Shown here: positions 1-64,000 of the stretch, one piece after another
Position numbering within the stretch: position 1 is the stretch's first letter
Layout: each line of letters begins with the position of its first letter
From: Microlunatus panaciterrae
Lineage (GTDB): Bacteria > Actinomycetota > Actinomycetes > Propionibacteriales > Propionibacteriaceae
Assembly: GCF_016907535.1 (NCBI RefSeq)
Contig: NZ_JAFBCF010000001.1
Location: 868,001 to 932,000 of the forward strand
DNA length: 64,000 nucleotides
Reading direction: 5' to 3'
The notes under the pieces: generated by a model
The model's database searches: none
Seen by the model: only the letters and a program-made list of their open reading frames with translations
Told to the model about the DNA's origin: nothing
Made by a program: the position numbers and the translations under genes

Positions 1-2419
1 CCTGGGTCTTGTGCGCCGCGCCGGTCTGCAGGTACAGGTACGGGATGTGGTGCGCCGGCTGGTTGGACAGCGCCAGCATCCCCATTCGTACCGTCCGCGC
101 CTCGGTCATCTCATGGATCGGCGTGCCGTACGAGCCGGCCAGCTCCTCCGCAGCGGTTTCGGGGGTGGCGAAGAACTCGTCCAGCTTGGCCGCCAGCCGG
201 TCGTCCCCACCGTAGAGAGCCGCCAGCCCGGCGGGGTCGTGCGGGACGGTGAACGCCATCCCCCAGCCGTTGGTCTCGGTGAAGTCGTACCCCCACAGGG
301 CCGGGTCGAAGTCCTCCGGCCCCAACCGGAAGTCACCCCCCGCCGTGCGGCCCTGGAAGAAGCCCACCCGATCGTCGAACATGTGCGCGTAGGCGAGGGC
401 GCGCGAGCCGAAGTAGACCGCATTGGCCTCGAACTCCCGACGCCGTGGATGTTCCGGTCCGGCCTCGGCGAGCAGACGCTCCGACCAGACCGCCAGCCCG
501 TAGTCGTTGATCGCGCTCTCCAGCGTCCACGACATCCCCTCCGTGGTGTCGGTGTCGACGTAACCGCGGAAGATGGCCGTCTCCAACCCGTTGCGACCGA
601 CCGCGCGGTCGGTGGCCGGGACGGTGGCGTTGCGGATCGCCGAGTCGTAGCCGGCGACGTAGTCGACGCCGGGAAGGTTCTTGACGAAGGCGTCGGCAAG
701 GACGATGTCGGAGCTGGTGCCCACCATGCAGTCGGCATAGCCGGGCGAGCTCCATCGCGCGGTCCAGCCGCCGTCACGGAAGTGCTGCACGAAGCCGTCC
801 AGCAGTCCGCCGGCGCGTTCCGGGTCGAGCAGGGTCAGAGCCGGCCAGCAGGTCCGGTAGGTGTCCCAGAAGCCGTTGTTCACCGAACACGCGCCGTCGA
901 CCACGACGCAGCCGGTGCTCTCGGCCGTGTGCGGACCCGCCGGCGGCTGGAAGGGGCTCGCGTAGGCGAGGCGTGGCGACTCCGGGGTGCCGATGTTCTC
1001 GCTCATCGAGTTCGGATAGAGGAACAGCCGGTAGAGGTTCGAGTAGAGGGTGACCAGCTGGTCCTGAGTGGCGCCCTCGACCGAGACCAGGCTCAGCCGC
1101 TCGAGCCATTGCGCGTCAGCCGCAGCCACGACGGCCTCGAAGGTCACGTCGCTCGCGAGCTCCTGGGCCAGGTTGCGGGCCGCCTGCTCGACGCCGATGA
1201 ACGAGCTCGCCAGCCGGAGCTCGACCCGCCGGTCCGCGCCAGCGTCCAGCCGCAGGTAGCCACAGACCCGCTCCCGGCCCGGCTCCGCCAGCAATCCTGA
1301 CTCGGTGGCCGGCCGGTCCACCACGCCGTAGACATACATCGGCGGCAGCAGCGAGCCACGGGCCACTCCGGCCCCGACGTACCCGGTCACCACCGGCCTG
1401 CCGTCCTCGGTGCTGCCGGTCACGGTGAGTGAACCGTTCCCGTCGACCTGGTCGAAGATCAACGCGGCATTGTCGTCGGGAAACGTGAACCTCATGATGA
1501 CCGCATGGTCGGTCGGGGCGAGCTCGATCTGCAGTCCGCTGTCGGTGTGCAGACCGTAGTAGTGGGCGCGGTCGGTCTCGTGATCATGGTCGAACGACAG
1601 CGCCCGCGCCTCCCGATCAGCCGTCGGCACGCCCGGCTGAGAGGTCGGGCAGACCTGGAAGATCGCCCGGTCCCCCATCCAGGGGCTCGGGATGTGGGAG
1701 AAGGCCAGCGCCTGCAGTGCCGGCCGGTTGTCAGCGCCGTTGTGTTGATGCCAGGAATAGATCCAGCGCCGGGTGCCGGCGTCGGTGACCGGTGTGACGA
1801 AGTTGAACCCGTGCGGCACTGCGGCGAGCGGCGCGTTGTTGCCGCGGGAGAACTGCCCCGAGCTGTGGGTGCCACGGGTGGTACGGACCCAGTCCGTCGG
1901 CTTCGCGTCGGCGCTGACGGCCGCGATCGGGCCGATCCGGACCTCGTCGAGCCAGCCCGTGGCCGCTCGGCCAAGCCCTTCGACCACGACCTCGACCGCC
2001 GACACCCGCCGACCGGCGGCCGAGGCCAGGTCGACCGTCTTGAGGTTCCACTGGTCGACGACCAGGGTCTTGGACCGGTACTGGGAGCCGGGGTCGACGA
2101 GGACGCCGTGCTGGTCGCGGACCGACAGCTCGGACAGCCTGCCGCCGTCATCGAAGCGCAGGTCTACGCTGACCGCGGTCGACGCGCACCCCGCCTCGAC
2201 CTCTCCGCCAAGCTCGGCGAAGGTCGGGTAGACGGCATAACTGAGCTGGTCGCCGACGGCGATGACCCGGTCGATGGGCTCGAGCTGGGATCTGAGCTCA
2301 TCCGCCGCCGCCTCGTCCACCTGGTAGCCGATGGCGTGCAGACCTCTCAGGCCCACTCCGCTCTTGGAGCTGCGGGCGTTGACAGGACCGGTTCCGATGG
2401 CGAGCCGAAGCAGACTCAT
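1..2419 (-). CDS. GH92 family exo-alpha-mannosidase (3' end off window)
   Basis: Predicted calcium-dependent exo-acting alpha-mannosidase of glycoside hydrolase family 92, which trims mannose from glycans. The reading frame is open from an ATG at 2419 (GAGGT just upstream) to the left edge, giving about 806 residues without a stop, so the C-terminus is missing. GH92 signatures in order: NNGFWDTYRTCWP near residue 516, GTSSDIVLADA near 565, GYDFTETNGWG near 710 and NQPAHHIPYLY near 785. The N-terminal part is beta-rich. No signal peptide is visible at the chosen start, so the enzyme may act on imported oligosaccharides in the cytoplasm. It precedes a run of sugar-metabolism genes on the same strand. 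The family call is firm; linkage specificity cannot be read from sequence. Confidence 0.88.
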   Translation of the reverse strand, partial: MSLLRLAIGTGPVNARSSKSGVGLRGLHAIGYQVDEAAADELRSQLEPIDRVIAVGDQLSYAVYPTFAELGGEVEAGCASTAVSVDLRFDDGGRLSELSVRDQHGVLVDPGSQYRSKTLVVDQWNLKTVDLASAAGRRVSAVEVVVEGLGRAATGWLDEVRIGPIAAVSADAKPTDWVRTTRGTHSSGQFSRGNNAPLAAVPHGFNFVTPVTDAGTRRWIYSWHQHNGADNRPALQALAFSHIPSPWMGDRAIFQVCPTSQPGVPTADREARALSFDHDHETDRAHYYGLHTDSGLQIELAPTDHAVIMRFTFPDDNAALIFDQVDGNGSLTVTGSTEDGRPVVTGYVGAGVARGSLLPPMYVYGVVDRPATESGLLAEPGRERVCGYLRLDAGADRRVELRLASSFIGVEQAARNLAQELASDVTFEAVVAAADAQWLERLSLVSVEGATQDQLVTLYSNLYRLFLYPNSMSENIGTPESPRLAYASPFQPPAGPHTAESTGCVVVDGACSVNNGFWDTYRTCWPALTLLDPERAGGLLDGFVQHFRDGGWTARWSSPGYADCMVGTSSDIVLADAFVKNLPGVDYVAGYDSAIRNATVPATDRAVGRNGLETAIFRGYVDTDTTEGMSWTLESAINDYGLAVWSERLLAEAGPEHPRRREFEANAVYFGSRALAYAHMFDDRVGFFQGRTAGGDFRLGPEDFDPALWGYDFTETNGWGMAFTVPHDPAGLAALYGGDDRLAAKLDEFFATPETAAEELAGSYGTPIHEMTEARTVRMGMLALSNQPAHHIPYLYLQTGAAHKTQ

Positions 2420-2531
2420 GTGACCTCATTGGGTGTTGGCGGCAGGGTGTCACCCGAGACGCCGTGAGGCGGTCCGCACGACGCACGATGGTGATGCTAC
2501 CGATGCCTCGCAGCCGACCCACCGGGCGCCA

Positions 2532-3794
2532 TCACGGGGCCTCCAGAGCACCGTCGATCCGCCGCACCCCCGCCGCCCAGGCGTCATGTCCGGAGAGGTC
2601 GGCCGGGTAAGCGGCGGCAGCCTCCTCGTCGAGCTCGATCCCCCACCCCGGGGCCTCGTTCGGCCGGATCCAGCCGTCGATGATGGGCAGCGTCCCTGGG
2701 AACACCTCATGGGTGGCCTTGCTGTAGACGTGCCCCTCCTGGATCCCGAACGCAGGCGACGACACGTCCAGCGCCACGTTGGCGGCCGCCCCGACGGGTG
2801 AGGTGTCGCCAGGGGCGTGCCAGGCCGTTCGGACCCCGACCAGCTCGGCCAGCGCCGCCAGCTTGCGGGCCGGGGTGAGCCCACCGATGCCGGAGATGTG
2901 GCTGCGGATGAAGTCGACGCCGCCGTCGCGCACCAACCGCACGGCGTCGGTCATCGAGGTGGTCAGCTCGCCGACGGCGATCGGCACCGGACTCGCGGCA
3001 CGGACCTCGGGCAGCCTGTCCCAGTGCTCGGGTGCGAGCACGTCCTCGAGAAAGAACAGCCCGTACGGCTCCAGCGAGCGGGCGAGCAGCACGGCCTCCT
3101 TGGGAGTCAGCCTCGAGTGCACGTCGTGCAGGAGCTCGATATGGGGTGGCAGCGCCTCCCTCGCGGCGGCGAAGAGGTCCGGCACCCGACGCAGGTAGTC
3201 GCGGGCGCTCCAACCGTCCGGGTAGGGAGCGTCCGGGTACTCACCGGGGATGCGTGGCGAACCGTAGCCACCGCCACCCGGAGTCGAGGCCTGCAGCCGG
3301 ACGTGCCGCCAGCCGGCTGCCACGAACCGCTGGGCGTTGGCGATCGTCTCCTCGATCGTGGCGCCGGAGGCATGTACATAGGTGTCGGCCGCCGCCCGAA
3401 CCTTGCCCCCGAGCAGCTCGTAGACCGGGAGGCCGGCCCGCTTTCCGGCGATGTCCCAGAGCGCCTGGTCGACGCCGGAGATCGCGTTGTTGGTGACCGG
3501 GCCGCCGCGCCAGTAGCCGGCGAAATGAGCCAGTCGAACGAGATCCTCGATGTCACCGGGGTAGCGGCCGACCAGCAGCCGGGCCAGGTGCTCGTCGACG
3601 AAGGTGCGGACCGCCCGCCAGCGCTGGGTGAAGGTGGCGCAGCCGAGGCCGAACAGTCCCGGTGTGGTGGTGTCGATCCTGACCACCACCAGCGGGATAC
3701 CCTCCGGCGCGGTCACGATCGTGCGGACTGAACGGATCCGGACCTCGTCCCGCACCGGCCAGGGCTGGGCGAAGCTCGCCTCGGTTGCTGCCAT
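2532..3794 (-). CDS. Enolase-superfamily mannonate dehydratase-like protein (ManD/RspA group)
   Basis: 420 residues, the usual length for the mandelate racemase/muconate lactonizing enolase subgroup that includes D-mannonate dehydratase and RspA. The fold carries magnesium ligands and catalytic residues in a TIM barrel: DVHSR near residue 221, FFLED near 247, GELTTS near 274, RSHISGIGG near 295, and WHAPGDTSPVG near 324 followed by GIQEGH. These C-terminal motifs are characteristic of the ManD group. The ATG at 3794 has an AGGAG six bases upstream. Many ManD homologues are poor dehydratases on mannonate or act on gluconate, so the substrate is uncertain. Location beside a GH92 mannosidase and an epimerase suggests sugar-acid breakdown. 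A triple 17-base tandem repeat lies just upstream of the ribosome binding site. Confidence 0.82.
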   Translation of the reverse strand: MAATEASFAQPWPVRDEVRIRSVRTIVTAPEGIPLVVVRIDTTTPGLFGLGCATFTQRWRAVRTFVDEHLARLLVGRYPGDIEDLVRLAHFAGYWRGGPVTNNAISGVDQALWDIAGKRAGLPVYELLGGKVRAAADTYVHASGATIEETIANAQRFVAAGWRHVRLQASTPGGGGYGSPRIPGEYPDAPYPDGWSARDYLRRVPDLFAAAREALPPHIELLHDVHSRLTPKEAVLLARSLEPYGLFFLEDVLAPEHWDRLPEVRAASPVPIAVGELTTSMTDAVRLVRDGGVDFIRSHISGIGGLTPARKLAALAELVGVRTAWHAPGDTSPVGAAANVALDVSSPAFGIQEGHVYSKATHEVFPGTLPIIDGWIRPNEAPGWGIELDEEAAAAYPADLSGHDAWAAGVRRIDGALEAP

Positions 3795-3807
3795 CGGCTC
3801 TCTCCTT

Positions 3808-3855
3808 GCATCTAGGGGGTCAGAGCATCTAGGGGGTCAGAGCATCTAGGGGGTC
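3808..3855. repeat. Three tandem 17-base repeats upstream of the ManD-like gene
   Basis: Two full copies and one 14-base partial copy of GCATCTAGGGGGTCAGA lie head to tail (3808-3824, 3825-3841, 3842-3855). They fill most of the gap between the ManD-like gene and the upstream epimerase gene on the same strand and end next to the Shine-Dalgarno sequence. They could be a tandem operator or a replication-slippage array. No protein is assigned. Confidence 0.9.
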
Positions 3856-3875
3856 GCACGGCCCGTCGGACGGGC

Positions 3876-4781
3876 TCAGGCCAGGTGCGGTGGCAACGGC
3901 ATCTCGGCCACCTCGATCTCGTGTTCGGCACGGAACCCGAGCAGTGCCCGGACAGCGCTCAGGTCGATCGGTACCTCGCGGCCGATGAACGCCTTCGTCT
4001 TGGGCGTGTCAGCGGCGAACGCGTTCAGCAGGTCCGCGGTGGGATAGGGGACGCAGGTGCTGTCGGCGGCGATGAACAGCCGGTGAGCCCCGGTGAACTC
4101 GGCGGTGATCCCGAGCGCCAGGGCCCGCGCCGCATCCCTGCTGTCCAGGTAGGACCAGCCCTCCCGCACGCCGACGGCCGGGTCTGCGGTCAGCCGCTCG
4201 CTGTGCTGACGGATGGCGTCCGCGTCGTTGACGTACGGGAAGCGCAGCGAGACCACATCGATCCCCCAGTGCCGCCAGGCCATCCGCGCCGTCTGCTCGT
4301 CGTTGTACTTCGACAGCGAATACCAGTCGTCGATGTCGACCGGGATGTCGGAGTCGAGCGGGTAGTAGGCCGGGGTGACCTCATGGTGGTTCATCGGCAC
4401 GCCGTAGGCGTTGATGCTGCTGGCCACCACGGCACGGCGGATGCCGGCGGCACCCGCCTGGGCCAGGACGTTGAAGGTGGACACCACGTTGGTGGTGTAG
4501 ACGTTGTAGGGCGTGTCGATGTCCCTGTGCGCCAATGCGGCCAGGTGCACCACCGCCTCGACCTCCTGCAGGGCGTCGGCGACGTCAGCCTCGGACCTGG
4601 TGTCGCCCACCAGCACCCGCTCAGCCTCGAGCGCGGGCTCCTCGTTGGCCGACAGGGCCGTCACCCGGGCGCCGCAGTCGTTCAACAGCGCAGTGGTGAC
4701 CCTGCCGATCCGACCGCTCGCCCCGGTCACCAGGACCCTCGTGCCTGCCAGGCCCTCCCCGGCGCCGATCCCACCCGACAT
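3876..4781 (-). CDS. NAD-dependent epimerase/dehydratase (extended SDR)
   Basis: 301-residue extended short-chain dehydrogenase, probably acting on a sugar or nucleotide sugar. The N-terminal Rossmann motif TGASGRIG is at residues 19-26 and the catalytic tyrosine-lysine pair lies in YSLSKYN near residue 153. I prefer the ATG at 4781 because GGGAG sits six to seven bases before it; an in-frame TTG at 4823 would add 14 residues of poor character. It sits in the same orientation as the ManD-like enzyme and an NmrA-like protein. Substrate is unknown; SDR epimerases with this architecture include uronate dehydrogenase-like and UDP-sugar epimerase-like members. Confidence 0.78.
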   Translation of the reverse strand: MSGGIGAGEGLAGTRVLVTGASGRIGRVTTALLNDCGARVTALSANEEPALEAERVLVGDTRSEADVADALQEVEAVVHLAALAHRDIDTPYNVYTTNVVSTFNVLAQAGAAGIRRAVVASSINAYGVPMNHHEVTPAYYPLDSDIPVDIDDWYSLSKYNDEQTARMAWRHWGIDVVSLRFPYVNDADAIRQHSERLTADPAVGVREGWSYLDSRDAARALALGITAEFTGAHRLFIAADSTCVPYPTADLLNAFAADTPKTKAFIGREVPIDLSAVRALLGFRAEHEIEVAEMPLPPHLA

Positions 4782-4886
4782 CTGCCACTCCCAGCGGTCC
4801 GCTCCATCACGATCAGCGGCCAACCTATCGGCTGACCGTCGACCTCGGCGATGAGGCTCGGTGCAACGGCCACCGGAGGTCGACGG

Positions 4887-5747
4887 TCAGCTGTGCAGGA
4901 CGTCGCCGAGCTGGGTGAGCTCGATGCCGGGCAGGGGTGGCTGCCGGATCACACTCGGCAGCTCGTCCATCGCCAGCGCCGCCCGGGCCTGCCGGGCCAG
5001 CATCGGTCTGATCCGCCCGGTCGCCAGGGCCATCACCCTCAGCAGTCCGCGAGGGACGCGGCGCGGCGATCCGGGCCACTGGTGGGCAGCCATCACGGCA
5101 GCGGCAAGCCGGCGCAGCGTGAACGTCTCCGGTCCGGTGATCTCGAGGATGCGGCCACGCAGCGACGGGTCCTGGACGACGCGGCTCACGACCTCGGCGA
5201 CATCCTTGACCGAGACGAAGGCAATCGGGTTGTCGCCGCGGCCGAAGACCTGCGGCCGCTTGGATCGGCCGGCCGTCTGCTCCAGCAGCCCCGCCCACGT
5301 CTCCATGAAGGCCTCCGAGCGGACGATGGTCCAGCCGATGCTCGCGTGCCGCAGCCGTTGCTCGGCGGCGTACTTCATCCGGTGCAGCTCCATCGGGCTG
5401 TCGGCAGCCGCTCCGGTGACCGACAGCAGCACCAGGTCGGCACCGATCTTCTCGGCCGCCTCGATCAGCGAGATGTTGCCGCCACGGTCGACAGTCTCGG
5501 GCGAGTTGCCGTCGGTGCCGCTGAAACCGTGCACCATCGACACGACCGTCCGGGCGCCTGCCAGGACCTGATCCACTTCCGTACGGTCACGAACGTCCGC
5601 GAGCCGCCACTCGACCCGGGGATGATCGTCCCGCCAGCGCTCGGTGGGGGGATGGCGGGCGACCACCCTGAGCGGGATGCCGGAGGGTTCGAGCCTGGAC
5701 AGCACCTGCTCCCCGAGCCGTCCGGTACCGCCGATGAGAACGATCAA
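4887..5747 (-). CDS. NmrA-like / atypical SDR NAD(P)-binding protein
   Basis: 286-residue Rossmann-fold protein of the atypical SDR (NmrA/complex I NDUFA9-like) type. The nucleotide-binding motif IGGTGRLG is at residues 5-12, and the central part contains the VVSMVHG and LVLLSVTG strands typical of this group. No standard YxxxK catalytic pair is evident, so it may be a sensor or a reductase of unusual chemistry. The start is a TTG at 5747; no in-frame ATG is better placed. It follows a GT4 glycosyltransferase on the same strand and precedes the epimerase. Function is unassigned beyond nucleotide binding. Confidence 0.7.
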   Translation of the reverse strand: MIVLIGGTGRLGEQVLSRLEPSGIPLRVVARHPPTERWRDDHPRVEWRLADVRDRTEVDQVLAGARTVVSMVHGFSGTDGNSPETVDRGGNISLIEAAEKIGADLVLLSVTGAAADSPMELHRMKYAAEQRLRHASIGWTIVRSEAFMETWAGLLEQTAGRSKRPQVFGRGDNPIAFVSVKDVAEVVSRVVQDPSLRGRILEITGPETFTLRRLAAAVMAAHQWPGSPRRVPRGLLRVMALATGRIRPMLARQARAALAMDELPSVIRQPPLPGIELTQLGDVLHS

Positions 5748-5836
5748 GGCGCCCCCACATCCTTGGTCGACGCAGCAACCTGCATCTAGTCGGAGTGTGA
5801 ACCCGGCCCAACAGCTCCGTCAAGGTGCCGGGCCGG

Positions 5837-7027
5837 TCAGGCCGCCTCTTCCTCGTCCTCGTCGACAGCGACCTCCCGGCGGCCGGCCACCCGGTTGTAG
5901 ATCTCCTCGAAGCTGTCCAGGGTTGCGCTGAGGGCATGCTCAGCGACGATCGCGCGGCTCGCCTCACCCATCCGACGCCGCCGCTGCGGGTCGCTCAGCA
6001 GGTCCGACAAGCGGCCGGTCAGATCCTCGACGTCACCTGGCGCGAACAACCAGCCGTTCCTGCCGTGGTGGACCAGATGGGGCAGGGCCATCGCGTCGGC
6101 GGCGACCACCGGCTTGCCTGCCGACATCGCCTCCAGCGTCACCAGGCTCTGCAGCTCGGCCACCCCCGGCATGCAGAAGACGGCGCAGCGTCCGTAGGCC
6201 GCCAGGAGCTGTGCATCCGACACGAAGCCGTGGAAGTGGACCCTGTCCTCGACGCCCAGTCGCGCGGCCAGCGCGCGCAGCACGGACCGTTCCTCCCCGT
6301 CGCCGATGATCTCCAGACTGGCTGACAGGTCTGACGGCAGCTGGGCGAACGCCCGGATCAGCTGGTCGACGTGCTTCTCCTGGTCCAACCGACCGACGAA
6401 CAGCACGGACGGGCCGTCGCCGGTGCCTGCGAGCTGGCTGGCCTGCCAGTAGCGATCCGAGTCGATCCCGCAGGAGACGGCACGAGCACCGCGGATGTTG
6501 GTGTTGGCCTCCAGCAGCTCGACGGCACGGGGCGTCGGCGCGGTCACCAGGTCCGCGCGCCCGAAGACCCGGTTCAGGTCCCACCAGACCCAGCTGGAGA
6601 CGAGCCGTCGGGTCAGCGCGCGAGGCAGTGGCACGTAGCCGAACACGTTCTCCGGCATGAAGTGGTTGGTGGCGACCAGTGGCACGTCGTGGGACCTGGC
6701 TGCCGCGGCGAGGGCGCGGCCGAGCAGGATATGGCACTGGAGATGGGCCACGTCGGGCCGGAGGTCGGTCAGCAGTCTGTTGACCTGCAGCTTCGCGTCC
6801 CACGGCATGCAGACCCGGAACGACTCCGCCCAGGGATAGCGGTAGGAACGGATCCGGTGCTCGATCACCCCGTCGACCGACTCCACGCGGCCAGGACCCC
6901 TGTCGGACGCGCACACCACATGGACCTCATGGCCCCGCTCGGTCAGTCCGAGCGCCAGCCGGCGGCTGAACTGGGCCGACCCATTGACGTCCGGCGCATA
7001 CGTGTCAACCCCCAACACGACTCTCAA
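5837..7027 (-). CDS. GT4 family glycosyltransferase
   Basis: 396-residue GT-B fold glycosyltransferase of family GT4, resembling diacylglycerol glucosyltransferases and PimB-type mannosyltransferases. The N-terminus has DTYAPDVNGSAQF, the acceptor-side loop of this subgroup; the donor side has VLFVGRLDQEKHVDQLI and the E-x7-E motif ELQSLVTLE near residues 291-299. The C-terminus ends in an acidic tail. The TTG start at 7027 overlaps the stop of the upstream membrane protein by four bases (TTGA), implying translational coupling. It probably glycosylates a lipid or a cell-envelope precursor at the inner face of the membrane; the exact acceptor cannot be determined. Confidence 0.82.
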   Translation of the reverse strand: MRVVLGVDTYAPDVNGSAQFSRRLALGLTERGHEVHVVCASDRGPGRVESVDGVIEHRIRSYRYPWAESFRVCMPWDAKLQVNRLLTDLRPDVAHLQCHILLGRALAAAARSHDVPLVATNHFMPENVFGYVPLPRALTRRLVSSWVWWDLNRVFGRADLVTAPTPRAVELLEANTNIRGARAVSCGIDSDRYWQASQLAGTGDGPSVLFVGRLDQEKHVDQLIRAFAQLPSDLSASLEIIGDGEERSVLRALAARLGVEDRVHFHGFVSDAQLLAAYGRCAVFCMPGVAELQSLVTLEAMSAGKPVVAADAMALPHLVHHGRNGWLFAPGDVEDLTGRLSDLLSDPQRRRRMGEASRAIVAEHALSATLDSFEEIYNRVAGRREVAVDEDEEEAA

Positions 7028-8019
7028 GACCGCTCCTTCTCCAAGATCTGTCCTGCGGCCACCGGTTGTCGACGCTGGGTCGGTGTCACGGGCACCGGCT
7101 GTGGCCGCAGCGCAGCATCGGGATGATGCTTCGCCAAGGTGATGACCCCCACCGTAGCGAGAACGGCGCAGGCGGCCATCGCCAGTCCGGTGCCCAGTCC
7201 GATGAAGGCACCCTCACCCAGCAGGACGATGCCGAAGACCACGGCGACCAACGGGTCGATCACGGTCAGGCAGGCCAGCACCACCTCCGGCGGGCCGGAG
7301 GCGTAGGCCTGCTGGACGGACCAGGCCCCGACGCACATCGCCACCACCATGCCGATCGCGATGGCGATCACCAGCGGGTTGAGCAGGTTCGCCAGGTTCC
7401 AGTTCACCACCTGCGCCCCGGTGCGCATCAGAGCCGACCCCAGGCCGAAGCTCATCGCCCCGGCACAGGCGCCCGCGATGCAGCGGAGCCAGAGCGGGGC
7501 GCGGACGGCGACAGCCCACAGGATGACCACAGCGACAGCGACGATCACCCCGGCGCCGACCAGTTTCTCCTCCGACACGGGCTGAATGGCCGCCTGCCCG
7601 GTCGCGAACCAGACGAAGGTGGCGATGCTGACCACGCTCAGCGCCACTCCGATGCCCATCCCGCGGGTGGGCTGCAGAGCGGAGTGTCGGGTCGACAGGA
7701 GCACGGCAACCGGCACCGCCAGCACGCCGATCGGCTGCACGATGGTGACGGGCGCCAGGATCAGCGCCGTCACATGCACCAGCGTCCCGAGCCCGATCAG
7801 CCCGAGCCCGATCAGCCAGCGGGGGGTACGGATCAGCTCACGTATCGCGGGCAGGTCCAGTCGGCGGGGGCGACCTGAGCTCTCGGCCGTATCGACCGCC
7901 CTGCCCACCTCTCGATGCTGGAGCACAGCCGCAGTCGCGAAGCACAACGCGCCCAGCACTGCGAGCGAGATCGCCATCGCAGTGCTCAGCCAGGGTGCTA
8001 GGGCGGCGAACACGGGCAC
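7024..8019 (-). CDS. DMT superfamily (EamA/NIPA-like) membrane protein
   Basis: 331-residue integral membrane protein with about nine or ten hydrophobic helices and a duplicated drug/metabolite-transporter layout. It looks most like the actinobacterial DMT proteins distantly related to NIPA magnesium transporters, including ALILAPVTIVQPIGVLAV in helix 3-4 and PPEVVLACLTVIDPLVAV in the second half. Substrate is unknown. The GTG start at 8019 is the first in the frame. It overlaps the downstream GT4 gene by four bases, so the two may act together, for example in handling a glycolipid or its precursor, but this is inference from coupling alone. Confidence 0.72.
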   Translation of the reverse strand: MPVFAALAPWLSTAMAISLAVLGALCFATAAVLQHREVGRAVDTAESSGRPRRLDLPAIRELIRTPRWLIGLGLIGLGTLVHVTALILAPVTIVQPIGVLAVPVAVLLSTRHSALQPTRGMGIGVALSVVSIATFVWFATGQAAIQPVSEEKLVGAGVIVAVAVVILWAVAVRAPLWLRCIAGACAGAMSFGLGSALMRTGAQVVNWNLANLLNPLVIAIAIGMVVAMCVGAWSVQQAYASGPPEVVLACLTVIDPLVAVVFGIVLLGEGAFIGLGTGLAMAACAVLATVGVITLAKHHPDAALRPQPVPVTPTQRRQPVAAGQILEKERS

Positions 8020-8128
8020 ACCCTCACTCTCTCACCGACGGCCAAACTCCGCAGCCCGGACATACCCTGAAACTCCCCGGGTTCAGCGTGAGTTCATCCG
8101 GCCGCCATCCCGGCTCTGCGTCGCGTCG

Positions 8129-9208
8129 TCAGCCGTCCTCGCCACCCAGGCGCCGGCACAGGTCGAGCAGCGTCTGGGCCGAGCGGTGCCAGGAGTACCG
8201 TCCGGCCTGGGCCAAGGCGGCCGTTGACCGGCGGTTCCACTCCGTGGCATCCTCCAGACCTCGGATGGCAGCGGCGAAGGTGGCGGGGTCGTCCGGGTCG
8301 GCGAAGACCGCCGCCGGACCGCCGATCTCGCGGAAGATCTCGATGTCGCTCACCACCACCGGTGTGCCGTGCGCCATCGCCTCGACCAGGGGGATCCCGA
8401 ACCCCTCGTCCCGGGAGGCGCTGACCAGCGCCTGGGCGCCGGCGAGCGTCCGGTGGTACGTCTCGTCGGTGGCGCCGTCATGGAAGACCAGGTCGGCGTC
8501 GGGCGGCGCCAACCCCTGCAGCCTGGACCGGTCCGCGTCGCTGACCCGACTCATCAGATGCAGCCGGTAACCGGGTAGCAGCCGCAGCGCCGTGACCAGG
8601 GTCTCGACGTTCTTGTAGGTCATGAAGGTGCCCATATAGACCAGCGAGCGGGCCCGGGAGCGGTCGGGGGAGGGCTGCCCCGCCGCAGGTGACAGTTCAG
8701 CCGCGTTCGGGACCACTGTCACCGGACGGCGGGTGAGCTGGTGTTCGCTGAGCAGCCGCCGGGTGGTCTCGGACACGGCCACCACGGCATCGGCCCGGTT
8801 GAGCAGCAGCCGTTGCGGCCACCAGGTCAGGTGGTAGAGGCGCCAGATCAGCCGCAGCCAGGCGGCGAACTCCGGCGGCGGTGCCGGGTGCCGGTAGTAG
8901 ATGAGGTCGTGCACGGTCAGGACCAGTCGGTAGCGTCGGCCGAACGAGCCCATGGTCTGCATCGGGGTGAACACCACATCGGGCTGCAGCCGGTTGACCT
9001 GCCGGGCGACCAGCGGCTCGAGCGGGCTGGTGGGGGCCGAGACCAGCTGGTACGGCAGCTCGGGCAGCATCTCCAACTGCCGCAGGTCGCTGACCAGCAT
9101 GGTTACCGGATTCAGCTGCCCCAGCTCGGTGACGATGCCTGCTGTGTAGCGGCTGATCCCGTCGTGCCGACCCAGGCGGATATAACGGCAGTCGACGACG
9201 ATCTTCAC
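8129..9208 (-). CDS. GT4 family glycosyltransferase (mannosyltransferase-like)
   Basis: 359-residue GT4 glycosyltransferase of the WbaZ/mannosyltransferase B-like type. It opens with VVDCRYIRLGRHDGISRYT and has VHDLIYYRHP, the helix WRLYHLTWWPQRLLLNRAD, the donor-site region LVYMGTFMTYKNVETLV and the E-x7-E motif in DEGFGIPLVEAM near residues 264-273. It is likely cytoplasmic or membrane-peripheral and builds a surface polysaccharide or glycolipid. The GTG start at 9208 lies 13 bases from the stop of the upstream hydrolase, consistent with an operon. Sugar donor and acceptor are not deducible. Confidence 0.82.
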   Translation of the reverse strand: MKIVVDCRYIRLGRHDGISRYTAGIVTELGQLNPVTMLVSDLRQLEMLPELPYQLVSAPTSPLEPLVARQVNRLQPDVVFTPMQTMGSFGRRYRLVLTVHDLIYYRHPAPPPEFAAWLRLIWRLYHLTWWPQRLLLNRADAVVAVSETTRRLLSEHQLTRRPVTVVPNAAELSPAAGQPSPDRSRARSLVYMGTFMTYKNVETLVTALRLLPGYRLHLMSRVSDADRSRLQGLAPPDADLVFHDGATDETYHRTLAGAQALVSASRDEGFGIPLVEAMAHGTPVVVSDIEIFREIGGPAAVFADPDDPATFAAAIRGLEDATEWNRRSTAALAQAGRYSWHRSAQTLLDLCRRLGGEDG

Positions 9209-9221
9209 CTCACACCCGTCC

Positions 9222-10154
9222 TCATCCAGATCCGTCCGGGGACGGCGGTGCCGGGTTGTCGGCGTGACGTTGAGGACCGGTGAAGGCGAGGATCGCCGCG
9301 GCAGCCCGCTCGGGTGCCTCGTAGTGGATCAGGTGCCCGACCCGCGGGATCATGATCAGCTCGGCGTTCGGAAAGAGGGAGACGAGATGGTACTGGGCCG
9401 CCGGTGCTGTGACGTCGTCTCGGTCCGCGCCGATCAACAGCACCGGAACGGGGATGGTCGATGCGTACTGGCTGACGTCGGTGCCGGTCGCGGCACGGAA
9501 GGCCTCCAGCACCACCTGCCGATTGGCGAACCTGCTGAAGTACCGATGGTGCTGGTCATGGATCCACCGGCGTCGCTCGCGGTCTGGTGTCTTGGCCATC
9601 ACCATGCTCAGCCCCCGGACGATGCCCCGATTGGCCAACAACCCGAGACCGAGCCGCTCCGGCAACGCCGCACCCAACCGGTAGTAGCCGGCGGTGAGGC
9701 GGGTCAGGACGCCCCGGGGTCCGGCCAAGGCCGGCGCCGCGATCGGGTTGACCATGATCGCGCGGTGGGCGGCCAGTCCGCGGCTCAGCGCGGCAGCGAC
9801 GACGACCGAGCCGAAGGAGTGCCCGAGCAGGATGGTCCGGCCGCCGGGCGTCACCTGTGCCACGAAGTCGACCAGCCAGCCGGCGTAGCCGTCCACGTCG
9901 TGACGACGATCGGTGAACGGCGACGACTCGCCGAAACCGGGAAGGTCCGGCGCGATGACCTGACGTCCGGCCAGCTGCGCCACGATCGGCTCCAGCCCGT
10001 GATGATCACCCCGGAAGCCGTGTACGACCACTAGCGGCGGCTTTGCCGTCTGCTCGCCGTAGACCCAGTACGCCGTCGCGCTGCCGGCGACCCTCGACAC
10101 TCGGCGCCGTCCGCCCAGAGCGTCCAGCGCTGCCGCGTACGGCGAGGTGATCAT
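9222..10154 (-). CDS. Alpha/beta hydrolase
   Basis: 310-residue alpha/beta hydrolase. The nucleophile elbow GHSFGS lies near residue 112, the acid is in LIGADRDDV near 245 and the histidine in VGHLIHYEAP near 270; HGFRGDHHG forms the oxyanion-hole loop. I chose the ATG at 10154 (MITSPYAAAL). The open frame continues upstream to 11219, but that stretch lies antisense to the response regulator and reads as non-protein. A TAGACT box eight bases upstream suggests a leaderless transcript. It probably heads the run of genes to 8129. Substrate unknown: esterases, lipases and meta-cleavage hydrolases share this pattern. Confidence 0.8.
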   Translation of the reverse strand: MITSPYAAALDALGGRRRVSRVAGSATAYWVYGEQTAKPPLVVVHGFRGDHHGLEPIVAQLAGRQVIAPDLPGFGESSPFTDRRHDVDGYAGWLVDFVAQVTPGGRTILLGHSFGSVVVAAALSRGLAAHRAIMVNPIAAPALAGPRGVLTRLTAGYYRLGAALPERLGLGLLANRGIVRGLSMVMAKTPDRERRRWIHDQHHRYFSRFANRQVVLEAFRAATGTDVSQYASTIPVPVLLIGADRDDVTAPAAQYHLVSLFPNAELIMIPRVGHLIHYEAPERAAAAILAFTGPQRHADNPAPPSPDGSG

Positions 10155-10253
10155 GTCGCTGAAGTCTAGAGAACGCGACCAACCCCGCACCCTGAGCCTG
10201 CGGCCGTGCCCTGAGCCGGTCGAAGGGGTTGCCAGCCTCGATAGCCTACGCAT
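10155..10253. promoter_or_regulatory. Divergent promoter region, hydrolase / response regulator
   Basis: A 99-base divergent gap. On the minus strand TAGACT (plus 10163-10168) lies eight bases before the hydrolase ATG. On the plus strand TAGCCT (10242-10247) lies six bases before the response-regulator GTG. Both fit TANNNT -10 boxes with the start codon at or near the transcription start, as in actinobacterial leaderless genes. Good -35 boxes are not evident. Confidence 0.5.
10208..10228. repeat. Single copy of the CCTGAGCC-type dispersed repeat
   Basis: The sequence GCCCTGAGCCGGTCGAAGGG is a lone, one-mismatch copy of the repeat that forms arrays at 15.4, 32.6, 36.0 and 55.8 kb. It sits in the divergent gap upstream of the response regulator. 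Confidence 0.8.
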
Positions 10254-11075
10254 GTGGACACGGTGGGGCGGGTGGCGGTGATCATCGAGGACGATGCCGA
10301 CATCCGCAACCTGCTGGAGGCGGTGCTCACCCAGGCCGGCTTCGAGGTCCACGCCGTCGGAACCGGCCCCGACGGCGTCGAGGCCGTACGTCGCTATCGC
10401 CCGATCGTGACCACGCTGGACATCAGTCTGCCGGGCATCGACGGCTTCGAGGTGGCCCGGCAGATCCGACGGTTCAGCCACACGTACCTCATCATGCTTT
10501 CGGCCAGGACCGAGGAGATCGACACCCTGATGGGCCTCGACTCCGGTGCCGATGACTATCTCACCAAGCCGTTCCGGCCGCGGGAGCTCAGAGCCAGGAT
10601 CGAGGCCATGCTGCGGCGACCGCGCGGTGGGCTGCCCCCACCGGATCCGGCGCCGCGCCCCGACCCCCCCGATCCGGTCAGCACCACCTCCCCCACCCGC
10701 CCGACCGGCCGCGCCGAGAGCAGCGCCTCGGTACCGGAGGACGAGGGGTGGCTGACGCACAACGGGCTCCGGATCCATGCCGAGATGCGGCTGACGGAGC
10801 TGGACGGCAAACCGCTCGAGCTGACTCGGAGCGAGTTCGACCTGCTGCTGGCCATCGTGCAGGGACGGCGCCGAGTGGTGTCCAAGGAGGAACTGGCGTT
10901 GCTGCTGCGCGGTGAGCCCGGCAGCGGAGGCTATGTCAGTGACGCCGATCGCCGAACCGTCGAGGTTCATCTGGCCAACCTGCGGCGCAAGCTGAACGAC
11001 CATGTCGTCTCGCCGCGCTATCTGCAGACCGTACGAGGTGTGGGCTACCGGCTGGCCATGCCCAGAGGTCAGTAG
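10254..11075 (+). CDS. OmpR-family response regulator
   Basis: 273-residue two-component response regulator. The receiver domain (about residues 7-120) has the acidic pair EDD, the phospho-acceptor aspartate in TTLDISLPG near residue 55, the switch residue in MLSARTEE and the lysine in YLTKPF. A proline-rich linker of roughly 50 residues leads to a winged-helix DNA-binding domain (about 160-270) with TRSEFDLLLAIVQ, TVEVHLANLRRKL and the terminal TVRGVGYRL. The start is GTG at 10254; the overlapping ATG at 10252 is in another frame. The linker is longer than usual. The nearest kinase, at 12642-14411 on the opposite strand, is a likely but unproven partner. Confidence 0.92.
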   Translation: MDTVGRVAVIIEDDADIRNLLEAVLTQAGFEVHAVGTGPDGVEAVRRYRPIVTTLDISLPGIDGFEVARQIRRFSHTYLIMLSARTEEIDTLMGLDSGADDYLTKPFRPRELRARIEAMLRRPRGGLPPPDPAPRPDPPDPVSTTSPTRPTGRAESSASVPEDEGWLTHNGLRIHAEMRLTELDGKPLELTRSEFDLLLAIVQGRRRVVSKEELALLLRGEPGSGGYVSDADRRTVEVHLANLRRKLNDHVVSPRYLQTVRGVGYRLAMPRGQ

Positions 11076-11479
11076 TACTCGACAACAGAGTGCGTGAAGA
11101 GGGCCTGAGCTAGCGGATGCGCACGGTAGGGCTGGTCGGTCCCGGCCATATGAACGAGACCAACCCTCCCCCCGAAATGGATCCCTTCCCCCGAATAGAT
11201 CCAGTCGCTGACCACTCACCCACCGCTGACCCTTCCCCCGAAGCGGACCTTCGATGTTGGCGGTGAACCATCAGTGACAACTCCCGACCGCTACCTCCAC
11301 CCCCGAGGCAGCCTTGTCAGACCTTCGGCCCTGACCGGGGACTGCTGTGAGTCCGCGTTCATGGCCACGAGAAGATATTGGCCGATCAATGTTAAGAGCC
11401 CATCGGCGTTGCAGGTCGTTATGCTCAAGATTTGCCAAAGAAAGCATCAGCCTTGCTCGCCTGCTGCGCCGTCAATCGC
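11076..11479. other. Gene-free convergent gap with imperfect direct repeats
   Basis: 404 bases between the ends of the response regulator and the GGDEF-like gene; I see no convincing gene. Three imperfect direct repeats of the form CCCTTCCCCCGAA followed by GATCC or GGACC lie at 11164-11185, 11183-11202 and 11230-11249. A six-base inverted repeat GCCGAT/ATCGGC (11381-11386 and 11402-11407) lies in a stretch that is visibly richer in A and T than its surroundings (about 11360-11470). It could act as a bidirectional terminator, but the stem is weak. Confidence 0.5.
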
Positions 11480-12649
11480 TTACAGCTCGGTCGCCGAGTC
11501 CCGGCCGGCGATCACGACAGCATTGCCACCCGCCATCTTGGCCGCCTCGACGGCACGCGTCCCCCTTCCGATCAGCCGCTCCACGTCGTACTCGGCGCTG
11601 GCCGACGAGGCCACGCCGAAGCTCGCCGTCATCCTCACCCGCGCATCGGAGGCCACCAACGGGCGCCCCTCCAGCAGGGTCCGCAGGTCCTCGGCATGGT
11701 GGGCCGCCTCCTCCTCGGTGGCGTCGACCAGCAGGAACGCGAACCTGTCCCCCGACTCCCGGCAGACCAGGCTTCCGGTCGGCAGCCGGTCACGGACCAT
11801 GCTGACGAACCGCTGCAGGACCCGGTCCACATAGCTGCGCCCGACGGCGATGTTGGTATCGGTGGTGTGGTCGAGGTCGACCAGCACCATGGCGACCGAG
11901 GAGCCTTGCTCAGCCGCCTTCTCCAGCAGCGGCCGGGCGTGCATCCGGAAGGAGACCGGTGTCGCCGCCCCGGTGAGGACGTCCTGGGTGGAGCCGTGGA
12001 AAAGCGCGTGACGCGCCTCCTCGCCGCGGAGCGCGATCATGGACATGCCGGAGGTCATCACCAGCAGCATCACGACCACTGTGGTGATCTCGGTGCCGAA
12101 GTAGTGCTGGAAGATCCGGCTGTCGCGCCCGAGCACCAGGTAGACGCCCAGCCGGACGACGTAGTACATGCCACCGGCAAAGGTGCCGAGCGCCAGGATC
12201 CTGGCATTGGCGTAGGCCCGCATCGGCAGCCGCAGGGACTCGGCGCTGGTCAGCAGCGCAAAACAGGCGAGGGCGAGGAACATCACTTCGGCACCGGCCC
12301 AGGTGCCGTCCGCTGACCAGCGCACCAGCACCGCCAGGCCCGCCACCCCCGAGGCGAGCAGCGCCACCCAGAGCCGGTCGCTCCGGCCGCTGAACGCGCG
12401 GGAACCAGACCACAGGCTTGCGATCGCCAGCACCATGGCGAAGGTTCCCAACACGGTGGCTCCGAGGGCCAACGCGTTGACGGTGGTGCCGAGGAAGGCG
12501 AAACACGCCAATGGACCGGACAGGAAGGCGAGGCTCCAGATCCGGCTCACCTCGTCGAGTGGTCGGCTGAGCGAGTCCACAACGAACAGAACCGCCATCA
12601 TGGTGACCACCAGTGACGAGGCGATCAGGATCGTCTGGAGATCAAGCAT
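11480..12649 (-). CDS. Membrane protein with degenerate GGDEF domain
   Basis: 389 residues. The first ~215 residues hold about six or seven hydrophobic helices, followed by a diguanylate-cyclase-like domain. Landmarks of the GGDEF fold are present (DVLTGAATPVSF, VDLDHTTDTN, VRMTASFGVA, GTRAVEAAKMAGGN), but the active-site loop reads ESGDRF (near residues 298-303) instead of GGDEF or GGEEF, so cyclic-di-GMP synthesis is unlikely. It may be a GTP- or ligand-binding sensor domain. ATG at 12649 is preferred, with GGAG about six bases upstream; it overlaps the upstream kinase gene by eight bases, so both are probably co-translated. A TTG one codon upstream is an alternative. Confidence 0.78.
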   Translation of the reverse strand: MLDLQTILIASSLVVTMMAVLFVVDSLSRPLDEVSRIWSLAFLSGPLACFAFLGTTVNALALGATVLGTFAMVLAIASLWSGSRAFSGRSDRLWVALLASGVAGLAVLVRWSADGTWAGAEVMFLALACFALLTSAESLRLPMRAYANARILALGTFAGGMYYVVRLGVYLVLGRDSRIFQHYFGTEITTVVVMLLVMTSGMSMIALRGEEARHALFHGSTQDVLTGAATPVSFRMHARPLLEKAAEQGSSVAMVLVDLDHTTDTNIAVGRSYVDRVLQRFVSMVRDRLPTGSLVCRESGDRFAFLLVDATEEEAAHHAEDLRTLLEGRPLVASDARVRMTASFGVASSASAEYDVERLIGRGTRAVEAAKMAGGNAVVIAGRDSATEL

Positions 12650-14411
12650 CAACGGCTCCGTCGGTTCTGGTGGTGGCCGCTGCGGGCCGCAGCGGGATCA
12701 TCACGGTCACAGTGGTGCCGACATCAGGTTCACTGGAGACCTGGATGTCGCCCCCGTGCTGCCTCATGATCGCGCGCGAGATGTGCAGTCCGAGACCCGC
12801 CCCGTGGACCGACGTCCGGCGAGCCGACTCGTCACGGTAGAACCGGGTGAAGAGCCGCCCCTGACCTTCGGCCGAGATGCCGATGCCGTCGTCGGCGATG
12901 GTCAGCCGCACCAGTTGGGACGGACGTGCCGTGCCATCCTCCGGTCGGTGCTCATGAGCAGGGCCCTGGGACAGGGACACCCAGACGTGGCCGTTGGCGC
13001 GACCGTACTTCACCGCGTTGGACAGTACGTTGTCGATCACCTGGCGCATGCGCAAGCCGTCCGCGTTGACCTCGAGAGAAGAGGGCAGGCTGGCCAGGAC
13101 CTCGATGCCGGCCTCTGACGCGCGCGGCTGGATCAGCCGGATGCTGTCCTGGATCAGGGGAACCAGGTCGATCTGCACCGGTGCGATTGACATCGGGGCA
13201 TCGCCTTCGCGCGCGGCAGCCAACAGGTCCGAGACGATCTTGAGCAACCGATCGGCGTTGCTCGACGCCACGGCGACCATCTGCCGCGACTGGTCGGACA
13301 GCTCGGCGTGGTCCTGCAGCAGCTCCAGATAACCGACGATGGAGGTGAGCGGCGTACGCAGCTCGTGCGACACGGCGGCGATCAGCTCCTCCCGGGCCGC
13401 CAGTGCCTCCATCTCACGGGTGACGTCCAAGAAGGCCAGCACGGCGCCGGCCGGCTCACCGCGCTCGTCCCTGATCTGTCGTGCGGAGATGTCCAGTGCG
13501 GAGAGCTCCCCTTCGGTCACAGCCGAGTCGGCCCAGACCAGCGCATGGTCGAAGGACTCGCCGCGCCTGGCCCTCGACAGCGGGCTGTCCTCCTTGCTCA
13601 GCGGGGTGCTGCCGTCGCTCTCGAACATCGTGAGCTCGAGGTCGCGGTCGGTCGGTACCCGGCCGCCGAAGTCCCGGCCGAGCAGGCGCCGGTGCCTCCG
13701 GTTGACGATGGTCGGCTGGCCGTCCCGATCGAGGGCGACGATGCCGACAGGCATGGCGTTGAGAATGCCGTCGAGCATCAGCTGTTGCCGGTTGGACCGT
13801 TCGAGCGCCTTCTCCGTCAGCCTGCTCTGCTGCTCCAGCATCGCCTGGGTCGCCCCACCACGCCGGGAGATGAGGGCCAGTGCGACCCCCACCATGATGA
13901 TCACCGCCGGCAGCAGGAAGAACCGTGACGGGTCGGCGAAGGGATCGGCACCCCCCAACGGCACCGCGCTCCAGATGGCCAGAATGGCGACCGAGGAGGA
14001 GACCAGGACCCCCGGCAGGAACCACTGCGCGGACATCCACACGGCCGGGATGATCATCAGGCTGCTCACCCGCACCCCACCCAGGCTGTCCTGCAGGAAG
14101 GGCACTGCCAGGATGTCCAGAATCGGAATGATCGCCACCGCCCAGTGCGGCAGCCTTGACCATCGCACCGCAAGAGCCATCGTGCTGGCCACCATCACCG
14201 TGGACATCGCCATGAAGACGCCACGAGCGCCCAGCGTCGCGGGAGTGAACAGCGCGACAGCGACCAGGATGAGGCCCAGCAGAGCGACGAACGGGAGCTG
14301 GTAGAGGAACGGCGACCTGCCGCGGCTCGAGTCGATGAGCGCCCGCGGCGGTGGCCGCCGGCGCTGGCTCGGGCCGGGTCGCCGCCACCACCTCCGCACT
14401 CTCACCACCAT
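12642..14411 (-). CDS. Membrane sensor histidine kinase with PAS domain
   Basis: 589-residue sensor kinase. An arginine-rich cytoplasmic N-terminus is followed by about six membrane helices (residues ~35-185), a short coiled region, a PAS domain (~205-330), and the kinase core: HisKA with the phospho-acceptor histidine in AVSHELRTPL near residue 348, N box RMRQVIDNVLSNAVKYG, G1 IADDGIGIS and G2 GAGLGLHIS. All catalytic motifs look intact. It converges on the OmpR response regulator at 10254-11075, which may be its target, and overlaps the downstream degenerate GGDEF gene. The signal is not evident; the multi-helix N-terminus suggests a membrane-borne cue. Confidence 0.9.
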   Translation of the reverse strand: MVVRVRRWWRRPGPSQRRRPPPRALIDSSRGRSPFLYQLPFVALLGLILVAVALFTPATLGARGVFMAMSTVMVASTMALAVRWSRLPHWAVAIIPILDILAVPFLQDSLGGVRVSSLMIIPAVWMSAQWFLPGVLVSSSVAILAIWSAVPLGGADPFADPSRFFLLPAVIIMVGVALALISRRGGATQAMLEQQSRLTEKALERSNRQQLMLDGILNAMPVGIVALDRDGQPTIVNRRHRRLLGRDFGGRVPTDRDLELTMFESDGSTPLSKEDSPLSRARRGESFDHALVWADSAVTEGELSALDISARQIRDERGEPAGAVLAFLDVTREMEALAAREELIAAVSHELRTPLTSIVGYLELLQDHAELSDQSRQMVAVASSNADRLLKIVSDLLAAAREGDAPMSIAPVQIDLVPLIQDSIRLIQPRASEAGIEVLASLPSSLEVNADGLRMRQVIDNVLSNAVKYGRANGHVWVSLSQGPAHEHRPEDGTARPSQLVRLTIADDGIGISAEGQGRLFTRFYRDESARRTSVHGAGLGLHISRAIMRQHGGDIQVSSEPDVGTTVTVMIPLRPAAATTRTDGAVDA

Positions 14412-14447
14412 GGATCGCCAGCCTAGTGGACCAACGTCAGCGCGGGC

Positions 14448-14840
14448 TCAGTTGGGACGCTCCCCGGGCAGCAGCTCCTGCAGCTCCCTGGCGGCGGCCA
14501 CCACCTCGTCCTGGAGGGGGCCGATCCACTCCATGCCAGCAGGGATCTCGCCGGAGAACACCGGTCGAATCTCGAAACAGAGATCCAGCAGGCTCTCCCG
14601 GCTCGGAACGCTCCGTCGCTGCGTCATCGCCTCTCCGGCCAGCCGGCCATACTCGGCGATCCGTCCCTTCCAGCCTGGGTTGGAGAGCTGCGTCGGGTCC
14701 TCGCTCATCGCGTCGACCAGGGCGTCCAGCGCCTTCTCCAGCCGGCCGAGCTGGGCCTTGCGGCGTTCGACGTCCAGCGTGATCGGCAGGTCCTCGCCCG
14801 ACTCCTCGTCCTTGCCGAACAACCTCTTCAGAAAGTTCAC
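14448..14840 (-). CDS. Conserved hypothetical protein, 130 residues
   Basis: Short soluble protein of unknown function with an amphipathic N-terminus (FLKRLFGKDEE) and alpha-helical, charged composition throughout; no catalytic motif or membrane helix is visible. The GTG start at 14840 has GGAGG five bases upstream, which supports it as a real gene. It lies upstream of the kinase gene on the same strand and divergent from ispF. Similar small proteins occur in actinobacteria, but I cannot name a family. Confidence 0.6.
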   Translation of the reverse strand: MNFLKRLFGKDEESGEDLPITLDVERRKAQLGRLEKALDALVDAMSEDPTQLSNPGWKGRIAEYGRLAGEAMTQRRSVPSRESLLDLCFEIRPVFSGEIPAGMEWIGPLQDEVVAAARELQELLPGERPN

Positions 14841-14946
14841 CGCGCCTCCTCTGGATTTCTCACCGTTAAGAGACGATACCCAGTGCCACGGTGATCATCT
14901 GCGCGCGTTGGTCGCGTACCATCGCCAGAAACAGGCGGGAGCGGCA

Positions 14947-15450
14947 GTGGGTAGCGGATCACATCGTGTCGGGCTCGGCCACGACCTGCACCGGCTGGAG
15001 CCCGGCGGGGCGCTGGTGCTGGGTGGGGTGCTGATCGATGCTCCGGTCGGCTTCGTCACGCACTCCGACGGGGACGTGCTCTGCCACGCCATTGTGGACG
15101 CGATGGCCGGCGCCCTGGCCGACGGGGACCTCGGGACCCATTTCCCCGAAGACGACCCGGAGGCCGAGGATGCCCGCAGCCTGGACTTCGTCAGCGAGCT
15201 GAACGCGACAGTGCGGGCTGCCGGCTATGTGGTCAGCTCGCTGGACAGCTTCATCGTGCTCGGGACGGTGCGGCTGCGTCCGCATCTGAACCAGATGAAA
15301 GCCAACATCGCGCTCGCTCTCGGCCTCGATCCGGCCCAGGTGTCGGTCAAGGCCCGGTCCAACGACGGAATCGGCCCCGAGGGTGAGGGGTCGGCCGCGA
15401 GCGCCAGCGCTGTCGTCCTGCTGGAGCAGCTGCCTGATCACGCGCCCTGA
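14947..15450 (+). CDS. ispF: 2-C-methyl-D-erythritol 2,4-cyclodiphosphate synthase
   Basis: Enzyme of the non-mevalonate isoprenoid pathway that cyclises CDP-methylerythritol 2-phosphate to MEcPP, normally a zinc-dependent cytoplasmic trimer. The metal-binding GLGHDLH is at residues 9-15 and the next histidine in THSDGDVLCH near 40. The C-terminal signature is KARSNDGIGPEGEGSAASA. The GTG at 14947 is chosen because AGGCGGGAG lies just upstream; the open frame upstream (to 14335) overlaps other genes and is not coding. At 167 residues it is slightly long for the family: the last codons and the TGA stop lie in or next to the first copy of a dispersed repeat, which supplies the stop. ispD is not next to it here. 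Confidence 0.93.
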   Translation: MGSGSHRVGLGHDLHRLEPGGALVLGGVLIDAPVGFVTHSDGDVLCHAIVDAMAGALADGDLGTHFPEDDPEAEDARSLDFVSELNATVRAAGYVVSSLDSFIVLGTVRLRPHLNQMKANIALALGLDPAQVSVKARSNDGIGPEGEGSAASASAVVLLEQLPDHAP

Positions 15451-15520
15451 GCCTGTCGACGCGCCCTGAGCCTGTCGACGCGCCCTGAGCCTGTCGACGC
15501 GCCGGGAGCCTGTCGAAGGG
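15442..15520. repeat. Four tandem 19-base copies of the CCTGAGCCTGTCGA repeat
   Basis: Copies of GCGCCCTGAGCCTGTCGAC start at 15442, 15461 and 15480; a fourth, diverged copy at 15499 ends in TGTCGAAGGGC. The unit belongs to the same family as the arrays at 32.6, 36.0 and 55.8 kb. The ispF stop codon TGA (15448-15450) is inside the first copy. The array fills the convergent gap between ispF and the Dabb gene. Confidence 0.95.
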
Positions 15521-15531
15521 CGGTCCGCCGA

Positions 15532-15831
15532 TCAGCTGGTGGACAGCGGCACGAAGTCGAGCTCCTGGAAGGCGGCGACCTCAGGCTCCCATCGCCCCCG
15601 GACGAACGCGGTATGCACTGGGTGGTCGTTGTAGTGCTGGTAGGCCTGCTGGGTCCCGAACTCCATCGAGAAACAGAAGGTGAACTCGCTCTTCGGGCTC
15701 ACTTGGCGCAGCTGCTCGAACTGCTGCACGCCAGGAATGTCGGCCAGCGCGCGTGCCGCCTCGAGAAAGTCGGCCTCTTCGGCGGAGCCGGCTGAGTGGT
15801 GGAGGGAGAACGCGACCGTGTGCCTGATCAT
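15532..15831 (-). CDS. Dabb family (stress-response A/B barrel) protein
   Basis: 99-residue dimeric alpha/beta-barrel protein of the Dabb family. The family hallmark is the N-terminal IRHTVAFSLHH and the helix-strand pattern ending in HYNDHPVHTAFV. I take the ATG at 15831; the longer frame to 16020 adds an arginine-rich stretch antisense to the kinase gene and its upstream region. Family members are implicated in stress responses or polyketide chemistry, but the role here is unknown. It ends about 12 bases from the tandem repeat array behind ispF. Confidence 0.82.
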   Translation of the reverse strand: MIRHTVAFSLHHSAGSAEEADFLEAARALADIPGVQQFEQLRQVSPKSEFTFCFSMEFGTQQAYQHYNDHPVHTAFVRGRWEPEVAAFQELDFVPLSTS

Positions 15832-15926
15832 GGAACCATCATCACCGACGCCGCACCCCGCAGCCCTGCGGACCCTCTTGGACACCGGCAGGCGACTCCA
15901 TCGCCACCTGATGAGAAGGTTCAGCC

Positions 15927-16847
15927 ATGATCGCCACAGAGCAGTCCACAGTCGACAACGCGGTGCTGGTCGGCATCGACGTCGGGGCCACCAAGACCCA
16001 CGTCCGGGTGGTGGAGACACCGGCTGGCCACGAGCTGCTGGACCGTACCGTAACCACCAGCGGATGGCAGGGCCAGGACGCCGCCGCGCGAGGTAGGTAT
16101 GTCAGCAGAGTGCTTTCGTCGCTGGGTCTCGGTGCGGGCACGATGGTGGCGCTGATGGTGGGAGCGCAGGGCGCTGACAGCGATCACCAGGCTCTGGCGC
16201 TGCAGCATGAGCTCGGTCGACTGGTCAGCTGCCCGGTGCTGGTCTTGAACGACGCGCATCTGTTGGGCCCAGCCGCCGGGCTGAGCTCGGCCATCGGCCT
16301 GGTCTGCGGTACCGGCTCGATCGCAGTCGGCCTGGATCGCGATGGGCACGGCCTCTATGCCGGCGGTCTGGGCTGGGCGCTTGGCGACGAGGGCGGGGGC
16401 GCCGGGCTGGTACGTGAGTCGGTCCGGCGGCTGCTGCGTCGCACCCACGAGGGCCGGACGGATCCGGTGTTGGACGCGGCTCTGTGTGAGGCCTCCGGAG
16501 TTGACGACGTGACTCTGCTGCCCGACCTGATGATCCGGCTGGCCGATCCGATCTGGCCGCAGTGGGCACCGGCTGTGGTGGCCGCCTTCGAGGCCGGTTC
16601 GCCGGTTGCCGCCGAGGTGATCCGCGACGCGGTGGACGAGCTGGTCCGGCTCGTCCGGCTGATCCGTGACCGGGGCTGTCAGGCAGACACGGTCGCGGCC
16701 GCCGGCAGCATCCTCCGGCAGGTGCCCGCCATCCGCGTTCCGGTGCAGCAGCGGGTGCTGGACGAGCTCGGCCTGCCGATGGTCTTCCCCACCGAGCCTC
16801 CGGTCCGAGGTGCGGTCGCCCTGGCGCGCCAGCTCGTCGCCGACTGA
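15927..16847 (+). CDS. BadF/N-acetylglucosamine kinase-like ATPase
   Basis: 306-residue ASKHA-fold protein resembling eukaryote-type N-acetylglucosamine kinases and the BadF/BadG family. Phosphate-binding DVGATKTHVRV is near residue 19, VLNDAHLLG lies in the middle, and GLVCGTGSIAVGL and GGLGWALGDEGGGAGL are the ATP/sugar loops. It probably phosphorylates an amino sugar. The downstream gene, convergent and one base away, is a GH84 beta-N-acetylglucosaminidase, which fits a GlcNAc salvage role. GAAGG lies about seven bases before the ATG. Substrate is inferred from homology and context. Confidence 0.8.
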   Translation: MIATEQSTVDNAVLVGIDVGATKTHVRVVETPAGHELLDRTVTTSGWQGQDAAARGRYVSRVLSSLGLGAGTMVALMVGAQGADSDHQALALQHELGRLVSCPVLVLNDAHLLGPAAGLSSAIGLVCGTGSIAVGLDRDGHGLYAGGLGWALGDEGGGAGLVRESVRRLLRRTHEGRTDPVLDAALCEASGVDDVTLLPDLMIRLADPIWPQWAPAVVAAFEAGSPVAAEVIRDAVDELVRLVRLIRDRGCQADTVAAAGSILRQVPAIRVPVQQRVLDELGLPMVFPTEPPVRGAVALARQLVAD

Positions 16848-16848
16848 C

Positions 16849-18765
16849 TCAGCCTCGGGCGAGGGTGGCGCGAGTGGTGCTGATGAAGGTGTCCAGCACA
16901 CCGTCCCCGAGCTTGACGGGCACCGGTCCGTGCTGGCTCCAGGCGTTCTTGCTGGTGGTGACCTTGGCGGCCCGGGCCTCGCTCATCAGACGGCCGGCCT
17001 GGTCGGCGAGATGCTGGGCCCTCTCCCGCTGCCCGCTGCGTCGGGCTTCGACCGCATCCAGAACGGTGTCCAGTGCCCGCCCCCAGGTGCCCATCGCCTT
17101 CCGCCAGTCGCTGGTGTCGGAGAGGAACTGCTGGTCGCTGACGTGTGCCTCCATCAGAGCCGGGCCGGCCTCCATCAGGCGCGCATAGCCGCGGAGAGCC
17201 GACAGGTCGGCGTGGTCGAGGTCGGCACTGACCCGCGCGGTCAGAGCCTTCAGCCGTGGAGCCTGCGGCTGCCAGGTCCCGCCGCTGGTGGGGGCCAGGT
17301 GGCACAGGTCGCCGAGCACCAGCAGCGCCTCGGTGGTGTCCCGGTCCCCGCCGGCGAGCTGCTGGAAGGCCCATCGCCAGGTGCGTTGCGGGTGATAGCC
17401 GGTGTCGGTCCAGGCGTAGTCGGCCACGCCGGCAAGCGCGACCTTGCTGGCCGCCGCCTGGTTCATCGGGTTGGCCACGATGCCGACCAGTGATGCGGAC
17501 AGGCCCGCCTGACGCCGGGCGTACGGGGCCAGCAGCAGCCTGCCGGCGCTGTTCGGGAAGTCGTTGACCGGATAGTTGTCCCACAGCAGGACCTTCCGGC
17601 CCCAGACCACGGATGCCTGCTCGGCTGCTGCCCGGGTGATCGACTTCGGGATCACTCCGACGCCGGTCCACATGATCACGATCCTCGGGTCGAGCCGGGA
17701 GCTCAGTGATCGCTTGTAGGCCGAGCTGCTGACACTGCCGTACTCGGTGGGCACCGTCAGCAGCGGGCGGCTGCCCGGATGGGTGTCGATGAAGCGGCGC
17801 TGGATGACGTTCAGCAGTTCGGCTTGCGCTCTGCCACCGCTGCCGGACCCCGGCGTTCCGTACCGGCTCGCATCGGCGTCGCAGTGCCAGCGGGTGTAGT
17901 CGATATCGTCCAGCGCGATGGCGAAGGAGCGCACCCCCAGGTCGTACATGGTCTGCAGCTTGGCGAACAGTGTCGATCGGTCGGTGCCGCTGGAGAAACA
18001 CATCGACAGACCCGGTGACAGGGCGAACGTGAAGTGCACGTGGTTGTCTGCGGCCCGCTGCACCAGCTGCCTCAGCTCGGCGAGCCTCGCGTGAGGATAG
18101 GGCTCGCGCCACCGGCTCCGATGGTAGGGATCGTCCTTGGGTGCGTAGATGTAGGTGTTCAGCTTGACGCTGCCGTAGTAGTCAAGCTGGTCGAGTCGTT
18201 CCGCCTGCGACCAGGGCGAGCCGTAGAAACCCTCGACCACGCCGCGCACCGGGAGATCCGGGTAGTCGGTGATCATGAGCTGCGGAACCGTCAGGCGGCC
18301 GTTGTCGGGGGTGAGCAGCTGGCTCAGGGTGCGGACGCCGTAGAACTGCCCGGCGCCATCCACACCGCCGATCACGATCAGGTCCTCGGCGATGGAGAGC
18401 AGATAGCCCTCGCTCCTGCTGAGGTCGGCGTCTGCCGGGAGCTCGTGGCGGAGACTCGAGATCGGGCCCAGCAGGATGGTGGTGCCCGAGGCCCTGGCCC
18501 GGCCGCGCTGCTCGGTGACGGAGATGGAGTGCGAACGAAGTGCGCTGCGCAGCAGCCTGAGTGCTGCCGGGTCGGTCTGTGAGGTGACGCCGATGGTCAC
18601 GCCGGTATCCAGGACCACCGGAGGTCCTGCGATGTCCATCGCCTTCGGGTTGGGCACCAACAGCGGCCGGCTGGCATTCGGGGCGGTCCGCCACGGCTGG
18701 AGCAGGACGAGCACCAGGGCCCCGACGACTATCAGGGCCGCCACCGCCAGTGCGCCTCGCCTCAC
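16849..18765 (-). CDS. GH84 beta-N-acetylglucosaminidase
   Basis: 638-residue secreted or membrane-anchored glycoside hydrolase. It starts with a hydrophobic segment (ALAVAALIVVGALVLVLLQPW), then a GH20b-like N-terminal domain, then the GH84 catalytic barrel with RGVVEGFYGSPWS near residue 174, and paired catalytic aspartates in ALDDIDYTRWHC near 283. A helical C-terminal domain follows. GH84 enzymes use substrate-assisted catalysis to release N-acetylglucosamine. No lipobox cysteine is seen after the hydrophobic stretch, so it may be an uncleaved anchor. The start is GTG at 18765. The convergent neighbour is the amino-sugar kinase-like gene, suggesting a linked GlcNAc scavenging function. 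Confidence 0.88.
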   Translation of the reverse strand: MRRGALAVAALIVVGALVLVLLQPWRTAPNASRPLLVPNPKAMDIAGPPVVLDTGVTIGVTSQTDPAALRLLRSALRSHSISVTEQRGRARASGTTILLGPISSLRHELPADADLSRSEGYLLSIAEDLIVIGGVDGAGQFYGVRTLSQLLTPDNGRLTVPQLMITDYPDLPVRGVVEGFYGSPWSQAERLDQLDYYGSVKLNTYIYAPKDDPYHRSRWREPYPHARLAELRQLVQRAADNHVHFTFALSPGLSMCFSSGTDRSTLFAKLQTMYDLGVRSFAIALDDIDYTRWHCDADASRYGTPGSGSGGRAQAELLNVIQRRFIDTHPGSRPLLTVPTEYGSVSSSAYKRSLSSRLDPRIVIMWTGVGVIPKSITRAAAEQASVVWGRKVLLWDNYPVNDFPNSAGRLLLAPYARRQAGLSASLVGIVANPMNQAAASKVALAGVADYAWTDTGYHPQRTWRWAFQQLAGGDRDTTEALLVLGDLCHLAPTSGGTWQPQAPRLKALTARVSADLDHADLSALRGYARLMEAGPALMEAHVSDQQFLSDTSDWRKAMGTWGRALDTVLDAVEARRSGQRERAQHLADQAGRLMSEARAAKVTTSKNAWSQHGPVPVKLGDGVLDTFISTTRATLARG

Positions 18766-18904
18766 GGCTACAGGACGTTCGACGACTCACCTCCGGGTCA
18801 GGTCTTGTGCTCTACCGCCGGCCCGGATGGAACAGGCCGCCACGACATTATCCGATCGCGACTGCCCGAAACCCGGGAGCCGCCGGCTGGCAGAGTGTCA
18901 GGTT

Positions 18905-19366
18905 ATGACCGAGAAGATCCTCGTCGTCGGGGCCATCATCGTCGACGATCTCGACCGGCCGACCCGGCTGCTCGCGGCGCGGCGCTGCCGACCCGCCGAG
19001 CTTGCGGGTCGGTGGGAGTTCCCCGGTGGGAAGGTCGAGCCTGGCGAAGAACCGACGGCCGCTCTCATCCGCGAGATCGCCGAGGAGCTCCGGGTGGAGA
19101 TCGAGGTGGGTGCGGAGCTGGCTCACCCGGCGGCGGGTTGCTGGCCCATCTCGTCCGTCTACGCCATGCGGGTCTGGTTCGTCCGGATCACCTCCGGCGA
19201 GCCTGTCCCTGCGGACTCGCACGATGCGGTCCGCTGGACCGAGACGTCGGATCTGGGTCAGCTGGACTGGCTGCCCGCCGACGTGGCCGTGGTTCAGGCA
19301 CTGGTGCGCGAAATCCCTGAAAAGCTGGATGTCGATGGGTTCAGGGCTCGGCATCCACGCCTGTGA
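18905..19366 (+). CDS. Nudix hydrolase (MutT-like)
   Basis: 153-residue Nudix hydrolase. The Nudix box is complete: GGKVEPGEEPTAALIREIAEEL near residues 41-62, with the REIAEEL metal-binding glutamates. GRWEFPGGK just before it is typical of MutT-type 8-oxo-dGTP diphosphatases, so nucleotide-pool sanitation is the likely role, though other nucleoside diphosphate substrates are possible. The ATG at 18905 begins MTEKILVVGAI; the longer upstream frame is antisense to the GH84 gene. Confidence 0.87.
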   Translation: MTEKILVVGAIIVDDLDRPTRLLAARRCRPAELAGRWEFPGGKVEPGEEPTAALIREIAEELRVEIEVGAELAHPAAGCWPISSVYAMRVWFVRITSGEPVPADSHDAVRWTETSDLGQLDWLPADVAVVQALVREIPEKLDVDGFRARHPRL

Positions 19367-19386
19367 GCGTCGCTGCGGCCGCGGCA

Positions 19387-19401
19387 GATCCAGGTTTTCA
19401 G
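19387..19401 (-). repeat. CTGAAAACCTGGATC element at the isomerase stop codon
   Basis: On the minus strand CTGAAAACCTGGATC begins one base before the TGA stop of the isomerase gene. Related copies sit at the stops of glnE (50982-51003) and map (63802-63823), with another at 63870-63884. Confidence 0.85.
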
Positions 19402-20231
19402 GGTGTGGCAGCGGCGATCCAGGCGCGGGTGGCCGGGAGGGCCTCGTCGAGGGAGGGCAGGTGCGGATGCCACTTGCGCTCCCACTCAAGCGAGAGCCAG
19501 CCCCGCCAGTGGTGGCGTTGAAGGATCGCGAGCAGGTCGCCGATGGGGAATTCGCCCGCTCCGATCGACACCGGACGAAAGCCGGTGTCGGCGTCCTTGA
19601 TCTGCAGGTACGCCAGCCAGGGACCCAACAGCTCCAGCGACGTCTCGGCGGTCTCTCCGTGTGACCAGGTGTGCGCGGTGTCCCAGATGACTCCGAAGCT
19701 GTGGTCCGGGATGCGCTCATCCACCGCCGAGAGGAAGTTCGCGACCCGGGCACCGAGCGAGTGTGAGTCGTGGGTCTCGATCAGCACCCGGACGCCTAGC
19801 TCCCGGGACAGCTCATGCACAGCCAGCAGCCGGTCCAGCGCCAGCCTCTCCCCCTCGCTCAGCCCCGGACCCTGGCTCTCGTCACGCATGAACACGCGCA
19901 CCGCGCCCGCGCCGATGTCGGCGGCAAGCCGCAGGTGGTCACCCAGCGTCGCCACTTCGCGGTCGGGCTCCCCTCCCTGTGCGCACAGACCGACGTAGCT
20001 GCAGACGGACAACACCACCAGCCCGGCGCTCTCCAGCCGCTGTCGGACACCCGCACGCTCGGCGGCCGTGAGCCCGGTGTTCAGGAACTCGTCTGCCGCC
20101 GCCCGGAGCTCGACGCCTCCGAAGCCGGTCCTGGCAGCAAGCTCGATCACCTGGTCGAGGCTCTCGCCGGAGCATCCCAGCGTCGAGAACGCGAGACCTG
20201 CAAGGCCGGTCCGGTCAATGGCTGTTGGCAT
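19398..20231 (-). CDS. Sugar phosphate isomerase/epimerase (xylose isomerase-like TIM barrel)
   Basis: 277-residue TIM-barrel protein of the AP-endonuclease-2/xylose isomerase-like superfamily, which includes hydroxypyruvate isomerases and ketose epimerases. Metal-binding side chains are recognisable in VRVLIETHDSHSLG, FGVIWDTAHTWSHGE, LQIKDAD and SLEWERKWHP. The ATG at 20231 with GGTGGA upstream is preferred over 20381, whose extra residues look untranslated. It is divergent from an SDR and a four-carbon-acid kinase, fitting a small sugar-acid pathway in which an isomerase processes a three- or four-carbon intermediate. Its stop codon lies in a dispersed repeat element. Confidence 0.8.
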   Translation of the reverse strand: MPTAIDRTGLAGLAFSTLGCSGESLDQVIELAARTGFGGVELRAAADEFLNTGLTAAERAGVRQRLESAGLVVLSVCSYVGLCAQGGEPDREVATLGDHLRLAADIGAGAVRVFMRDESQGPGLSEGERLALDRLLAVHELSRELGVRVLIETHDSHSLGARVANFLSAVDERIPDHSFGVIWDTAHTWSHGETAETSLELLGPWLAYLQIKDADTGFRPVSIGAGEFPIGDLLAILQRHHWRGWLSLEWERKWHPHLPSLDEALPATRAWIAAATP

Positions 20232-20404
20232 CTTCCACCTGTTCGTCGTTGTTGCTCTGAACGAGGAGATGGTAGCCACCAGGGCCGCAGCCCGATCATC
20301 CGCCGGCGTCAACGGGCGTAACTGCCCCGGGGTCGCTGTCGCGACTGCCGACCTGACCGGTTGAATGGTGGCTGAGCCCATCCGATGTCGAGGAGTTGCC
20401 TGAC

Positions 20405-21196
20405 ATGACCGCCCCCAGCTTCGCCGTTGCCGCCACCTTCCCTGTCGAACGTACCGCCGTCCTCACCGGTGCAGCCTCCGCTCGTGGGATTGGCCGGGCG
20501 ACCGCCGACCGGCTGGCGCGGGAGGGGTGGGCGGTCGCGATCCTGGACATCGACGGTGCGGCCGCCGAGCGAGCAGCCGCCGATATCGCTGCCTCACGGC
20601 AGGTGCAGGCGATCGGGGTAGTTGCCGATGTCTCCGACCAAGTCTCGGTGAACGCCGCCATCGACGCCGTCGAAGCGGCGATGCCGCCGATCGTGGGTCT
20701 GGCTAACCTCGCCGGCATCAGTTCCCCCGTCGAGTTCATGGACGAGACCGTCGAAGGATGGGACCGGGTCTTCGACATCAACATGCGAGGCACTTTCATC
20801 GTCACCCAGCGGGTGCTCAGGGGAATGATCGACCGCAAGCTCGGCCGTATCGTCAGCGTCTCGTCCATCTCGGCGCAGCGTGGTGGCGGCACCTATTCCA
20901 AGGTCGCCTACAGCGCCTCGAAGGCGGCCCTCCTCGGCTTCACCAGGGCGCTGGCCCGGGAGATGGGACAGCACAACATCACCGTCAACGCCGTCGCTCC
21001 AGGGCCGATCGACACCGACATCATGGGTGGCACGTTGTCCGAGGAGCGGAAGGCGCAGCTGGCTGCCGATGTCCTTGTGGGCCGAGTCGGCTCCCCGGAT
21101 GAGGTGGCGGCACTGATGGCCTTCCTGATGGGCCCGGATGCCGGCTACATCACCGCCGCCACCTACGACATCAACGGAGGTCTGCAGGTTTCCTAA
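20405..21196 (+). CDS. SDR family oxidoreductase
   Basis: 263-residue classical short-chain dehydrogenase. The cofactor motif TGAASARGIG is near residue 21, the structural LANLAGIS near 100, the catalytic serine in VSSIS, and the YSASK pair near 170; the C-terminus has PIDTDIMGG and DINGG. The acidic residue in ILDIDG suggests NAD preference. GAGGAG lies upstream of the ATG at 20405. The gene is followed by a four-carbon-acid sugar kinase, so the enzyme may oxidise a sugar acid before phosphorylation, as dehydrogenases do in threonate and erythronate pathways. Substrate is inferred from context only. Confidence 0.85.
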   Translation: MTAPSFAVAATFPVERTAVLTGAASARGIGRATADRLAREGWAVAILDIDGAAAERAAADIAASRQVQAIGVVADVSDQVSVNAAIDAVEAAMPPIVGLANLAGISSPVEFMDETVEGWDRVFDINMRGTFIVTQRVLRGMIDRKLGRIVSVSSISAQRGGGTYSKVAYSASKAALLGFTRALAREMGQHNITVNAVAPGPIDTDIMGGTLSEERKAQLAADVLVGRVGSPDEVAALMAFLMGPDAGYITAATYDINGGLQVS

Positions 21197-21278
21197 GCCC
21201 ACGCGTGCGCTGGGCCTGGGACGTACGTCCGTGGTCCGCTGTGACGAGCACACGACCCAGTTGTGAGGAGAGTCGCCG

Positions 21279-22733
21279 ATGTTGGAGGCAGAAGTCCTGG
21301 CCGCCTTCCCGCCGGAGGTGGAGATCTCCGCCGAGTCCGTGGCGGCCTCCGTTGCCGAGACTGGACGGATCCTGGTCGTCCTCGACGATGACCCGACCGG
21401 CACCCAGTCGGTGGCGGACCTGCCGGTGCTGACCAGTTGGGAGGTCGGCGACTTCCGCTGGGCGCTTTCTCAGGGTGCAGCGGCGGTCTATGTACTGACC
21501 AACACACGGAGCCTGGACGCCGAGGAGGCGCGGCGGCGCGTCCGCGAGGTCGTCACCAATGCCCTGCTGGCGGCGGACGGAGTTGATCTTGGTTTCGTCA
21601 GTCGCAGCGACTCCACCCTGCGCGGTCACTTCCCGCTTGAACCAGAGGTCATCGCCGACGCTCTGAGGGCAGCTGCTGACATCAGCATCGACGGCGTGGT
21701 GATCGTCCCGGCGTTCCCCGATGCCGGTCGCATCACGATCGGTGGCACGCACTATGTCCGCGCCGAAGGCGGAAGACTCATCCCCGTGGCTCGGACGGAG
21801 TTCGCTCAGGATGCCACCTTCGGGTTTACCCGTTCGAACCTCGCTGAGTATGTGGAAGAGAAGTCCGCCGGCCGTTATCGCGCCGAGGATGTCGTCGTGC
21901 TCGATCTGACGGTCATCCGCGGCGGCGCCGCAGCGGTCGCCGACCGGATCGACCAGGTTGTCGACGCCGCGCCGATCGTGTCCGATGCCGTCACCGAGAA
22001 CGACCTGCGTGCCCTTGCACTCGGGTTGGCTGAAGCCGAGCGCCGCGGCAAGAGGCTGCTCTACCGGGTCGGACCACCCTTTGTCCGGGCCCGCATCGGT
22101 CAACGGGCCAGGAGCCCGCTTACTCGCGCGGAGATCCTCATCGGCGCAACCCCGGCTGCGCTCGGAGGCGTGATCGTGGTGGGATCGCACGTCGGCCAGA
22201 CCACCCGTCAGCTGCAGGAGCTGAACCGACGCCATCCGCAGGCGACAACGGTCGAGCTGGAGGTGCCCGCCCTGATGGAGGAGCCCACCGCCGGCCAGGA
22301 GATCGCGCGGGTGGTCGATGACGTGGTGTCCGGACTGGAGGCTGGTGACGTCATCCTGCACACCAGCCGGTTACTGGTCCGTGGTGGCGACGCTGCCGAG
22401 AGCCTGCGCATCGCGCGGACCGTGTCAGCGGTAGTGGAGGAGGTCATGCGGCGTGTCCTGCAAGAACGCCGTCCACGCTTCGTGATCGCGAAAGGTGGGA
22501 TCACCTCGTCCGATGTGGCGACGCGGGGCCTGCAGATCCGTCACGCCATGGTGCGCGGTCCCATGCTGCCGGGCATCGTGTCGCTGTGGGAGCCGGTGGA
22601 CGGCCCCGCTCAGGGCATCCCGTACGTCGTGTTCGCCGGCAACGTGGGAGACGACTCCGCCCTGGCCGATGTGGTACACACGCTCAGTGGTGCCCTCGGC
22701 GACGATCCGACGGGCGGTCGGCCCGCGCGCTGA
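21279..22733 (+). CDS. Four-carbon acid sugar kinase family protein (OtnK/DtnK-like, DUF1537)
   Basis: 484-residue kinase of the four-carbon acid sugar kinase family, which phosphorylates threonate, erythronate or related acids. The N-terminal domain starts with VVLDDDPTGTQS (DDDPTG at residues 36-41) and has LTNTRS and FVSRSDSTLRGH; the C-terminal nucleotide-binding domain contains RPRFVIAKGGITSSDVA and YVVFAGNVGDDSAL. GAGGAGAG precedes the ATG at 21279. An SDR lies upstream and a TIM-barrel isomerase is divergent; no aldolase or PdxA2-type dehydrogenase is in the window, so the pathway is incomplete here and the exact acid is unknown. Confidence 0.88.
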   Translation: MLEAEVLAAFPPEVEISAESVAASVAETGRILVVLDDDPTGTQSVADLPVLTSWEVGDFRWALSQGAAAVYVLTNTRSLDAEEARRRVREVVTNALLAADGVDLGFVSRSDSTLRGHFPLEPEVIADALRAAADISIDGVVIVPAFPDAGRITIGGTHYVRAEGGRLIPVARTEFAQDATFGFTRSNLAEYVEEKSAGRYRAEDVVVLDLTVIRGGAAAVADRIDQVVDAAPIVSDAVTENDLRALALGLAEAERRGKRLLYRVGPPFVRARIGQRARSPLTRAEILIGATPAALGGVIVVGSHVGQTTRQLQELNRRHPQATTVELEVPALMEEPTAGQEIARVVDDVVSGLEAGDVILHTSRLLVRGGDAAESLRIARTVSAVVEEVMRRVLQERRPRFVIAKGGITSSDVATRGLQIRHAMVRGPMLPGIVSLWEPVDGPAQGIPYVVFAGNVGDDSALADVVHTLSGALGDDPTGGRPAR

Positions 22734-22792
22734 GTCCGAAGGTGATCACCGTCGCGGCCGCCGACGGCGCAGTGCTGTGGGATGCTGGTCCT

Positions 22793-23218
22793 GTGACGTT
22801 GGAGGATCTGGTGCGGCTGCGCCGGTCCCGTGACCTGATGGATCGCGAGTATGCGAAACCGCTCGACGTTGCGGCGCTGGCTCGCACCGCTTTCATGTCG
22901 CCGGGCCACTTCTCTCGCAGCTTCCGCGCTGCCTTCGGGGAGACGCCGTACAGCTATCTGATGACGCGCCGCATTGAGCGGGCCAAGGCGCTGCTGCGGC
23001 GTGGTGACCTCACTGTGACGGAGGTCTGCTTCGCAGTCGGTTGCACGTCGCTGGGGTCATTCAGTTCGCGGTTCACCGAACTTGTCGGCGAGAGCCCGAG
23101 CTCATACCGGTCCCGACGCCATGACGAAGGCGCCGCGATCCCCGCTTGTGTCGCCAAGATCCACACCCGACCGGTGAGGAATGGAGAAGCGAAGCCCGCT
23201 GCACGGCCCGTATCGTGA
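22793..23218 (+). CDS. AraC-family transcriptional regulator (DNA-binding domain only)
   Basis: 141 residues consisting almost wholly of an AraC-type double helix-turn-helix: DVAALARTAFMSPGHFSRSF is the first recognition unit and VTEVCFAVGCTSLGSFSSRF the second, followed by GESPSSYR. There is no N-terminal ligand-binding domain, so it may respond through a partner or through its short C-terminal tail. I place the start at the GTG at 22793 (VTLEDLVRLRR). It stops five bases before a VOC-family gene, a pairing often seen for such small AraC regulators, so it probably controls that gene. Confidence 0.8.
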   Translation: MTLEDLVRLRRSRDLMDREYAKPLDVAALARTAFMSPGHFSRSFRAAFGETPYSYLMTRRIERAKALLRRGDLTVTEVCFAVGCTSLGSFSSRFTELVGESPSSYRSRRHDEGAAIPACVAKIHTRPVRNGEAKPAARPVS

Positions 23219-23223
23219 GCCGC

Positions 23224-23643
23224 ATGGACATCAAGCTTTCATCGTGCTTCATCGCAGTCGACGACCACGACAAGGCGCTCGCCTTCTATCGTGACGTTCT
23301 CGGTCTCGAGGTCCGCAATGATGTCGGATTCGAGGGGATGCGTTGGGTGACCGTCGGGTCGCCGTCGCAGCCCGACGTGGACATCGTGCTCGAGCCGGCC
23401 TTGGCGCACCCGAACGCCTCGCCCGCCGACAAGGCGATCATGGCGGAGTTGCTGGCGAAGGGTCTGCTGCGCGGTGTCATCTTCAGGACCGACGACTGCG
23501 ACGCCACCTTCGAGCGGATCAGCGCCGCGGGTGCAGAGGTGCTGCAGGAGCCGATCGACCAACCGTACGGCGTCCGCGACTGCGCCTTCCGCGATCCCTC
23601 CGGCAACATGCTTCGCTTCAACCAGCCCCGTCGGAAGAACTAG
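23224..23643 (+). CDS. VOC superfamily (glyoxalase/bleomycin resistance-like) protein
   Basis: 139-residue vicinal-oxygen-chelate fold protein with two beta-alpha-beta-beta-beta modules: FIAVDDHDKALAFYRDVLGLE at the start and GVIFRTDDCDATFERI in the second half, ending in RDPSGNMLRFNQP. The terminal glutamate or glutamine that usually binds metal is replaced by asparagine in MLRFNQ, so enzymatic activity is uncertain. It immediately follows a one-domain AraC regulator and is probably co-transcribed. Possible roles are sequestration or detoxification of a small molecule. Confidence 0.82.
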   Translation: MDIKLSSCFIAVDDHDKALAFYRDVLGLEVRNDVGFEGMRWVTVGSPSQPDVDIVLEPALAHPNASPADKAIMAELLAKGLLRGVIFRTDDCDATFERISAAGAEVLQEPIDQPYGVRDCAFRDPSGNMLRFNQPRRKN

Positions 23644-23716
23644 TCAACCACGGACCATTCTCAAAGCCGAGGCTTGACGGTCGCCACTGTCGGGCCCGTG
23701 TGCAAAGCTCTCGGCC

Positions 23717-26700
23717 ATGACGCAGCAGCCGGCGACTGGCCTTTATGAAGCCGTTCGCACCAGCGCCCTCGAAGACTTGATGGCGCGCCATCTCGACCTC
23801 TCGCCTACTTTTGGTCCCATCCCCCAGTCCGAGATTCCCGACGTGTTGGCTCGCCATGTGGGCACGGTGGTGGGCCGTGAGCTCGCGGGCAAGAGTGCCG
23901 AAGAGCAGAAGTCTCTGGTCAACGCGATCATCGCCACGTACGCGACTGAACACGATGTTCTGGTCGAGCTCGATCGGTTGATCGCGGTACATCGACACGG
24001 CGAGTTCAGGGGCCGCCGCTATCAGCGGCCTCACACGCCGCTGTCCGAGACAAGCCTGCTGACCAACTCCCCGGGCGAACCGAATATCAGTTTCGAGATC
24101 AAGACCGAGTTGGCCAGTGCCGACGCAGTCGATCTCCTGTGTGCCTTCATCCGCTTCGCCGGCGTCAGAATCATCAAGGAGCAGCTTGCGGAGCTGCGAT
24201 CCTTCGGCATTCCCCTTCGCGTGATCACGACGACCTACCGCGGTGTGACGGAGCGCCGCGCCCTGGACCTGCTGGTCCGGGACCTGGGTGCCGAGGTCAA
24301 GGTCTGCTATGACGAGCACACCACGCGTCTGCATGCGAAAGCTTGGCTGATCAAGCGCAATTCGGGATATGACACCGGCTTCGTCGGATCGTCGAATCTG
24401 TCGCGGTCGGCTCTCCTCGACGGGCTGGAGTGGAACGTCAGGATCTCGTCGGTCGCCACCCCTTCCTTGATCCGTAAATTCGACGCCACCTTCGAGACGT
24501 ACTGGAACAGCCCACTGTTCGAAACGTACGACCCGGACGTGGACGCGGATCGCTTTGACCTGGCTATTCGCCGATCGCAAGGCAGCAACGAGCAGATCAT
24601 CGTCTCGGGTCTCGAGGTGCATGCCCGCCCACACCAGGAGCTCATGCTGGAGGCGCTTGAGGCAGAACGGGTGCTGCATGATCGGCATCGCAATCTGCTG
24701 GTTGCGGCCACCGGCACCGGCAAGACCGTGGTTGCCGCATTGGACTATCGCCGGATAGTGCAACAACTGGGGCGCCGACCCACTCTGTTGTTCGTGGCCC
24801 ATCGCAAGGAGATCCTTGAGCAGTCATTGCGGACTTATCGAGAGGTCTTGGGCGATGGCAGCTTCGGAGAGCTGTACGTGGCGGGCGAACAGCCGTCGGG
24901 TTGGGCACACGTGTTCGCTTCGGTGCAGTCATTGTCCGCGGCCAGGGTGCGAGGGCTGCCGACTGACGCTTACGAGGTCGTTGTCATCGATGAGTTCCAT
25001 CACGCCGCGGCCCCCAGCTATCAGGCTCTGTTGGAGCATCTGCGGCCAACCGAGCTGTTGGGCCTGACAGCAACACCAGAACGCACTGATGGCTTCGACG
25101 TCCGGGACCTCTTCGATGGCCGTTCCGCCTTCGAACTGCGCCTGTGGGAGGCGCTTGATCAGGACCTGCTGTGCCCTTTCCACTACTACGGCGTCGCGGA
25201 CAACACCGATCTCAGCCAACTGGAGTGGCGTCGGGGTGGATATGCGACCGAGGGCTTGGACAACCTCTACACCGGCAACGACGCCCGCGCTCGGCTGGTC
25301 CTGAGGGCGCTCCAGGATCGTGTCGTCGACATCTCCACCATGCGGGCGTTGGGCTTCTGTGTCTCGGTCGACCACGCCAACTACATGGCGCGCGTCTTCC
25401 AGCAGGCTGGGATCAACTCACGATCGATCACCGGCGACACCCCGATGCCGGATCGGGAGAGGTGGCTGCGGGAGTGGCGTGCCGGCGACATTCAATGTGT
25501 CTTCACCGTCGACGTGTTCAATGAGGGCGTCGATGTCCCGACACTAGACACGATCTTGATGCTCCGTCCCACCGAATCGGCGACCGTCTTCCAGCAACAG
25601 CTGGGCCGCGGGCTCCGGCGCGCCGACGGCAAGGCGCTGTTGACCGTGCTGGACTTCATCGGGCAACAGCGGCGTGAGTTCCGCTTTGCTGATCGCTTCC
25701 GTATCCTGACTGGCGCCAGCGGTCGCGATCTCGAACGGCAGGTCGACGAAGGGTTCGGGTACCTGCCGTCCGGAGCGCAGATCGTGCTGGACGAGGTCAG
25801 TCACGGCATCGTGCTGAGCAATATCGTCCAGTCGCTTCGAGGCAGTAGGTCCGAACGAGTCCGAGAGCTTCGCGAGCTGGGCGACGTCGGGCTGACTGAC
25901 TATCTGCAGGCGACCGGTCGAGAGCTCGGCGAGGTGTATGCCGGCGCGAAGAGCTGGACCGAACTGCGCAGAAGCGCGGGCATGGCGACGCCTACTGGCA
26001 CTTCTGAGGAGGGGGCGCTGCTCAAGAAGCTGTGGCGCCTGACGTATGTGGATGATCCGGAACGGGCGCACTACTACCGGACGCTCTCGTCAGCCAACGG
26101 TCCGATGGTCGTCGACCTCGACGAGCGAGGCCAACGCTACGCGGCCATGCTTCTGGCGATCCTGTGGCCAGCGTGGGATGGGCTTACTGGGATCGACGAC
26201 GGGCTGGGTAGGTTGCGGGCAAACGCGTCAGTCTGTGCCGAGATCGATGAGCTCTTGGAGCACACCAGCCAGGCGAACCGACGACTTGCCTCGCCCCTGG
26301 GCAGCGCGCTAGCGACGTTGCCGCTGTTCTCGCACGCCACCTATCACCGTGAAGAGGTCCTGATCGCAACCGGATGGGCGGCATTCCGACCGGGCGGTCG
26401 ATCCCCCAAAGGTCACGCTTCGGGTGTGGTCTGGGCAGACGAGAGCCGCACCGACGTCTTCTTTGTCACGCTCCGTAAGGAAGAGGCAGACTTCTCACCG
26501 CAGACGCTGTACCGCGACTACCCCATCAGTCTGAATCGCTTCCATTGGGAGTCGCAGAACGCCACCGCTGTCGAGTCGACGACCGGCCAGCGCTACCTGA
26601 ACCATCAACGGCTTGGTACGGAGGTGTTGATCTTCACCCGCCTGGTCAGGCGCAATGGCCTCGGCGCAGCGCCGTATCTGTGCCTTGGCCGGGCCTCCTA

Positions 26701-26800
26701 CTCCGAGCACCGTGGCAGCCGACCCATCGCGATCACCTGGGACCTGGAGCGGCCGATGCCGGCCGACGTGTTCACCGAGGCCAGTGTGGTTGCCTCCTGA
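23717..26800 (+). CDS. PLD-nuclease/SF2 helicase fusion with C-terminal DUF3427
   Basis: 1027-residue multidomain DNA-processing protein. Residues ~105-265 form a phospholipase-D-like nuclease domain with HAKAWLI near residue 206 and VGSSNLSRSALLDGLEWN. A superfamily 2 helicase follows: Walker A ATGTGKTVV near 332, Walker B VIDEFHH near 425, motif VI LGRGLRR near 630. The C-terminal third, with LLKKLWRLTYVDDPERAHYY and FHWESQNATAVES, matches DUF3427. This architecture recurs in accessory and defence-associated loci and probably acts on nucleic acid. Base composition looks less GC-rich than flanking genes, consistent with transfer. No clear Shine-Dalgarno precedes the ATG. Confidence 0.85.
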   Translation: MTQQPATGLYEAVRTSALEDLMARHLDLSPTFGPIPQSEIPDVLARHVGTVVGRELAGKSAEEQKSLVNAIIATYATEHDVLVELDRLIAVHRHGEFRGRRYQRPHTPLSETSLLTNSPGEPNISFEIKTELASADAVDLLCAFIRFAGVRIIKEQLAELRSFGIPLRVITTTYRGVTERRALDLLVRDLGAEVKVCYDEHTTRLHAKAWLIKRNSGYDTGFVGSSNLSRSALLDGLEWNVRISSVATPSLIRKFDATFETYWNSPLFETYDPDVDADRFDLAIRRSQGSNEQIIVSGLEVHARPHQELMLEALEAERVLHDRHRNLLVAATGTGKTVVAALDYRRIVQQLGRRPTLLFVAHRKEILEQSLRTYREVLGDGSFGELYVAGEQPSGWAHVFASVQSLSAARVRGLPTDAYEVVVIDEFHHAAAPSYQALLEHLRPTELLGLTATPERTDGFDVRDLFDGRSAFELRLWEALDQDLLCPFHYYGVADNTDLSQLEWRRGGYATEGLDNLYTGNDARARLVLRALQDRVVDISTMRALGFCVSVDHANYMARVFQQAGINSRSITGDTPMPDRERWLREWRAGDIQCVFTVDVFNEGVDVPTLDTILMLRPTESATVFQQQLGRGLRRADGKALLTVLDFIGQQRREFRFADRFRILTGASGRDLERQVDEGFGYLPSGAQIVLDEVSHGIVLSNIVQSLRGSRSERVRELRELGDVGLTDYLQATGRELGEVYAGAKSWTELRRSAGMATPTGTSEEGALLKKLWRLTYVDDPERAHYYRTLSSANGPMVVDLDERGQRYAAMLLAILWPAWDGLTGIDDGLGRLRANASVCAEIDELLEHTSQANRRLASPLGSALATLPLFSHATYHREEVLIATGWAAFRPGGRSPKGHASGVVWADESRTDVFFVTLRKEEADFSPQTLYRDYPISLNRFHWESQNATAVESTTGQRYLNHQRLGTEVLIFTRLVRRNGLGAAPYLCLGRASYSEHRGSRPIAITWDLERPMPADVFTEASVVAS

Positions 26801-26860
26801 CCTCCAGTGCCTCAGTGCACGCCGCAGCTTGATCCCGGCTGTGCCACGCCAGCTCCAAGG

Positions 26861-27853
26861 TCACCAGCGGTCGTGCACCAGTGGCCGGATGGATCGGTCG
26901 TACAGATCCGCCACCGCCGCCATGAACGGCTCGCCGAGCGGCGGCACCGAGCCGGCAGCCGCATTGGCCTTCGCCTGCTCGACCGAACGGGCGCCCGGGA
27001 TCACGGTGCTCACTCCAGGTTGTTGGACCACCCAGGCCAGGGCCGCTTGTGCCGGTGTGACCTGGAAGGGCAACTCGGCCACCAGCGCCGCAAACTCATG
27101 CGCCGCCTCGACGCCGGTCTCGTAGTCCACCCCGGAGAAGGTCTCGCCCACGTCAAAGGAACTGCCGTCGCGGTTGAACGAACGATGATCATCAGCAGCG
27201 AAGGTGGTTTCCTTCGTGTACCGCCCGCTGAGCAGGCCACTCGCCAACGGCACTCGGGCGATGATCCCCACGCCCGCCTCCTCAGCCGCGGGCAGCACCT
27301 GCTCCAACGGCTTGCGGCGGAAGGCGTTCAGGATGATCTGGACCGTTGCCGTCCCCCGCCGGGAGATTGCCGTCAGCGCCTCGTCACAGGTCTCGACGCT
27401 CACGCCGTAGTTGGCGATGACACCCTCCTCGACCAGGGTGTCCAGCGCGTCGTAGATGGCGTCCTGGGAGTACACCGACGTCGGCGGGCAGTGCAGCTGG
27501 ACCAGGTCGAGCTGATCCATGCCGAGGTTGCGGCGTGAACGGTCCGTCCAGGCCCGGAAGTTCTCCAGCGTGTAATTGGCGGGTTCCTGAGCCATCCGCC
27601 GGCCCATCTTGGTCGCGACGGTGATCAACAGGTCAGGATGGTCGGCGAGGAACCGCCCGATCAACTGCTCGCTGCGACCGTCACCGTAGACGTCGGCCGT
27701 GTCGAAGAAGCTCACCCCGGCCTCGACCGAGGCTGCCAACAGAGCCTGCGCCTCCGACTCGGGGACGTCACCCCAGCTGCCGCCGATCTGCCAGGTGCCC
27801 AGGCCGATCACAGAGACTGGACGTTCAGTTCTTCCCAGTACGCGTTCTTCCAT
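26861..27853 (-). CDS. Aldo/keto reductase
   Basis: 330-residue NADPH-dependent aldo/keto reductase with the catalytic tetrad visible: Asp and Tyr in FFDTADVYGDGRSE near residue 50, Lys in VATKMG near 81 and His in VQLHCPP near 118; the C-terminal GARSVEQAKANAAA binds the cofactor. It resembles the actinobacterial IolS/YajO-like group. The ATG at 27853 is clear. It looks like a housekeeping gene and sits between two defence-type nuclease-helicase genes, ending some 60 bases from the first. Substrate unknown. Confidence 0.85.
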   Translation of the reverse strand: MEERVLGRTERPVSVIGLGTWQIGGSWGDVPESEAQALLAASVEAGVSFFDTADVYGDGRSEQLIGRFLADHPDLLITVATKMGRRMAQEPANYTLENFRAWTDRSRRNLGMDQLDLVQLHCPPTSVYSQDAIYDALDTLVEEGVIANYGVSVETCDEALTAISRRGTATVQIILNAFRRKPLEQVLPAAEEAGVGIIARVPLASGLLSGRYTKETTFAADDHRSFNRDGSSFDVGETFSGVDYETGVEAAHEFAALVAELPFQVTPAQAALAWVVQQPGVSTVIPGARSVEQAKANAAAGSVPPLGEPFMAAVADLYDRSIRPLVHDRW

Positions 27854-27862
27854 TCGGCCAGA

Positions 27863-29569
27863 CTAGGCGCTGACGCTGGCCCTCTGCGAGGGGGTGGTCG
27901 CTGCTCCGCTGCCGAACTTGCGCAGCAGTGCCGACCCGGCCACCTGCTCGATGTATTCCGGGTCACCGCAGACCACCAGTTCGTCGCGCGCACGGGACAG
28001 CCCGACGTAGAGCCGTTCCCTGGCCCGATCGCGTGGCTCGTTGTCGTTCACCGCCAACACCACAGCTCGGCGCTCCAGTCCCTTGAAGCCCAGCACGTGT
28101 CCGTAGAACACCTGATCATCGTCCCAGAAGGAGGCCCAGTAGGCGTCTTGGCTCTGTGCCTGGCGGATCACCTGCTCGGGGTGCCGCTTGCCGGTCGTCA
28201 GCAACGCGATGTCCTGGGCCCGCCAGCCTTCATCGAAAAGTGATTCAACGGCGTCGTCAGCTGTTCCGATCGCCTGCTCGGCGGCACAGGGAACCAGGCG
28301 TGCTTGAGGCCCGACTCCACCGCGGGCACGCATCCGCGTCAACGCGAGCGACTGGAAAGTGTCGGCGATCTGCCGGGTGTTGCGCAGGTTGTGCTCCAGC
28401 ATGAACACCGCCTGGCACTCCGGGATCCCCCCGAACCGAGCGAAGACGCGCTGACCCTCGTCGCTGTAGACATAGATTCCACCCTCGGCTGGGTTTTTCA
28501 GTGCGGCAAGCACGGCAGCCCACCAGCGGTCGGCGAAGTCCTGTGCCTCGTCCACAACAATCGCGTCGAACCTTCGCCCGACCGGCAGGCTGGCGGCGAT
28601 GGTGATCATCGAGGACGGCAGTTCCTCCTCCCAGTAACCGCTGTCTTCATCGCCGAGCACCGGAGGATGAGCACCCCATTGATCGATGCCCAAACCGTGG
28701 AACGTGCCGACATAGGCCGGCTGCTCCCTGCGTGGCCACTGGGTCGTCAGTCTCTGGAAGAAGGCCGCCAGACCGCGGGAGTAGCAGACGAGGGCCACCC
28801 GCTGCCCGGCCCTGGTCAGGCGACGAGCCTGTTCCATCGCCAACCAGGTCTTGCCCGACCCGGCACCGCCACGGATCTCCATTCGGTTCATCAACTTCGA
28901 AACCTCGAGCAGCATCCCCTGCTGCTGCGTCAGATGATCGGTCAGCACGTCGCGTTCGAGGGCCAGCGCCAGCACGTCATCCTGAGGGAGTCCGCGGCCG
29001 CGCAGGATCTCCTCGACGTCCTGCACGTCCTCGTTCGACGGCAGACGGTCTGACCCATGCTGCCGGATGGGGATGCGGGCGAGCTTATCCACCAGGTCGT
29101 CCAGGTCGTCGCGGCCGAACACCAGGTGGCGCGGACAGTCAGGCAGCGAGAAGTCCTCCGGAATGTGCGTGAACGGGAAGATCACGGCATGTCCATAACG
29201 GACTCTGCCACGCTGCCCCCACCGCGAATCCCGTTCGACGTAGCTGCGCAACAGGTACATGGCATCCCGCACCTGGGTGACCGGATCAATCGACTTTGCG
29301 TGACCACTCTGACTGGTCTGGGTCCAGCCGTCACCGTCGTGAGTCACCTGGCCGCCCTTGACCTCGACGGCGATCACGCCGGCGTCCGGTCGCGCCACGA
29401 TGAAGTCGATCTCGGCGTTCTTCCGATCGTCGGTCAACCGCTGGTTGGCCCAGAGACGGTCCGTCATGCTCCGGCCGGATGCCAATTTCTCCGCAACGAT
29501 CTTCTCCGCCAGCGACTCGTAGGCACGCTGCCCTCCCGCGCTCCCAGCCGATCCCCTGGGCTCAGACAC
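27863..29569 (-). CDS. NERD nuclease-domain / UvrD-like helicase
   Basis: 568-residue protein joining an N-terminal NERD nuclease-like domain with a superfamily 1 helicase. The NERD core is NAEIDFIVARPDAGVIAVEVKGG near residues 50-72, with the Asp and Glu-x-Lys expected of the restriction-endonuclease fold. Helicase motifs: Walker A GGAGSGKTW near 233, VDEAQDF near 340, EHNLRNTRQIA near 395 and LSRARDELVV near the C-terminus. I prefer the GTG at 29569, preceded by GGGGAGG, over the GTG eight codons upstream. It is divergent from the SIR2/macro-like gene and shares a 200-base regulatory gap with it. A role in defence or DNA repair is likely; no named system is claimed. Confidence 0.83.
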   Translation of the reverse strand: MSEPRGSAGSAGGQRAYESLAEKIVAEKLASGRSMTDRLWANQRLTDDRKNAEIDFIVARPDAGVIAVEVKGGQVTHDGDGWTQTSQSGHAKSIDPVTQVRDAMYLLRSYVERDSRWGQRGRVRYGHAVIFPFTHIPEDFSLPDCPRHLVFGRDDLDDLVDKLARIPIRQHGSDRLPSNEDVQDVEEILRGRGLPQDDVLALALERDVLTDHLTQQQGMLLEVSKLMNRMEIRGGAGSGKTWLAMEQARRLTRAGQRVALVCYSRGLAAFFQRLTTQWPRREQPAYVGTFHGLGIDQWGAHPPVLGDEDSGYWEEELPSSMITIAASLPVGRRFDAIVVDEAQDFADRWWAAVLAALKNPAEGGIYVYSDEGQRVFARFGGIPECQAVFMLEHNLRNTRQIADTFQSLALTRMRARGGVGPQARLVPCAAEQAIGTADDAVESLFDEGWRAQDIALLTTGKRHPEQVIRQAQSQDAYWASFWDDDQVFYGHVLGFKGLERRAVVLAVNDNEPRDRARERLYVGLSRARDELVVCGDPEYIEQVAGSALLRKFGSGAATTPSQRASVSA

Positions 29570-29768
29570 TGGGCCTCCCCTCTCACGCTTCACTTCGCCC
29601 GCGACTCTCAGCAGCGGCTTCTACTGAGTATTCATAGCGAACAGCGCTGACAAGTCCGAACGAGCTACTAATGAATCTTGTCAGTCCGACTGCAAGGACT
29701 CCCGACAACTGGCAGACTGCTGCCTCTGACTCCAGCTCTACATCTCGCAATTCGCCGTATGAGCACAA
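29570..29768. promoter_or_regulatory. Divergent gap with an 8-base inverted repeat
   Basis: The gap between the NERD-helicase and SIR2 genes is richer in A and T than most of the window. It contains a perfect inverted repeat CTGACAAG (29647-29654) and CTTGTCAG (29677-29684), centre-to-centre 30 bases. Each arm is followed by TCCG, so the arms also share a short direct pattern. Such an arrangement could bind one regulator controlling both genes. No clear -35/-10 pair was assigned. Confidence 0.5.
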
Positions 29769-31367
29769 ATGAGAACGGATCACCAGATGGACTCCAATCA
29801 TGGTCATGTCTTTGTCGTCAAAGGAAGGATCGGCAAGGTCGTCGCAGACGCTGCGGTTATATCGACCGACCTATTCTTCACCGTTGAGGATCACTGGCGC
29901 CCGGTGATTCAGCCTGGCGAGACCTCATTCGAGCCAGCGAATCACAAGCCATCCGATTGGGTGTCACGTGGTTGGGGTCGAAGCCCTGTCGATGGCCGAG
30001 AGGATCTCTGGTTCTTGGATGTCGCCTCGGATCGAGGCGAGGGCGACGACAGTTTTTCCCGGCTCAAGCAACTGCTCGATGCCATCGCGCAGAGCAACCT
30101 CAAAACGAAAATCCAAGGCAGGTTGCTGCCGTTGGTCGTTCTGCCGGTCATTGGCACTCGGGGGGGTGGGCAGGGCGCTCGTCGTGGCACTGTCGTCGAC
30201 AGTCTTCTCTCAGTGTGTCAAAGATTCGTCAGCGACAACGCCATCGACATCGCCATTGTCGTTCCGAACCCTTCTTCGTATGGGGCGATTCAGCACCACC
30301 GTATACAGGCTAAGAATCAGTCTTTTCCTAACGTGGACCTCGAGCAGGCGTCTCGTTTGGGTCGCGCAGCGAGGGAAGGTTCGCTGGCCCTCTTCGTCGG
30401 CGCAGGTACCAGCGTGCCCGCCGGACTTCCAGACTGGAAGGCTCTGATTGCGCAGTTGGCGAACGTGGCTCAGCTGGACGAGGCCGTACTGCAACACTTC
30501 AAGAAGTTGAGTCCCTTGGACCAAGCGCAACTCCTCCATCAGAAGCTTGGCGATGAACTGGCCTCCCGTGTCGTAGAGATCATCAACTGTTCGCACACGG
30601 GGGTCCCAGCGTTGGCACACACCCTGCTCGCTGGCCTTGACTGTCAATGTGCCGTGACGACCAACTATGACCGCCTGTACGAAGAAGCTGCGCTGAACGG
30701 TCAGACCGAGCGTGTTACCGCCGTTCTTCCCTCAACCGTGCCGAGTGGCGATCAGCGCTGGCTACTCAAGATGCATGGCTCTCTTGATCGTCCGGAAAGT
30801 ATCGTCCTCACCCGGGGTCAGTTCGCAGGGTTTGACTCTGCATATGGCCCGTCCGGGGCCGTGCTGCAGTCCTTGCTCTTGACGAAGCACCTTCTGGTCG
30901 TCGGCACGTCCATGACCGACGACAATGTCCTTCGATTGATTCATGAAGTGGCGGCCTACCGACGTAACGCGAGATCGTCCTCCACGAGCGGGTTCGACGA
31001 ACAAGAGCGCAAATTCGGTACCGTTGTGGATGTGAGCGCAGACCGAGCTCGCGAGGCACTCCACGGAGAGCATTTTCACTGGCTCTCCATGACGGGTGAA
31101 ACGGTGGCCGAGCGCGCACGTCAGCTTGAGATCTTCTTGGATGCAGTGAGCATGTTCGCCTCGAAGGACAGATCATGGCTTCTTGACCGTAGCTTCGAGT
31201 ACTTGCTAACGCCGGAAGAGCGGTCCTGGGCCGACCTACTGCGGGATGCCGCAGATGCCGTGGCCGGCTCTGGTGAGCGCAACGGGGCGTGGAAGGAGGT
31301 GGCGGACGCACTTACCGGGTTTGGCGCACGTCCCGTGACCGGCCCTGGGACCACCGGTGGCATGTAG
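29769..31367 (+). CDS. Macro-like domain fused to SIR2 domain protein
   Basis: 532 residues. The N-terminal ~190 residues resemble a macro-like ADP-ribose-binding fold: HVFVVKGRIGKVVADAAVIST at the start and LLPLVVLPVIGTRGGGQGA near residue 120. Residues ~205-400 form a SIR2 domain: NAD-binding ALFVGAGTSVPAGLPDW near 206, TTNYDRLYEEA near 296, catalytic-type histidine in KMHGSLDRPES near 335, and VVGTSMTDDNVLRLI near 377. The last ~130 residues are helical and unassigned. Bacterial SIR2 proteins of this kind often act as NAD-depleting effectors in phage defence. Base composition is lower in GC than its neighbours. ATG at 29769; another in-frame ATG at 29787 is possible. The SIR2 call is firm, the macro-like call moderate. 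Confidence 0.8.
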   Translation: MRTDHQMDSNHGHVFVVKGRIGKVVADAAVISTDLFFTVEDHWRPVIQPGETSFEPANHKPSDWVSRGWGRSPVDGREDLWFLDVASDRGEGDDSFSRLKQLLDAIAQSNLKTKIQGRLLPLVVLPVIGTRGGGQGARRGTVVDSLLSVCQRFVSDNAIDIAIVVPNPSSYGAIQHHRIQAKNQSFPNVDLEQASRLGRAAREGSLALFVGAGTSVPAGLPDWKALIAQLANVAQLDEAVLQHFKKLSPLDQAQLLHQKLGDELASRVVEIINCSHTGVPALAHTLLAGLDCQCAVTTNYDRLYEEAALNGQTERVTAVLPSTVPSGDQRWLLKMHGSLDRPESIVLTRGQFAGFDSAYGPSGAVLQSLLLTKHLLVVGTSMTDDNVLRLIHEVAAYRRNARSSSTSGFDEQERKFGTVVDVSADRAREALHGEHFHWLSMTGETVAERARQLEIFLDAVSMFASKDRSWLLDRSFEYLLTPEERSWADLLRDAADAVAGSGERNGAWKEVADALTGFGARPVTGPGTTGGM

Positions 31368-31406
31368 GGCAAGTGAATCGGGCTTCTGTCCACCGTTGAC
31401 CGCCAA

Positions 31407-31419
31407 GAGCCGGAGGCTC
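31407..31419. terminator. Short hairpin in a convergent gap
   Basis: GAGCC-GGA-GGCTC forms a five-base-pair stem with a three-base loop, 40 bases after the SIR2 gene stop and before the convergent DksA-like gene. There is no T-tract, so terminator activity is only suggested by position. Confidence 0.3.
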
Positions 31420-31491
31420 CGAGTCATCCGTTTCAGCCCAACCACGCGGCGCGGTTTGAGAGCAGTGGTCTAAATGCGGTGTTGCACTGGA

Positions 31492-31890
31492 TCAGCGGCT
31501 ACAGCTGACGCAGTGCCGGGCCTCAGGTCGGGCGATGAGCCTGGCTGTGGGGATGTCGCGACCGCATCGCTCACACCTGCCATAGGTTCCTTCGGCAAGC
31601 CGCTGCCGGGCGGCCGAGAGCTCGCTGAACGAACGCTCGGCCTGGGCGAGCAGCGCCGAGTCCCGAGCCTGGTCCAACGAGACCGTCGATCCCTCGGGGT
31701 CGTGTTCGTCATCAGCGGTGGTCAGACTGCGTGCATTCCTCATGGCGTCGATCGCCGCCCTCAGCGCCTCGCACTGGGACCGCACATGCTCGAGGCGATC
31801 GCTCAGAACGGCCCGGCAGCGAGCCAGATCCTGTTCGTCCAGTTCGACCTCCAATGCCGTTGAGAGGACCTTTCGGCTGTCCGGTCGCAC
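31492..31890 (-). CDS. DksA/TraR-family C4 zinc-finger protein
   Basis: 132-residue DksA/TraR-type protein: a helical coiled-coil N-terminal two thirds and a C-terminal four-cysteine zinc finger, CERCGRDIPTARLIARPE followed by CVSC. In the family the coiled coil enters the RNA polymerase secondary channel; the usual DxxDxA tip motif is not obvious here, where EHDPEG occurs instead. The GTG start at 31890 is 18 bases downstream of the giant helicase stop, on the same strand, so the two may be co-transcribed. Small actinobacterial relatives are common; the function in this locus is unknown. Confidence 0.8.
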   Translation of the reverse strand: MRPDSRKVLSTALEVELDEQDLARCRAVLSDRLEHVRSQCEALRAAIDAMRNARSLTTADDEHDPEGSTVSLDQARDSALLAQAERSFSELSAARQRLAEGTYGRCERCGRDIPTARLIARPEARHCVSCSR

Positions 31891-31908
31891 ACCGGCTGAC
31901 AGTAGCGC

Positions 31909-34900
31909 TCAGCTCGCAGCGACGAAAACTCCACCTGCGGTCCGGGCCAGATCGCCACGGTCGAGCGCCATCTGCAGGCCCACCTGTAGCCGCTCGCGGA
32001 TCGCGCTCGTCAACCGGCTGCCTCCGAAGACGACGTTCGTCTCCCGGAGCAGATCATCCTGCGTCATCCCGGCGGCCTCACGGCAGAGAAAGACCATGGC
32101 ATTGCCAATCTCCCGAAGGCTGATGTGCTCGATCGGTCGCTCGCTGCCCGACTGCTGTCGGCGATACCCGGACCAGCTGGCCTGGTCGACGTCGCGTGGC
32201 CAGGCGAAGGGCTCCCCCGCGCGGTCCCACAGCTCTCGCGGAACCGTCTGCAGAATCGACTGGGCCCGACCTTCACTGAGCCGGTTGAGGTCGAAGCTGC
32301 GCGCAACCAGACGGGCCAGTCGGTCGGCGTGGACGGGACCCTCCTGTTGCACGACCTGCTCCACTACCTGGCGAACCTGCGCCGTCGCCCGAGCTGCCGG
32401 CAGCCCGTTCAGCACGCCTCGCGGGCCGACGATGGTGGACGGCCATGCGGCGAAGCGGTTGTCCTCGTTGCGCGTTGCGGTGCGACGAAGTGCCTCCGTA
32501 ATTGGCCCTTCGACAGGCTCAGGGCGCGGGGATCTGGGCTCAGGGCGCGGAGCTCCAGGCTCAGGGCGCGAGAATCCGGGCTCAGCACGCCCTTCGACAG
32601 GCTCAGGGCGCGGAGCTCCGAGCTCAGGGGTACGCCCTTCGACAGGCTCAGGGCGCGAGAATCCAGGCTCAGGGCGCGAAGATCCAGGCGCGGCGGTACG
32701 CCCTTCGACAGGCTCACGGCCCGAGAATCCAGGCTCAGGGCGCGGGGCTCCAGGCTCGGGGCGGGCGTCCGGCTGCTCGACCGCCCGGATCAGCCGCTGG
32801 ATGGTGGGCTCCGGATCGCGCAGCCAGGCGGGCAGCCAGACCCGTTCCACGGCGGGCCAGCGAAGCATCCGGGACAGCACCTCGATCGGCAGGCCGTCGC
32901 GGTCACCGACGGTGCCGCGCCTGGCCCAGTCCGGGCCGTCGAGCAGGACAGCGAGCCGCGGGGCATCGGGTTCTGCGGCGCTGGCGACCTCGAGATCGAT
33001 CTTGAAGTCGGACAGCCCGACATTGGTGCTGACCACCAGACCGCGCTGCCGCAGCACCTCGGCCACCTGTTCGCGGTGCCGGTCGGGCAGGCTGGGGCGC
33101 CGCTGTCGGGTGACCAGAGACTCGAGCACCTGGGGCCCGGAGGCTGCCATGTCCAGGTACGCCCGCAGGTCCTTGATTCCCCGCGAGGACGTCTCCTCGG
33201 TCCGCAACTGCTGAGGGTCGAACGAGGAGAAGACGATCACCCGTCGGCGGGCGCGGGTGACGGCCACGTTCAGCCTCCGCTCGCCGCCCTCCCGGTTCAG
33301 CGGCCCGAAGTTGAGAGGCAGCCTGCCGTTGTGGTCGACGCTGAACGCGGTGGAGAAGAAGATCACGTCCCGCTCGTCGCCTTGGACATTCTCCAGGTTC
33401 TTCACGAACAGGCCGTCATCGGCGTCGTCCAGCGCCTCGAGGATCCGGTCGTCGCCACAGTCACGCAGCAGCGACTCGATCAGCGTCCGCTGCTGGATGT
33501 TGAAGGTGACGATACCGATCGACGGCAGAGTCTGTGGGGATCCGTCGAAGCGGCGTCGCACCTCGGCGACGATCGTCTCGGCCTCCACCGGGTTGGTGCG
33601 ATGCAGCTTTCCACGGGTGCGCTGGAACTCCCCCTGCACCCGGACCAGGCTGACCCCGACGTCGTCCACCCCGTCGGCCGCGGCGCGGCGATGCGGCGCC
33701 GGGAAGGAGGACAGCCGATCCTCGTAGTACAAGGCGTTGCTGAACGCGATCAGCGACTCGTCCTGACTGCGGTAGTGCCACGACAACCACTGCTGTGGCA
33801 CCCGCGCCTGGACGCACTCGGACAGGATGCTCTCCTCGTCCTCCACCACGCTGAGCGTGTCGGCCAGCTCGGCGAGCTCCTCGTCACCGATGTCCAGCGA
33901 CGGTTCGCCGAAGCTGGTCGGAGGCATCTGCTTGGAGTCTCCGACAACGACGACCGACTTTGACCGGCCGATCGCCCCGATCGCGTCCGCGACCCGGATC
34001 TGCGAGGCCTCATCGAACACCACCAGGTCGAACAAGCCCTGCTGGGCCGGAAAGAACCGAGACAGCGAGTCCGGGCTGACCAGCACACACGGCATCACCT
34101 GGGTGATCAGGTCGCCATACTGCGCCACCAGGCTCCGCACGGTCAACCCACGCCGCTGTTTGCTCAGCTCGCGGCGGAGCGAGCCGATGCGTCCGGACTC
34201 GTTGGACGAGTTGAACGGCCGGTTGGCCAACACCTGATGTGGCAGCAGCGCGGCCTGCTGCGCTCGCAGCGAGGCGGCGGACATGGTGAACCGGCTGATC
34301 GTCTTGTCGTGCACCTGCGGATCGAAGGCGGCCAGCCCCGTCGCTCCAGACCGCTCGGCCAACGACGCTGTGGCCACACCCAGGTCGAAGGCCTGAACCG
34401 CGTCGTCGGCGCGCACGCGTCCGGTCAACAGCGCGGTCCGGGTCGCCGCCAGGCCAGCCTGCCGGATGGGTTCCAGGGCGGCGACGAAGGCGATCCAGCG
34501 CCGCAGATCGAGCAGCTGCGGGTCATCAAGGTCGCGCTGACCCGTACTGTTTCGCCACGTGGTGACCAGACCGCAGCCGGCGGACCATGACGCCGCGTCC
34601 TCCGGTGATGCTGCTGTCACAGCCTCCAGCCGGGTGAAGGCCGCGACCAGCGCGCCGAGGCTGCCCAACTCGTGCTGGCCCAGTTGCCGGCCGGGGCCCA
34701 GAAAGCTGCGCAGGGACGGGCCCACCGGCCGGTCAGAGTCCGGGGCGACACAGGCGGAGGCCCACTGAAGCCATCCAACCTGTGCGTCCAGCTGCTCGGT
34801 CGCGGCAGGCGTCAGCGGGTTCCAGTCCTGCGTGATCATGATGCCCGGGATCTTGGCGGCCTGCCGGCCCAGATCCCACGCCAACTGCTGGGTCTGATGC

Positions 34901-37900
34901 AGCTCGGCGACCAGGACTGGCACGTCCTTCGGTTTCACCGACGCCTCCGGACGCAGACCGGGGCGCAACTGCTCGAGTACCGCCTTGAGCCGCTTGCGCC
35001 GGCCGAAGAAGCCCGAGGCAGCCGCCGCCTGCGCCTGCTCGAGGATCTGTGCCAGCGGCAGGTTCAGCACCGCCGGCGTGGCCAGATGCATACCGGGATG
35101 CTGCGTCGCTGCGAAGTCGACGGTGCGAGAACGTACGTCGTCCACCGCTGGCCGCCAGAACGGTCCCCGAACCTCGTCGAGTACCCACAGCTGCCCCTGT
35201 GGACTGGTGAGGATCTGGTTGACCATGGCCAGCTCCTGCGCGTTGCCCACCTGGTCGAGCACGTCGGCCAACGGATGATCACCGGGAATGGCGGCAACGG
35301 CGGCGTCGACGGCGCGGGCCGCCTGCCGGATGGCGTCCGGATCGGCACGCTGCGGGTCCATCGCGCCGACGAACCCCCACGGGTGCTCGGGCCTGGGGTT
35401 GGCCAGATCGGCGGTGTCCGGAAGGTCACGAAGGACGGTGCGGATGGTCGCGGTGCGGTCAGCCGCCTCGGGAGCGCCTACCAGATGCGGCGGCACCGGC
35501 AGCTCCTGGCTCAGGTGTCCGAGCGCGAGGCGACCGGTGTGGGCCGAGTAGAACGACAACCCTGCCGGGTTGGTGGAGTGAATGCTCCGTGCATACCGGT
35601 CGAGGCTCTGCCGGGTCGCCCGGAGGCGTTCCTGCTCCGCCGCGAAACCTTGCGCGTCGATGTCGATCCGGGCGTCCAGTGCCTGCCGGATCTGGTTGCG
35701 CACCACCACGGGTTTGCTGCCCTTGTCGTGCAGGTCAAGTGAGAAGAGGCCCATACCTACGTCGTCCAGCCGTTTGCGGACGACGTCCAACGCCGCCCGC
35801 TTCTCGGCGACGAAGAGCACCCGCTGGCCCTCCGCCATGGCCCTCGTCAGCAGGTTGGTGATCGTCTGTGACTTGCCCGTGCCGGGAGGACCCTCCAGGA
35901 CGAACGTCCTGCCGGCCACGGCGGCGGCGACCGCCGCGAGCTGGGAGGCGTCCGCCGGCACCGGACAGGCGGCAGCAAGCTCGTCCAGGTCGATGCCCTT
36001 CGACAGGCTCAGGGCGCGAGGATCGGGGCTCACGGCGTCCGGATCGATGCCCTTCGACAGGCTCAGGGCGCGAAGATCAGGACTCGGGGCGTGGGGATCA
36101 GGGCTCAGGGCGCGAGGATCAGAGCTCAGGGCGCGGGGGTCCTGAAAGGTTTCGGTCGGGGTCTCGATCAGGTGCCGGACCAGCGGGTTGGCGCTGAAGG
36201 CCTGCCACTGCTCGTCCAGGTCCTTCCAGAGCCGGAACTTGGCGAACTGCAGCACGGCCACATGGGCGGTCTCCTCGACCCGGTAGGGCAACCCGGCCTG
36301 GTTCACCGCCAGCCTGACCGACTGGAGGGCGGCGTTCAGGTCGATGCCGGCCGCATCATCCTCTGGCTCGGACAGGTCGGGGATCTCCAGCCCGTGCACC
36401 TGGCGCAGCTTCTCCAACAGACAGAAGTTGGGCGCGCTGGTGCCGCTCTCGTCCAGGCCGATCCGGTACAGCCCACCGCGCCCCGCAGGCTTGAGCTGCA
36501 CCGGCACCAAGATCAACGGGGACCGCAACGGACGACCGTCCAGTTTCCACACCAGCGAGCCGAGAGCAAGATAGAGGTTGTTGGCGCCGCTCTCCTCCAC
36601 GATCGTGCGGGCCTTGTAGGCCAGGTTGCGCATTCGGGTGGCATAGCCACCTGCCGGAATGTCGCAGAACAGCTGCGCCCGGCCGGTCAGCAGGGCTGCC
36701 CGATCGTCGGCCGGCAGCTCCCAACCGGAGACGAGTCCACGCGCCGTGTGCACGGCGTCGATCTGGTCGCGGGCCAGCAGCGTCACCTGCTTGGGCTCGT
36801 TGACGATGTCCTCCAGGGCGCCCAACTGACCGTCCGGAACCGACAGGGCCAGTCCTGAGCGGTCGGAGAAGTTGATCAAGCGATTCCGCAGCGACAGGTC
36901 GAGCAGGGCGTTCTTCCAGTTCTGCACCCGCGGCGGCGCCTCGACGCGGCCCCCAGCGGTGCGGCGCGCTGCGCTCCGGTCCGGGGCATACCCCGCCGGT
37001 CCCGATACCGCTGGACGGTACTCGAAGACCTGCACTGTGTCGTCGGTGCCGCGGACCCGGGCCGGCAACGGGATGATGCGGTTCCGGCGTGCCTCATAGA
37101 TGTCGATCACGCCCTGCACCCGGTCGGCGTCGCCAGTGAGGTACTCCGCATATGGCCCGCGCTGCAGCCCGGCGAGGTCGGTAGGTCCCTGACCAGCAGT
37201 GATCAACGTCGTCTCGATCAACCCGACAGCCTTGAGGTCGATCAAGTTGATCAAGGCCGAAGGGTCGGTTGCCAAGACGTCCTGCATGGACGCCTCCATC
37301 CGCCAGTACCCGAGGAAGGCATGGCCCTGGACCAGGAAGACCAGCGGCCTGATGCCTGCCTGCTCCAACACGGCAGCCAGGGCGAGCGTCAGGTCGAGGC
37401 AGGTGCCCAGCGGGGTGTCGAAGACCTCACCCGGAGTCCTGATCTTCTGCCCCACGTCGGACCAGCTGGCCGGCGGTTCGGCGTAACGGATCTGCCGGCC
37501 GGCGGCCGCGATGACGACCGCGTTGACGATCTCGTCCACCCGCTGCTGGCCAGCCTGATAGCCCTCCAATGAGGGGCTGCCGGTGCTCCGGCCCAGAATC
37601 GTCGACGCCTCCACCAGCAGCCGCTCCACAGCCGGGTGGTTGGGCATCACGAACGAGGCGAGGATCTCGTCGGTGACGGCTGATCCGTTGCGCAGCCACT
37701 GGTTGGCCGCCAGAATCCGCACCGGGACCTGGCCGCGGCCCAGCAGCGCCTCACCATCACGCACCTCCACCTCGATGCTGCCGGGCCGCTGCTCCTCGAC
37801 CTGCGCCATCTGCCCGGGATCGAGCCGCACCGGGATGTCCCTGAGCACCGTCTGCTGGTCGGCCTCGAGGTCGGCGGGGGTCTCGAACGGCTCGCTCAGC

Positions 37901-38067
37901 ACCCCCTGCGCATCGCGGATCATCACCGTCACGGTCGCACCGCGGACAGCGACTGGTGATCCCGACAAGGTGACCTGGCCGATCACCGGGATCCGGTTGT
38001 GTGCCAGCGCATAGCTCAGCACGTCGATCGCCTGGATGTCGATCGTCAGCCGTTGACCGTCCGTCAC
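31909..38067 (-). CDS. Giant DUF4011 / SF1 helicase / nuclease-like / DUF3320 protein
   Basis: 2052 residues. An N-terminal region includes a transglutaminase-like segment (DTPLGTCLDLTLALAAVLEQ near 215); the DUF4011 start is WKNALLDLSLRNRLINFSDR near 385. The helicase core has Walker A GPPGTGKSQT near 728, DEAS in VVFDEASQIRVADA near 1350 and VAVTRARRRVIVF near 1605. A restriction-endonuclease-like (MTES_1575/Vsr type) region with LSDFKIDLEV lies near 1690, and DUF3320 ends the protein. The GTG at 38067 has AAGGAG five bases before it. Proteins of this layout occur in defence-associated loci. Two low-complexity insertions, at ~641-691 and ~1766-1855, are encoded by dispersed DNA repeats kept in frame; they interrupt linkers, not the motifs. 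Confidence 0.87.
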   Translation of the reverse strand: MTDGQRLTIDIQAIDVLSYALAHNRIPVIGQVTLSGSPVAVRGATVTVMIRDAQGVLSEPFETPADLEADQQTVLRDIPVRLDPGQMAQVEEQRPGSIEVEVRDGEALLGRGQVPVRILAANQWLRNGSAVTDEILASFVMPNHPAVERLLVEASTILGRSTGSPSLEGYQAGQQRVDEIVNAVVIAAAGRQIRYAEPPASWSDVGQKIRTPGEVFDTPLGTCLDLTLALAAVLEQAGIRPLVFLVQGHAFLGYWRMEASMQDVLATDPSALINLIDLKAVGLIETTLITAGQGPTDLAGLQRGPYAEYLTGDADRVQGVIDIYEARRNRIIPLPARVRGTDDTVQVFEYRPAVSGPAGYAPDRSAARRTAGGRVEAPPRVQNWKNALLDLSLRNRLINFSDRSGLALSVPDGQLGALEDIVNEPKQVTLLARDQIDAVHTARGLVSGWELPADDRAALLTGRAQLFCDIPAGGYATRMRNLAYKARTIVEESGANNLYLALGSLVWKLDGRPLRSPLILVPVQLKPAGRGGLYRIGLDESGTSAPNFCLLEKLRQVHGLEIPDLSEPEDDAAGIDLNAALQSVRLAVNQAGLPYRVEETAHVAVLQFAKFRLWKDLDEQWQAFSANPLVRHLIETPTETFQDPRALSSDPRALSPDPHAPSPDLRALSLSKGIDPDAVSPDPRALSLSKGIDLDELAAACPVPADASQLAAVAAAVAGRTFVLEGPPGTGKSQTITNLLTRAMAEGQRVLFVAEKRAALDVVRKRLDDVGMGLFSLDLHDKGSKPVVVRNQIRQALDARIDIDAQGFAAEQERLRATRQSLDRYARSIHSTNPAGLSFYSAHTGRLALGHLSQELPVPPHLVGAPEAADRTATIRTVLRDLPDTADLANPRPEHPWGFVGAMDPQRADPDAIRQAARAVDAAVAAIPGDHPLADVLDQVGNAQELAMVNQILTSPQGQLWVLDEVRGPFWRPAVDDVRSRTVDFAATQHPGMHLATPAVLNLPLAQILEQAQAAAASGFFGRRKRLKAVLEQLRPGLRPEASVKPKDVPVLVAELHQTQQLAWDLGRQAAKIPGIMITQDWNPLTPAATEQLDAQVGWLQWASACVAPDSDRPVGPSLRSFLGPGRQLGQHELGSLGALVAAFTRLEAVTAASPEDAASWSAGCGLVTTWRNSTGQRDLDDPQLLDLRRWIAFVAALEPIRQAGLAATRTALLTGRVRADDAVQAFDLGVATASLAERSGATGLAAFDPQVHDKTISRFTMSAASLRAQQAALLPHQVLANRPFNSSNESGRIGSLRRELSKQRRGLTVRSLVAQYGDLITQVMPCVLVSPDSLSRFFPAQQGLFDLVVFDEASQIRVADAIGAIGRSKSVVVVGDSKQMPPTSFGEPSLDIGDEELAELADTLSVVEDEESILSECVQARVPQQWLSWHYRSQDESLIAFSNALYYEDRLSSFPAPHRRAAADGVDDVGVSLVRVQGEFQRTRGKLHRTNPVEAETIVAEVRRRFDGSPQTLPSIGIVTFNIQQRTLIESLLRDCGDDRILEALDDADDGLFVKNLENVQGDERDVIFFSTAFSVDHNGRLPLNFGPLNREGGERRLNVAVTRARRRVIVFSSFDPQQLRTEETSSRGIKDLRAYLDMAASGPQVLESLVTRQRRPSLPDRHREQVAEVLRQRGLVVSTNVGLSDFKIDLEVASAAEPDAPRLAVLLDGPDWARRGTVGDRDGLPIEVLSRMLRWPAVERVWLPAWLRDPEPTIQRLIRAVEQPDARPEPGAPRPEPGFSGREPVEGRTAAPGSSRPEPGFSRPEPVEGRTPELGAPRPEPVEGRAEPGFSRPEPGAPRPEPRSPRPEPVEGPITEALRRTATRNEDNRFAAWPSTIVGPRGVLNGLPAARATAQVRQVVEQVVQQEGPVHADRLARLVARSFDLNRLSEGRAQSILQTVPRELWDRAGEPFAWPRDVDQASWSGYRRQQSGSERPIEHISLREIGNAMVFLCREAAGMTQDDLLRETNVVFGGSRLTSAIRERLQVGLQMALDRGDLARTAGGVFVAAS
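32505..32770. repeat. In-frame repeat array A inside the giant helicase gene
   Basis: Four core copies of CCCTTCGACAGGCTCAGGG (with one variant) begin at 32505, 32589, 32634 and 32700; their spacings of 84, 45 and 66 bases are all multiples of three. Between them are shorter 21-base units starting GGCTCAGGGCGCG. On the coding strand the array reads as RPEPVEG and RPEPGFS-type peptides, in a linker between the nuclease-like region and DUF3320. Confidence 0.95.
35995..36143. repeat. In-frame repeat array B inside the giant helicase gene
   Basis: Two core copies of CCCTTCGACAGGCTCAGGG (35995 and 36049, 54 bases apart) are followed by partial 21-base units. On the coding strand they read as ALSLSKG and DPRALSP peptides, that is, in a different frame from array A. 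The array lies between DUF4011 and the Walker A motif. Confidence 0.95.
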
Positions 38068-38182
38068 CGTCGCTCCTTGCCGCGTCCCAGGTCACCCATC
38101 CTCTGCCAAGCCGAAGGCTGCCACATGCGGCTGACGGTTCCGCCGCTGGGCGGTCCCGGGCGCGGGCGACCGCTACCGGGGG

Positions 38183-39070
38183 TCACTCGGGTGACTGCCG
38201 CGCCTCGAGCAGTCGCACCATCGCGCTGGTGTCAAGGGACCCGAGGCCTGCGGCCTGTGCCGCGGCGTTGGCTCGGACGACGGCCTGAGCGACCGGAGGC
38301 TCCAGTCCGGCCCCCTCGATCATGGCCAGCGCCAACCGATTGTCCTTGGCCAGCAAGTCGATGGTGAAGGCCGGGCTCCAGTCGCCGGCGACCATCTTCG
38401 GGGCGATCTCCTTGAACAGGTTGCTGACCGAGGCTGCCCCGGACTCGGCCAGGGTGGTGTAGTAGAGCCCGGGGTCCAGGCCGAGGTGCGCTGCGGCACC
38501 CATGGTCTCGGCCGTGATCGCATTGATGGCTCCGAACATCAGGTTGTTGAGCAGCTTCACCATGTTGGCACTGCCCTGGTCGCCGACCCTGATCACCCGG
38601 GTCGCCAGTCCCTCGAGCACTGGCATCGCCTTGGCCAGGTCCTCCTCGGACCCACCCACCGGCAGCGTCCAGGCGCCGCAGCGGTGCGGCCGGCCGAGCA
38701 CCGGCGCATCCAGGTAGCCCGATCCGCGTTCGGCGAGGATTGCGGCCATCTCACGGGTGGTGTGGGGGTCGACGGTGCTCAGGTCGATGACCAGCTCCGG
38801 CGGTCGTGCAGCCGCCTGCAGACCGTCGGCACCGGCGACCACGGCCCGCACCTGGTCCGGGCCCGGCAGCGACAGCAACACGATGTCGGCCGCCGCCGCC
38901 ACTGCCGCCGCTGTGTCGGCGACCTCCGCGCCGGCCGCCCGCTGCCGCTCGACGGCGGCCTGGTCGAAGTCGCGCACCACCAGCCGATGGTGCCCGCGCA
39001 GGACGTCGGCAACAGCGGCGCCCATCATGCCCAGTCCGATGATGCCGATCACGCCGCGCTCGCTACCCAC
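38183..39070 (-). CDS. Beta-hydroxyacid dehydrogenase (3-hydroxyisobutyrate dehydrogenase family)
   Basis: 295-residue NAD(P)-dependent beta-hydroxyacid dehydrogenase. The Rossmann motif IGLGMMGAAV is near residues 10-19, substrate-binding DLSTVDP near 96, and the catalytic lysine in MVKLLNNL near 169. The usual DAPVSGG loop reads DAPVLGRPHRCGAW, so the substrate pocket may differ from classical members. GTG start at 39070. It is divergent from a LarA-like gene, and an identical 11-base direct repeat precedes each, suggesting shared control of a hydroxyacid pathway. Confidence 0.85.
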   Translation of the reverse strand: MGSERGVIGIIGLGMMGAAVADVLRGHHRLVVRDFDQAAVERQRAAGAEVADTAAAVAAAADIVLLSLPGPDQVRAVVAGADGLQAAARPPELVIDLSTVDPHTTREMAAILAERGSGYLDAPVLGRPHRCGAWTLPVGGSEEDLAKAMPVLEGLATRVIRVGDQGSANMVKLLNNLMFGAINAITAETMGAAAHLGLDPGLYYTTLAESGAASVSNLFKEIAPKMVAGDWSPAFTIDLLAKDNRLALAMIEGAGLEPPVAQAVVRANAAAQAAGLGSLDTSAMVRLLEARQSPE

Positions 39071-39103
39071 GCCTATCCTCTCCGAAAGCGGTGGTGCATC
39101 CTG

Positions 39104-39178
39104 TTCAAGATCACCGGTCCACCGCCTTGTCCGATGTTGGCTGCACTGTAGCGAGGCTTTTCAAGATCACGCTAGATT
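39104..39178. promoter_or_regulatory. Paired TTCAAGATCAC direct repeats and -10 box
   Basis: TTCAAGATCAC occurs at 39104-39114 and 39160-39170, 56 bases apart, one in front of each divergent gene. A TAGATT -10-like box (39173-39178) directly follows the second copy and precedes the LarA-like gene; GGAAGAGG (39198-39205) is its Shine-Dalgarno. A common regulator for both genes is a reasonable guess. Confidence 0.55.
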
Positions 39179-39211
39179 GCGGTCGCCGACCACAACCGGA
39201 AGAGGTTCACT

Positions 39212-40633
39212 GTGCAGCGCGTACGGCTGGAGTCTGGAGATGGCCACGTCGACGTCGACCTTCCCGACCATGCCGTCGTGATCCAGGCCGGTGAGGCCGA
39301 ACACGAGCCGGTCGGCCTCGCCGATCCGGTAGGGGCGACCCGCTACGCGATCCAGCATCCCCTGGACAGCCGGCCTTTGCCGGAACTGGTCGGCGCCGGG
39401 TCGCGAGTCACGATCGCGTTCCCCGACCGGGTCAAGGGCGGCACTCAACCCACAGCGCACCGCAGGGTAACGATCCCGCTGGTGGTGGAGGAGCTGGAGC
39501 GGGCCGGCGTCCGCCGCCGGGACATCACCTTGGTCTGTGCCATCGGGCTGCATCGCAAGAACACCGCAGCAGACTTCGAGGCCTATCTCGGCCGTGACGT
39601 GCTCGACCTGTTCGAGCCGGAGCAGATCGTCAACCACGACGCCGAGGACCCCGACGGCATCGTCGCCCTCGAGCCGTCCGAGCTCGGCGACGTGGTCGAG
39701 ATGAACCGACTGGTCGCCGAGTCGGACCTGACGATCTTGATCAGTCACGCCGCCGGAAACCCCTACGGCGGGTTCTCCGGGGGATACAAGATGCCGTCCA
39801 CCGGCTTGACGACCTGGCGGTCGATCCGAGGTCACCACTCGCCCTCCAGCCTGCACCGCAGCGACTTCATCCCCATCTCGACCGGGAGCCGTTTCCGGCA
39901 CCAGCTCGCCGCCATCGGCCGGCGGATGGAGGCGGCGCTTCCCCAGCCGTTCTTCACCATCGACGCCGTCCTCAATGCGCGCTCCGAGCAGGTCCAGGTC
40001 CGGGCCGGCAGCATCCCCGCGGTGGAGCAGGCCACCTGGCCGACGGCCGGGCATCGGACCGAGCTGACCATTCCCGGAGAAGCGGCCGACATCCTGCTCG
40101 TCGGGATGCCGCGCAACTTCCACTACGGCAACGGAATGGGCTCCAATCCGGTGCTGATGATGCAGGCGATCGGCGCCTCCGTCGCCCGAGCCAAGGCCGC
40201 CCTCAAGCCGTATCCGGTGGTGATCGCCACGTCCGTCTGCGACGGCTGGTTCAACGCCGAGGAGTTCCCGTCCTACCAGCACACCTACGAGCTCCTACAG
40301 ACCGTGCACCGACCGGCGGACATGGTCAGCTTCGAGGACGAGGTCTGCACCGATCCAGGATATGTGGACGCTTATCGTCACCGCCTGGCCTATCACCCGT
40401 TCCACGCGTTCTCCATGATCTACATGGGCGGCCTGGCCCGTGAGCGGACCAGCGCCGTCTACATCGCGGGTGCAGCCAGCCCCGGGTACGCCCGCGGCAT
40501 GGGTGCGATCCCGACCCGCACCGTAGAGGATGCGCTGGCCGAAGCACGCCGGCACACCGGCAACGACGCCCGGATCCTGGTGGTCCCCAGCCTGTCCAGG
40601 CCGGCTTACCACCTCCGCTCAGCCACGGCCTGA
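39212..40633 (+). CDS. LarA-like nickel-pincer racemase family protein
   Basis: 473-residue member of the LarA (DUF2088) family. LarA binds a nickel-pincer nucleotide through a lysine and racemises alpha-hydroxy acids. Here IAFPDRVKGG near residue 68 is the N-terminal signature, GLHRKNT supplies the first histidine, ISHAAGNPYGGFSGGYK contains the SGGxK lysine, and IRGHH places a histidine 16 residues after it, the spacing I recall for lactate racemase. The LarB, LarC and LarE maturation genes are not in the window. GTG start with GGAAGAGG upstream. Substrate is likely a sugar-derived hydroxy acid, judged by its neighbours. Confidence 0.82.
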   Translation: MQRVRLESGDGHVDVDLPDHAVVIQAGEAEHEPVGLADPVGATRYAIQHPLDSRPLPELVGAGSRVTIAFPDRVKGGTQPTAHRRVTIPLVVEELERAGVRRRDITLVCAIGLHRKNTAADFEAYLGRDVLDLFEPEQIVNHDAEDPDGIVALEPSELGDVVEMNRLVAESDLTILISHAAGNPYGGFSGGYKMPSTGLTTWRSIRGHHSPSSLHRSDFIPISTGSRFRHQLAAIGRRMEAALPQPFFTIDAVLNARSEQVQVRAGSIPAVEQATWPTAGHRTELTIPGEAADILLVGMPRNFHYGNGMGSNPVLMMQAIGASVARAKAALKPYPVVIATSVCDGWFNAEEFPSYQHTYELLQTVHRPADMVSFEDEVCTDPGYVDAYRHRLAYHPFHAFSMIYMGGLARERTSAVYIAGAASPGYARGMGAIPTRTVEDALAEARRHTGNDARILVVPSLSRPAYHLRSATA

Positions 40634-40677
40634 CCCCGGCGTCAGGTCTCTGCCCGCCACCCGAGAAGGACTCCGCA

Positions 40678-42636
40678 ATGGCCACCGCCTCCGGCACCTC
40701 GATCTACTCCCGACCGCTGATCCTGCCGTCGTCGGAGTTGGGTGAGCTGAACCCCCTGCCGCCGCTGCGGCCGAGCCGGGAGATGCACACTCTGACCGAT
40801 CTGGACGGCCTGCCCGCAGACATGCGGGAGAACCTGGCGTACGGCCGGCTGGACACGGTGCTGCCCTACCTGCGTCAGGACGGTTACGACCGGCACCGGA
40901 GCCTGCGCGCCCAGCCGTCGATCGTGATGGAGAACGACCGGTTGCGGGCCACCGTCCTCCCTGGTCTGGGTGGGCGGCTGTACTCGCTGTGGCATAAGGC
41001 GACACAGCGTGAGCTGCTGTTCTGCAACCCCGTCCTGCAGTTCGCCAACCTGGCCCTTCGCGACGCGTGGTTCGCCGGCGGCGTGGAGTGGAACCTGGGC
41101 AGCACCGGTCACACCACCCTGACCTGTGAGCCGATGCACGCCGCCGTGGTGGATGGACCAGAGGGCGACCCGATCCTGCGCCTGTGGGAGTGGGAACGGA
41201 CGCGCGGACTGGTCTACCAGGTGGACCTCTGGCTGCCGGCGGACTCCGAGCTGCTCTTCGTCGGCGTACGGCTGCAGAATCCGCAACAGGTGGACATCCC
41301 GGTCTACTGGTGGTCGAATATCGCCGTCGCCCAGACACCCGGGCTGCGGGTCGTCGCCCCCGCCGACGAGGCCTGGCATTTCGGCTACGAGCAGCGCCTC
41401 CAGCTGGTCCGGTTGAACGACAGCGCGATCAGCTATCCGATGCGGCACCAGTCCGCAGCCGACTATTTCTTCGAGATCCCCGACGGCCAGCGCCGCTGGA
41501 TCGCCGGTCTGGACCAGGCGGGCAGCGGGCTGGTGCAGGCGTCGACGTCGATCCTGCGCGGGCGCAAGCTGTTCGTCTGGGGCGAGGGGTCTGGAGGTCG
41601 CCGCTGGCAGGACTGGTTGGCGCCTGGGGTGCCGGGCCATGGCTATGCCGAGATCCAGGCCGGCCTGGCCCGCACCCAGATGGAGCACCTCCGGATGCCG
41701 GCCGGCGCCAGCTGGGACTGGCTGGAGGCGTACGGCCGGATCGACGTCGACCCCGAGGCGGCTCACCACCCCGACTGGTCCCAGGCGCGACACGGTGTCG
41801 AAGACGTCCTGGACGGGTTGCTCCCCGACTCCGTCCTGACGGCCCGGCATCATCAGTGGCAGACCGTGGCGGAGTTGGGGCCCACCGGGCAGCGGCTCAG
41901 CACGGGCTCCGGCTGGGGCGCCCTCGAGCTGGCCAGACTCGCGGGAGAAGGCGCCGTCACCCTGGCCGGAACCCCCTTCCCGGCAGCGGACATCGCCGAC
42001 CCCCAGCAACCGTGGCTCGAGCTCGCCAGGACCGGCGCCCTTCCGGTCCACCCACCCGCACTGCCGCCCACCGGCACACTGTGGTCAGACCCGTGGTGGG
42101 CGTTGCTGGAGGCCGCACCCGACTCGTGGCTGGTCAGCTATCACCGTGGGGTGGCGCGCTGGTGCCGAGGTGACCGGGACGGGGCTGTGCATGCCTGGAC
42201 CCACTCGCTCGAGCTCACCCCGAACGCGTGGGCGCAGCGCAACCTTGCGGTGGCTGCGCTCGAGTCATCGGCCACCGGGGAGGCGCTGTCCCTGCTGCAA
42301 CAGGCCATCCTGCTCGACCCCGCATCGGTCCCGCTGCTGCTGGAGACGATCGAGACCGCGCTCGCCGCGGGGGCGGCTGAGGTCGCTGCCGAGCTGCTAC
42401 GCACGGTTCCTGAGGACCAGCGGCAGGACGGCAGGTTCCGGTTGGCCGAGGCCCGGACGGCGCTGCTGCGGGGTGACGCCGGAGCCGCTGCCGAGATCTT
42501 CGATGCCGGCTTCGACTATCCCAACCTGCGCGAGGGCGGTCGGATCCTGACCGAGACCTGGGAGGCGATCCAGCGGTCAATCGGGACGAGGCGGCCGCTG
42601 CCTGGTCGCTACGACTTCCGGATGTTCGACGGGTAG
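40678..42636 (+). CDS. DUF5107 / galactose-mutarotase-like protein with TPR-like C-terminus
   Basis: 652-residue protein. Residues ~80-340 form the mutarotase-like beta-sandwich of DUF5107, including RLRATVLPGLGGRLYSLWHK, GGVEWNLGSTGH and PVYWWSNIAV. The C-terminal ~150 residues are helix-rich and resemble TPR repeats (WCRGDRDGAVHAWTHSLELT, AVAALESSATGEALSLLQ). DUF5107 proteins are found with sugar-degradation genes but their reaction is not established. It follows the LarA-like gene by 44 bases, so it is likely co-transcribed. No signal peptide is seen. Confidence 0.78.
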   Translation: MATASGTSIYSRPLILPSSELGELNPLPPLRPSREMHTLTDLDGLPADMRENLAYGRLDTVLPYLRQDGYDRHRSLRAQPSIVMENDRLRATVLPGLGGRLYSLWHKATQRELLFCNPVLQFANLALRDAWFAGGVEWNLGSTGHTTLTCEPMHAAVVDGPEGDPILRLWEWERTRGLVYQVDLWLPADSELLFVGVRLQNPQQVDIPVYWWSNIAVAQTPGLRVVAPADEAWHFGYEQRLQLVRLNDSAISYPMRHQSAADYFFEIPDGQRRWIAGLDQAGSGLVQASTSILRGRKLFVWGEGSGGRRWQDWLAPGVPGHGYAEIQAGLARTQMEHLRMPAGASWDWLEAYGRIDVDPEAAHHPDWSQARHGVEDVLDGLLPDSVLTARHHQWQTVAELGPTGQRLSTGSGWGALELARLAGEGAVTLAGTPFPAADIADPQQPWLELARTGALPVHPPALPPTGTLWSDPWWALLEAAPDSWLVSYHRGVARWCRGDRDGAVHAWTHSLELTPNAWAQRNLAVAALESSATGEALSLLQQAILLDPASVPLLLETIETALAAGAAEVAAELLRTVPEDQRQDGRFRLAEARTALLRGDAGAAAEIFDAGFDYPNLREGGRILTETWEAIQRSIGTRRPLPGRYDFRMFDG

Positions 42637-42725
42637 CCGTCCGGTCCGCCGGTTCTGCCGCCGGTGGCTCCCTTGCTAGGATCGGGCGAACCCCGGCCGG
42701 ACGTCGACGACAGCGAGGAACCCCG

Positions 42726-44069
42726 TTGCCCAGAATCCTGGTACGCGCGCACAAGAACCCGTTCATGGTGGCGTCGGCGGAGAAGACCCTTTCCGACAAC
42801 CTGATCGGTCAGAACACCGGGAACCTGGTCTTCAGCCAGGCCGTCTACCGACTGCTCTCCACCACCGACAACACCCTCTCCACCGGCGGCATCGGCAGCG
42901 GCACAGTCGCGGAGGAGCTGAGTGAGAAGTACGACCATGTCGTGGTGCCCTTGGCCAATGCGTTCCGCCCCAAGTATGTGGAGCGGCTCGACACGATGAG
43001 CGCGATCTTCGAGAAGCTCACCATCCCGGTCACCGTTCTCGGCGTCGGCGCCCAGGCCTCGCTGGAAGGCGAGCAGCGCAACGCTGACCTGCTCGAACCC
43101 GCGGTTCGCCGCTTCGTCCGGGCGGTGCTCAGACGATCGGGCTCGATCGGCGTCCGGGGTGAGTTCACCCAGCAGTACCTGAAGTCGCTGGGGTTCGGCG
43201 ACAGCGACGTCGAGGTGATCGGCTGCCCGTCGATGTTCATGTACGGACCGGATCTCAAGATCAGCAAGAAGGTGGAGTCACTCGGCCCCGACTCCCCCAT
43301 CGCCTTGAATATCTCCCCGTACGTGAAGGAGATGGGGCCGATCTCGCTTCGGCACGCGGAGCGTTACCCCAACCTGGTTTACATGGCACAGAACCTGTCG
43401 TCGCTGGAGCTGCTGCTCGAGGGCCACTACCCGATGGGCAAGAAGTCCCCGATGCGGACGTCGGGCGTTCCGGTGACGCTGGAGCATCCGCTGATCCGGC
43501 AGGACCGGGTGCGCTTTTTCCTCGACCCGTCCACCTGGTTCGAGCACCTGGCCCAGTACGACTTCTCCTTCGGCACCCGCATCCACGGCAACATCGCCGC
43601 ACTGCTGGCTGGAACACCCGCACTGCTGCTGGCCCACGACTCCCGCACCCTCGAACTGGCGGAGTATCACCACATCCCGCACCGGTTGATCTCCGACCTG
43701 CCCCGGGACGTGGACGCCGCCGACCTCTATGCGGCCGCCGACTGGGAGCCGCTGAACGAGGCGCACCACGACAACTGGGTGAGGTTCAGCGGGTTCCTGG
43801 CCCGGCACCAGCTGACGCACGTCTACCAGCCCGGTCAGAGCGCGGAGATGTTCGACGCCACTTTGGCGGCGACGGAGTTCCCTCCTCCGGTGCGCACGCT
43901 GATGGGCGCCACCCCGGAGGAGCTGTACGCCATGAAGCGGGAGCTGGCCGAGGCGCATCATTCGAGGAAGGAGGCGCTGAAGGCCATGACGTCACGAGCG
44001 GTCCCACAGAACGTCACCGACTACGTCAGGCTGGCCGCACGACGGATGGTGCGCCGGGTGCGCCGCTGA
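42726..44069 (+). CDS. Polysaccharide pyruvyl transferase family protein
   Basis: 447-residue protein of the polysaccharide pyruvyl transferase family, which adds ketal-linked pyruvate to surface glycans. Landmarks are LGVGAQASLEGEQRN near residue 100, IGVRGEFTQQYLKSLGF near 140, IALNISPYV near 195, and FSFGTRIHGNIAALLAGTP near 280, the conserved C-terminal signature. The TTG start at 42726 has GAGGAA eight bases before it; no closer ATG exists in frame. The gene is isolated from other polysaccharide genes in the window, so the acceptor is unknown. It ends six bases from the convergent pirin gene. Confidence 0.82.
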   Translation: MPRILVRAHKNPFMVASAEKTLSDNLIGQNTGNLVFSQAVYRLLSTTDNTLSTGGIGSGTVAEELSEKYDHVVVPLANAFRPKYVERLDTMSAIFEKLTIPVTVLGVGAQASLEGEQRNADLLEPAVRRFVRAVLRRSGSIGVRGEFTQQYLKSLGFGDSDVEVIGCPSMFMYGPDLKISKKVESLGPDSPIALNISPYVKEMGPISLRHAERYPNLVYMAQNLSSLELLLEGHYPMGKKSPMRTSGVPVTLEHPLIRQDRVRFFLDPSTWFEHLAQYDFSFGTRIHGNIAALLAGTPALLLAHDSRTLELAEYHHIPHRLISDLPRDVDAADLYAAADWEPLNEAHHDNWVRFSGFLARHQLTHVYQPGQSAEMFDATLAATEFPPPVRTLMGATPEELYAMKRELAEAHHSRKEALKAMTSRAVPQNVTDYVRLAARRMVRRVRR

Positions 44070-44075
44070 TCGACC

Positions 44076-45056
44076 TCAGGCGCGGCCCCGCGGCACGTGC
44101 GGCATGATCGCGTTCGGCGGGACGACCCCGAGCCGGCCCTGCTGGTAGTCCTCGATGGTCTCGACCAGCTGCTCGCGAGTGTTCATGACGAACGGGCCGT
44201 ACTGGACCATCGGCTCGCCGATCGGCTGACCGCCCAGGACGATGGCCTCCATCGCCTTGGTCCGCGAGTCCTGCTTGCGGTCCGCTGCCAGCGTGATCCG
44301 CTGCCCCGCGCCGAGCACCGCCAGCTGGCCCGCGTGGATGGGCCGCTGTTCGGCTCCCACCGTGCCCGACCCTGCCATCACATACACCAGCGCGTTGTAG
44401 CTCGGCTGCCACGGCAGCGACAGTCGACCGTCAGGGTTGATCGACGCATGCAGCACCGTGATCGGCGTGTGCGTCGACCCCGGCCCGACATGACCGTCGA
44501 CGTCACCGGCGATGACGCGGATCAGCGAGTCACCGTCGGCACCGGCCAGCAGCTTGACGTCGTCGGGCTGCAGCCCCTGGTAGGCGGGCGCGGTGAACTT
44601 GTCCTTGGCGGGCAGGTTGACCCACAGCTGGAAGCCGTGGAACAGGCCGCCGGCCTCCACCAGCTCCTCGGGCGGCGTCTCGATGTGCAGCAGCCCCGAG
44701 CCCGCCGTCATCCACTGGGTTCCGCCCTCGGTGATGACGCCGCCACCACCGTGGCTGTCCTGGTGAACGAACTGCCCCTCGATCAGGTAGGTCACCGTCT
44801 CGAAGCCACGGTGCGGGTGCCAGGGAGTCCCCTTCGGCTCACCGGCCTGATAGTCGACCTCACCCATGTGGTCCATCATGATGAACGGGTCCAGTCGCTG
44901 GTAGCTGATGCCGGCCATCGTGCGCCGCACCGGGAACCCCTCGCCCTCGTAGCCTTCGGGGGCGGTCGACACCGCGAGTACCGGCCGTTCGACCTCATCC
45001 AGCCGCGCCGCCCGCACCCGGGGCAGGGTCATCGTGTCCGCCGTCACTGCAGCCAT
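44076..45056 (-). CDS. Pirin family protein
   Basis: 326-residue bicupin of the pirin family. The metal-binding residues of the N-terminal cupin are in WHPHRGFETVTYLIEG near residue 80 and GSGLLHIETPPEE near 122. Pirins are iron-containing; some have quercetinase activity, others act in redox or transcription control. I use the ATG at 45056 because GAGGAG lies about six bases upstream; the GTG at 45062 would place the ribosome binding site against the start. A good promoter lies at 45085-45114 with an overlapping imperfect palindrome, so expression is probably regulated. Confidence 0.87.
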   Translation of the reverse strand: MAAVTADTMTLPRVRAARLDEVERPVLAVSTAPEGYEGEGFPVRRTMAGISYQRLDPFIMMDHMGEVDYQAGEPKGTPWHPHRGFETVTYLIEGQFVHQDSHGGGGVITEGGTQWMTAGSGLLHIETPPEELVEAGGLFHGFQLWVNLPAKDKFTAPAYQGLQPDDVKLLAGADGDSLIRVIAGDVDGHVGPGSTHTPITVLHASINPDGRLSLPWQPSYNALVYVMAGSGTVGAEQRPIHAGQLAVLGAGQRITLAADRKQDSRTKAMEAIVLGGQPIGEPMVQYGPFVMNTREQLVETIEDYQQGRLGVVPPNAIMPHVPRGRA

Positions 45057-45070
45057 GTTCACTCCTCGTC

Positions 45071-45114
45071 TGATTTAAGATTCAACTATATGTCATAACC
45101 GCTGTCGGCGGCAA
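45071..45114 (-). promoter_or_regulatory. Sigma-70-like promoter and imperfect palindrome upstream of pirin
   Basis: On the minus strand TTGCCG (45109-45114) and TATAGT (45085-45090) are 18 bases apart, a fair housekeeping promoter. TTGAATCTTAAATCAG just downstream is an AT-rich, imperfect inverted repeat (TTGA-N8-TCAG) that would overlap the transcription start; MarR-type repressors favour such sites, but none is encoded nearby. Confidence 0.6.
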
Positions 45115-45209
45115 CGTATTCCGGGAGCGTGAACGCCAACAGCACCGCGGCAGGATTGGGCTCTGCGGCGCGGGGTACGTTGAGGGCCCACTGCCCTGAA
45201 AGGACCATC

Positions 45210-45692
45210 GTGTTCCAGACCTCGCCACTGGCGATCTACCTCAACGACCATCTGACCGGGGCGACCGGGGGCGTGGAGCTCAGCCGTCGGCTGACGCGCG
45301 GTGCGAAGGGCACCGCTCATGAGTCGACCCTGCAACGGCTGTCGATTGAGATCGCCGAGGACCGGGACACGCTGAAGCGCATCATGGCGGATCTCCAGGT
45401 GACGGCAGACCCGGTGCGGGAGCTGATCGGCTGGGCGGGCGAGAAGGTCGGCCGGCTGAAGCCGAACGGACACCTGATCACCCGGTCACCGCTGAGCACC
45501 CTGCTCGAGGTCGAGATGCTGCGGTTGGGGGTCGAGGGCAAGGTGTGCCTGTGGCGTTCGCTCACTGCGATCGCCGCTCAGCGGCCGGTTCTCGATGCCG
45601 CCGAGCTGGTCGGTCTCACCGACCGCGGCGAGAGCCAGAGCTCCGAGCTCGAGACGATCCGGGTGGAGCTGGCCAAGGAGCGGTTGATCTAG
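45210..45692 (+). CDS. Conserved hypothetical protein, 160 residues
   Basis: Helical soluble protein without a recognisable domain. The start is placed at the GTG at 45210, with AAAGGA six bases upstream, giving VFQTSPLAIYLNDHLTG; the extra frame to 45129 is unsupported. The body contains QRLSIEIAEDRDTLKRIMAD and VEMLRLGVEGKVCLWRSL, suggesting a helical bundle. It precedes mshA on the same strand by about 95 bases. Similar proteins appear in other actinobacteria, but I cannot assign a function. Confidence 0.6.
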   Translation: MFQTSPLAIYLNDHLTGATGGVELSRRLTRGAKGTAHESTLQRLSIEIAEDRDTLKRIMADLQVTADPVRELIGWAGEKVGRLKPNGHLITRSPLSTLLEVEMLRLGVEGKVCLWRSLTAIAAQRPVLDAAELVGLTDRGESQSSELETIRVELAKERLI

Positions 45693-45787
45693 CTCTTCGA
45701 CAGACGCAGAGTGCGGAGGGATAACGACCTGTCCCACTCTGCAGCCCACCTGCGGTTGGAAGGTCGCGGCGCGGCAGGATGGGACGC

Positions 45788-47029
45788 ATGAGGTCAGCGG
45801 AGTACCCACGGCGGGTGGCCATGATCAGCATGCACACATCGCCGCTGGAGACGCCGGGGGTCGGCGATGCGGGCGGGCTCAACGTCTACGTGGCCGAGGT
45901 CGCGCGTCGACTGGGAGCACGCGGGGTCGAGATCGACGTGTTCACCCGCCGCACAGACCCGAACACACCCGACGAGGTCTCTCCGCACGAGAACGTCCGC
46001 GTCATCCAGCTCGCCGCCGGCCCCGCCAAGGCCATGTCCAAGGAGGACCTGCCACCGCTGGTCAACGAGTTCGCGGCCCGGCTCGATGCGCGCACCGAGG
46101 ACTACGACCTGATCCACTCGCACTACTGGCTGTCCGGCCTGGCGGGGCTGGGGCTGGCGGCCCGCCGCGAGATTCCCCTGGTGCACACCATGCACACGAT
46201 GGCGCGGGTGAAGAACGCCAGCCGTGCCGATGATCATCTGGTCGAGCCGGACGTCCGAGAGGAGGGCGAGGCCGCCATCGTCCGAGCGGCCGAGGTGCTG
46301 ACCGCGAACACCCCGGACGAGGCGCTCGAGCTGCAGGAGCACTACGGCGCCCGCGAGGAGCAGCTGGCGATCGTGCCGCCCGGGGTCGACCTTGACCGGT
46401 TCCATCCCTGCAACCGATCACGCACCCGCGAGCAGCTCGGCATCGACCAAGATCATCAGGTGATCGTCTTCGTCGGCCGGATCCAGCCGCTCAAGGCCCC
46501 TGACGTGCTCATCCAGGCTGTCGGCGAACTGGTCCGTCGAGATCCGGAACGGCGTCACAGGTTGCGGTTGATGATCATCGGCAGCCCCAGCGGCCCGGAG
46601 TCCTCCTGGGCCGACACCCTTCCAGGTCTGGTCGGGTCGCTGGGTCTGGACGGCATCGTCGAGTTCCGACCGCACTCACCTCGCGACCAGCTGTTCCGCT
46701 GGTACTGCGCCTCCGATGTGGTCGGAGTGCCGTCCTACAACGAGTCGTTCGGGCTGGTGGCGCTGGAGGCACAGGCGTGCGGGCGGCCGGTGGTCGCGAC
46801 CGACGTCGGCGGGCTGAGGCACGCTGTCGATGACGAGAGCACCGGACTGCTCGTACACGGACACGACCCGGAGCGTTGGGCCGACGCCCTGTCCAGGATC
46901 CTGGACGACCCTGAGCTGGCGGTCGAACTCGGCCGCAACGCAGCCACCCACGCCGCCCGGTTCAGCTGGGACAACTCCGCCAAGGCCACCCTCGACGCCT
47001 ACCACAGCGCCCGGCTGGCCGTCTCCTGA
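45788..47029 (+). CDS. mshA: D-inositol-3-phosphate glycosyltransferase, MshA
   Basis: GT4 glycosyltransferase that joins GlcNAc to inositol 3-phosphate, the first step of mycothiol synthesis. The N-terminal ISMHTSPLETPGVGDAGGLN is the family hallmark and binds donor and acceptor; THTMHT-like VHTMHTMARVKN, VPPGVDLDRFHP and the E-x7-E region SYNESFGLVALEAQ follow. Length (413 residues) is normal. I place the start at the ATG at 45788 with AGGA eight bases upstream; an ATG three codons earlier is equally in frame. No other msh gene is in the window, as mycothiol genes are usually scattered. A mycothiol-type isomerase-family protein is encoded at 54971-55759. Confidence 0.88.
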   Translation: MRSAEYPRRVAMISMHTSPLETPGVGDAGGLNVYVAEVARRLGARGVEIDVFTRRTDPNTPDEVSPHENVRVIQLAAGPAKAMSKEDLPPLVNEFAARLDARTEDYDLIHSHYWLSGLAGLGLAARREIPLVHTMHTMARVKNASRADDHLVEPDVREEGEAAIVRAAEVLTANTPDEALELQEHYGAREEQLAIVPPGVDLDRFHPCNRSRTREQLGIDQDHQVIVFVGRIQPLKAPDVLIQAVGELVRRDPERRHRLRLMIIGSPSGPESSWADTLPGLVGSLGLDGIVEFRPHSPRDQLFRWYCASDVVGVPSYNESFGLVALEAQACGRPVVATDVGGLRHAVDDESTGLLVHGHDPERWADALSRILDDPELAVELGRNAATHAARFSWDNSAKATLDAYHSARLAVS

Positions 47030-47116
47030 CATCGGTCGTCCGCTAGCGTGGGCCCTGAACTTCGCCAGACCCCAGATCATGAACCGCCGACCCCCACTCG
47101 ATCCCCGAGGAGCCCG

Positions 47117-48109
47117 ATGACCTACGTCGCCGCCGACGACCGCTATGACGCCATGCCCTACCGCCGGGTCGGCACCAGCGGGCTGAAACTGCCCGCGGTG
47201 TCCCTCGGCCTCTGGCACAACTTCGGCAGCGAGAAGCCGTTCGAGGACCAGGGGGCCATCCTCCGCAGGGCCTTCGACCTTGGCGTGACGCATTTCGACC
47301 TGGCCAACAACTATGGTCCGCCGCCGGGCGAGGCGGAGCTGAACTTCGGTGAGCACCTGGCGCGCGACCTCAAGCCGTACCGCGACGAGATGATCATCTC
47401 GACCAAGGCCGGATACCTGATGTGGCCGGGCCCGTACGGGGAATGGGGGTCGCGGAAGTATCTCCTCTCCAGCCTGGACCAGAGTCTGAAGCGGATGGGC
47501 GTCGACTACGTCGACATCTTCTACTCGCACCGCCCCGACCCGGACACCCCGATGGCCGAGACGATGGGGGCACTGCACTCCGCAGTGGAACAGGGCAAGG
47601 CCCTCTACGTCGGTATCTCCAGCTATTCACCGGAGCAGACCCGGGAGGCTGCCGAAATCCTCGCCCAGCTGGGGACCCCGCTGCTGATCCACCAGCCGTC
47701 GTACTCGATGTTCAACCGCTGGGTCGAGGACGGGCTGCTCGACACCCTGGACCAGTTGGGTGCCGGCTCGATCGCGTTCTCCCCGTTGGCGCAGGGTCTG
47801 CTGACCAGCCGCTACCTGAACGGCATCCCGGCCGACTCGCGGGCGGCCGGCAACAGCCCCTTCCTCAGCGGCGAGCGGATCACCGAGGAGGTCCTGGGCA
47901 AGGTCCGGCCGTTGAACGCGATCGCCGAGCGGCGCGGTCAGACGCTCGCCCAGATGGCCATCGCCTGGGTGCTCCGCGGCGGACGCGTCACCTCGGCACT
48001 GGTCGGCGCCAGCAGCGTTCGCCAGCTCGAGGACAGTGTCGCGGCCACCCACAACCTGGAGTTCAGCGACGACGAGCTCGCGGAGATCGAGCAGTACGCC
48101 AAGGCCTAA
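47117..48109 (+). CDS. Aldo/keto reductase (YghZ-like)
   Basis: 330-residue aldo/keto reductase close to the YghZ/L-glyceraldehyde-3-phosphate reductase group. The catalytic Asp and Tyr are in THFDLANNYGPPPGEAE near residue 60, the Lys in ISTKAGYLMWPGPYG, a loop characteristic of this group, and the His in IFYSHRPDPDTP. Cofactor binding is in VGASSVRQLEDSV. GAGGAG precedes the ATG at 47117. The stop codon overlaps that of the convergent GH15 gene. A role in aldehyde or methylglyoxal reduction is possible but not proved. Confidence 0.88.
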   Translation: MTYVAADDRYDAMPYRRVGTSGLKLPAVSLGLWHNFGSEKPFEDQGAILRRAFDLGVTHFDLANNYGPPPGEAELNFGEHLARDLKPYRDEMIISTKAGYLMWPGPYGEWGSRKYLLSSLDQSLKRMGVDYVDIFYSHRPDPDTPMAETMGALHSAVEQGKALYVGISSYSPEQTREAAEILAQLGTPLLIHQPSYSMFNRWVEDGLLDTLDQLGAGSIAFSPLAQGLLTSRYLNGIPADSRAAGNSPFLSGERITEEVLGKVRPLNAIAERRGQTLAQMAIAWVLRGGRVTSALVGASSVRQLEDSVAATHNLEFSDDELAEIEQYAKA

Positions 48110-49893
48110 CGTTCCCGGCCGGTGCCGGCCAGGGCATCGGCGGCCCGGACCAGGGCCAGGTGGGACAGCGCCTGTGGGGTGTTGCCCGCCTGGCGCCGGG
48201 CCTTGACGTCGTACTCCTCCGACAGCAGGCCGACATCGTTGGCGAAGCCGACCAGCCGGTCCATCAGTTCGGTGGCATCGTCCACCCGGTCGGTCCGGGC
48301 GTACTGCTCCACCAGCCAGAACGAGCACGCCAGGAACGGGTGCTCCCCCGGCGGCAGCCCGTCCACGTTGTGCTCGGTCCGGTAGCGCAGCAACAGACCG
48401 TCCTGCAGCAGCTCCTCCTCGAGAGCCTTGACCGTGCCGAGCATCCGCTCGGAGTCGGGCGCACAGAACCCGACCTGGGGTAGCTGCAGCAGCGACGCGT
48501 CGACCCCCGTACTGCCGTAGTACTGGGTGTAGCAGCCGCGGGCACTGTCGAAACCCCTCTGCTCGATCTCCTGCCGCAGCTCGTCTCGGAGTCTGGCCCA
48601 GCGGTCGGCGGGTCCCGGAAAGCCGTGCTCCTGGACGGCCCGGACGCCACGGTCCAGGGCTGCCCAGGTCATCACCCGCGAGTGCACGAAGTGCTGCTCC
48701 TGGCCGCGGATCTCCCAGATGCCCGAGTCGCGGCGATGCAGGTTGTTCTCCACGTAGCCGAGCAGGGCCCGCTGGAGTGGCCAGGAGAACTCCCCCTCCT
48801 CGATCCCGGAGCGGCGGGCCGAGTCCAGCGCCACCATCACCTCCCCCACCACGTCGGCCTGAAACTGGTCGACCGCGCCGTTGCCGACGCGTACCGGGCG
48901 GGCGCCCTGGTAGCCGGGCAACCAGGTCAGCTCCCGTTCGGGCAGCAGCCGTTCGCCGGCCACGCCGTACATGATCTGGATGTCCTGCGGATCGCCGGCG
49001 ATGGCCCGCAACAGCCAGGAGCGCCAGTTGAGCGCCTCGGTCCGGTAGCCGTGCGACAGCAGAGCCTCGAGCGTGAGAGCAGCGTCGCGCAGCCAGCTGT
49101 AGCGGTAGTCCCAGTTGCGGGAGCCGCCGAACTGCTCGGGCAGCGAGGTGGTGGCGGCGGCGACGATCCCGCCGGTGTCCTCGTGGGTCAGTGCCCGCAG
49201 CACCAGCAGGGACCGGACCACCTCGGCCTCGTAGGGCCCCGGGCAATCGGAGTTGGCTGCCCAGGCCTGCCACCACTCGCGGGTGGCCCAGATCCCGGCG
49301 TCCACGTCCGGCAGCTCCGGCACCTCGCGATACGACGGGTACCACATCAGGGACAGGTCCACCTGCTCGCCTTCCGAGACCTCGAACACCCCTCGGTGCA
49401 CGTGGTCGGTGGCCCTCGGCAGCTGGCCGCCGCGCAGTACCAGGGCATTGGGGCCGGCCGCCGCGATCAGGCACTCCCGCCCCTGAGCGTCATGGCTGCG
49501 ACGGACCCACGGCAGCGAGGTGGAGTAGTCGAACCGCATCACCAGCTCCTGGCAGAGCTCGACGGTGCCGGCGACACCGGTCACCCGCCGAACGATCTCG
49601 GCCTTGCGGTCGTGCAACGGCATGACGTCGGTGACCGTGACGACACCGGTCGACGTCTCCCACACCGTCTCCAGGATGAACGTGTCCGGGTGGTAGTGGC
49701 GGTGGCTCGTCGCCATCTCGTCGGTCGGCGCCAACAGCCACCGGCCGTGCTCGGGCCCTCCCAGCAGGGCGCCGAAGATGGACGGGGAGTCGAACCGCGG
49801 CAGGCAGAGCCAGTCGATGCTGCCGTCGCGACCGACCAAGGCCGCCGTGTGGCAGTCTCCGATCAGCGCGTAGTCCTCGATGGGTAGGGGCAC
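48106..49893 (-). CDS. GH15 family glycoside hydrolase (glucoamylase/trehalase-like)
   Basis: 595-residue intracellular GH15 protein. It opens with PIEDYALIGDCHTAALVGRD and SIDWLCLPRFDSPS, the beta-sandwich of actinobacterial trehalase/glucoamylase-like members; the alpha/alpha-barrel catalytic domain has GGSRNWDYRYSWLRDAA near residue 265 and EHPFLACSFWLVEQYAR near 515. No signal peptide is seen, so it acts on internal alpha-glucosides, perhaps trehalose. GTG at 49893 is taken; GTG at 49917 would add eight residues. The stop shares bases with the convergent aldo/keto reductase stop. Trehalase versus maltodextrin specificity is unresolved. Confidence 0.85.
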   Translation of the reverse strand: MPLPIEDYALIGDCHTAALVGRDGSIDWLCLPRFDSPSIFGALLGGPEHGRWLLAPTDEMATSHRHYHPDTFILETVWETSTGVVTVTDVMPLHDRKAEIVRRVTGVAGTVELCQELVMRFDYSTSLPWVRRSHDAQGRECLIAAAGPNALVLRGGQLPRATDHVHRGVFEVSEGEQVDLSLMWYPSYREVPELPDVDAGIWATREWWQAWAANSDCPGPYEAEVVRSLLVLRALTHEDTGGIVAAATTSLPEQFGGSRNWDYRYSWLRDAALTLEALLSHGYRTEALNWRSWLLRAIAGDPQDIQIMYGVAGERLLPERELTWLPGYQGARPVRVGNGAVDQFQADVVGEVMVALDSARRSGIEEGEFSWPLQRALLGYVENNLHRRDSGIWEIRGQEQHFVHSRVMTWAALDRGVRAVQEHGFPGPADRWARLRDELRQEIEQRGFDSARGCYTQYYGSTGVDASLLQLPQVGFCAPDSERMLGTVKALEEELLQDGLLLRYRTEHNVDGLPPGEHPFLACSFWLVEQYARTDRVDDATELMDRLVGFANDVGLLSEEYDVKARRQAGNTPQALSHLALVRAADALAGTGRER

Positions 49894-50063
49894 CTGTCCA
49901 TCTTGCCTGACCTTCACCCTGAAACCCCGGATCCGGTTGCTGCCGCGCGGAGCACTTCCCGCCTGCGGGCTTCCCTCGTGACGCATCCACATCCGCGATC
50001 TCAGGTTTCCACAGCAACACTGCTCGACCGCTCGATCCGCCGCGCCATCCGCAACCTTCCGGT

Positions 50064-50960
50064 ATGAAGGCAGAGATCGCCCGAGTCCTGACGCTCCAGG
50101 GCGGGGTGCTCGCGCGCCGCGAGCATCCCGAGTTGGCACGGCAGCTGGACTGGCTCGTCCGTCGCGGCGAGCTGGCCCACATCCTGCCCGGGGTCTACGT
50201 GCTGCCCGAGCTGCGGCAGGACGCACTGGTGCGGATCAGAGCAGCCATGGAATGGGTGCCGGAGGGAGTGCTCACCGGCCGAGCCGCCGCCAAGGTGAGC
50301 TTCTGGGAGGAGCTGCGGGTAGAGAGCGTCACGATGGCCGTGCGCAGTGGCCGGGCGAGCCGACCGGGGTTCCAGCTGTCCCGTCGGACGATCCCGGCCG
50401 AACAGGTCCGTCGGCGGCTCAGGTTGTGCTTCACGGCACCCGCGCTGACTGCCGTCGACCTGGCAGCCGACCTTGGCGGTGACGCGATCGACCGGGTGCT
50501 CCGCACCGGCTTCGCCACCCTCGAAGACCTGCAGCGGGCGATGGCCCAGTCCCCGGGTCGGCCGGGAAACAAGGACCGCCGCACGCTCCTGCTGGACTCG
50601 CGGGACCGCCCCTGGTCGGCGGCGGAGCGTCGGACCCATCGGCTTCTCCGCGCTGCCGGCATCACCGGCTGGCAGGCGAACTTCTGGGTCGAGCTCCCCG
50701 ACGGCGGCGTCTTCCTCGATGTCGCCTTCGTCCGGGCGAGAGTGGCGCTCGAGGTCGACGGTTGGGAGTTCCATGGCCGGATCAAGGCCGACTTCGAGCG
50801 GACCTGGCGTCGGCACAATGCTCTGGTCGCCGCCGGCTGGCGGGTGTTGCACATCACCTGGCAGCAGCTCGTCGACGAGCCGGACTGGGTGATCGCCCGG
50901 ATCCGCGACGTGCTCGACTCTGAAAATCCGGATCCGAACACGAGCGGGCGGCTGGGCTGA
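50064..50960 (+). CDS. AbiEi-like N-terminal / DUF559 nuclease-like protein
   Basis: 298 residues. The N-terminal ~70 residues resemble the winged-helix of AbiEi-type antitoxins (GGVLARREHPELARQLDWLV, GVYVLP). The C-terminal ~100 residues match DUF559, a Vsr-like endonuclease fold, with FLDVAFVRARVALEVDGWEFH and WRVLHITWQQL. This combination is common in actinobacterial genomes and is usually orphan; it may be a relic of a toxin-antitoxin or restriction gene or a DNA-binding regulator. ATG at 50064. The catalytic glutamate in EVDGWE is present; activity is untested. It is convergent with glnE. Confidence 0.75.
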   Translation: MKAEIARVLTLQGGVLARREHPELARQLDWLVRRGELAHILPGVYVLPELRQDALVRIRAAMEWVPEGVLTGRAAAKVSFWEELRVESVTMAVRSGRASRPGFQLSRRTIPAEQVRRRLRLCFTAPALTAVDLAADLGGDAIDRVLRTGFATLEDLQRAMAQSPGRPGNKDRRTLLLDSRDRPWSAAERRTHRLLRAAGITGWQANFWVELPDGGVFLDVAFVRARVALEVDGWEFHGRIKADFERTWRRHNALVAAGWRVLHITWQQLVDEPDWVIARIRDVLDSENPDPNTSGRLG

Positions 50961-50981
50961 GCGTGCTGTCGGCCTCAGTGA

Positions 50982-51003
50982 CGCAACTGGATCCAGGTTC
51001 TCA
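50982..51003 (-). repeat. AACCTGGATCCAGTTGCG element at the glnE stop codon
   Basis: On the minus strand this element begins with the TGA stop of glnE followed by GAACCTGGATCCAGTTGCG. Eighteen bases (AACCTGGATCCAGTTGCG) are identical to the element after map at 63802-63823. CTGGATCCAG inside it is a perfect palindrome. Confidence 0.9.
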
Positions 51004-53967
51004 AGGCCGCTGCCCCCAGAACACGCGATCGACCACCGTTCGCGCACGCCTGGTCACCCGTCGGTAGTCGGCCAGCAGATGGGAGGCCTCGCCCGGTCCG
51101 TAGCCCATCAGCTCGGCCACCGCGGCCAGCTCTCTGCTGTCGGTCGGGAACGAGTCGGAACCGCGACCGCGCACCAGCATCACCTGGTTGCGGATCCGGC
51201 TGGCCATCATCCAGGCGGTCTCCAGCACGGCGGCATCCGCAGCCTCGATCACGCCGGCCTCGCGGGCCGCGCGGAGCGCGACGATGGTGCTGGTGGACCG
51301 CATCGCGGGGATCTGCCAGGCGTGCTGCAGCTGGAGCAGCTGCACGGTCCATTCGACGTCGGCCAGGCCACCCGGTCCCAGCTTGGTGTGCTTGGCCGGG
51401 TCTGCGCCCCTCGGCAGCCGCTCCGCCTCGACTCGTGCCTTCAGCTTCCTGATCTCGGTCAGCTGGGGCTGGGTCAGGCCACCCTCCGGCCAGCGCCGGG
51501 TGTTGATCTCGGCCATCAGGGCCTCACCCACTCCCCGATCACCGGCGAGCGCGTCGGCTCGCACCAACGCCTGCATCTCCCAGGTCGACGACCAGCGCTC
51601 GTAGTAGGCGCGATAGGCCGCCAGGGACCGGACCAGTGCACCACCCTTGCCTTCTGGCCGGAGGTCGATGTCGATACTGAGCACGGGGTCAGCCCCCGGC
51701 TTGGTCAGCAGCTTGCGCAGCTCGGTGATCACCGCAGCCGCCACCTTCGTGCGATCGCCGTCGGCCTCGCTGAAGTCCTCCATCACGAACATGGCGTCGG
51801 CGTCGGAGGCGTAGGACATCTCCCGACCGCCCCACCGACCCATCGCAATCACAGCCATCGCCGGCACCGGCTGCGTCTCGGACGCCGACCGCGCGACCTC
51901 GAGGGCGACGTGGATGGTCGCCGACGCCAGATCGGTCAGAGCGTCGCCGACGGTCAGCACGTCGTTGAGGTCCAGCAGATCCCCCGCGGCCACCCGGAAC
52001 AGCTCGCGGCGACGGATGGCGCGGATCGCCTCGACCGCCGACACCGGGTCCTGCTGCCGCTTGGCTGCGGCCGACATCTCCGTGACCAGCTGCTCCAGGC
52101 TGCGGGGTGCGAGCTCGCTGTCGTTGACCAGCATCTGCACCGTCTGCGGCGCCCGGGTGAGCAGCTGGACCGCATAGCGGCTGGAGGCCAGGATCCGGGC
52201 CAGCCGCTCGGCCATCAGCCCTTCGTCGCGGAGGGCTCGCAGATACCAGGGGGTGGTGCCGAGCGCCTCCGAGACCTGCCGGAAGGCCAGCAGACCATGA
52301 TCGGGATTGGGTGCGTCGGCGAACCAGCCGAGCATCGCCGGCAGCAGCTGGCGGCGGATCTCGGCCTGCCTGGTGACGCCCTGACTGAGCGCGGCAATGT
52401 GGCGCAGCGCGGCCTGCGGGTCCATATAGCCCAGCGCCCGCAGCCGGTCCAGGGCAGCGTCGGTGGTCAGCCGCAGCTCCGACGACGAGATCCGGGCGAC
52501 GGCCTCGAGCAACGGGGAGTAGAACAACCGCTCGTGCAGCCGCCGAACCCGGTGCGCGCAGGAGCGCCAGGTGTTGAGCAGCTCGGTGACCGGGTCGGGG
52601 TAGCCCAGGGACCGGCCGATCCGGCGAAGGTCAGCTTCGGTCTCCGGCAGCACGTGGGTGCGCCGCAGCCGGTACAGCTGGATGCGATGCTCCAGGGTGC
52701 GCAGCAGCCGGTACGCCAACCCGAAGGCCTTGCCGTCTTCGCGCCCCACATAGCCCAGGTCGACCAGCGCCCTGAGACCGGTGAGAGTGCCGGAGCGGCG
52801 CAGGCGCTCGTCGACCCGGCCATGAACGAGCTGCAGCAGCTGTACCGAGAACTCGACGTCGCGCAGACCTCCCTGACCAAGCTTCAGCTCGCGGTCCGCG
52901 TCACGTGCCGGGATGTGGGCGACCACCCGCTTGCGCATCGCCTGGGTGTCGGCCACGAAGTTCTCCCGCTCGGCCACCGACCACACCAGCGGGCTGATCA
53001 TGTCGACGAACGCTTGCCCCAGCTCAAGATCGCCTGCGCTCGGGCGCGCCTTCAGCATCGCCTGGAACTCCCAGGTCTTCGCCCACTTGTGGTAGTACGT
53101 CTGGTGGCTGGACAGCGTACGGACCAGCTGCCCGGCCTTCCCCTCCGGCCGCAGCGCCGCGTCGACCTGCCAGATCGTGCCGGCGGCGGTGTGAGCCGAG
53201 CAGACGCGGCTGGCCTCGGCTGCCAGTCGGGTGGCGATGGAGATGGCCTCGTCGGTGCTCGCCAACGGCGCACCCGCCGGGTCCAGAGCCGGCTCGCCGA
53301 CGAACAGCACGTCGACATCGCTGACGTAGTTGAGCTCCTGGGCGCCACACTTGCCGAGGCCGATGACAGCCAGCCGGCACCGCTGTGCATCCGGTCCGAG
53401 CTTGCCGCGGGCGATTGCGACCGCCGCCTCCAGGGTGGCATCGGCCAGGTCCGACAGCTCGGCGGCGATGTCGTCCATGATCTCGATCGGCTCCGGGGCG
53501 CACACGTCACGGGTCGCGATTCGCAGCAGCGCCGCACGATAGGCCACCCGCAGGCTGTCTCCGGTCCGCTCCACCGCAGCGGGCATCGACTCGGTCGGGT
53601 CGGCCCCGACGGCGCGCAACAGCTCGGCCCGCAGAGCCGAGCCGGTGGTTCTTTCCACCGGGTCCTCGAGGTGGGTCAGATGGTCGGGGTGCGCCACCAG
53701 ATGCTGCAGCAGGGCAACGCTCGTCCCGAGCACAGCAATCAGCTGGCGGGCCAGCACCGGGTTTCCGCAGAGCCGTTCCCACAGGTCGGGAACGTGATCT
53801 CGCAGCCGGTCGAGCCCGGCCAGGGCATGGTCCGGGTCGGCCGACTCGATCACCAGCTCGAGCAGTGGTGCAGCGTCCTCGGGCCAGTCGGTGACGATCC
53901 GCAGCGCAGCAGCGGAGTCCGAGAACCCCCGCCGAGCCAGGTTCCCCTGAGTGGTCTGCAGTCTCAC
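51001..53967 (-). CDS. glnE: Bifunctional glutamine synthetase adenylyltransferase/removase
   Basis: 988-residue enzyme that adds and removes AMP on glutamine synthetase, controlling it by nitrogen state. It has two nucleotidyltransferase halves: the N-terminal removase with GLGKCGAQELNYVSDVDVLF near residue 206 and the C-terminal adenylylase with AMGRWGGREMSYASDADAMF near 705; each is followed by a helical GlnD-PII-type domain (GQGGLRDVEFSVQLLQ, GPGGLADVEWTVQLLQ). GTG start at 53967. Length is typical. glnA2 lies some 3 kb upstream; the adenylylated GlnA1 is not in this window. The stop codon coincides with a dispersed repeat element. Confidence 0.96.
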   Translation of the reverse strand: MRLQTTQGNLARRGFSDSAAALRIVTDWPEDAAPLLELVIESADPDHALAGLDRLRDHVPDLWERLCGNPVLARQLIAVLGTSVALLQHLVAHPDHLTHLEDPVERTTGSALRAELLRAVGADPTESMPAAVERTGDSLRVAYRAALLRIATRDVCAPEPIEIMDDIAAELSDLADATLEAAVAIARGKLGPDAQRCRLAVIGLGKCGAQELNYVSDVDVLFVGEPALDPAGAPLASTDEAISIATRLAAEASRVCSAHTAAGTIWQVDAALRPEGKAGQLVRTLSSHQTYYHKWAKTWEFQAMLKARPSAGDLELGQAFVDMISPLVWSVAERENFVADTQAMRKRVVAHIPARDADRELKLGQGGLRDVEFSVQLLQLVHGRVDERLRRSGTLTGLRALVDLGYVGREDGKAFGLAYRLLRTLEHRIQLYRLRRTHVLPETEADLRRIGRSLGYPDPVTELLNTWRSCAHRVRRLHERLFYSPLLEAVARISSSELRLTTDAALDRLRALGYMDPQAALRHIAALSQGVTRQAEIRRQLLPAMLGWFADAPNPDHGLLAFRQVSEALGTTPWYLRALRDEGLMAERLARILASSRYAVQLLTRAPQTVQMLVNDSELAPRSLEQLVTEMSAAAKRQQDPVSAVEAIRAIRRRELFRVAAGDLLDLNDVLTVGDALTDLASATIHVALEVARSASETQPVPAMAVIAMGRWGGREMSYASDADAMFVMEDFSEADGDRTKVAAAVITELRKLLTKPGADPVLSIDIDLRPEGKGGALVRSLAAYRAYYERWSSTWEMQALVRADALAGDRGVGEALMAEINTRRWPEGGLTQPQLTEIRKLKARVEAERLPRGADPAKHTKLGPGGLADVEWTVQLLQLQHAWQIPAMRSTSTIVALRAAREAGVIEAADAAVLETAWMMASRIRNQVMLVRGRGSDSFPTDSRELAAVAELMGYGPGEASHLLADYRRVTRRARTVVDRVFWGQRP

Positions 53968-53991
53968 AGCGACGATGCTACGGGGCCCCGG

Positions 53992-54834
53992 CTAGCGTCC
54001 GATCGCCCGACGGGGCCGGTCGGCAGCCACCACCGCCATCATCGGGCCGGCCGACCGTCGCGGCGAGGCCCCGGTCAACACTGCCGACACGTCCACAGCG
54101 AGACCGGGACGAGCCAGCTCAGCTCGGCTGATTCCCCGTTCGGCCACCGCTGCCAGGGCCTCCTCCGTACGCTGACCGGGCAGCAGGTGGGTGAGCAGGG
54201 TGAGCCCGGCGTCCGCCTCACCGCTGTCATGAGCGACCTGGCTGGCCGTTGACAGGTAGCGCGCATCCTCGGCCGGTACCTCGCGCGGATAGCTCGCCTC
54301 GGCCAGCAGCACGTCGGCGTGCTTAGCCAGCGCCACCCGGTCCGAGCAGGGGCCCGAGTCGCCCGTATAGGCCAGCACGTCGTCGTCTGCCGTGAGTCGA
54401 AGGCCGAGGTTCGGTACGTGATGCGGCAGCGTGACCGTCTCCAGCTCGAACGGCCCGACCCGCACCGACGACCCGTCCTTGAGCACACTGACCTCACACC
54501 CCCGGCGGACCGAGCGGACCTGGTCGAGGTCGAGCACCCGGTCCAGTGCTTTGGCGGGAGCGAACACCGGAAGCGTCGCGGCCGGGGGTTCGGCACCACC
54601 TCCGAGCACGCGCGCTCGCAGCAGCGGGCTCAGGTCGGCGCAATGGTCCGGATGGCCGTGGCTGACGAAGACGGCGTCCACGTGCGTCGCGGGCATGATG
54701 TGCAGCAGCTCCGCCAGCACGCCGTAACCGGGGTCGATGAGCAGCGTGAAGCCGCCCTGCTCGACGAGATAACCGCTGCAAGCCTGGTCGGCGGTCGGCC
54801 AGCCGCCACAGCCGCCGAGAACCGTGAGTTTCAC
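53992..54834 (-). CDS. MBL-fold metallo-hydrolase (RNase Z-like)
   Basis: 280-residue metallo-beta-lactamase-fold hydrolase. The zinc motif SHGHPDHCADL lies near residue 58, with further ligands in LPHHVPNLG, YTGDSGPCSD near 156 and THLLPG near 212. The layout resembles RNase Z and cAMP phosphodiesterase-type enzymes, but the RNase Z exosite is not obvious. GTG start with AAGGGG five bases upstream. The gene ends 24 bases before the glnE start, on the same strand, so they may be co-transcribed. A hairpin-forming repeat lies in its 5' leader. Confidence 0.8.
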   Translation of the reverse strand: MKLTVLGGCGGWPTADQACSGYLVEQGGFTLLIDPGYGVLAELLHIMPATHVDAVFVSHGHPDHCADLSPLLRARVLGGGAEPPAATLPVFAPAKALDRVLDLDQVRSVRRGCEVSVLKDGSSVRVGPFELETVTLPHHVPNLGLRLTADDDVLAYTGDSGPCSDRVALAKHADVLLAEASYPREVPAEDARYLSTASQVAHDSGEADAGLTLLTHLLPGQRTEEALAAVAERGISRAELARPGLAVDVSAVLTGASPRRSAGPMMAVVAADRPRRAIGR

Positions 54835-54850
54835 CTGTGCCCCTTAGGAC

Positions 54851-54873
54851 CCGTGCAGCAGACACCTGCACGG
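54851..54873. promoter_or_regulatory. 8-base inverted repeat in divergent gap
   Basis: CCGTGCAG and CTGCACGG form a perfect inverted repeat with a seven-base spacer, 17 bases before the MBL-gene GTG and about 100 bases before the divergent isomerase-family gene. It could be a dimeric-repressor operator or a leader hairpin; I see no T-tract. Confidence 0.5.
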
Positions 54874-54970
54874 AAGACATCGTGTCCCCCCGGTGGTCAG
54901 ATCATAGCCCGGCAACGCTTCCGGTGCTCTCTCGTCTCAGCCGGCCTGGCTGCTGATAGCGTCCCGGACC

Positions 54971-55759
54971 ATGGCGACGCGCAGGGTGACTCCGGCGGAG
55001 GCGTTGATCGAGCAGGCCCAGGTGGTGCGCGAGTGGCTGGCCGAGCTCTCCGTTGAGGAGTTCGACAGACCGAGTGTGCTTCCGGACTGGGAAATCCGTA
55101 CGCTCACCGGACACCTGCTGCTGGTGGTGGACGGCTTCCGTCGGCTGCTGGAGACACCGACGCGGGAGCGGCCAGTGCCGATGCACGAGTGGGTACGCCG
55201 TTACCGCCGGGACGTGGACCAGATCAACGCCTCAACCAGAGACCGCACCGGCGACCACTCCGGAGACGTCCTGGTGGGCCGGCTGGCCTCGGCTATCGGT
55301 GGCCTGGCCGAGCGGCTGTCGGCGGCCCCGCTGCCGAAGACCCTGCAGACTCCGAGAGGCCCCGCTGCCCTGAGCGACTTCCTGGCGACGCGGACAGTCG
55401 AGCTGGTGGTGCATGCCGACGACCTGTCCCGGTCCTTGCCCCAGCGGACCGCCATCGAGCTGAAGCGGCCGGCCCTGTCCAATTGCTGTCGGACCCTCGC
55501 CACGATCCTGGCCGACGCTCATCCGGGCCGTTCGATCGAGGTCCGGGTGCCCCCGTTCGCCGCCGTGCAGTGCGGCCTCGGCGACCCCGGGCCCACCCAC
55601 ACCCGCGGGACTCCGCCGAACGTCATCGAGACCGATCCGCTCACGTTCGTCAGGCTGGCCACCGGACGGCAGGCCTGGGCCGAGGCACGGGCAGCCGGTC
55701 TGGTGTCCGCCAGTGGGCTCCGGGCTGACCTCTCCGGTGCCCTCCCTTTGCTCAGTTGA
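54971..55759 (+). CDS. Maleylpyruvate isomerase-family protein (mycothiol-type, DinB fold)
   Basis: 262 residues. The N-terminal helical bundle is the DinB-like maleylpyruvate isomerase domain with LPDWEIRTLTGHLLLVVDGF near residue 40, where the histidine is a metal ligand, and TRTVELVVHADDLSRS near 138, supplying further ligands. The C-terminal part, DPLTFVRLATGRQAW, matches the SCP-2-like domain of these proteins. Related enzymes use mycothiol as thiol cofactor, and mshA is encoded in this window. The substrate is not known; TIGR03083-type relatives are numerous in actinobacteria. ATG at 54971; the gene is followed by a repeat array. Confidence 0.8.
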   Translation: MATRRVTPAEALIEQAQVVREWLAELSVEEFDRPSVLPDWEIRTLTGHLLLVVDGFRRLLETPTRERPVPMHEWVRRYRRDVDQINASTRDRTGDHSGDVLVGRLASAIGGLAERLSAAPLPKTLQTPRGPAALSDFLATRTVELVVHADDLSRSLPQRTAIELKRPALSNCCRTLATILADAHPGRSIEVRVPPFAAVQCGLGDPGPTHTRGTPPNVIETDPLTFVRLATGRQAWAEARAAGLVSASGLRADLSGALPLLS

Positions 55760-55788
55760 CCCAGGACCAACGGGCGCCGCCCGCCGCG

Positions 55789-55908
55789 CGCTGAGCCTGT
55801 CGAAGAGCAGCTGTCAACCGCCCTTCGACAAGCTCAGGGCACGGGAACAAGCTCAGGGCACGGGAACAAGCTCAGGGCACGGGAACAAGCTTAGGGAGCG
55901 GAAGCAGG
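55789..55908. repeat. Inverted pair and tandem 19-base repeats
   Basis: A copy of GCTGAGCCTGTCGAAGAGC at 55791-55809 faces an inverted copy GCCCTTCGACAAGCTCAGGG at 55821-55840. Three tandem copies of CACGGGAACAAGCTCAGGG then follow at 55841, 55860 and 55879, the last with one change, and a decayed fourth unit runs to the stop of the PhyH gene. It occupies the convergent gap between two genes. Confidence 0.95.
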
Positions 55909-56790
55909 TCAGGGCCAGAGGAGGGGGCAGATGGCCGGGTCGGAGTAGTCGGGGTCCCCGTCGACGGTACGCCGGACGAGGGAGTCCAGGCCATGCCGGG
56001 CCATGGTGCTGTCGGGCAGTCGATGGTGCCGGAACCGGTTGGGGGCGTCCTGCAGGTGGACTGCGATCGCTCGACGCGGCTCGCCGCTGGTGTTCGTACC
56101 GGAACCATGGATGGTCCGGCAGTGGTGGAAGCTGACCCCGCCGCGAGGCACCAACGCCTCGGAGACATGGGTCTCCCGGTCGGCGGCCAGCCTGGTCAGC
56201 GACCCGAGGTCGGGGTCCCAGAAATCTCCGGTGACGTCATCCCACAGGTGCGAGCCGTCGACGAACATGACCGGGCCGTGCTCGGAGCGCACCTCGTGGA
56301 AGGGCACCCAGGCCGTGAGCATCGAGGCCGACGAGGCGCTCTGCCAGTACTGCCGGTCGGTGTGCCAGCCGACATGTGGCCGGACATCCGCTGGTGTCGC
56401 CTGTGCGGTGGTGGTCGGCTTGTAGAGCAGTTGGTCGTGCCAGAGCCGGATGCCGTCGGCACCCGTCAGCCGCGCTGCCACAGCGCCGATGACGCGACTC
56501 ATCGTCACGCCACGCAGCTCGCGCACCAGCAGGCTCGCATGATCGTTCTTGCGCAGGACATCGCCGTCGCTCGGCTGCCAGCCGACGTGGGTTCGGCCGT
56601 CCGGCAGCGGCTGGTCGAACTCGCCCCGGTAGATCCGAGCGGCGCCGCGGAGAGCATCCTCCAGCACCGCCTCATCGAGGATCGGGGGCGACACCCACCA
56701 TCCCTTGGTGCGGAAATGCTCGATGTCGGCGCTGCCGGGCATCAACTGCTCCACAACGTCGTCCTCCTCGACCGGCCGATCCACGCTCAT
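55909..56790 (-). CDS. Phytanoyl-CoA dioxygenase (PhyH) family protein
   Basis: 293-residue Fe(II)/2-oxoglutarate oxygenase of the PhyH family. The iron-binding HTDRQYW near residue 143 and the distal histidine in FHHCRTIHGSG near 225, with GEPRRAIAVHLQD binding 2-oxoglutarate, are all present. It is likely to hydroxylate a small molecule or lipid-like substrate. I choose the ATG at 56790; 56841 would add 17 basic residues. The TGA stop falls in a decayed copy of the 19-base repeat array. It lies downstream of glnA2 on the same strand, 58 bases away, though a functional link is not evident. Confidence 0.82.
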   Translation of the reverse strand: MSVDRPVEEDDVVEQLMPGSADIEHFRTKGWWVSPPILDEAVLEDALRGAARIYRGEFDQPLPDGRTHVGWQPSDGDVLRKNDHASLLVRELRGVTMSRVIGAVAARLTGADGIRLWHDQLLYKPTTTAQATPADVRPHVGWHTDRQYWQSASSASMLTAWVPFHEVRSEHGPVMFVDGSHLWDDVTGDFWDPDLGSLTRLAADRETHVSEALVPRGGVSFHHCRTIHGSGTNTSGEPRRAIAVHLQDAPNRFRHHRLPDSTMARHGLDSLVRRTVDGDPDYSDPAICPLLWP

Positions 56791-56848
56791 GCGGAAGACG
56801 TTAGCTCGTCGCCTCCCCGGGTCGCCTGCCGACAGGCGCAACTCCCCG

Positions 56849-58186
56849 TCAGAGCACCGGCAGCATGGTCTGCAGCTCGATCGGGGTCACCTGCCGCCGG
56901 TACGTCTCGAACTCGGCCCGCTTGTTGCGCAGGAAGAAGTCGTAGACATGCTCGCCGAGCGTCTCGGCGACCAGCTCGGAGTTCTCCATCGCCCGGACCG
57001 CCTCGTCCAGGTTGCGCGGCAGTGGGGAGATGCCGAGGGCCTGACGCTCCCGCTCGGTCAGCGACCAGACATCGTCCTCCGCACCCTCGGGCAGCTCGTA
57101 CTCTCCCTCGATACCGGCCAGACCGGCAGCCAGCATCAGGGCGAAGGCAAGGTACGGGTTCGCCGCCGAGTCGATCGACCGCAGCTCGACCCGGGCGGAG
57201 GCACCCTTGTTGGGCTTGTACATGGGGACCCGCACCAGCGCGGAGCGGTTGTTGCGGCCCCAACAGACATAGCTGGGCGCCTCCCCACCACCGGCCAGCC
57301 GCTTGTACGAGTTCACCCACTGGTTCGTCACTGCGGTGATCTCGCAGGCATGGCGCAGCAGGCCGGCGATGAAATAGCGCGCCACCTTCGACAGGTGGTT
57401 CTCGGCGCTGGCGTCGTAGAAGGCGTTGTTGTCGCCCTCGAACAGCGAGACGTGGGTGTGCATGCCGGACCCCGGGTGCTCGGTGAATGGCTTCGGCATG
57501 AACGATGCGTGGATGCCCTGCGACAGCGCGACCTCCTTGACCACCACCCGGAAGGTCATGATGTTGTCCGCCATCGAGAGCGCGTCGGCGTAGCGCAGGT
57601 CGATCTCCTGCTGTCCGGGGCCTCCTTCGTGGTGGGAGAACTCGACCGAGATCCCCATCTGCTCGAGCATCGTGATCGCTCGCCGCCGGAAGTCGCTGCC
57701 CAGGCTCTGCGGGGTGTGGTCGAAGTAGCCCGAGTGGTCCACCGGCACCGGCGGCACGCTGGGGTCGACCGGGTTCTTGAACAGGAAGAACTCCACCTCG
57801 GGGTGGGTGTAGAAGGTGAAGCCAAGATCAGCGGCCTTCTTCAGGGCCCGCTTCAGCACGTACCGCGGGTCGGCATACGAGGGCGAGCCGTCGGGCATGG
57901 TGATGTCGCAGAACATCCGCGCCGTCGCCGGCTTCTGGTCACGCCAGGGCAGCACCTGAAAGGTGGACGGGTCCGGGCTGGCGACCATGTCGGACTCGTA
58001 GACCCGGGCGAAGCCCTCGATGGCCGACCCGTCGAATCCGATGCCCTCGGTGAAGGCGCCCTCCAGCTCGGCTGGGGCGATGGCGACCGACTTCAAGAAC
58101 CCCAGGACATCGGTGAACCACAGCCGGACGAACCGGACGTCCCGTTCCTCGATGGCCCGCAACACGAACTCGGTCTGCTTGTCCAT
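56849..58186 (-). CDS. glnA: Glutamine synthetase type I, GlnA2-like
   Basis: 445-residue glutamine synthetase, making glutamine from glutamate, ammonia and ATP. Signatures include IGFDGSAIEGFARV near residue 50, EVEFFLF near 130, HHEGGPGQQEIDLRY near 185, FMPKPFTEHPGSGMHTHVSL near 230 and NRSALVRVPMYKP near 310. The region after YELPEGAEDDVWSLT resembles the GSI-alpha/GlnA2 form, which lacks the adenylylation tyrosine of GlnA1. MDKQTEFVLRAI at 58186 is the family's usual start; the extra frame to 58243 is not. A GlnR-type box lies 23-40 bases upstream. glnE lies nearby, the usual actinobacterial neighbourhood. Confidence 0.94.
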   Translation of the reverse strand: MDKQTEFVLRAIEERDVRFVRLWFTDVLGFLKSVAIAPAELEGAFTEGIGFDGSAIEGFARVYESDMVASPDPSTFQVLPWRDQKPATARMFCDITMPDGSPSYADPRYVLKRALKKAADLGFTFYTHPEVEFFLFKNPVDPSVPPVPVDHSGYFDHTPQSLGSDFRRRAITMLEQMGISVEFSHHEGGPGQQEIDLRYADALSMADNIMTFRVVVKEVALSQGIHASFMPKPFTEHPGSGMHTHVSLFEGDNNAFYDASAENHLSKVARYFIAGLLRHACEITAVTNQWVNSYKRLAGGGEAPSYVCWGRNNRSALVRVPMYKPNKGASARVELRSIDSAANPYLAFALMLAAGLAGIEGEYELPEGAEDDVWSLTERERQALGISPLPRNLDEAVRAMENSELVAETLGEHVYDFFLRNKRAEFETYRRQVTPIELQTMLPVL

Positions 58187-58201
58187 GGGCAAAGTCTGCC
58201 C
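58187..58201 (-). promoter_or_regulatory. Small hairpin touching the glnA2 start
   Basis: GGGCA-AAGTC-TGCCC (plus strand) forms a five-base-pair stem with a five-base loop that ends exactly at the ATG and covers the only purine-rich stretch available as a Shine-Dalgarno. It may modulate translation; this is inferred from base pairing only. Confidence 0.35.
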
Positions 58202-58208
58202 CGGATCG

Positions 58209-58226
58209 TGTAACAGCGACGTTACA
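58209..58226 (-). promoter_or_regulatory. GlnR-like box upstream of glnA2
   Basis: TGTAAC-N6-GTTACA is a perfect six-base inverted repeat and fits the GTnAC-N6-GTnAC type of site bound by actinobacterial GlnR. It lies just upstream of glnA2 and in the divergent gap with nadE. The glnR gene itself is not in the window. Confidence 0.6.
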
Positions 58227-58301
58227 GATGCCGCCGGTCTCACGGCGCGTCGCCGCGACTCGTCCGGTGCAGGGTCGGGCGCTGATCAACAGGCCCTGGT
58301 T

Positions 58302-58307
58302 TAGGCT
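58302..58307 (+). promoter_or_regulatory. Leaderless -10 box for nadE
   Basis: TAGGCT fits TANNNT and ends six bases before the nadE GTG, so transcription would begin at or next to the start codon. No Shine-Dalgarno is visible. Confidence 0.45.
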
Positions 58308-58313
58308 CGGACC

Positions 58314-60071
58314 GTGCCTCAACTTCGGATCGCCCTGGCCCAGCTCAACAACCATGTGGGCGATATCTCCGCCAATGCTGATCTTGTTGTCGAATGGTGT
58401 CGTCGCGCCGACGAGGCAGGTGCCGACCTGGTGCTGCTGCCGGAGATGGTGCTGACCGGCTACCCGGTCGAGGACCTCGCGCTCCGGCAGAGCTTCGTCG
58501 CCGCATCCCGGCTGTCGGTGGAGCGGCTCGCCTCCCGGCTGGAGGCGGCGGGGCTCGGGGACCTGACGGCGGTGGTCGGCTATCTGGACCGGACCGACGA
58601 GACGCATTCGCTCAAGAGCGGCGCCGCCAAGCCGCAGAACAAGGCCGCGGTGCTGCACAAGGGCACGGTCGTCTGCTCCTACGCGAAGCACCACCTGCCC
58701 AACTACGGGGTGTTCGACGAGTACCGCTACTTCCGGCCGGGCAACGAACTGCATGTGGTGCGCGTCCGCGGCGTCGATGTCGGGGTCGTCATCTGTGAGG
58801 ACCTCTGGCAGGACGGCGGCCCGGTGGCGGCCGCCGGGGAGGCCGGTGTCGGGCTGCTGGCGGTGGTCAACGCCTCCCCGTACGAACGGAACAAGGACGA
58901 CTTCCGTGGCGAGCTGGTGGCGCGCCGGGCTCGGGAGGCCGGTGCGACGCTCGCCTACGTGAACCTGGTGGGCGGCCAGGATGAGCTGGTCTTCGACGGC
59001 GACTCGATCATCAGCGACAGCCGCGGAACGATCATCGCCCGGGGTCCGCAGTTCGCCGAGGACCTGCTCGTTGCGGACCTGGAGCTGCCGGCCGGCCTCG
59101 AGGTGCCGCCCGGCAGCGACGGCACCGGCCCGAGCGGCATGATCATCAGCCACCACGTGCTGAGCACCACCGCCGCGCCGGAGCGTGCACCGATCGAGCC
59201 GAAGGTGACCGAGCGCCTCTCCGACCTGGGTGAGGTCTATGCCGCACTGGTGCTGGGGCTCGGCGACTATTGCCGCAAGAACGGGATCCAGCGGGTCTAT
59301 CTCGGGCTGTCGGGCGGCATCGACTCCACCCTGACGGCCGCCATCGCCTGTGACGCGATCGGCGCCGACAACGTCTACGGCCTGTCCAACCCGAGCGCCT
59401 ACTCCTCAGAGCACTCCAAGAGCGACGCAGCCGAGCTGGCCGAGAGGACCGGGCTGCACTTCAGCACGGTGCCGATCGCACCGATCGTGGACGCCTTCCA
59501 CCAGGGCCTCGACATCGACGGGATCGCCGCAGAGAACCTGCAGGCGCGGATCCGGGGCGTCATCTGGATGGCCGAGTCCAACCAGCACGGTCCGTCGATC
59601 GTGCTCGCCTGCGGCAACAAGAGCGAGCTCGCAGTCGGATACAGCACCATCTACGGCGATGCGGTGGGAGGCTACGCCCCGCTCAAGGACGTGTCCAAGA
59701 CGTACGTCTGGAAGCTGGCCGCCTGGCGCAATGAGGAGGCTGTCCGCCGTGGCGAGACGCCGCCGATACCCGAGAACACGATCAGCAAGGAGCCCAGCGC
59801 GGAGCTCCGACCCGGCCAGAAGGACACCGACTCGTTGCCGCCGTACGAGATCCTGGACGCGATCCTGGACGACTATGTCGAGGGCGACAAGGGACGGGCC
59901 GATCTGGTCGCCCAGGGCTTCGACCCCGATCTGGTGGACAGGGTGATGCGGATGGTGGACCGAGCCGAGTACAAGCGACGCCAGTACCCGCCGGGCACCA
60001 AGATCTCCTTCAAGGCCTTCGGCCGCGATCGTCGGCTCCCGATCACGAACGGTTGGCGCGAAGGGAGATAG
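58314..60071 (+). CDS. nadE: Glutamine-dependent NAD+ synthetase
   Basis: 585-residue two-domain enzyme that amidates nicotinic-acid adenine dinucleotide to NAD. The N-terminal nitrilase-type glutaminase has its Glu-Lys-Cys triad in LLPEMVLTGYP near residue 44, YAKHHLPNYGVFDE near 122 and VVICEDLWQDGG near 160. The C-terminal synthetase has the PP-loop LSGGIDSTLTA near 332 and ACGNKSELAVGYSTIYGD near 435. GTG start at 58314 with a -10 box six bases before. The length is shorter than the 680-residue mycobacterial form and matches the simpler glutamine-dependent type. Divergent from glnA2. Confidence 0.95.
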   Translation: MPQLRIALAQLNNHVGDISANADLVVEWCRRADEAGADLVLLPEMVLTGYPVEDLALRQSFVAASRLSVERLASRLEAAGLGDLTAVVGYLDRTDETHSLKSGAAKPQNKAAVLHKGTVVCSYAKHHLPNYGVFDEYRYFRPGNELHVVRVRGVDVGVVICEDLWQDGGPVAAAGEAGVGLLAVVNASPYERNKDDFRGELVARRAREAGATLAYVNLVGGQDELVFDGDSIISDSRGTIIARGPQFAEDLLVADLELPAGLEVPPGSDGTGPSGMIISHHVLSTTAAPERAPIEPKVTERLSDLGEVYAALVLGLGDYCRKNGIQRVYLGLSGGIDSTLTAAIACDAIGADNVYGLSNPSAYSSEHSKSDAAELAERTGLHFSTVPIAPIVDAFHQGLDIDGIAAENLQARIRGVIWMAESNQHGPSIVLACGNKSELAVGYSTIYGDAVGGYAPLKDVSKTYVWKLAAWRNEEAVRRGETPPIPENTISKEPSAELRPGQKDTDSLPPYEILDAILDDYVEGDKGRADLVAQGFDPDLVDRVMRMVDRAEYKRRQYPPGTKISFKAFGRDRRLPITNGWREGR

Positions 60072-60077
60072 TCGATC

Positions 60078-60328
60078 GTGGCTGCTGGCGGCTGGTAGCC
60101 CGAATCCGATGGCACGCCGGGCCGGTACCGCTACTGGGACGGAGCGGGTTGGTCCGAGCAGACCACCGACGATCCGCGTCGACCGGCACCCAAAGTCGCC
60201 GGCGGCTCGCCCGTACCGAGTCGCCGTCGAAGATGATCATCACCGGACTGCTGATCATGATCATCGGCGTCCTGGTGAGCGTCGGAACGCTGGTGACCGA
60301 CCCACCTCCGGACCTACGGGTCGGCTGA
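60078..60328 (+). pseudogene. Decayed DUF2510 / single-helix membrane protein
   Basis: From the GTG at 60078 the frame encodes VAAGGW, a TAG stop, then the rest of a DUF2510 motif (GRYRYWDGAGWSEQTT). This is the GWYPDP...YWDG module found intact in the two genes downstream, with the tyrosine codon changed to a stop. A frameshift follows: the hydrophobic helix MIITGLLIMIIGVLVSVGTL is in another frame. Both changes point to a broken copy rather than a real gene. Readthrough is conceivable but would still need the frameshift. Confidence 0.75.
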
Positions 60329-60387
60329 GGGGCGCCGGCTGCGGGGCCGGCTGACCCGGGCCCGAACCGAGGGGCCAGACTGGGAGC

Positions 60388-60684
60388 ATGCTGGTTGCCT
60401 TCAGTATCTCCCCAGGGTCAGCCGACGAGGACGGGTCGGTGTCGGAGGCGGTGGCCGCGGCGATCCGAGTCGTCCGCGAGTCCGGACTGCCCAACGAGAC
60501 GAATGCGATGTTCACCAACATCGAGGGCGAGTGGGACGAGGTGATGGCGGTGATCAAGCGCGCCGTCGATGTCGTCGCAGCCCGATCAAACCGCGTCTCG
60601 CTGGTGCTCAAGGCCGACATTCGGCCAGGATTCACCGGCCAACTCGCCGCCAAGGTGGCACGGATAGACGAGCACCTCGGCTGA
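60388..60684 (+). CDS. MTH1187/YkoF-like thiamine-binding family protein
   Basis: 98-residue ferredoxin-like protein of the MTH1187 (DUF77) family, some of whose members bind thiamine or its precursors. The fold is indicated by MLVAFSISPG at the start, GLPNETNAMFTNIEGEWDEV in the middle and NRVSLVLKADIRPG. There is no TPP riboswitch sequence upstream that I can identify. It lies between the decayed and intact DUF2510 genes. ATG at 60388 with GGGAG nearby. Confidence 0.82.
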   Translation: MLVAFSISPGSADEDGSVSEAVAAAIRVVRESGLPNETNAMFTNIEGEWDEVMAVIKRAVDVVAARSNRVSLVLKADIRPGFTGQLAAKVARIDEHLG

Positions 60685-60692
60685 TCAGCGGT

Positions 60693-60698
60693 TAACCT
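60693..60698 (+). promoter_or_regulatory. Leaderless -10 box for the first intact DUF2510 gene
   Basis: TAACCT is six bases before the ATG at 60705 and fits TANNNT. The second paralogue has TAGTCT at 61652-61657, seven bases before its ATG. Both suggest leaderless transcripts. Confidence 0.45.
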
Positions 60699-60704
60699 TG
60701 CCGA

Positions 60705-61649
60705 ATGTCGATGCCCGGGTGGTACCCCGACCCTGCCGGACAACCAGGCCGCTTCCGCTACTGGGACGGCCAGGGCTGGAGTGCCCAGACCACCGACAAC
60801 CCTCAAGGTCCGCCACCGGCCGGGCAGGTCGGCGCAGCGGGACCAGCGAGTGGACGGAAGAGCGCCAAAGGCTGGGTGATCGGTGTCGCGGCACTGCTGC
60901 TGGTGATGGTCATCGTCATCGGAGTCTTCGCCGCGAACGCCTTGCTCGGACCGCGGGGCGGCCAGACCGTGGGGACGCCCTCCGCGACCAGGTCGGGCTG
61001 GGACGACAGCAGCCCGACCCAGACGCCCAGCGCCACGCCCACGCCTTCACCGACGCCCACGCCTTCACCGACGCCGTCGGGGACACCCAGCAGCTCCGGG
61101 TCGCAGGCCCCGCCGGTCGCGTGTCCACAGGGCGACCCCTCGTTCCGCAACACGCATCCCAACGACGGGCGCATCCACGGCGGCGGCCTCTCGTTCGCCA
61201 AGATCCCCGGCTTCACCGACGGCACCAGTGCGTCCGGCATCTCCTGGGCCTATGACGTCGGCGCCCAGCAGAAGAGCATCTCGGCGAACTGGATCTCGCT
61301 CTTCGCGGTCGGGACACTGCGGATCGCGGACGGGTTCACCGACCCCCAGCAGGGCGCCGAGGCAGTGATGCAGTGCATGGCCTCCTCCGGCTTCTACCGG
61401 GGGTTCTCGTCCAGGACGGACCTCTCGTCGCGTGCGGTCACGGTGGCTGGTAAGAAGGGGTTCGCCATCCGCTCCGAGATCCGGGTCGACGACCCGACCG
61501 TGGATCTGGAGGGAGATGTGGTGGAGGTCGTGGTCGTCGACGTGGGAAGTCCGGAGGCGCTCGGCATGTTCCTCGGTGCCGTCCCGATCGGCGACGCGAA
61601 GCTGATCAAGCAGCTGGACCGGACCGTCGCAGACCTCAAGGCGTCCTGA
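60705..61649 (+). CDS. DUF2510 membrane protein with Pro/Thr-rich linker, copy 1
   Basis: 314 residues: an N-terminal cytoplasmic DUF2510 module (MPGWYPDPAGQPGRFRYWDG), a transmembrane helix (WVIGVAALLLVMVIVIGVF near residue 57), an outer Pro/Thr/Ser linker (TPSATPTPSPTPTPSPTPSG, encoded partly by two 18-base tandem repeats at 61038-61073) and a ~180-residue globular domain with two cysteines (VACPQGDP and MQCMASSG) that could pair. The C-terminal domain is unknown. It is 15 bases from a paralogue with the same layout. Likely a surface-facing lipid- or wall-associated protein; no function is known to me. Confidence 0.78.
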   Translation: MSMPGWYPDPAGQPGRFRYWDGQGWSAQTTDNPQGPPPAGQVGAAGPASGRKSAKGWVIGVAALLLVMVIVIGVFAANALLGPRGGQTVGTPSATRSGWDDSSPTQTPSATPTPSPTPTPSPTPSGTPSSSGSQAPPVACPQGDPSFRNTHPNDGRIHGGGLSFAKIPGFTDGTSASGISWAYDVGAQQKSISANWISLFAVGTLRIADGFTDPQQGAEAVMQCMASSGFYRGFSSRTDLSSRAVTVAGKKGFAIRSEIRVDDPTVDLEGDVVEVVVVDVGSPEALGMFLGAVPIGDAKLIKQLDRTVADLKAS

Positions 61650-61664
61650 CCTAGTCTTGGCGCC

Positions 61665-62600
61665 ATGTCCGTTCCCGGCTGGTACCCCGATCCCGGCGGC
61701 GCACCCGGCAGGTTCCGCTACTGGGACGGCTACACCTGGTCGTCGCAGACCACGGCAGATCCGCGGATGTCGCCACCTGCCGAGGGCCCGGGCCTCCCTG
61801 CTTCGGGTTCCCGCCAGCAGAAGGGCCGAAGCTACCTCGGCGTCGTCCTGGTTGCGGTCGCCGGGCTGGTGGTGCTGGCGCTGATCGTTCTGCTTGCCGC
61901 CAACGTCTACGGGAACCGGTCCACCGTCGGCGGACCGTATCCCAGCTCCACCGTGTCCGGTTGGGATGACAGCAGCCCGACCCACTCGCCGACCCCACCG
62001 CCCAGCCTTTCGCCCAGCACACCGCCGCCCAGCGCCCCTACTCCCAGCAACTCGACGGCACCCCTGCAGGACTGTCCAAGTGGCGATCCCTATGCCCGAG
62101 CCGACCATCCGAGCGACGGTCGGGTCCACGGCGGCGGACTGTCGTTCCGGCCGGTGCCGGGCTGGGACCCGCCACACGTGGAGAGCGGGATCAGCTGGGG
62201 CTACGACCTGCAGGGCCAGCGGCTCACCACCGAGCCCGGATGGTTCGCACTGCTCGCCGTCGGTGAGCTGCACCGGTCGGACGGGTTCCGTCAGCCGCAG
62301 CAGGCTGCCGTCGCCGTCACCTCCTGCGCTGTCACGTCCGGCTTCTATGCCCAGCTGAGCGGCTCGCGCCAGCTCTGGTCCAAGGCGGTGACCGTCGACG
62401 GCAAGCGGGGCTGGTCGATCCGGACCGAGGTGTACGTCGACCGGCCGGAGCTGAGTGTGCCGGGCGATGTGCTGCAGGTGGTGGTCGTGGACCTCGGCGA
62501 CCCGGACTCGTTGGCACTGTTCATCGGTGCCGTCTCGATCGGCGACAAGGCACGGATCGGCATCCTCAACCGCTGCCTTGCCGACCTGAAGACCCCATAG
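61665..62600 (+). CDS. DUF2510 membrane protein with Pro/Ser-rich linker, copy 2
   Basis: 311-residue paralogue of the preceding gene. DUF2510 start MSVPGWYPDPGGAPGRFRYW, membrane helix VVLVAVAGLVVLALIVLLAA near residue 65, Pro/Ser linker, and a C-terminal domain sharing the frame QDCPSGDPYARADHPSDGRV, GGGLSFRPVPGW, VTSCAVTSGFYAQLSG, and LADLKTP. The paired cysteines are conserved with copy 1. Only 15 bases separate the genes, suggesting tandem duplication. A TAGTCT box precedes the ATG. Confidence 0.78.
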   Translation: MSVPGWYPDPGGAPGRFRYWDGYTWSSQTTADPRMSPPAEGPGLPASGSRQQKGRSYLGVVLVAVAGLVVLALIVLLAANVYGNRSTVGGPYPSSTVSGWDDSSPTHSPTPPPSLSPSTPPPSAPTPSNSTAPLQDCPSGDPYARADHPSDGRVHGGGLSFRPVPGWDPPHVESGISWGYDLQGQRLTTEPGWFALLAVGELHRSDGFRQPQQAAVAVTSCAVTSGFYAQLSGSRQLWSKAVTVDGKRGWSIRTEVYVDRPELSVPGDVLQVVVVDLGDPDSLALFIGAVSIGDKARIGILNRCLADLKTP

Positions 62601-62687
62601 CGCTATCGCGACGATCGACAGCTGGTGCAGAGCAGCCATCGGGCCGACTGAGATCGCTCGCCAGGCCCGGCTGCCGACTGGCGGCGG

Positions 62688-62864
62688 TCAGTCCTTCCAG
62701 TTGGGGTCGTTGTCCCATTCTTCGTTGCGTTCGGCCACTTTCTCCAAGGCGTGAGCCGCGTCCTCCCGCGTCGGGTACGGACCCAGCCGCGAACTCGACT
62801 TGCATGCCTCGTACGGCTCGACCGTCTTGTGGTCGAGACAGTAGTACCAGTCCCCTGCAGCCAT
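62688..62864 (-). CDS. Small protein, 58 residues
   Basis: A 58-residue open frame with a strong GAGGAGGAG ribosome binding site upstream of the ATG at 62864. It begins MAAGDWYYCLDHKTVEPYEA and ends in EEWDNDPNWKD. Two cysteines (residues 9 and 21) could bind metal or pair. It contains PYPTREDAAHALEK, a pattern like the SPOR-like helices of short actinobacterial proteins. It is divergent from map. Function unknown; reality is supported by the start signal and codon pattern. Confidence 0.7.
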   Translation of the reverse strand: MAAGDWYYCLDHKTVEPYEACKSSSRLGPYPTREDAAHALEKVAERNEEWDNDPNWKD

Positions 62865-62955
62865 GGCTCCTCCTCGTCGACGTCGAGACCGAGGCTACTC
62901 CGGCGTCGGTGGGCGGCTCGGGAGGTGGGCCGCTGCACGCACGTAGGATCGTCGC

Positions 62956-63804
62956 GTGACAGCGATCCAACCCGCCGCCATCTCCCCGATGCGTACCGTG
63001 CCCGCCCAGATCCGCCGACCCGAGTACGTCGGAAGGCGGGCGCCGACGCCCTATCAGGGCAGTCATGTGCAGTCCGCCGAGACGATCGAGAAGATGCGGG
63101 TCGCCGGCCGGATCGCGGCGCAGGCGATGCGGGCTGCGGCAGCGGCGATCGCGCCCGGGGTGACCACCGACGAGCTGGACCGGGTCGGGCACGAGTTCCT
63201 GCTCGATCATGGCGCCTACCCCTCGACGCTGGGCTATCGCGGCTTCCCGAAGTCGCTCTGCACCTCGGTGAACGAGGTGATCTGTCACGGCATCCCCGAT
63301 GCCCGTCCGCTCGAGGACGGCGACCTGGTCAAGATCGACCTGACGGCCTTCGTCGACGGCGTCCACGGTGACAACTGCGCCACGTACTTCTGCGGCGACG
63401 TCGATACCGAGTCGCGACTGCTCACCGAACGGACCGAAGAGGCGTTGAACCGGGCGATCAAGGCGGTCCGGCCGGGGCGGCAGGTGAACGTCATCGGCCG
63501 GGTGATCGAGAGCTACGCCCGGCGGTTCGGCTACGGGGTGGTCCGGGACTACACCGGCCACGGCGTGCACAGCGCCTTCCACTCCGGGCTGGTCATCCCC
63601 CACTACGACGAGCCGGCCTACGACACGGTGATGGTGCCCGGGATGACGTTCACCATCGAACCGATGATCACGCTGGGCACGCACGACTGGGTGATCTGGG
63701 ATGACGACTGGACGGTGCTCACCGCGGATGGCAGCCGCACAGCCCAGTTCGAGCACACCCTGGTCGTCACCGACACCGGCGCCGAGGTGCTGACGCTTCC
63801 CTGA
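62956..63804 (+). CDS. map: Type I methionine aminopeptidase
   Basis: 282-residue enzyme that removes N-terminal methionine from nascent proteins. The five metal ligands are recognisable: two Asp in [17 protein letters not shown], His in [11 protein letters not shown], Glu in [10 protein letters not shown], and Glu in QFEHTLVVT. The N-terminal extension of about 35 residues is typical of the longer actinobacterial isoform. GTG start at 62956. Its TGA stop is the first three bases of a dispersed repeat element, and the RNase P RNA follows. Confidence 0.95.
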
Positions 63805-63823
63805 AAACCTGGATCCAGTTGCG
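63802..63823 (+). repeat. TGAAAACCTGGATCCAG element at the map stop
   Basis: The element starts with the map stop TGA and continues as AAAACCTGGATCCAGTTGCG. Its 18-base core is identical to that at the glnE stop. Together with an upstream C and the reverse copy at 63870-63884, it forms a perfect 15-base inverted repeat. Confidence 0.9.
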
Positions 63824-63869
63824 CCAACCGTGAGCTGGCCCTGCGGCGAATCCACCAGCGGCCCATCCA

Positions 63870-63884
63870 GATCCAGGTTTTCAG
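63870..63884 (-). repeat. Inverted copy of CTGAAAACCTGGATC before rnpB
   Basis: The reverse complement of CTGAAAACCTGGATC. It pairs exactly with 63801-63815 across 54 bases and overlaps the putative -35 region of rnpB. Confidence 0.9.
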
Positions 63885-63909
63885 AGTTGGGGCGGCCAAC
63901 GGCTAGGCT
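63880..63909 (+). promoter_or_regulatory. Possible rnpB promoter
   Basis: TTCAGA (63880-63885) and TAGGCT (63904-63909) are 18 bases apart and about eight bases before the RNA's likely 5' end. The -35 match is weak. Confidence 0.4.
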
Positions 63910-63917
63910 GGGCGGCG

Positions 63918-64000
63918 GACGAGTCGGTCAGGCGGTCGCGGCACCTGCAACGGTGCCGAGGAAAGTCCGGACTCCACAGAGCACGGTGGTGGGTAACGCC
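63918..64000 (+). ncRNA. rnpB: RNase P RNA, 5' part (class A)
   Basis: Catalytic RNA that trims tRNA 5' leaders. The sequence has the conserved class A start: GAGTCGGTCAGGCGGTCGCG for the P1/P2 strands, a short hairpin around GGCACCTGCAACGGTGCC (P3), then GAGGAAAGTCCGGACTCC, followed by ACAGAGCACGGTGGTGGGTA, characteristic of bacterial RNase P CR-I. The 3' part lies beyond the window. The 5' end is estimated to within a few bases. Confidence 0.92.

What the first reader, a model, noticed from the sequence alone, without database searches (positions are those of the whole stretch)
31909..38067. Dispersed DNA repeats domesticated in frame as peptide linkers in a giant helicase-nuclease
Seen: six core copies of CCCTTCGACAGGCTCAGGG sit inside one gene, in two arrays. 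Spacings inside each array (84, 45, 66; and 54 bases) are multiples of three, and accessory units are 21 or 24 bases. Array A reads RPEPVEG-type peptides; array B reads ALSLSKG-type peptides because it is in another frame. In the gene's direction the third frame of the unit contains TGA and is not used. The arrays avoid the helicase and nuclease motifs. Inference: the protein tolerates repeat expansion in linkers, perhaps varying length between strains.
Basis: partly seen in the sequence, partly recalled or inferred. Interest (0 to 1): 0.75.

Follow-up and report, generated by a model that had tools for sequence, protein, structure and literature searches.

The report
Intergenic hairpin repeats inside helicase linkers
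A short hairpin-like DNA repeat that normally sits between this actinobacterium's genes has twice spread inside one large candidate anti-phage helicase-nuclease gene, only in frame and only in predicted floppy linkers, which is a clear new example of a known phenomenon (REP-tagged proteins) rather than evidence of a new peptide function.

Summary
In detail: six cores (five exact, one with a mismatch) lie in two arrays in one 2052-aa gene on the minus strand, with the stated spacings and frames. The gene is DUF4011–AAA_11/12–MTES_1575 nuclease–DUF3320, a candidate phage-defence helicase (PADLOC PDC-S37/Hhe models). Array B is a 41-residue insertion absent from all 27 aligned homologues. Array A fills a linker whose length already varies (52–138 aa). 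AlphaFold models both as unstructured. The repeat is a REP-like short palindrome with a 5-bp stem that shows compensatory changes. It is expanded in one genus, and 85% of sampled copies are intergenic, in 11% of the DNA. Intergenic units are spaced 19–20 nt (26% multiples of three). In this gene 12 of 12 spacings are multiples of three, using a 21-nt unit found nowhere else in the genome, and that one unit is read in two frames. This supports in-frame survival of repeats where a chain tolerates filler. It speaks against selection on the peptide, so 'domesticated' is not supported. Strain variation could not be tested. REPs inside DNA-repair and helicase genes were described in 2013 (PMC3733652). 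A new member of a known kind.

The parts
31909..38067 (-). Host gene: 2052-aa DUF4011 / superfamily-1 helicase / MTES_1575 (PD-(D/E)xK-like) nuclease / DUF3320 protein; PADLOC PDC-S37 and Hhe models
32505..32763 (+). Array A: about 12 units, mostly 21 nt (GGCTCAGGGCGCGRRRNTCNR), four carrying the full TTCGACA core; reads RPEPGxP/RPEPVEG in the linker between nuclease and DUF3320 (about aa 1769-1855)
35996..36135 (+). Array B: same 21-nt unit, two full cores, in another frame (DPRALSP/ALSLSKG); about 123 nt = 41-residue net insertion between DUF4011 and AAA_11; a 54-bp tandem repeat includes host-like codons (GIDPDAV / GIDLDEL)
32506..32524 (+). core repeat copy 1, exact
32590..32608 (+). core repeat copy 2, exact
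32635..32653 (+). core repeat copy 3, exact
32701..32719 (+). core repeat copy 4, one mismatch (CACGG)
35996..36014 (+). core repeat copy 5, exact
36050..36068 (+). core repeat copy 6, exact
36406..36906 (-). DUF4011 (aa 388-554)
35689..35952 (-). AAA_11 with Walker A GPPGTGKS (aa 706-793)
   Evidence: GPPGTGKS invariant in A1
33226..33834 (-). AAA_12 helicase domain 2 (aa 1412-1614)
32782..33072 (-). MTES_1575 nuclease (aa 1666-1762)
32281..32391 (-). DUF3320 (aa 1893-1929), in frame downstream of array A

Best explanation
A REP-like short palindrome (consensus GCYCT-TCGACARGCTC-AGRGC-RCG; 5-bp stem around an invariant 11-nt centre) that has multiplied between genes in one actinobacterial genus landed inside a candidate defence helicase-nuclease gene. 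Copies and a 21-nt derivative unit then spread by local tandem duplication at two sites 3.4 kb apart. Only frame-keeping versions survived, in a disordered linker (A) and an exposed interdomain loop (B), where the chain tolerates hydrophilic Pro/Asp/Glu/Ser-rich filler. Shown: anatomy, absence in homologues, frame bias, predicted disorder, intergenic norm. Inferred: order of events, neutrality, and how the repeats move.
For: Array B is absent from every homologue: 33-40 residues between conserved H and D against 75 here. Linker A is 52-138 aa in homologues, median 70, against 109 here. Both arrays have pLDDT of about 40 and no secondary structure. Of 235 sampled copies, 200 are intergenic in 11% of the DNA. 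Unit spacing is a multiple of 3 in 37/142 intergenic steps (mode 19) and 12/12 in this gene (mode 21). The 21-nt unit occurs 9 times in the genome, all in these two arrays. Other intragenic copies lie between the halves of an ABC transporter, in the Lgt and COX15 tails and before a sortase domain. The stem covaries: C-G to T-A at pair 3 in 41 copies, 209/235 paired against 142 shuffled. REP literature proposes neutral linker insertions (PMC3733652).
Against: The 12 spacings are not independent, because once a 21-nt unit exists slippage keeps the frame; the naive 1e-7 overstates the case. Neutrality is not shown; no close relative allows a dN/dS or length test. No mobilising enzyme was found.
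Confidence: 0.85

Rival explanations
1. Domestication proper: the repeat-encoded peptides are selected because they tune the helicase-nuclease (spacing, binding, phage-specific variation by array length).
For: Two arrays in one gene, both in linkers. Fast-evolving defence genes could profit from length variation (established knowledge). PMC3733652 speculates that REP-tagged repair genes are functionally altered.
Against: The same 21-nt unit is read in two frames giving unrelated peptides. No homologue keeps either peptide. Similar insertions lie in unrelated proteins. Linker A length stays within the homologue range.
Confidence: 0.08
2. The arrays act on mRNA or DNA (hairpins that pause ribosomes or RNA polymerase, or bind a protein) and the peptide is incidental.
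For: The core is a palindrome with stem covariation genome-wide and intergenic copies are enriched between convergent genes.
Against: RNA of either array folds no better than dinucleotide shuffles (z 0.53 and 1.33); the single core is weak, -2.7 to -3.6 kcal/mol.
Confidence: 0.05
3. The arrays are assembly errors, or the gene is a decaying pseudogene.
For: Repeats are error-prone and no reads were available.
Against: Single-contig genome, 99.78% complete; units differ from one another, which helps assembly; the reading frame is open throughout and the domains on both sides are intact, including the Walker A motif.
Confidence: 0.02

Closest known systems
Intragenic REPs ('REP-tagged' proteins), Di Nocera et al. 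2013, PMC3733652
   Same: Short palindromic, mainly intergenic repeats found in frame inside coding genes, often DNA repair genes or helicases; clusters encoding 43-82 aa; linker or loop neutrality already proposed
   Different: Repeat lacks the GTAG and CGTC tags; 5-bp stem and 11-nt centre; one private 21-nt unit read in two frames in one gene
Rickettsia palindromic elements (RPE)
   Same: Palindromic repeats inserted in frame in protein genes; two RPE types are counted among CGTC repeats by PMC3733652
   Different: Different lineage; here only a minority of copies are genic (29 of 235) and arrays are mostly head-to-tail; sequence relation not tested
PADLOC PDC-S37 / Hhe helicase-nuclease defence genes
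   Same: Same domain order; PDC-S37 model E 9.6e-259, Hhe 6.4e-114
   Different: Homologues lack the arrays; anti-phage activity untested

Membership tests
REP (repetitive extragenic palindrome), broad sense | short palindrome able to form a hairpin | tested here: met
   5-bp stem; pairs 1-4 exceed every shuffle, pair 3 with 41 T-A against 167 C-G
REP (repetitive extragenic palindrome), broad sense | high copy number, mainly intergenic, favouring tandem/convergent gaps | tested here: met
   179 exact copies; 200 IGR, 29 in ORFs, 6 edge; 76 convergent, 98 tandem, 25 divergent copies
GTAG REP / RAYT system | terminal GTAG tag | tested here: not met
   common 19- and 27-mers carry no GTAG
GTAG REP / RAYT system | RAYT (Y1_Tnp) transposase in the genome | tested here: not met
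   PF01797 absent from this genome and 33 relatives; control genomes give hits
CGTC REP | terminal CGTC tag, 8-9-bp stem, CCA tail | tested here: not met
   stem 5 bp, flank CRCG against the definition
REP-tagged protein | REP inside a real ORF, in frame, absent from homologues | tested here: met
PDC-S37 / Hhe defence gene | DUF4011-helicase-nuclease-DUF3320 architecture | tested here: met
PDC-S37 / Hhe defence gene | anti-phage activity | not testable with these tools
   needs phage challenge

The most novel reading that the evidence does not exclude
The 19-20-nt intergenic repeat acquired a frame-compatible 21-nt form inside this gene and copied itself between two linkers, making length-variable loops in a defence helicase that tune its activity between strains.
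Probability: 0.07. Interest if true: 0.65.

Novelty: new member of a known kind. Interest (0 to 1): 0.33.

Why it matters
It gives a clean contrast within one genome: the same repeat has a 19-20-nt period between genes and multiples of three inside a gene. One unit is read in two frames, which separates selection on frame from selection on peptide. It also warns annotators that peptides such as ALSLSKG, RPEPVEG, PFDRLR, LRQAQG and STGSG in predicted proteins can be translated intergenic repeats.

Tried and rejected
Replichore polarity of the repeat: suggested by the listing, rejected because both listings are truncated and the second shows reverse copies that the first omits. RAYT/IS200-type mobilisation: no Y1_Tnp in the genus. 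Known RNA family: none in Rfam for the window. mRNA structure of the arrays: no better than shuffles. Text searches for the repeat sequence found no paper; searches for its peptides found only unrelated papers. Searches with the full 2052-aa protein failed for technical reasons; a 475-aa piece was used instead. A first count of copies missed some one-mismatch cores because of the matching routine; it was redone with an explicit mismatch count.

Full report
Observation. The six cores, spacings, frames and gene are as reported. One core (32701) carries a mismatch. Thirteen matches with up to three mismatches occur in the window against 0.04 expected.

Host gene. The 2052-aa product carries DUF4011 (388-554), AAA_11 (706-793), AAA_12 (1412-1614), the MTES_1575 nuclease (1666-1762) and DUF3320 (1893-1929). 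It matches PADLOC PDC-S37 (E 9.6e-259) and Hhe (6.4e-114). Array B lies between DUF4011 and AAA_11; array A lies between the nuclease and DUF3320.

Homologues. Homologues from Arthrobacter, Mycobacterium, Pseudokineococcus, Phytoactinopolyspora and others, and from the same family, all lack array B. The interval between a conserved H and D is 33-40 residues in 27 homologues and 75 here. The array A interval is 52-138 residues in 26 homologues (median 70) and 109 here, so A occupies a naturally variable linker rich in Pro, Ala, Glu, Ser and Thr. AlphaFold models built from 28 and 27 sequences give both arrays pLDDT of about 40 and no secondary structure, while flanking domains are mostly confident.

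The repeat. It is genus-expanded: 14 of the 19 other congeners sampled carry it (2 to 892 pattern matches, slightly double-counted) and five do not; among other relatives it is rare. The exact core was found in 5 of 295 other actinobacterial genomes drawn across the phylum. On plasmids of Sphingobium, Comamonas, Moraxella and others, a 33-nt query built on the same core finds related sequence, with identical stretches of 27-28 nt in Sphingobium and Sphingomonas, so near-identical repeats exist in Proteobacteria. The consensus is GCYCT-TCGACARGCTC-AGRGC-RCG, a 5-bp stem with compensatory variation at pairs 3 and 4. No Y1 transposase is encoded in the genome or in 33 relatives. Neither the GTAG nor the CGTC super-family definition is met.

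Where copies lie. In about 0.9 Mb sampled, 200 copies are intergenic, 29 inside called ORFs and 6 at edges, with 11% of the DNA non-coding. ORFs were called with a simple codon-usage method, so edges are approximate. Nine of the 29 are in one 95-aa ORF made of the repeat itself, probably spurious. The others include the linker between the halves of an ABC transporter fusion, the tails of Lgt and COX15, an N-terminal extension of a WS/DGAT acyltransferase and the region before a sortase domain. A second species of the genus (G002) shows a similar pattern: 37 intergenic, 10 in ORFs, mostly termini; too few spacings were available there to repeat the frame test.

Frame test. Successive GCTCA[GC]GG units in intergenic arrays are spaced mostly 19 or 20 nt; 37 of 142 spacings are multiples of three. 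In this gene 12 of 12 are (7 x 21, 24, 33, 2 x 42, 45). The naive probability is 1e-7, but units made by slippage are not independent. In other genes 15 of 16 are multiples of three, eight of them from the spurious 95-aa ORF.

A private unit read in two frames. The 21-nt unit GCTCAGGGCGCGRRRATCNRG is found nine times in the genome (up to one mismatch), all in arrays A and B. The two arrays therefore probably share a recent source, yet A reads RPEPGxP and B reads DPRALSP. Peptide sequence was not what was kept; an open frame was. Array B also shows a 54-bp tandem repeat whose copies read GIDPDAV and GIDLDEL, the latter aligning with host sequence, which suggests local duplication across the insertion edge (inference).

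Conclusion. REP-like repeats entered a tolerant gene, were filtered for frame and expanded in linkers. PMC3733652 described such REP-tagged proteins, including helicases and repair enzymes, and proposed neutral linker insertion. The new points are the repeat family, the host gene and the two-frame private unit. Functional domestication and strain variation remain untested.

Noticed in passing
G000:C1:1142521-1142805 (L092): Nine exact 24-nt head-to-tail copies of the repeat create a 95-aa ORF of (ALSLSKGR)n, probably spurious.
   Followed up: partly
window 29769-31367 (+) and 27863-29593 (-): Neighbours match PADLOC ThsA-type SIR2 and NERD-UvrD helicase models, suggesting a defence island.
   Followed up: no
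plasmids of Sphingobium, Novosphingobium, Comamonas, Moraxella: The same palindromic core occurs nearly unchanged in Proteobacteria, with no annotated feature under the listed matches: an apparently unnamed cross-phylum repeat.
   Followed up: partly
L063:3175-7104 (-): ABC transporter fusion with repeat copies encoding (RPEPVEGLELAA)n between its two halves, a second linker insertion in the same genome.
   Followed up: partly
window 15445-15520: Four copies at a 19-nt period, mostly in an intergenic gap: the frame-breaking period absent from the helicase gene.
   Followed up: partly
G005, G008, G013, G016, G019 against G002, G004: Repeat copy number ranges from 0 to about 900 within one genus, so gene presence/absence could point to the mobilising factor.
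   Followed up: no

What the first reader, a model, noticed from the sequence alone, without database searches (positions are those of the whole stretch)
38183..42636. LarA-like racemase locus with a shared repeat before both divergent genes
Seen: TTCAAGATCAC occurs once before the dehydrogenase and once before the LarA-like gene. A lysine and a histidine with the family's 16-residue spacing are present in the LarA-like protein. Inference: a hydroxy-acid pathway (racemase, dehydrogenase, DUF5107 protein) under a single unlinked regulator. The substrate is unknown and may be new for the LarA family.
Basis: partly seen in the sequence, partly recalled or inferred. Interest (0 to 1): 0.52.

Follow-up and report, generated by a model that had tools for sequence, protein, structure and literature searches.

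The report
Single-histidine nickel-enzyme gene with dehydrogenase partner
An actinobacterium carries a member of a recently described, still functionless branch of nickel-cofactor enzymes next to a dedicated dehydrogenase, and its relatives' gene neighbourhoods hint that this branch handles small sulfur-bearing sugar breakdown products rather than ordinary hydroxy acids.

Summary
The repeat is not a convincing operator: both copies lie on one strand of one 141-bp gap, 12 of 16 genome copies lie in frame inside genes, and 0 of 9 orthologous upstream regions keep it. The LarA-like protein is not a two-histidine hydroxyacid racemase: it has Asn183 where LarA has its second catalytic His, and is full-length kin (E 3e-124) of the single-His LarA_Sp/LarA_Bw, solved in 2025 without known function. 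larB, larC and larE are present elsewhere in the genome. New here: in 88 relatives the enzyme sits beside an LGRP-motif HIBADH-family dehydrogenase and/or an SDR (48 loci) or a TIM-like protein with altered phosphate stretches (27 loci), never both. TauE sulfite-exporter genes are enriched nearby (7 of 38 loci, 0.48 expected; 0 of 40 loci of other LarA homologues from the same genomes). I propose an NPN enzyme acting on a small anionic carbonyl compound, most likely a C3 sulfonate such as sulfolactaldehyde. The substrate is inferred, not shown; the window locus itself has no sulfur gene beside it.

The parts
38183..39070 (-). HIBADH-family (beta-hydroxyacid dehydrogenase) gene of the LGRP-motif subfamily, partner of the LarA-like enzyme
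   Evidence: PF03446 + PF14833; DAPVLGRPHRCGAW motif; LGRP in 38 of 39 proteins of this neighbour cluster
39071..39211 (.). 141-bp gap between the divergent genes, holding the 11-bp direct repeat
39104..39114 (+). TTCAAGATCAC copy 1
39160..39170 (+). TTCAAGATCAC copy 2
39212..40633 (+). LarA-like gene, single-histidine (Asn183) LarA subfamily
   Evidence: PF09861; E 3.4e-124 to 9q2u and 8.7e-116 to 9q3j; active-site residues by alignment
40678..42636 (+). DUF5107 + TPR protein, 44 bp after the LarA-like gene, possibly co-transcribed; not part of the conserved module
   Evidence: PF17128, PF14559; no homologue in 9 orthologous loci

Best explanation
The locus encodes a two-enzyme module: an NPN (nickel-pincer nucleotide) enzyme of the single-histidine LarA subfamily and a dedicated LGRP-type HIBADH-family dehydrogenase. 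Shown by sequence: the NPN-binding Lys193, nickel ligand His209, Asp72/Lys75, one catalytic His114, Asn183 in place of the second catalytic His, the subfamily residues His304, Tyr305, His398, and the genome's larEBC operon to make the cofactor. Inferred: His114 deprotonates a hydroxyl while the neighbouring C-H goes as hydride to NPN; because the second base is not at the LarA position, the reaction is not a symmetric two-His racemisation but uses another residue (His304 or His398) to invert, isomerise or eliminate. Inferred with less certainty: the substrate is a small (C3-level) alpha-hydroxy-carbonyl compound carrying a non-carboxylate anion, most likely a sulfonate such as sulfolactaldehyde or a 2,3-dihydroxypropanesulfonate derivative. 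HIBADH or SDR makes or uses it by oxidation-reduction; in other bacteria a TIM-like isomerase, in some loci with PFK and class II aldolase, takes that place.
For: Full-length kinship and residue match to LarA_Sp/LarA_Bw; eight of nine key residues invariant in 88 of 88 relatives, His304 in 87 of 88. Partner slot: HIBADH within 4.5 kb in 40 of 88 loci, SDR in 15 (7 shared with HIBADH), TIM-like in 27, none of these in 13; TIM-like with HIBADH or SDR 0 of 88 (P 7e-10 for no TIM/HIBADH overlap under independence, which ignores shared ancestry); the TIM label needs at least 4 changes on the tree. In 57 related genomes the HIBADH at 43% identity or more occurs only in 9 genomes, all with the LarA-like gene. 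Changed anion stretches: LGRP instead of SGG in HIBADH, aligning with GR of 3-sulfolactaldehyde reductase 6sm7; TIM-like keeps K/H/E but has YGGGLK and LVALTRF instead of the YGGS and LVGGAS stretches of TIM. Sulfur link: TauE within 5 kb in 7 of 38 loci, 0.475 expected from 210 copies in 167.8 Mb, Poisson 7e-7 (1e-5 with the two Moorella counted once); 0 of 40 loci of other LarA homologues from the same genomes, Fisher 0.005. PFK (PF00365) and class II aldolase (PF01116), found mainly in TIM-type loci, are the families of the sulfo-EMP2 kinase SqiK and aldolase SqiA (PMC9594981, passages seen).
Against: The window locus has no TauE beside LarA (nearest in G000 is over 1.2 Mb away); sulfur was noticed after the survey, not predicted before; 65 of 88 loci show neither TauE, sulfatase nor SulP; PFK, aldolase, PGI-like and TIM families also fit ordinary sugar phosphates; the LarA_Sp authors propose carbohydrate metabolism and modelled a phosphorylated aldose; the window HIBADH scores 151 bits against a 348-bit cut-off for sulfolactaldehyde reductase; no known sulfonate lyase or sulfoquinovosidase was identified among the neighbour clusters that I scanned.
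Confidence: 0.45

Rival explanations
1. The single-His LarA enzyme is an epimerase or isomerase of ordinary sugar phosphates or sugars; TIM, PFK, aldolase, NagB and PGI-like neighbours are a side branch of glycolysis for a rare sugar, and TauE is an incidental neighbour.
For: Context of LarA_Sp and LarA_Bw and the modelled phosphorylated aldose in PMC12611868; PFK, aldolase, PGI-like, RpiB, NagB, ROK in TIM-type loci; a GH29 fucosidase-like gene in L060.
Against: TauE excess over baseline and over 40 same-genome control loci; HIBADH and TIM-like partners have altered anion stretches; several HIBADH loci show little more than transport, HIBADH and LarA, which leaves no room for a sugar pathway.
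Confidence: 0.3
2. It is a 2-hydroxyacid racemase or epimerase like other LarA homologues, with the dehydrogenase oxidising one isomer.
For: Lar_N domain and NPN residues; the HIBADH family includes tartronate semialdehyde, threonate and hydroxyisobutyrate enzymes.
Against: Asn for the second catalytic His in 88 of 88 relatives; misses all LarA equivalog cut-offs; LarA_Sp had no lactate racemase activity (PMC12611868); Frankia LarAH14 had none of the tested activities (PMC7583248).
Confidence: 0.12
3. The enzyme is an NPN-dependent lyase that breaks a C-S (or C-O) bond after transient oxidation, releasing sulfite that TauE exports, so no separate sulfonate lyase is needed.
For: Compact gene runs TRAP-HIBADH-LarA-TauE (L113) and LarA-TauE-HIBADH (L134); authors of PMC7583248 suggest that homologues lacking His174 could catalyse another hydride-mediated reaction.
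Against: No chemical or structural evidence; other sulfonate lyases elsewhere in those genomes were not searched.
Confidence: 0.12
4. The 11-bp repeat is a binding site of an unlinked regulator of both genes, for example the AraC-family gene whose divergent gap at G000:860810 holds one copy.
For: 4 of 16 copies are intergenic, two here and one beside an AraC gene; AraC proteins often bind direct repeats (recalled).
Against: Motif absent from 9 of 9 orthologous regions; the AraC and the neighbouring PhyH gene have only 23-45% partial matches in orthologous loci.
Confidence: 0.08

Closest known systems
LarA_Sp (Streptococcus plurextorum, PDB 9q2u/9q3k) and LarA_Bw (Blautia wexlerae, 9q3j), single-histidine LarA subfamily, PMC12611868
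   Same: Full-length similarity (E 3.4e-124 and 8.7e-116); Asp73, Lys76, His115, Asn185, Lys195, His211, His306, Tyr307, His401 and Arg431 of LarA_Sp all have the same residue in the window protein
   Different: Actinobacterial, partner is HIBADH rather than glycolytic genes; the Arg431 equivalent (Arg428 here) is not kept in all orthologues; activity, NPN loading and octamer untested
Lactiplantibacillus plantarum lactate racemase LarA and malate racemase Mar2
   Same: Lar_N domain, NPN Lys, nickel His 16 residues later, first catalytic His
   Different: Second catalytic His replaced by Asn; phosphate-binding Arg replaced by Lys; only the N-terminal part aligns (Mar2 residues 3-268 of the query, E 1.3e-15; LarA 45-215)
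3-sulfolactaldehyde reductase YihU (6sm7) and tartronate semialdehyde reductase (1vpd), relatives of the partner dehydrogenase
   Same: NAD_binding_2/NAD_binding_11 fold; GR after the DxPV stretch shared with 6sm7 in the alignment
   Different: Distant (E 2e-31 and 1e-36); the LGRP motif with its shorter loop is not in the three aligned PDB relatives

Membership tests
LarA superfamily (NPN-dependent) | Lar_N domain over curated cut-off | tested here: met
   116.6 bits against 23.3
LarA superfamily (NPN-dependent) | NPN-binding Lys and nickel His 16 residues apart | tested here: met
   K193, H209; 88 of 88 relatives
LarA superfamily (NPN-dependent) | larB, larC and larE in the genome | tested here: met
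   LarB 262.8 bits (cut-off 175), LarC1 184.7 (90), LarE 236.1 (150) at G000:C1 about 2.636-2.639 Mb
LarA superfamily (NPN-dependent) | bound NPN cofactor and catalysis | not testable with these tools
   needs purified protein
Two-His 2-hydroxyacid racemases/epimerases (NCBIfam LarA equivalogs) | two catalytic His (108 and 174 of LarA) | tested here: not met
   H114 present, second is N183
Two-His 2-hydroxyacid racemases/epimerases (NCBIfam LarA equivalogs) | score over an equivalog cut-off | tested here: not met
   best 219.4 of 740 needed (LarAH14/15/16); all five listed are missed
Single-His LarA subfamily (LarA_Sp/LarA_Bw) | Asn at the His174 position with full-length similarity | tested here: met
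   N183; query 4-468 aligned to 9q2u 3-473, E 3.4e-124
Single-His LarA subfamily (LarA_Sp/LarA_Bw) | active-site Asp73, Lys76, His115, His306, Tyr307, His401 equivalents | tested here: met
   D72, K75, H114, H304, Y305, H398
Single-His LarA subfamily (LarA_Sp/LarA_Bw) | tail-to-tail dimer and octamer | not testable with these tools
   Arg at the dimer Arg431 position is present in the window protein but His, Gln or Glu in three orthologues
Sulfolactaldehyde 3-reductase (NF012005) | score over equivalog cut-off for the partner dehydrogenase | tested here: not met
   151 of 348 bits; so it is not filed as one, only possibly works like one

The most novel reading that the evidence does not exclude
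The orphan single-His LarA subfamily is a family of NPN enzymes for organosulfonates: it acts on C3 sulfonates (sulfolactaldehyde, its ketose isomer or dihydroxypropanesulfonate) made either by an LGRP dehydrogenase/SDR or by a TIM-like sulfo-triose isomerase downstream of a sulfo-EMP-like route, and in some bacteria it leads directly to sulfite release, possibly as a nickel-pincer-dependent C-S bond-breaking enzyme. The window carries the dehydrogenase-type version.
Probability: 0.28. Interest if true: 0.82.

Novelty: new member of a known kind. Interest (0 to 1): 0.52.

Why it matters
The single-His LarA enzymes have structures but no reaction. A recurrent, mutually exclusive partner slot, altered anion stretches in both partners and a sulfite-exporter excess give a concrete, testable substrate class. 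If true, it would bring the nickel-pincer cofactor into organosulfur turnover, where no LarA enzyme is placed in the papers I could search.

Tried and rejected
Shared operator: rejected as weak. AraC at G000:860810 as regulator: weak, no conservation. DUF5107 as pathway member: no homologue in orthologous loci, and only one paper of the library holds the name. Plasmid search for annotated relatives: no match at E 1e-30. Sulfatase link: the sulfatase-like cluster has 13 genes in 10 of 88 loci (named by Pfam from L060 and L068 only), but no baseline was taken and some lineages are sulfatase-rich, so I do not rest on it. Phosphonates or other oxyanions instead of sulfonates: not excluded (a PF01663 cluster in 6 loci; a chromate-transporter family protein in L068).

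Limits of the counts. The first pattern for the control proteins was wrong and was redone: 33 of 40 controls show His at the second catalytic place, 7 of 40 did not match the pattern and were left unclassified; all 40 score 153 bits or less to the single-His profile, against 692 or more for the 88. The 88 loci are 80 of 305 genome contigs relatives plus 7 orthologue loci and the window; L060 and L066 were left out as repeats of L069 and L078. HIBADH next to L061, L063 and L069 was added by hand (L069 being the same record as L060), because my ORF selection had kept an overlapping frame. L126 was left out of the tree (87 rows). The TauE baseline covers 38 of the 88 loci, chosen by me among those with longer flanks, and total genome length is my sum of rounded sizes. 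The 40 control loci are the better-scoring ones of the 134 Lar_N matches in those genomes.
Full report
What is there. The window is G000:C1:868001-932000 of a 4.07-Mb single-contig genome. A relative in the same genus (G012) has a contig of the same length as Microlunatus endophyticus NZ_BMMZ01000002.1, so the genus is probably Microlunatus (inference). At 38183-39070(-) lies a HIBADH-family dehydrogenase, at 39212-40633(+) a LarA-like gene, at 40678-42636(+) a DUF5107/TPR gene.

The repeat. TTCAAGATCAC is exactly at 39104 and 39160 on +. The genome has 16 copies, the reversed control none. Twelve lie inside genes drawn by my simple caller, all in frame 0; four do not: the two here, one in a gap between an AraC-family and a PhyH gene, one between ilvH and ilvC. 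An exact 11-bp or longer direct repeat is present in 633 of 20,000 random 141-bp stretches of this genome's sequence in hand. None of 9 orthologous upstream regions keeps the motif. I do not accept it as a shared operator.

The LarA-like protein. Lar_N scores 116.6 bits, but no NCBIfam LarA equivalog cut-off is reached. Against the PDB the best matches by far are 9q2u/9q3k (E 3.4e-124) and 9q3j (8.7e-116), then Mar2 at 1.3e-15. The two best are LarA_Sp and LarA_Bw, the single-histidine subfamily of PMC12611868 (parts 1-3 of 5 read). That paper reports Asn at the second catalytic His, Lys for the phosphate-binding Arg, new residues His306/Tyr307/His401, no detectable lactate racemisation, an unidentified 316.5-Da adduct and a guess at carbohydrate metabolism. 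The window protein has the same residues: D72, K75, H114, N183, K193, H209, H304, Y305, H398. Of these nine, eight are invariant in 88 of 88 relatives and H304 in 87 of 88. PMC7583248 (passages seen) remarks that homologues lacking His174 may catalyse another hydride-mediated reaction.

Cofactor genes. One larE-larB-larC operon lies at about 2.636-2.639 Mb on the minus strand, each over its NCBIfam cut-off. The genome has four Lar_N proteins, so the operon need not serve this enzyme alone.

The partner slot. Within 4.5 kb of LarA, 40 have an HIBADH, 15 an SDR (7 of them with HIBADH too), 27 a TIM-like gene and 13 none of these; TIM-like never occurs with HIBADH or SDR (0 of 88). Several of the 13 are on short contigs. 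On a tree of 87 LarA proteins the TIM label needs at least 4 changes by starred branches, so partners have been swapped more than once while the LarA active site stayed fixed. The HIBADH partners share DAPVLGRP or close variants with LGRP in place of the usual DAPVSGG: 38 of 39 proteins, the exception being a second copy in L074. In the PDB alignment the GR of this motif meets the GR of 3-sulfolactaldehyde reductase, where the other two relatives shown have SGG; that this Arg binds sulfonate in that enzyme is recalled, not seen in a call. In 57 related genomes the dehydrogenase at 43% identity or more occurs in 9 genomes and the LarA-like gene at 47% or more in 10, the tenth (G025) being TIM-type. 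The TIM-like partners keep NLK, GHSE (or near forms) and YEP, but carry YGGGLK and LVALTRF-like stretches where the solved TIM sequences read YGGS and, in one, LVGGAS. Which of these residues hold the phosphate in TIM is recalled.

The sulfur link. TauE/SafE genes occur within 5 kb in 10 of 88 loci and within about 8 kb in 13 of 88, in both partner types (of the 13: 6 TIM, 5 HIBADH/SDR, 2 neither); all 10 nearer ones are on the LarA strand. For 38 of the loci I took a baseline: 210 TauE matches in 38 genomes of about 167.8 Mb (my sum of the counts and rounded sizes) predict 0.475 within 5 kb; 7 were seen (Poisson 7e-7; 1e-5 if the two Moorella count once). As a matched control, 40 loci of other LarA homologues from the same genomes had 0 TauE, 0 LGRP-type HIBADH and 0 TIM-like genes (Fisher 0.005 for TauE). 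The TauE model was built from the positives, but it also found 5 genes not used to build it. The link was noticed after the fact. A SulP family gene lies near LarA in L118. PFK (PF00365, 7 loci), class II aldolase (PF01116, 9 loci) and a PGI-like protein (5 loci) accompany mainly the TIM type; PF00365 and PF01116 are the families of the sulfo-EMP2 kinase and aldolase (PMC9594981, passages seen). None of this is discriminating by itself, since ordinary glycolysis uses the same families.

Weight of the reading. For: two partners whose anion-binding stretches look rebuilt, one fixed NPN active site, sulfite exporters in both settings, and short gene runs such as TRAP-HIBADH-LarA-TauE (L113). Against: no sulfur gene next to the window locus, nearest TauE over 1.2 Mb away; 65 of 88 loci show neither TauE, sulfatase nor SulP; the published view of a sugar-phosphate context. 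I give the sulfonate reading about 0.28-0.45, depending on how far down the mechanism one goes, and near certainty (about 0.95) to membership in the single-His subfamily.

Novelty in print. Searches of the held library for LarA with nickel-pincer terms, LarA/nickel-pincer/sulfonate, DUF2088 or lactate racemase with sulfonate terms, and word searches in PMC9594981 and PMC12890257 showed no paper placing a LarA enzyme in sulfonate metabolism; only listings and these passages were seen, and subscription papers are mostly missing.

Distribution. In Actinomycetota the LarA-like gene is rare: 7 of 396 genomes at E 1e-60 or better, the window's own included.

Noticed in passing
window 40678-42636: DUF5107/TPR protein directly after LarA; its N-terminal part looks like the galactose-mutarotase type by eye (recalled resemblance); the only PDB match over that part is 5cd6, E 4e-12.
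   Followed up: partly
window 45779-48109: Mycothiol biosynthesis glycosyltransferase MshA, over its NCBIfam cut-off, followed by an aldo-keto reductase of the L-glyceraldehyde 3-phosphate reductase subfamily; a pirin gene lies just upstream.
   Followed up: no
window about 32500-33000 and 35900-36200: Dense repeated GC-rich motif (translating as runs such as RQAQG and RAQGARI) inside the 2052-aa helicase-like ORF; it looks like a short repeat family within a coding region (by eye).
   Followed up: no
L060 3863-7556, also L061-L063: In four Actinopolymorpha-type genomes LarA-HIBADH adjoins a FadR-type GntR regulator, a GH29 fucosidase-like protein and a sulfatase, with no obvious signal peptide by eye (Pfam for L060 only).
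   Followed up: partly
L068 1785-11728: One locus in the same family combines sulfatase, radical-SAM SPASM protein, chromate-transporter family protein, class II aldolase, PGI-like protein, LarA, TIM-like and PFK.
   Followed up: partly
PMC12611868 (LarA_Sp adduct): The unexplained 316.5-Da adduct is close to sulfoquinovosylglycerol minus two hydrogens (316.3 by my own arithmetic); many compounds fit, so this may be coincidence.
   Followed up: no
L009 1-1283 (G000 about 2.635-2.636 Mb): Two sugar-isomerase/epimerase-like ORFs lie beside the larEBC operon, judged from sequence look only.
   Followed up: no
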